Part shown: positions 1 through 7,234 of the stretch, in pieces
Numbering within the stretch: position 1 is the first letter of the stretch
Layout: the number at the start of each line of letters is the position of its first letter
Made by a program: the position numbers and the translations under genes
Notes under the pieces: generated by a model
Databases searched by the model: none
Told to the model about the DNA's origin: nothing
Seen by the model: the letters and a program-made list of their open reading frames with translations, nothing else
Origin: Clostridia bacterium
Lineage (GTDB): Bacteria > Bacillota > Clostridia > Oscillospirales > Acutalibacteraceae
NCBI GenBank assembly: GCA_017534365.1
Contig: JAFWCS010000412.1
Location: forward strand, 1-7,234
Direction: 5' to 3'
Length of the DNA stretch: 7,234 bases

Positions 1-1452
1 GGTGATTACGACCGGCTCTCCGTCGCTTACGGCCAGACAGCCTACGACCTGATGCGCATGCGGCAAAAGCGCTTCGATTCCCTGCCGGACGTTGTGGTCT
101 ATCCCGACACGGCGGCGCAGATCGAGCAATGCGTCGCCTACTGCACGGAACACAAGCTCCCGCTCTACGTCTACGGCGGCGGCAGCTCCGTCACGCGCGG
201 CGTGGAGCCGATCAAGGGCGGCGTTTCGATGGATATGCGCCGCCGCTACAATAAAATTCTGAACTTCAACGAAACGGATCAGACGATCACGGTGCAGAGC
301 GGCCTCTCCGGCCCGGCGCTCGAGCGCGCGCTCAACGAGGCGCAGACCCGCTTCGGCGCAAAGCGCGCCTATACCTGCGGCCATTTTCCGCAGTCGTTTG
401 AATACAGCAGCGTCGGCGGCTGGGTCGTCACCCGCGGCGCGGGGCAGAACAGCACCTATTACGGCTGCATCGCCGATATCGTGCTTACGCAGAAATACGC
501 AACGCCCGCCGGTCCGATCGTCACGAGCCATTATCCGCGCGAAGCGACCGGCCCGAATCTCAACCAGATCATGATGGGCAGCGAAGGCGCCTTCGGCGTG
601 CTGACCGAGGTGACGCTCAAGGTCTTCCGCTACATGCCGGAAAACCGCAAGCGCTTCTCCTATATTTTCAAGGACTGGCCGACCGCCATGGACGCCGCGC
701 GCGAAATGATGCAGTGCGAATGCGGCTATTCCTCGGTCTTCCGTCTCTCCGACCCGGAGGAAACCAGCCTGATGCTGCGGCTCTATAACGTGGACGACAC
801 GCCCCTGCACCCCTTGCTCGAAAAGCTGGGGTTCAAGGATATGGAACGCTGTCTCTTTCTGGGCTTCACGGACGGCGAGAAGGGCTTCTCCAAAAACGTG
901 GCGCAGAATATCCGCCGCATCGCAAAGAAGCACGGCGCGATGAGCCTGACCGGCTACGTCTGCAAAAGCTGGGAACACGGCCGCTTCACCGACCCCTACC
1001 TGCGCGACACGATGATGGACTTCGGCATCTGCACCGACACGCTCGAATGCACGGTCAACTGGTCCAATATGGCGCAGGTGCATCGCGACGTGCGCGCGGT
1101 CTGCCACGCGCTGCCCAATACGATCGTCACCACGCACATGAGCCACTGCTATCCGCAGGGCGCGAACCTCTATTTCATCTTCATCACCCGCATGAGCGAC
1201 GCGGACGCGTTCAAGGCCTACCACACGACGATCCTCGACGCGATCCAGAGATCCGGCGCGGCGATCAGCCACCATCACGGCATCGGCAAGATGTTCGCGC
1301 CGTGGCTGGAGGGCTATCTCGGCAGGAACGAATACGAGGTGCTGCGCGTGCTGAAGAATCATTTTGACCCCGATTATCTGATGAACCCCGGCGGCACAAT
1401 CGGCCTCGATCTGCCGGAGGAGGAGAAAAAATTTCTGAAGGACTGCGATTGA
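1..1452 (+). CDS. FAD-binding oxidase, alkyl-DHAP synthase-like (5' partial)
   Basis: The reading frame is open from the first base, and the in-frame ATGs at 52 and 58 fall inside conserved family sequence (GQTAYDLM before, LPDVVVYPD after), so the true start lies upstream of the window. The protein belongs to the VAO/PCMH flavoprotein fold. The FAD pyrophosphate loop is YGGGSSVTRG (about bases 172-201). A second FAD-contact region, FEYSSVGGWVVTRG, follows, then GSEGAFGVLTEV (about 577-612). The C-terminal half carries PYLRD...DTLE and the HHHG motif (1270-1281), which are characteristic of alkyl-dihydroxyacetonephosphate synthase (AGPS) and its bacterial relatives; LMNPGG closes the fold. 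AGPS makes the ether bond in ether lipids, but many bacterial homologues are uncharacterised or are 2-hydroxyacid oxidases, so the substrate is not certain. No membrane segment is visible. It ends one base before the phosphatase start, indicating an operon. The FAD-fold call is very sure; AGPS activity is only suggested. Confidence 0.9.
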   Translation, partial: GDYDRLSVAYGQTAYDLMRMRQKRFDSLPDVVVYPDTAAQIEQCVAYCTEHKLPLYVYGGGSSVTRGVEPIKGGVSMDMRRRYNKILNFNETDQTITVQSGLSGPALERALNEAQTRFGAKRAYTCGHFPQSFEYSSVGGWVVTRGAGQNSTYYGCIADIVLTQKYATPAGPIVTSHYPREATGPNLNQIMMGSEGAFGVLTEVTLKVFRYMPENRKRFSYIFKDWPTAMDAAREMMQCECGYSSVFRLSDPEETSLMLRLYNVDDTPLHPLLEKLGFKDMERCLFLGFTDGEKGFSKNVAQNIRRIAKKHGAMSLTGYVCKSWEHGRFTDPYLRDTMMDFGICTDTLECTVNWSNMAQVHRDVRAVCHALPNTIVTTHMSHCYPQGANLYFIFITRMSDADAFKAYHTTILDAIQRSGAAISHHHGIGKMFAPWLEGYLGRNEYEVLRVLKNHFDPDYLMNPGGTIGLDLPEEEKKFLKDCD

Positions 1453-1453
1453 T

Positions 1454-2179
1454 ATGCGTTTGTTATTTATTCGCCACGGCGACCCGAACTATGAGATCGA
1501 CGGCCTGACGCCGAAGGGCGAACGGGAAGCGCAGCTGCTTTCCGCGCGGATCGCCCCGATGGAGATCAAGGCCTACTACGTTTCCCCGCTCGGCCGGGCG
1601 CAGCGCACGGCCGCTTACACCCTGCAGGCTGCCGGCCGCACGGCGACGGTCTGCGACTGGCTGCAGGAGTTTCACGCCTTCCGCGTCACGGACGACGGAG
1701 AACAGCGCTGGATGTGGGACCGTCTGCCGACCGACTGGACGCAGTATCCGGAAAGCTTCGACAAGGACCGCTGGCTGGAGCTGCCGGATATCCGGCGCGG
1801 CAACGCGGCGGAGAAGCAGCGCGAGGTGACCGACGGGCTGGACGCTGTGCTGGCCGCCCACGGCTACGAACGCGACGGTCTGCTTTATCGCGCGGTGCAG
1901 CCCAACGGCGATACGCTGGCTTTCTTTTGCCATTTCGGCGTCACCTGCGTCATGGTCGGGCATCTGCTCGGCATTTCACCGATGGTGCTCTGGCACGGCA
2001 CGATGGCCGCGCCGACCTCCGTCACGGAGCTCTGGACCGAGGAGCGCCGGCCGGGGATCGCAAGCTTCCGCATGAGCAAATACGGCGACCTTGCGCATCT
2101 TTCCGTCGCCGGCGAGCCCCCCGCCTTTGCGGGCCGCTTCTGCGAGCAATACACCAACGCCGATCAGCGGCATGACTGA
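1454..2179 (+). CDS. Histidine phosphatase superfamily protein
   Basis: A 241-residue cytosolic protein of the phosphoglycerate-mutase-like (histidine phosphatase) superfamily. The N-terminal LLFIRHGDPNY gives the RHG signature, with H8 as the expected phospho-accepting histidine and R7 in the phosphate pocket. SPLGRAQRTA (residues 44-53) supplies the second conserved arginine (R48), and FCHFG (158-162) supplies the second catalytic histidine, H160. LTPKGEREAQLL (18-29) is the usual helix after the RHG loop. The middle insert (about 75-125), rich in Trp and Asp, probably shapes the substrate site; such inserts vary and do not identify the substrate. The start ATG is one base after the upstream TGA, and an AAGGA at 1438-1442 lies inside the upstream gene, so translation is likely coupled. 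The substrate could be a sugar phosphate, a nucleotide or a phospholipid precursor; pairing with an AGPS-like oxidase does not decide this. The superfamily call is firm. Confidence 0.92.
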   Translation: MRLLFIRHGDPNYEIDGLTPKGEREAQLLSARIAPMEIKAYYVSPLGRAQRTAAYTLQAAGRTATVCDWLQEFHAFRVTDDGEQRWMWDRLPTDWTQYPESFDKDRWLELPDIRRGNAAEKQREVTDGLDAVLAAHGYERDGLLYRAVQPNGDTLAFFCHFGVTCVMVGHLLGISPMVLWHGTMAAPTSVTELWTEERRPGIASFRMSKYGDLAHLSVAGEPPAFAGRFCEQYTNADQRHD

Positions 2180-2214
2180 ACAAAACAGCAAAAAGCCGGT
2201 ATGTAAAGGTGCTC

Positions 2215-2255
2215 TGAACAAGTCCAGTAAAAACGGACAATAGAAAAAAGCAGCC
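2215..2255 (+). repeat. Left terminal inverted repeat (IRL) of the IS
   Basis: Starting TGAAC, this end aligns to the reverse complement of the right end. Seventeen of the first 25 positions agree (TGAAC, TCCA, one T, and ACGGACA), followed by a shared TA, an A-run and CAGCC. The agreement defines the element boundary at 2215. The match is imperfect, as is usual for IS3-family ends. Confidence 0.8.
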
Positions 2256-2292
2256 TCCTATGGTAGAATGAAAAAAACTACCATGGGAGGTT
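2252..2292 (+). promoter_or_regulatory. Hairpin sequestering the orfA Shine-Dalgarno
   Basis: CCTCCTATGGTAG (2254-2266) pairs over all 13 positions with CTACCATGGGAGG (2278-2290), with one U-G wobble at 2259/2285. Two further pairs (2253/2291 wobble and 2252/2292) can extend it. The 11-base loop is A-rich. The 3' arm contains GGGAGG, the ribosome-binding site of orfA, so RNA containing both arms would hide it. This matches the logic known for IS10 and IS50, where read-through RNA from neighbouring genes is prevented from making transposase. There is no U-run after the stem, so it is not an intrinsic terminator. Confidence 0.75.
2261..2269 (+). promoter_or_regulatory. Putative extended -10 promoter of the IS
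   Basis: TGG followed by TAGAAT fits the extended -10 form (TGN plus a hexamer matching TATAAT at 5 of 6 positions). No good -35 hexamer is seen 16-18 bases upstream, which extended -10 promoters can tolerate. Initiation about 7 bases downstream, near 2276, would place the transcript start in the loop of the overlapping hairpin. The motif is seen directly; promoter activity is inferred. Confidence 0.5.
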
Positions 2293-2297
2293 TCATT

Positions 2298-2633
2298 ATG
2301 GCAAGAAGATATAGTCACATACAGAAATATGAAAAGGAAATCATAGAAAGAATAGAAAAAGGAGAAACACTTAGAGAAATCGGGGAAGCATATGGGTTCA
2401 CCTATCAACAGATGCGAGGTTTTAAGACTCGATATAATGAGAAAGAACGAAAGAGAGCAGCAGGAATAGCAATTAAAAAGAAAGGCAGACCACCGAAGGA
2501 CTATCAAGTAAGTGAAGAAGACAAGATTGCGCAGCTTCGGTACATTATTGACCGAAAAGACGCCAAAATCAAATCGCTGGAAATGGAGAATGAATTGATG
2601 CGGGATTTTCTCTCGCTCACAGGAAGGAAGTGA
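2298..2633 (+). CDS. IS3-family OrfA, helix-turn-helix protein
   Basis: A 111-residue protein starting MARRYSH. The ATG at 2298 is chosen because GGGAGG (2285-2290) sits 7 bases upstream; an ATG at 2268 in the same frame lies in the hairpin loop, has no ribosome-binding site and is rejected. Residues about 24-46 (TLREIGEAYGFTYQQMRGFK) form a helix-turn-helix expected to bind the IS ends. Residues about 60-66 (KKKGRPP) are basic and AT-hook-like. Residues about 73-105 are a charged, leucine/isoleucine-spaced helix resembling the leucine-zipper oligomerisation region of IS3 OrfA proteins. The gene is strikingly A-rich and Lys/Glu-rich compared with the flanking genes. Its TGA overlaps the GTG of orfB. 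In the family, OrfA alone often regulates transposition and the OrfAB fusion is the transposase. Confidence 0.88.
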   Translation: MARRYSHIQKYEKEIIERIEKGETLREIGEAYGFTYQQMRGFKTRYNEKERKRAAGIAIKKKGRPPKDYQVSEEDKIAQLRYIIDRKDAKIKSLEMENELMRDFLSLTGRK

Positions 2634-3484
2634 GGACAAGTGTAAAATATCTGGTGATCTATCGTCACAAAGAGAAATATACGATCAGCGAAATGTGCAG
2701 ATTCTTTGACGTGTCAAGAAGCGGCTATTACGACTATGTAAAACGCATGGAGCTGCCGGACCGGGACCTCCCGTTGGCTAAGCGGATAGAAGCCTGTCAG
2801 AAAGAAACGAATCAGACTTACGGCTATCGGAGAGTCCAGCTTTGGCTTGACCGACAAGGAATCCACCGCAATCCGAAGACGGTCTTGCGTGTGATGCAGA
2901 AATACAATCTGCTTTCTGTTGTCAGGAGAAAAAAATATCAGCATTACGGCGATTGCCTGCACCGTTATCCCAATCTGTTGAACAGAGATTTTCACGCAGA
3001 TCGGCCGAATCAGAAATGGGTTACGGATATTTCGTATATTAAGACAGGTCAAGGATTTCTGTATTTATCCATCATCAGAGATTTGTATGACAACAGTATC
3101 GTCGCATACAAAACAGCCACCAGACAAAACATTCAGCTTGTTTTAAGGACGATCAGAGAGGCGAAGAGAAAGGAAAAGGTCACTGCAGAGCTGCAACTCC
3201 ACAGTGACCAAGGCTTTCAATACACATCGCAAGCATATTTCCGCCTGACACAATCATACGGCATAACGCCGTCAATGTCAAGACGTGGAAACCCGTATGA
3301 CAATGCTTTGGCTGAAAACTTTTTCTCAATTCTGAAAACTGAGTGTATTTATCGGGCTCGGCCGCGCACCTATGAGGAGGCGCGCCTCCTCATAGGTGAA
3401 TACATCCACTTCTACAATTACCAGCGCATCCAACTCAAAACAAAACTGACTCCGATGGAGTATCGAAGCCAGTTCGTTGCTTAA
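2630..3484 (+). CDS. IS3-family OrfB, DDE transposase
   Basis: A 284-residue DDE transposase catalytic subunit. The N-terminal part (about 1-100) has the HTH_21-like region (YGYRRVQLWLDRQGI and KTVLRVMQKYNL). The RNase-H-like core (about 120-280) carries the triad D133 (WVTDISYI), D193 (LHSDQGFQYTS) and E229 (YDNALAENFF), with 35 residues between D193 and E229, the IS3 spacing. MSRRGNPYDNA is the typical pre-Glu motif. The start is GTG, forming a GTGA overlap with the orfA stop; AGGAAGG at 2621-2627 is a close-set ribosome-binding site, and the next ATG would remove conserved N-terminal sequence. The frame is -1 relative to orfA and open back only to 2594. A 32-bp perfect palindrome lies within the coding sequence at residues about 246-256. 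The gene appears intact. Confidence 0.92.
   Translation: MRTSVKYLVIYRHKEKYTISEMCRFFDVSRSGYYDYVKRMELPDRDLPLAKRIEACQKETNQTYGYRRVQLWLDRQGIHRNPKTVLRVMQKYNLLSVVRRKKYQHYGDCLHRYPNLLNRDFHADRPNQKWVTDISYIKTGQGFLYLSIIRDLYDNSIVAYKTATRQNIQLVLRTIREAKRKEKVTAELQLHSDQGFQYTSQAYFRLTQSYGITPSMSRRGNPYDNALAENFFSILKTECIYRARPRTYEEARLLIGEYIHFYNYQRIQLKTKLTPMEYRSQFVA
3367..3398. repeat. 32-bp perfect palindrome inside orfB
   Basis: CACCTATGAGGAGGCG (3367-3382) is followed at once by its exact reverse complement, CGCCTCCTCATAGGTG (3383-3398). The bases beyond (G3366 and A3399) do not continue it. It has no spacer, so in RNA it would fold with a small central loop; in DNA it could extrude a cruciform. It is translated as part of the conserved YEEARLLIGEY region near the transposase C-terminus. 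No T-run follows, so it is not an ordinary terminator. Confidence 0.95.
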
Positions 3485-3509
3485 TCTATTATCCCATTTC
3501 TACCATTTA

Positions 3510-3548
3510 GGCTGTTTTTGTACTGTCCGTACAAAATGGAGCAGTTCA
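3510..3548 (-). repeat. Right terminal inverted repeat (IRR) of the IS
   Basis: Read on the - strand it begins TGAAC at 3548 and matches the left end as described there, ending in CAGCC. Within it, TTTTGTAC (3516-3523) and GTACAAAA (3529-3536) form an 8-bp stem with a 5-base loop. That extra symmetry is absent from the left end. It starts 25 bases after the orfB stop. Confidence 0.8.
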
Positions 3549-3687
3549 CGAGTGGGAATGCAGTCTTTTTTGATATCCTTTACTTGCACAGTCTTTTATA
3601 GGCAATTCAATCTTTTCCAAAATGGAATCAAGGCAGACAAACCGGACGAAGGCCGCTTTCCGAGCGAAACCGTTGCGGCGCGCCGAT
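3549..3687. other. Junction region between the IS and the GH32 gene
   Basis: This 139-base segment holds no supported gene. Its IS-proximal ~90 bases are AT-rich, while the part next to the GH32 stop is GC-rich. The only hairpin of note is TTCCA-AAA-TGGAA (3615-3627), a 5-bp stem too weak to call a terminator. No GC-rich stem followed by a T-run is seen on either strand, so termination of the GH32 transcript is unexplained. Confidence 0.6.
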
Positions 3688-4755
3688 TCACAGCAGCGCA
3701 GTGTAGATTTCTTCGCCTCCGTTAACAAACACCTCAAGAAAACCCTCGTCGCGCAGCAACTTGAGGCAGTTGATTCTCCCTGTATAAACCACGTCTTCAC
3801 GCCCCGCGCGCTGAATGCGAAAGCCGCTATGCGTTTGCCTGAGCGCAGGGTCTTGATCTGCCAGAAGGTGTGTGACCTCCGTTACGGGAAACGCACGAAG
3901 CCTGCCGTTTTCAAGGGTGACCTCACACGGCAGGGACATACAGCCGATGTTTCTCTCTTTGTACCCTGCATAGTTCCAACCCGGAATCCATGATATCAGA
4001 ATGGCTCTGCCGCTCTGATCGCTAAAGATCTGACCGGCATATCTGTCGGGGCCTTTGTCAACCTCACTTTCGACTTCTGCGATAAAGCGACCGTTTTTGA
4101 AGGAGCCTGCCGCAAGCGAAAAACAGTGCGCGTCCTCTCTGCAAACCGATGCTGAAAGCAGGTATTTATCTGCGAGCTTAACAAAAGAGGGGCACTCGGC
4201 AAATTTCGCATTTTGCCACGCGCGCAGCACGCCGTGGTATTCCCAGTGAAGCAAATCCTCACTCTCATAAAGCAGCAGCACAGCCGTCTGCTTCTCCCGG
4301 TTGCCCGAAGCCATCACACACCAATATTTACCGTCGGCAAAGCACACGGCAGGGTCTCTGAAATCCGGAGAGCCGTCGGGGGGGAAGGATGCGATCACGG
4401 GGTTGCCGCTGTATTTCTCAAAGTGGATTCCGTCAGAGGAAGAAGCGACGCCGACAGCCTGCTTTTCGCCTTGAACGCAGGCATAAAAAAGGTAAAGGAC
4501 GTCTTCTTTCACAATCGCCGTGCCTGACCAGCAGCCGTCCCTGTCATAAGCGCGGTCGGGAAAAAGCGCAACAGGCAGCTCCTCAAAGTGAATAAAATCC
4601 TTTGTTATTGCGTGTCCCCAGTGCATGCTTTCATGCCACGGGGTTTCAAAATGAGGCGAATGCTGATAAAAAATATGATAATATCCCTTGAACTGAACGA
4701 GCCCGTTCGGGTCGTTGATCCAACCCTTTGAGGGCCTGTAATGATAGGTTGTCAT
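3688..4755 (-). CDS. Glycoside hydrolase family 32 beta-fructosidase
   Basis: A 355-residue enzyme with all three GH32 catalytic motifs: WINDPNG (residues 12-18, nucleophile D15), FRDP (132-135, transition-state stabiliser D134) and ECPS (187-190, acid/base E187). HESMHWGHAI (41-50) and CWSGTA (75-80) are further conserved five-blade propeller motifs. The propeller spans about 1-290. The C-terminal beta-sandwich is reduced to roughly 55 residues but still carries the LEVFVNGGEEIYT motif, so the protein looks complete though shorter than the usual 430-490. There is no signal peptide, so it acts in the cytosol; by family it hydrolyses terminal beta-fructosyl bonds (sucrose, sucrose-6-phosphate or short fructans), and the exact substrate cannot be read from sequence. 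The ATG has GGAGG 5 bases upstream (4761-4765). It follows the TIM-barrel gene by 84 bases on the same strand, suggesting an operon. Confidence 0.93.
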   Translation of the reverse strand: MTTYHYRPSKGWINDPNGLVQFKGYYHIFYQHSPHFETPWHESMHWGHAITKDFIHFEELPVALFPDRAYDRDGCWSGTAIVKEDVLYLFYACVQGEKQAVGVASSSDGIHFEKYSGNPVIASFPPDGSPDFRDPAVCFADGKYWCVMASGNREKQTAVLLLYESEDLLHWEYHGVLRAWQNAKFAECPSFVKLADKYLLSASVCREDAHCFSLAAGSFKNGRFIAEVESEVDKGPDRYAGQIFSDQSGRAILISWIPGWNYAGYKERNIGCMSLPCEVTLENGRLRAFPVTEVTHLLADQDPALRQTHSGFRIQRAGREDVVYTGRINCLKLLRDEGFLEVFVNGGEEIYTALL

Positions 4756-4839
4756 TGTTTCCTCCCGCGCAAATCAGAGTTGTTCCATTCTCTCTCTTCG
4801 GAGCAGGAAATCCGTCATGCTCTATTTCGCATTCCGCCT

Positions 4840-6741
4840 TCACAAGCCCCGGTCCGCTGCGCTGACGTCCGATCCGGTCGCTTCAAATCCGGCAAACGCG
4901 AAGGGCGCAATATCCGTAAGATACACCGTGTCTCCTTCAAGCCTTCCATCGCAGTTGATAAACGCAACAGCTGCATAGGATCTGCTGAGCTGAACCGCCG
5001 GGGAGAACACGGTATCGGCAAAGAAATTCCACAAGCCGACGGTGATGGATCCTTCGTTCTCTTTGCACTGTATGTAGAGCGCGGGATTGCCGTAAACGTA
5101 CGCAGGGAGTTTTTTGCCGCCGAGCCATTCGATCTGTTCGGCAAACTGCGCGCTTCTCGCGTAGTGCTTGAGCACGTGGTCGGCAGACGACCGCGTGTTG
5201 ATATTGAGAATGAAAAAGCGCTGTTTCTCCGCGTTCTCATAGCGGAAAGAAAAGGGTAAATCGCCGAGCGGCGTATGCATATCGCTGCAGATTTCCGCGC
5301 CGGCCTTGAGCGCGACGTCATAGACCTCAGCGCCGAAGGCGAGTATTTTGTTGCCGTTGTTTCTGAAGCGTTCCATATCGCCGCTTGTCTTTTTGCCGAT
5401 CCTCCGGATGCCGACGTCAATGCCGCGGTCCATCAGGATTTCAGCCGCGGCGATGTCCAGAATCAGACCGTGATTCAGCGCATCCGCCGGCAGGGCCCGC
5501 GCGTTTTCATCAAAGACGATCCCGCAGACCCCGGCGCCTTCATACGTGGTCGGGATCGTGTTGTGGGACAGCGCCCGCGCTGCCTTCGAAAAGAAAAGAT
5601 CCGAAATATCCGCCTCGGTATTGACCGCGGTCGGCAGGACCATTTGAGAAACTTTCTGCATCGATTCATAAACGCGCACGCCGGTGTTCTTTTTGCCGGA
5701 AAAGAAGCGTTCGATTTTCTTGTACGTTTCCCTGTTGTGTTCATGGAACCCGGCGTAGCCCGTTTCATAGTCGGCATTTGCGTGATAATCAATGCCGTAT
5801 TTTAAAATGCCGTCTGTGCAGCCGCTGGCGCGGATCGCCGTGTCAAATCCCTCAAGGTAACTTGCAGGGCAGCTGCTCCGCGGGCGGGGATACGGGTCAC
5901 CCTCCGCCATGATCTCGATCTCGCCGTTTCTTGTCCACACGCTTTCCATTCGCTCGAGCTCTACGACGTCCTGCAGCGCGTTGCCCCAATTCCTGTTGAC
6001 CGCCCAATAAGGCGCTCCGATGAGCCGGACGAACGGTTTCGTGCTGCCCGCAAGAATCGTTGCAAGCTCGAACGCGTTCGTGCCGTCGATATCCCATGAA
6101 CTCATGCAGGCGCAGAAGCCGACGCGGATGGACGGATCGACCGCATCGACGGCCGCTCTGACTGATCGGGCAAAGCTTCTGAACAGGTCGCCGTTGACCC
6201 GGAGATACGCGTCTCTGTATTTGTTCGGGCCGCCCGAAATGATGTGCTTTTCAAGCTGCGCTCTCGTGGATCGTTCGCCTGTGATCGCATGGATCAAAGC
6301 GATGTGGCCGTCGCACAGGCAGGCGGTCGTGCCTTCCAGAAAGGCATATCGGAAATCATCGTCAAACTGGATCAGATCAACCCCGCATGCCGCGATGTCT
6401 TTGATGTAATCCGCGGCAAATGCTACAAACCGCGCATCCGACGGGCACATATTGCTTTTGAGCTCCGTGCCGGAAATGGAGCGCATATTGCGAAACGATT
6501 TGTTCTGGCTGAGCATGAACGCCCAGATCCATGCGCCCACTTCAAGCCCGTTTTCTTTGAAAAAGCGGCAATTGTCGCGCAGCGCGCGCATGGCAGCCGC
6601 GCGTTTCTCCGGATCCGGCTCATACTGATCCAGCGCAAGAAAAACACGCTGCGCATCAAATCTTCTGATTTGTTCCAGGATCTTTTCGCGCCCCTGTTCT
6701 TTCAGGCTGCTGTTCAGAACGGGCACAGATACTTTATACAA
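4840..6741 (-). CDS. Putative TIM-barrel glycosidase-like protein, unassigned family
   Basis: About 633 residues, no signal peptide or membrane segment. I do not recognise a named family; the architecture suggests a clan-A-like glycosidase distantly related to GH42. Residues about 1-350 look like a (beta/alpha)8 barrel, with GVDLIQFDDDFRY (120-132, three consecutive Asp at a strand end) and MAEGDPYPRPR (278-288), whose E280 sits where a late-strand catalytic Glu could lie. Residues about 355-480 resemble an alpha/beta domain (GLILDIAAAEILMDRGIDVG, 425-444) like the second domain of GH42-type enzymes, and about 485-620 form a beta-rich C-terminal domain ending IAPFAFAGFEA. The TTG start at 6741 is preferred because AGGGAG (6750-6755) is 8 bases upstream; a GTG at 6750 in the same frame overlaps that site. 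The GH32 gene downstream suggests sugar breakdown. Catalytic role and residues are inferred, not shown. Confidence 0.75.
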   Translation of the reverse strand: MYKVSVPVLNSSLKEQGREKILEQIRRFDAQRVFLALDQYEPDPEKRAAAMRALRDNCRFFKENGLEVGAWIWAFMLSQNKSFRNMRSISGTELKSNMCPSDARFVAFAADYIKDIAACGVDLIQFDDDFRYAFLEGTTACLCDGHIALIHAITGERSTRAQLEKHIISGGPNKYRDAYLRVNGDLFRSFARSVRAAVDAVDPSIRVGFCACMSSWDIDGTNAFELATILAGSTKPFVRLIGAPYWAVNRNWGNALQDVVELERMESVWTRNGEIEIMAEGDPYPRPRSSCPASYLEGFDTAIRASGCTDGILKYGIDYHANADYETGYAGFHEHNRETYKKIERFFSGKKNTGVRVYESMQKVSQMVLPTAVNTEADISDLFFSKAARALSHNTIPTTYEGAGVCGIVFDENARALPADALNHGLILDIAAAEILMDRGIDVGIRRIGKKTSGDMERFRNNGNKILAFGAEVYDVALKAGAEICSDMHTPLGDLPFSFRYENAEKQRFFILNINTRSSADHVLKHYARSAQFAEQIEWLGGKKLPAYVYGNPALYIQCKENEGSITVGLWNFFADTVFSPAVQLSRSYAAVAFINCDGRLEGDTVYLTDIAPFAFAGFEATGSDVSAADRGL

Positions 6742-6815
6742 TCTTGTCACTCCCTGAAGACCATAACAAAAAAGAGGAAGGTCTCTGTATTGTTTTCATG
6801 ACCGATGCTGCCCTG

Positions 6816-7106
6816 CTATTGTTTATCAGAAACCAGAACATCCGTCACTCTGCTGTCAGCATCATAATAGAGGATGATACGTTTGCCGTTATATTCGTAT
6901 ATGTCACCGTAAAAACCGGAAAGCATACCATCGGGTTTTCCCCAATGATCGGCAATTTCCTTCTCTGTTTTGCCTTTCAGCGCTTCCGTCGCCGCTCCTC
7001 CTGACAGCGTCACAATCCGCTCCTTTTTCGGGAATGACGCCGCGCAGGAAGAGAGCAGTACAACGATCATCACAAAAAAGAGTAAAGCGAATGCCCCTTT
7101 TTTCAT
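6816..7106 (-). CDS. Small lipoprotein, SmpA/OmlA-like fold possible
   Basis: A 96-residue protein with a lysine-initiated hydrophobic signal peptide (MKKGAFALLFFVMIVVLLSSC) whose lipobox LSSC puts the lipidated cysteine at residue 21; the mature protein should be anchored to the outer face of the cytoplasmic membrane. The mature part (about 40-95) has the pattern TEKEIADHWGKPDGMLSGF followed by alternating Tyr-rich strands (DIYEYNGKRIILYYD) and VTDVLV. This helix, Gly-Lys-Pro turn and strand order resembles small SmpA/OmlA (BLIP-like) domains, seen in many Clostridia as uncharacterised lipoproteins. The start ATG has GGAGGA just upstream (7111-7116) and a promoter about 30 bases before it. 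It ends 74 bases before the TIM-barrel gene; whether they share a transcript is unclear. Lipoprotein status is strong; molecular role unknown. Confidence 0.85.
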   Translation of the reverse strand: MKKGAFALLFFVMIVVLLSSCAASFPKKERIVTLSGGAATEALKGKTEKEIADHWGKPDGMLSGFYGDIYEYNGKRIILYYDADSRVTDVLVSDKQ

Positions 7107-7139
7107 AGGCTCCTCCGTAAACGCTGATTTGTTGAGCTT

Positions 7140-7168
7140 ATTGTATCATAAAGCCGGAGATTCTTCAA
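7140..7168 (-). promoter_or_regulatory. Sigma-A-type promoter for the lipoprotein gene
   Basis: Read on the - strand, TTGAAG (7163-7168) is separated by 17 bases from TACAAT (7140-7145). This is a near-consensus vegetative promoter, four of six and five of six matches, with ideal spacing. Initiation would fall near 7133, giving a 5' leader of under 30 bases before the ATG. It overlaps the 3' end of the upstream partial gene. Confidence 0.65.
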
Positions 7169-7234
7169 CCGAAATTTCCACATCCTGCGCTTCCTCCGGC
7201 TGCATGCGCAGCTTGATTGATAAAAATGATCCAA
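7146..7234 (-). CDS. C-terminal fragment of an unidentified protein (5' partial)
   Basis: On the - strand a frame is open from the window edge to a TGA at 7146-7148, encoding 28 residues that begin GSFLSIKLRMQPEEAQ and end EESPAL. The other two - strand frames here give less protein-like, Arg/Ser-rich or Gly-rich translations. The amphipathic, acidic composition and the ordinary codons make a genuine C-terminal tail plausible, but it is too short to assign to a family. Its stop lies about 40 bases upstream of the lipoprotein ATG, on the same strand. Confidence 0.45.
   Translation of the reverse strand, partial: GSFLSIKLRMQPEEAQDVEISVEESPAL

Follow-up and report, generated by a model that had tools for sequence, protein, structure and literature searches.

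The insertion sequence and its surroundings

The window, that is the whole stretch of 7,234 nucleotides analysed here, contains an insertion sequence (IS) of 1334 bp on the plus strand (2215..3548), flanked by CTC and CGA and hence without target duplication. Its left neighbour is a histidine phosphatase-like gene with its end at 2179, and its right neighbour a GH32-like gene that ends at 3688 on the minus strand. Two overlapping frames were found within the IS: orfA (2298..2633, plus strand), encoding a helix-turn-helix protein with an HTH_28 match that falls under the HTH_28 cut-off, and orfB (2630..3484, plus strand), which lies in the -1 frame and encodes an IS3 transposase. The assignment to the IS3 family is based on the rve integrase core of OrfB and its match to the IS3-family transposase model NF033516 (299 bits, cut-off 160), on the frame arrangement and on terminal inverted repeats that begin with TG, the tips being TGAAC...GTTCA. 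A second copy was not found in the same genome, for which the assembly is fragmented and 71% complete, and at E up to 1e-5 neither the plasmid nor the phage collections contained a relative of OrfA. The Rfam 15 models gave no match in the whole window at E up to 1. Further along, a 636-aa protein is encoded on the minus strand at 4843-6750, for which neither Pfam nor NCBIfam gave a match at E up to 0.001.

With OrfA as the query, 80 loci were obtained from named genome contigs. A total of 79 were read, and L080, whose match begins at residue 20, was never used. One relative with a duplicated start (L031) entered the fold and stem-shape counts with a shifted start and was then excluded from the left-end counts; its right flank was kept among the 39 right flanks described below.

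The GTG start of orfB overlaps the orfA stop as GTGA, and this overlap was found in all 73 readable relatives, six further ones being short or odd at this position. IS3 elements usually produce OrfAB by a -1 frameshift at an A-rich slippery site. Because of the GTGA overlap and the absence of an A6 run from the 25 junctions listed, the sequences suggest that orfA and orfB may be linked by translational coupling instead. The overlap is preceded by a GGAAGGAAG-like stretch (window 2590-2633). Within orfB, a perfect palindrome of 30 bases (ACCTATGAGGAGGCG / CGCCTCCTCATAGGT) occurs at 3368-3397. It is present in many of the relatives listed, with matching changes in both arms in L023, L040, L049 and L063, and is missing from a Ruminococcus-like group (L033, L055).

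The left-end hairpin and its conservation

A hairpin lies between the left terminal repeat and orfA. Its 5' arm (2254..2266, plus strand; CCTCCTATGGTAG) consists of the anti-Shine-Dalgarno sequence CCTCC plus TATGGTAG, and its 3' arm (2278..2290, plus strand; CTACCATGGGAGG) contains the predicted orfA ribosome-binding site GGGAGG (2285-2290), seven bases ahead of the ATG at 2298. The stem has 13 pairs with a single wobble (T2259-G2285) around a loop of 11 nt (2267-2277), and two extra pairs (G2253-T2291 and A2252-T2292) would extend it to 2252-2292. The region 2214-2360 folds with -33.1 kcal/mol (z -6.0), a value equalled by none of 200 shuffles, and the pairing described in the first-pass annotation, a 13-bp stem with one wobble, two more possible pairs and the orfA GGGAGG in its 3' arm, was confirmed.

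The hairpin was observed to be conserved throughout the relatives. In all 80 left ends, those of the window and of 79 relatives, the z of the fold is below -3 (median -7.3), and the loop ranges from 5 to 13 nt among the regular stems, irregular stems being found in three relatives (L024, L032 and L093). The distant relatives L011, L012 and L014, with OrfA only 35-40% identical, keep the hairpin with a different sequence. A Shine-Dalgarno hairpin score of at least 18 was obtained for 75 of 78 relatives, whereas among candidate gene starts of the flanking host DNA 3 of 92 reached this value.

Covariation was analysed in an alignment of 62 of the 80 left ends, the 18 excluded being L031 and near repeats judged by eye. 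Among these 62 rows, 98.3% of the cells pair as against 91.3% after shuffling, whereas slid registers gave far lower pairing (35-57%). Double changes occur at eight of the 13 pairs, with 45 double-change cells compared to 6.3 in the shuffles, so that the covariation of the two arms proposed in the first-pass annotation as a check was indeed found. Examples of such arm swaps are CCTCC/GGAGG for CCCCC/GGGGG and TATGGTAG/CTACCATA for GATGTA/TACATC, and changes in the anti-Shine-Dalgarno are matched by changes in the ribosome-binding site. A quick OrfA tree requires at least nine pair-type changes for pair 3, seven each for pairs 5 and 7, and eight for pair 13; many of the compensatory changes fall on weakly supported branches, and among the positions listed only 1 to 3 independent pairs are on well-supported ones. 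At pair 11, a change was not followed in the partner. A second alignment (A2) contains 12 second-strand readings, repeated copies and one MarR-family gene, and no conclusion was built on it.

Promoter motif and access to the ribosome-binding site

The extended -10 motif TGG-TAGAAT (2261..2269, plus strand; TGG at 2261-2263, TAGAAT at 2264-2269) spans the 5' arm and the loop, with the first three bases of the hexamer in the arm and the last three in the loop. TANAAT was found in 78 of 79 left ends, with TGn ahead of it in 73, whereas TGnTANAAT occurs in none of the 42 right ends that were located among the 79 relatives, the remainder being truncated at contig ends or not recognised. The -35 region (TAGAAA) is poor, with 9 of 12 for the promoter in all, and the scan gave promoter-like matches in a number that is within chance, which leaves the conserved extended -10 as the only part that counts. 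The earlier placing of the promoter in the 5' arm therefore holds as far as this motif is conserved and restricted to left ends, with the reservations that the hexamer is only half within the arm and that the -35 is poor. A promoter across the circle junction, formed by TTGAAC / GACAAT over the joined ends, was also considered as a candidate from sequence; the flanking T that it requires is present in just 35% of the left flanks, and the resulting RNA would include the entire left hairpin.

Transcription starts as a rule at the seventh base after the -10 hexamer. By this spacing the IS would start its own RNA at about 2276 (plus strand), inside the loop, and the predicted leader in the relatives has a median length of 22 nt. 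Folding of the long RNA, which contains both arms, and of the short RNA from the predicted start gave a median unpaired probability of the ribosome-binding site of 0.000 and 0.544, respectively, with median opening costs of 14.5 and 1.6 kcal/mol. The short RNA is predicted to be the more open one in 78 of 78 cases and exceeds an unpaired probability of 0.5 in 52 of these; L032, which is without a -10, was omitted from this comparison. In the window, the site is about half open in the short RNA (0.53), where a weak local fold is present.

The arrangement resembles that of IS10 and IS50 in that the ribosome-binding site is in the 3' arm and the 5' arm lies upstream of the predicted own start. 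In our view the left hairpin very probably acts to block translation of the transposase from incoming RNA: RNA entering from outside would fold both arms and hide the orfA ribosome-binding site, while RNA started within the hairpin would lack the 5' arm and leave orfA readable. The switch suggested in the first-pass annotation is thus well supported by the sequence, with a start site that is predicted and a silencing of read-through RNA that would follow from the fold.

The T-rich spacer

The spacer between the ribosome-binding site and the ATG (TTTCATT; 2291..2297, plus strand) might serve as a terminator tail or pair with an A-tract upstream. The T fraction is 0.76 over the spacers of the ISs (n = 79) compared to 0.31 in host spacers (n = 45), with runs of at least four T in 89% and 11%, respectively, and it stays T-rich while its sequence varies. 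These features fit an explanation in which the hairpin is mainly an intrinsic terminator of incoming sense RNA, with the promoter inside so that the own RNA of the IS cannot form the stem; termination would then add to, or replace, the occlusion of the ribosome-binding site. We hold this to be possible, though rather doubtful, as the main role of the hairpin. Of the left hairpins, only 20 of 79 have a positive terminator score, as against 37 of 42 antisense hairpins at the right end, and the left hairpin is missing from the terminator scan of the window, probably owing to its loop of 11 nt, since the scan covers loops of 3-8 nt. In addition, the T-rich tail fades in L011, L012 and L014, which retain the hairpin, and it may be engaged in pairing with the upstream A-tract, as a G in the tail goes with a C upstream (Fisher p 0.0012, not corrected for kinship). 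Since positive scores are confined to the 20 hairpins and the T-tract is reduced in the distant relatives, termination by the left hairpin is considered a possible addition to the occlusion of the ribosome-binding site and not its main function; as such the tail would contribute a termination effect on incoming RNA.

Alternatives at the DNA level

The palindrome could also be a DNA operator: with OrfA or the transposase bound to the two arms, the promoter lying between would be repressed, and folding of the RNA would be a by-product. This alternative has a basis in the relation of the 5' arm to the right end of the IS. The motif ATGGTAG inside TATGGTAG recurs at the right end, an A-tract is common to the right ends, and ATGG or GATG was found in 30 of 42 right ends. 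Among 35 ISs, the octamer of the 5' arm scores on average 6.14 against the right end of its own IS, 5.22 against those of other ISs and 3.89 after shuffling, so that the transposase or OrfA probably binds here; moreover, the covariance model of the left end also matched L141, a MarR-family gene that has a palindrome of this kind. On the other hand, the octamer of the 3' arm shows no resemblance to the right end (3.62), loops that vary from 5 to 13 nt in regular stems are not easily tolerated by a dyad operator, and the covariation of the anti-Shine-Dalgarno with the ribosome-binding site is difficult to reconcile with it. The deviations from Watson-Crick pairing are also strand-specific: the 37 such cells comprise 24 G-U, four A-C and nine others, whereas a DNA dyad should yield G-U and A-C equally, and selection therefore seems to act on the plus-strand RNA. 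The operator is thus an improbable explanation of the palindrome as a whole. Because the 5' octamer matches the right end of its own IS and the 3' octamer does not, the 5' arm seems to hold a motif of the terminal repeat, with the 3' arm adapted to it, and given the resemblance of this inner motif to the right end, the 5' arm probably serves in transposase binding as well.

The A-tract and, in many ISs, the inner ATGGTAG are common to both ends, yet it is extremely improbable that the arms merely belong to the terminal repeats and pair with the ribosome-binding site by accident, in view of the compensatory changes in the arms and the restriction of the extended -10 to left ends. Moreover, anti-Shine-Dalgarno-like C-rich runs occur in 15 of 42 right ends, whereas nearly all left ends show the pairing with the ribosome-binding site.

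The right-end hairpin

A second hairpin, followed by a T-rich tail, was found on the minus strand within the 3' end of orfB (3443..3475). It is present in all 42 right ends with the tail TTTTGT or TTTTGTTTT, and the stem and U-tract have the form of an intrinsic terminator, with a score of 4.9 in the window. The 37 right ends with positive scores noted above have them on the minus strand, while on the plus strand there are none among the 42. Read as minus-strand RNA, the outer ten pairs contain 70 G-U and no A-C, the hairpin being within coding sequence. This hairpin is likely, judging from these features, to halt antisense RNA arriving from the right neighbour, and it would constitute a second device that stops RNA from the other side.

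Insertion sites

The composition of the host flanks follows a common pattern. In the left flanks (n = 71), an A-tract at -24 to -15 is followed by a G+C-rich arm at -13 to -5, and in the right flanks (n = 39) a G+C-rich arm at 4 to 13 precedes a T-tract at 14 to 24. For the 31 copies with both flanks, pairing between the two flanks of the same copy averages -15.1 kcal/mol compared to -9.4 kcal/mol for mismatched flanks, a difference matched by none of 2000 permutations, and 11 of the 31 are within the best 5% of the mismatched pairs. Of the 31 sites, 12 have a positive terminator score on one or both strands once the flanks are joined; the target rule thus applies to the set as a whole, and about a third of single copies show it clearly. 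A flank match of 3-4 bp, the length of the target duplication in the IS3 family, was found in 13 of the 31. As for the neighbouring genes, with orientation taken from the longest stop-to-stop frames and not from annotation, the left neighbour faces the IS in 50 of 68 cases, 30 of these 50 ending 17-50 bases away, and the right neighbour does so in 23 of 31. Considering flank pairing and neighbour orientation together, many copies seem to split a terminator and to face read-through from one or both sides.

In the window, the left flank from the A-tract (2190..2214, plus strand) and the right flank ending in the T-tract (3549..3571, plus strand) would be the presumed first and second halves of a split host terminator. 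Both tracts are present, and the signal in this copy is weak, with a duplex of -10.8 kcal/mol that is equalled by 31% of the mismatched flank pairs. The lack of a visible terminator upstream may be due to the IS having split one. From this lack and the shared orientation of the upstream operon, the first-pass annotation had taken read-through as a real prospect; across the relatives it becomes more than that, because many of them occupy loops of terminator-like host hairpins, while for the window copy itself the signal adds little. Insertion into the loop of a terminator would take away the barrier that separates orfA from the upstream gene, and this choice of target would explain the exposure to read-through and with it the need for protection. 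A prediction from this is that the upstream operon would not simply be prolonged into the transposase gene by the insertion.

Distribution of the left-end hairpin

With a covariance model of the left end, matches at E up to 1e-3 were found in 81 of 391 genomes of the class, the E-values being rough, compared to 12 of 391 for OrfA itself at E up to 1e-10. At least seven matches, the window included, lie directly before an IS3 match and at least four directly before a match to PF00872, the family of Mutator/IS256-type elements. L125, L126 and L134 are of this type by Pfam PF00872 and L127 and L132 by likeness. Not every match is an IS, since L141 is a MarR-family gene; its palindrome, around 1716-1781, surrounds a consensus-like promoter and ribosome-binding site.

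Among 30 PF00872 loci, some hairpin was found in 19 and a score of at least 18 in 14, with a finder looser than that used for the host controls. In a sample of 30 IS3-family loci, seven reached this score, the window included, and 12 were without a candidate start in the scanned stretch. Start hairpins of the same kind were seen among the Mutator/IS256-type elements (L125-L127, L132, L134 and L145-L174), several with TATAAT or TAAAAT in the loop (L160, L164, L165 and L169). Three other IS3-family loci (L181, L190 and L199) have a strong start hairpin of quite different sequence, in which the 5' arm is possibly the terminal repeat itself.

The Mutator/IS256-type elements, from the same bacterial class, resemble the IS3-family element in having a -10-like box in the 5' arm or loop, the ribosome-binding site in the 3' arm and a T-rich spacer, whereas their transposase family is unrelated, and their hairpin is therefore convergent or was exchanged. 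Taking the sequence evidence together, we see an even chance that these ISs form a clostridial clade that resides in loops of host terminators and is walled on both sides by strand-specific RNA devices, namely a left hairpin of about 40 bases that combines terminal-repeat motif, promoter, anti-Shine-Dalgarno and terminator, and an antisense terminator in the 3' end of orfB, with the left device having arisen again in Mutator/IS256-type elements. The T-rich tail, the motif shared with the right end, the antisense terminator and the target are additions to the first-pass annotation.

Comparison with known systems

IS10 and IS50, whose transposases are unrelated to that of the IS3-family element, are protected from outside transcription in that read-through RNA folds and hides the transposase start, whereas their own RNA is without the 5' arm. 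In the present element, the -10 box straddles the 5' arm and the loop, and the same arm contains a motif common to the other end of the IS. The passages of PMC4265352 and PMC5006887 available to us do not state the protection of IS10 and IS50.

According to the passages available of PMC3196728, IS200 of Salmonella has two stem-loops, one of which terminates impinging transcripts while the other occludes the ribosome-binding site. These are separate structures, whereas here a single hairpin with the promoter inside would do both, and the antisense terminator at the right end is a feature of the IS3 element, unlike IS200. In ISPpu9 of Pseudomonas putida, a structure in the 5' leader is reported to control transposase expression and the copies reside in palindromic (REP) sites; it differs in its long leader, with the translation start at +245, and in its two small RNAs (PMC8450116, in the passages available). 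A potential ribosome-binding site within the left terminal repeat is described for IS1447, of an IS3-family group in Firmicutes, which uses transcriptional slippage at an A-run; a start hairpin is unmentioned in the passages available (PMC6211511). Palindromes are also the targets of IS elements that insert into REP sequences (PMC1525189, in part), whereas the target here is terminator-like and variable in sequence, with the shape A-tract, arm, arm, T-tract.

The principle of protection is already known, from IS10 and IS50 and from IS200 as far as the latter is described in the passages of PMC3196728. A search of PMC full texts, covering titles, the beginnings of abstracts and some passages, with most subscription papers outside its range, gave no report for IS3 elements of such a leader or of targeting to terminator loops. 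Within the scope of this search, the fusion of a terminal-repeat motif, a promoter and a cover of the ribosome-binding site in one hairpin is new, together with its compensatory evolution across an IS3 clade, and likewise the terminator-loop target and the antisense terminator. The likely cause can also be tied in, in that an element inserting into terminators exposes itself to the transcription of its neighbours. An idea known from few elements thus gains natural compensatory variation over dozens of related elements, and with it a compact natural part in which a promoter lies within its own insulator.
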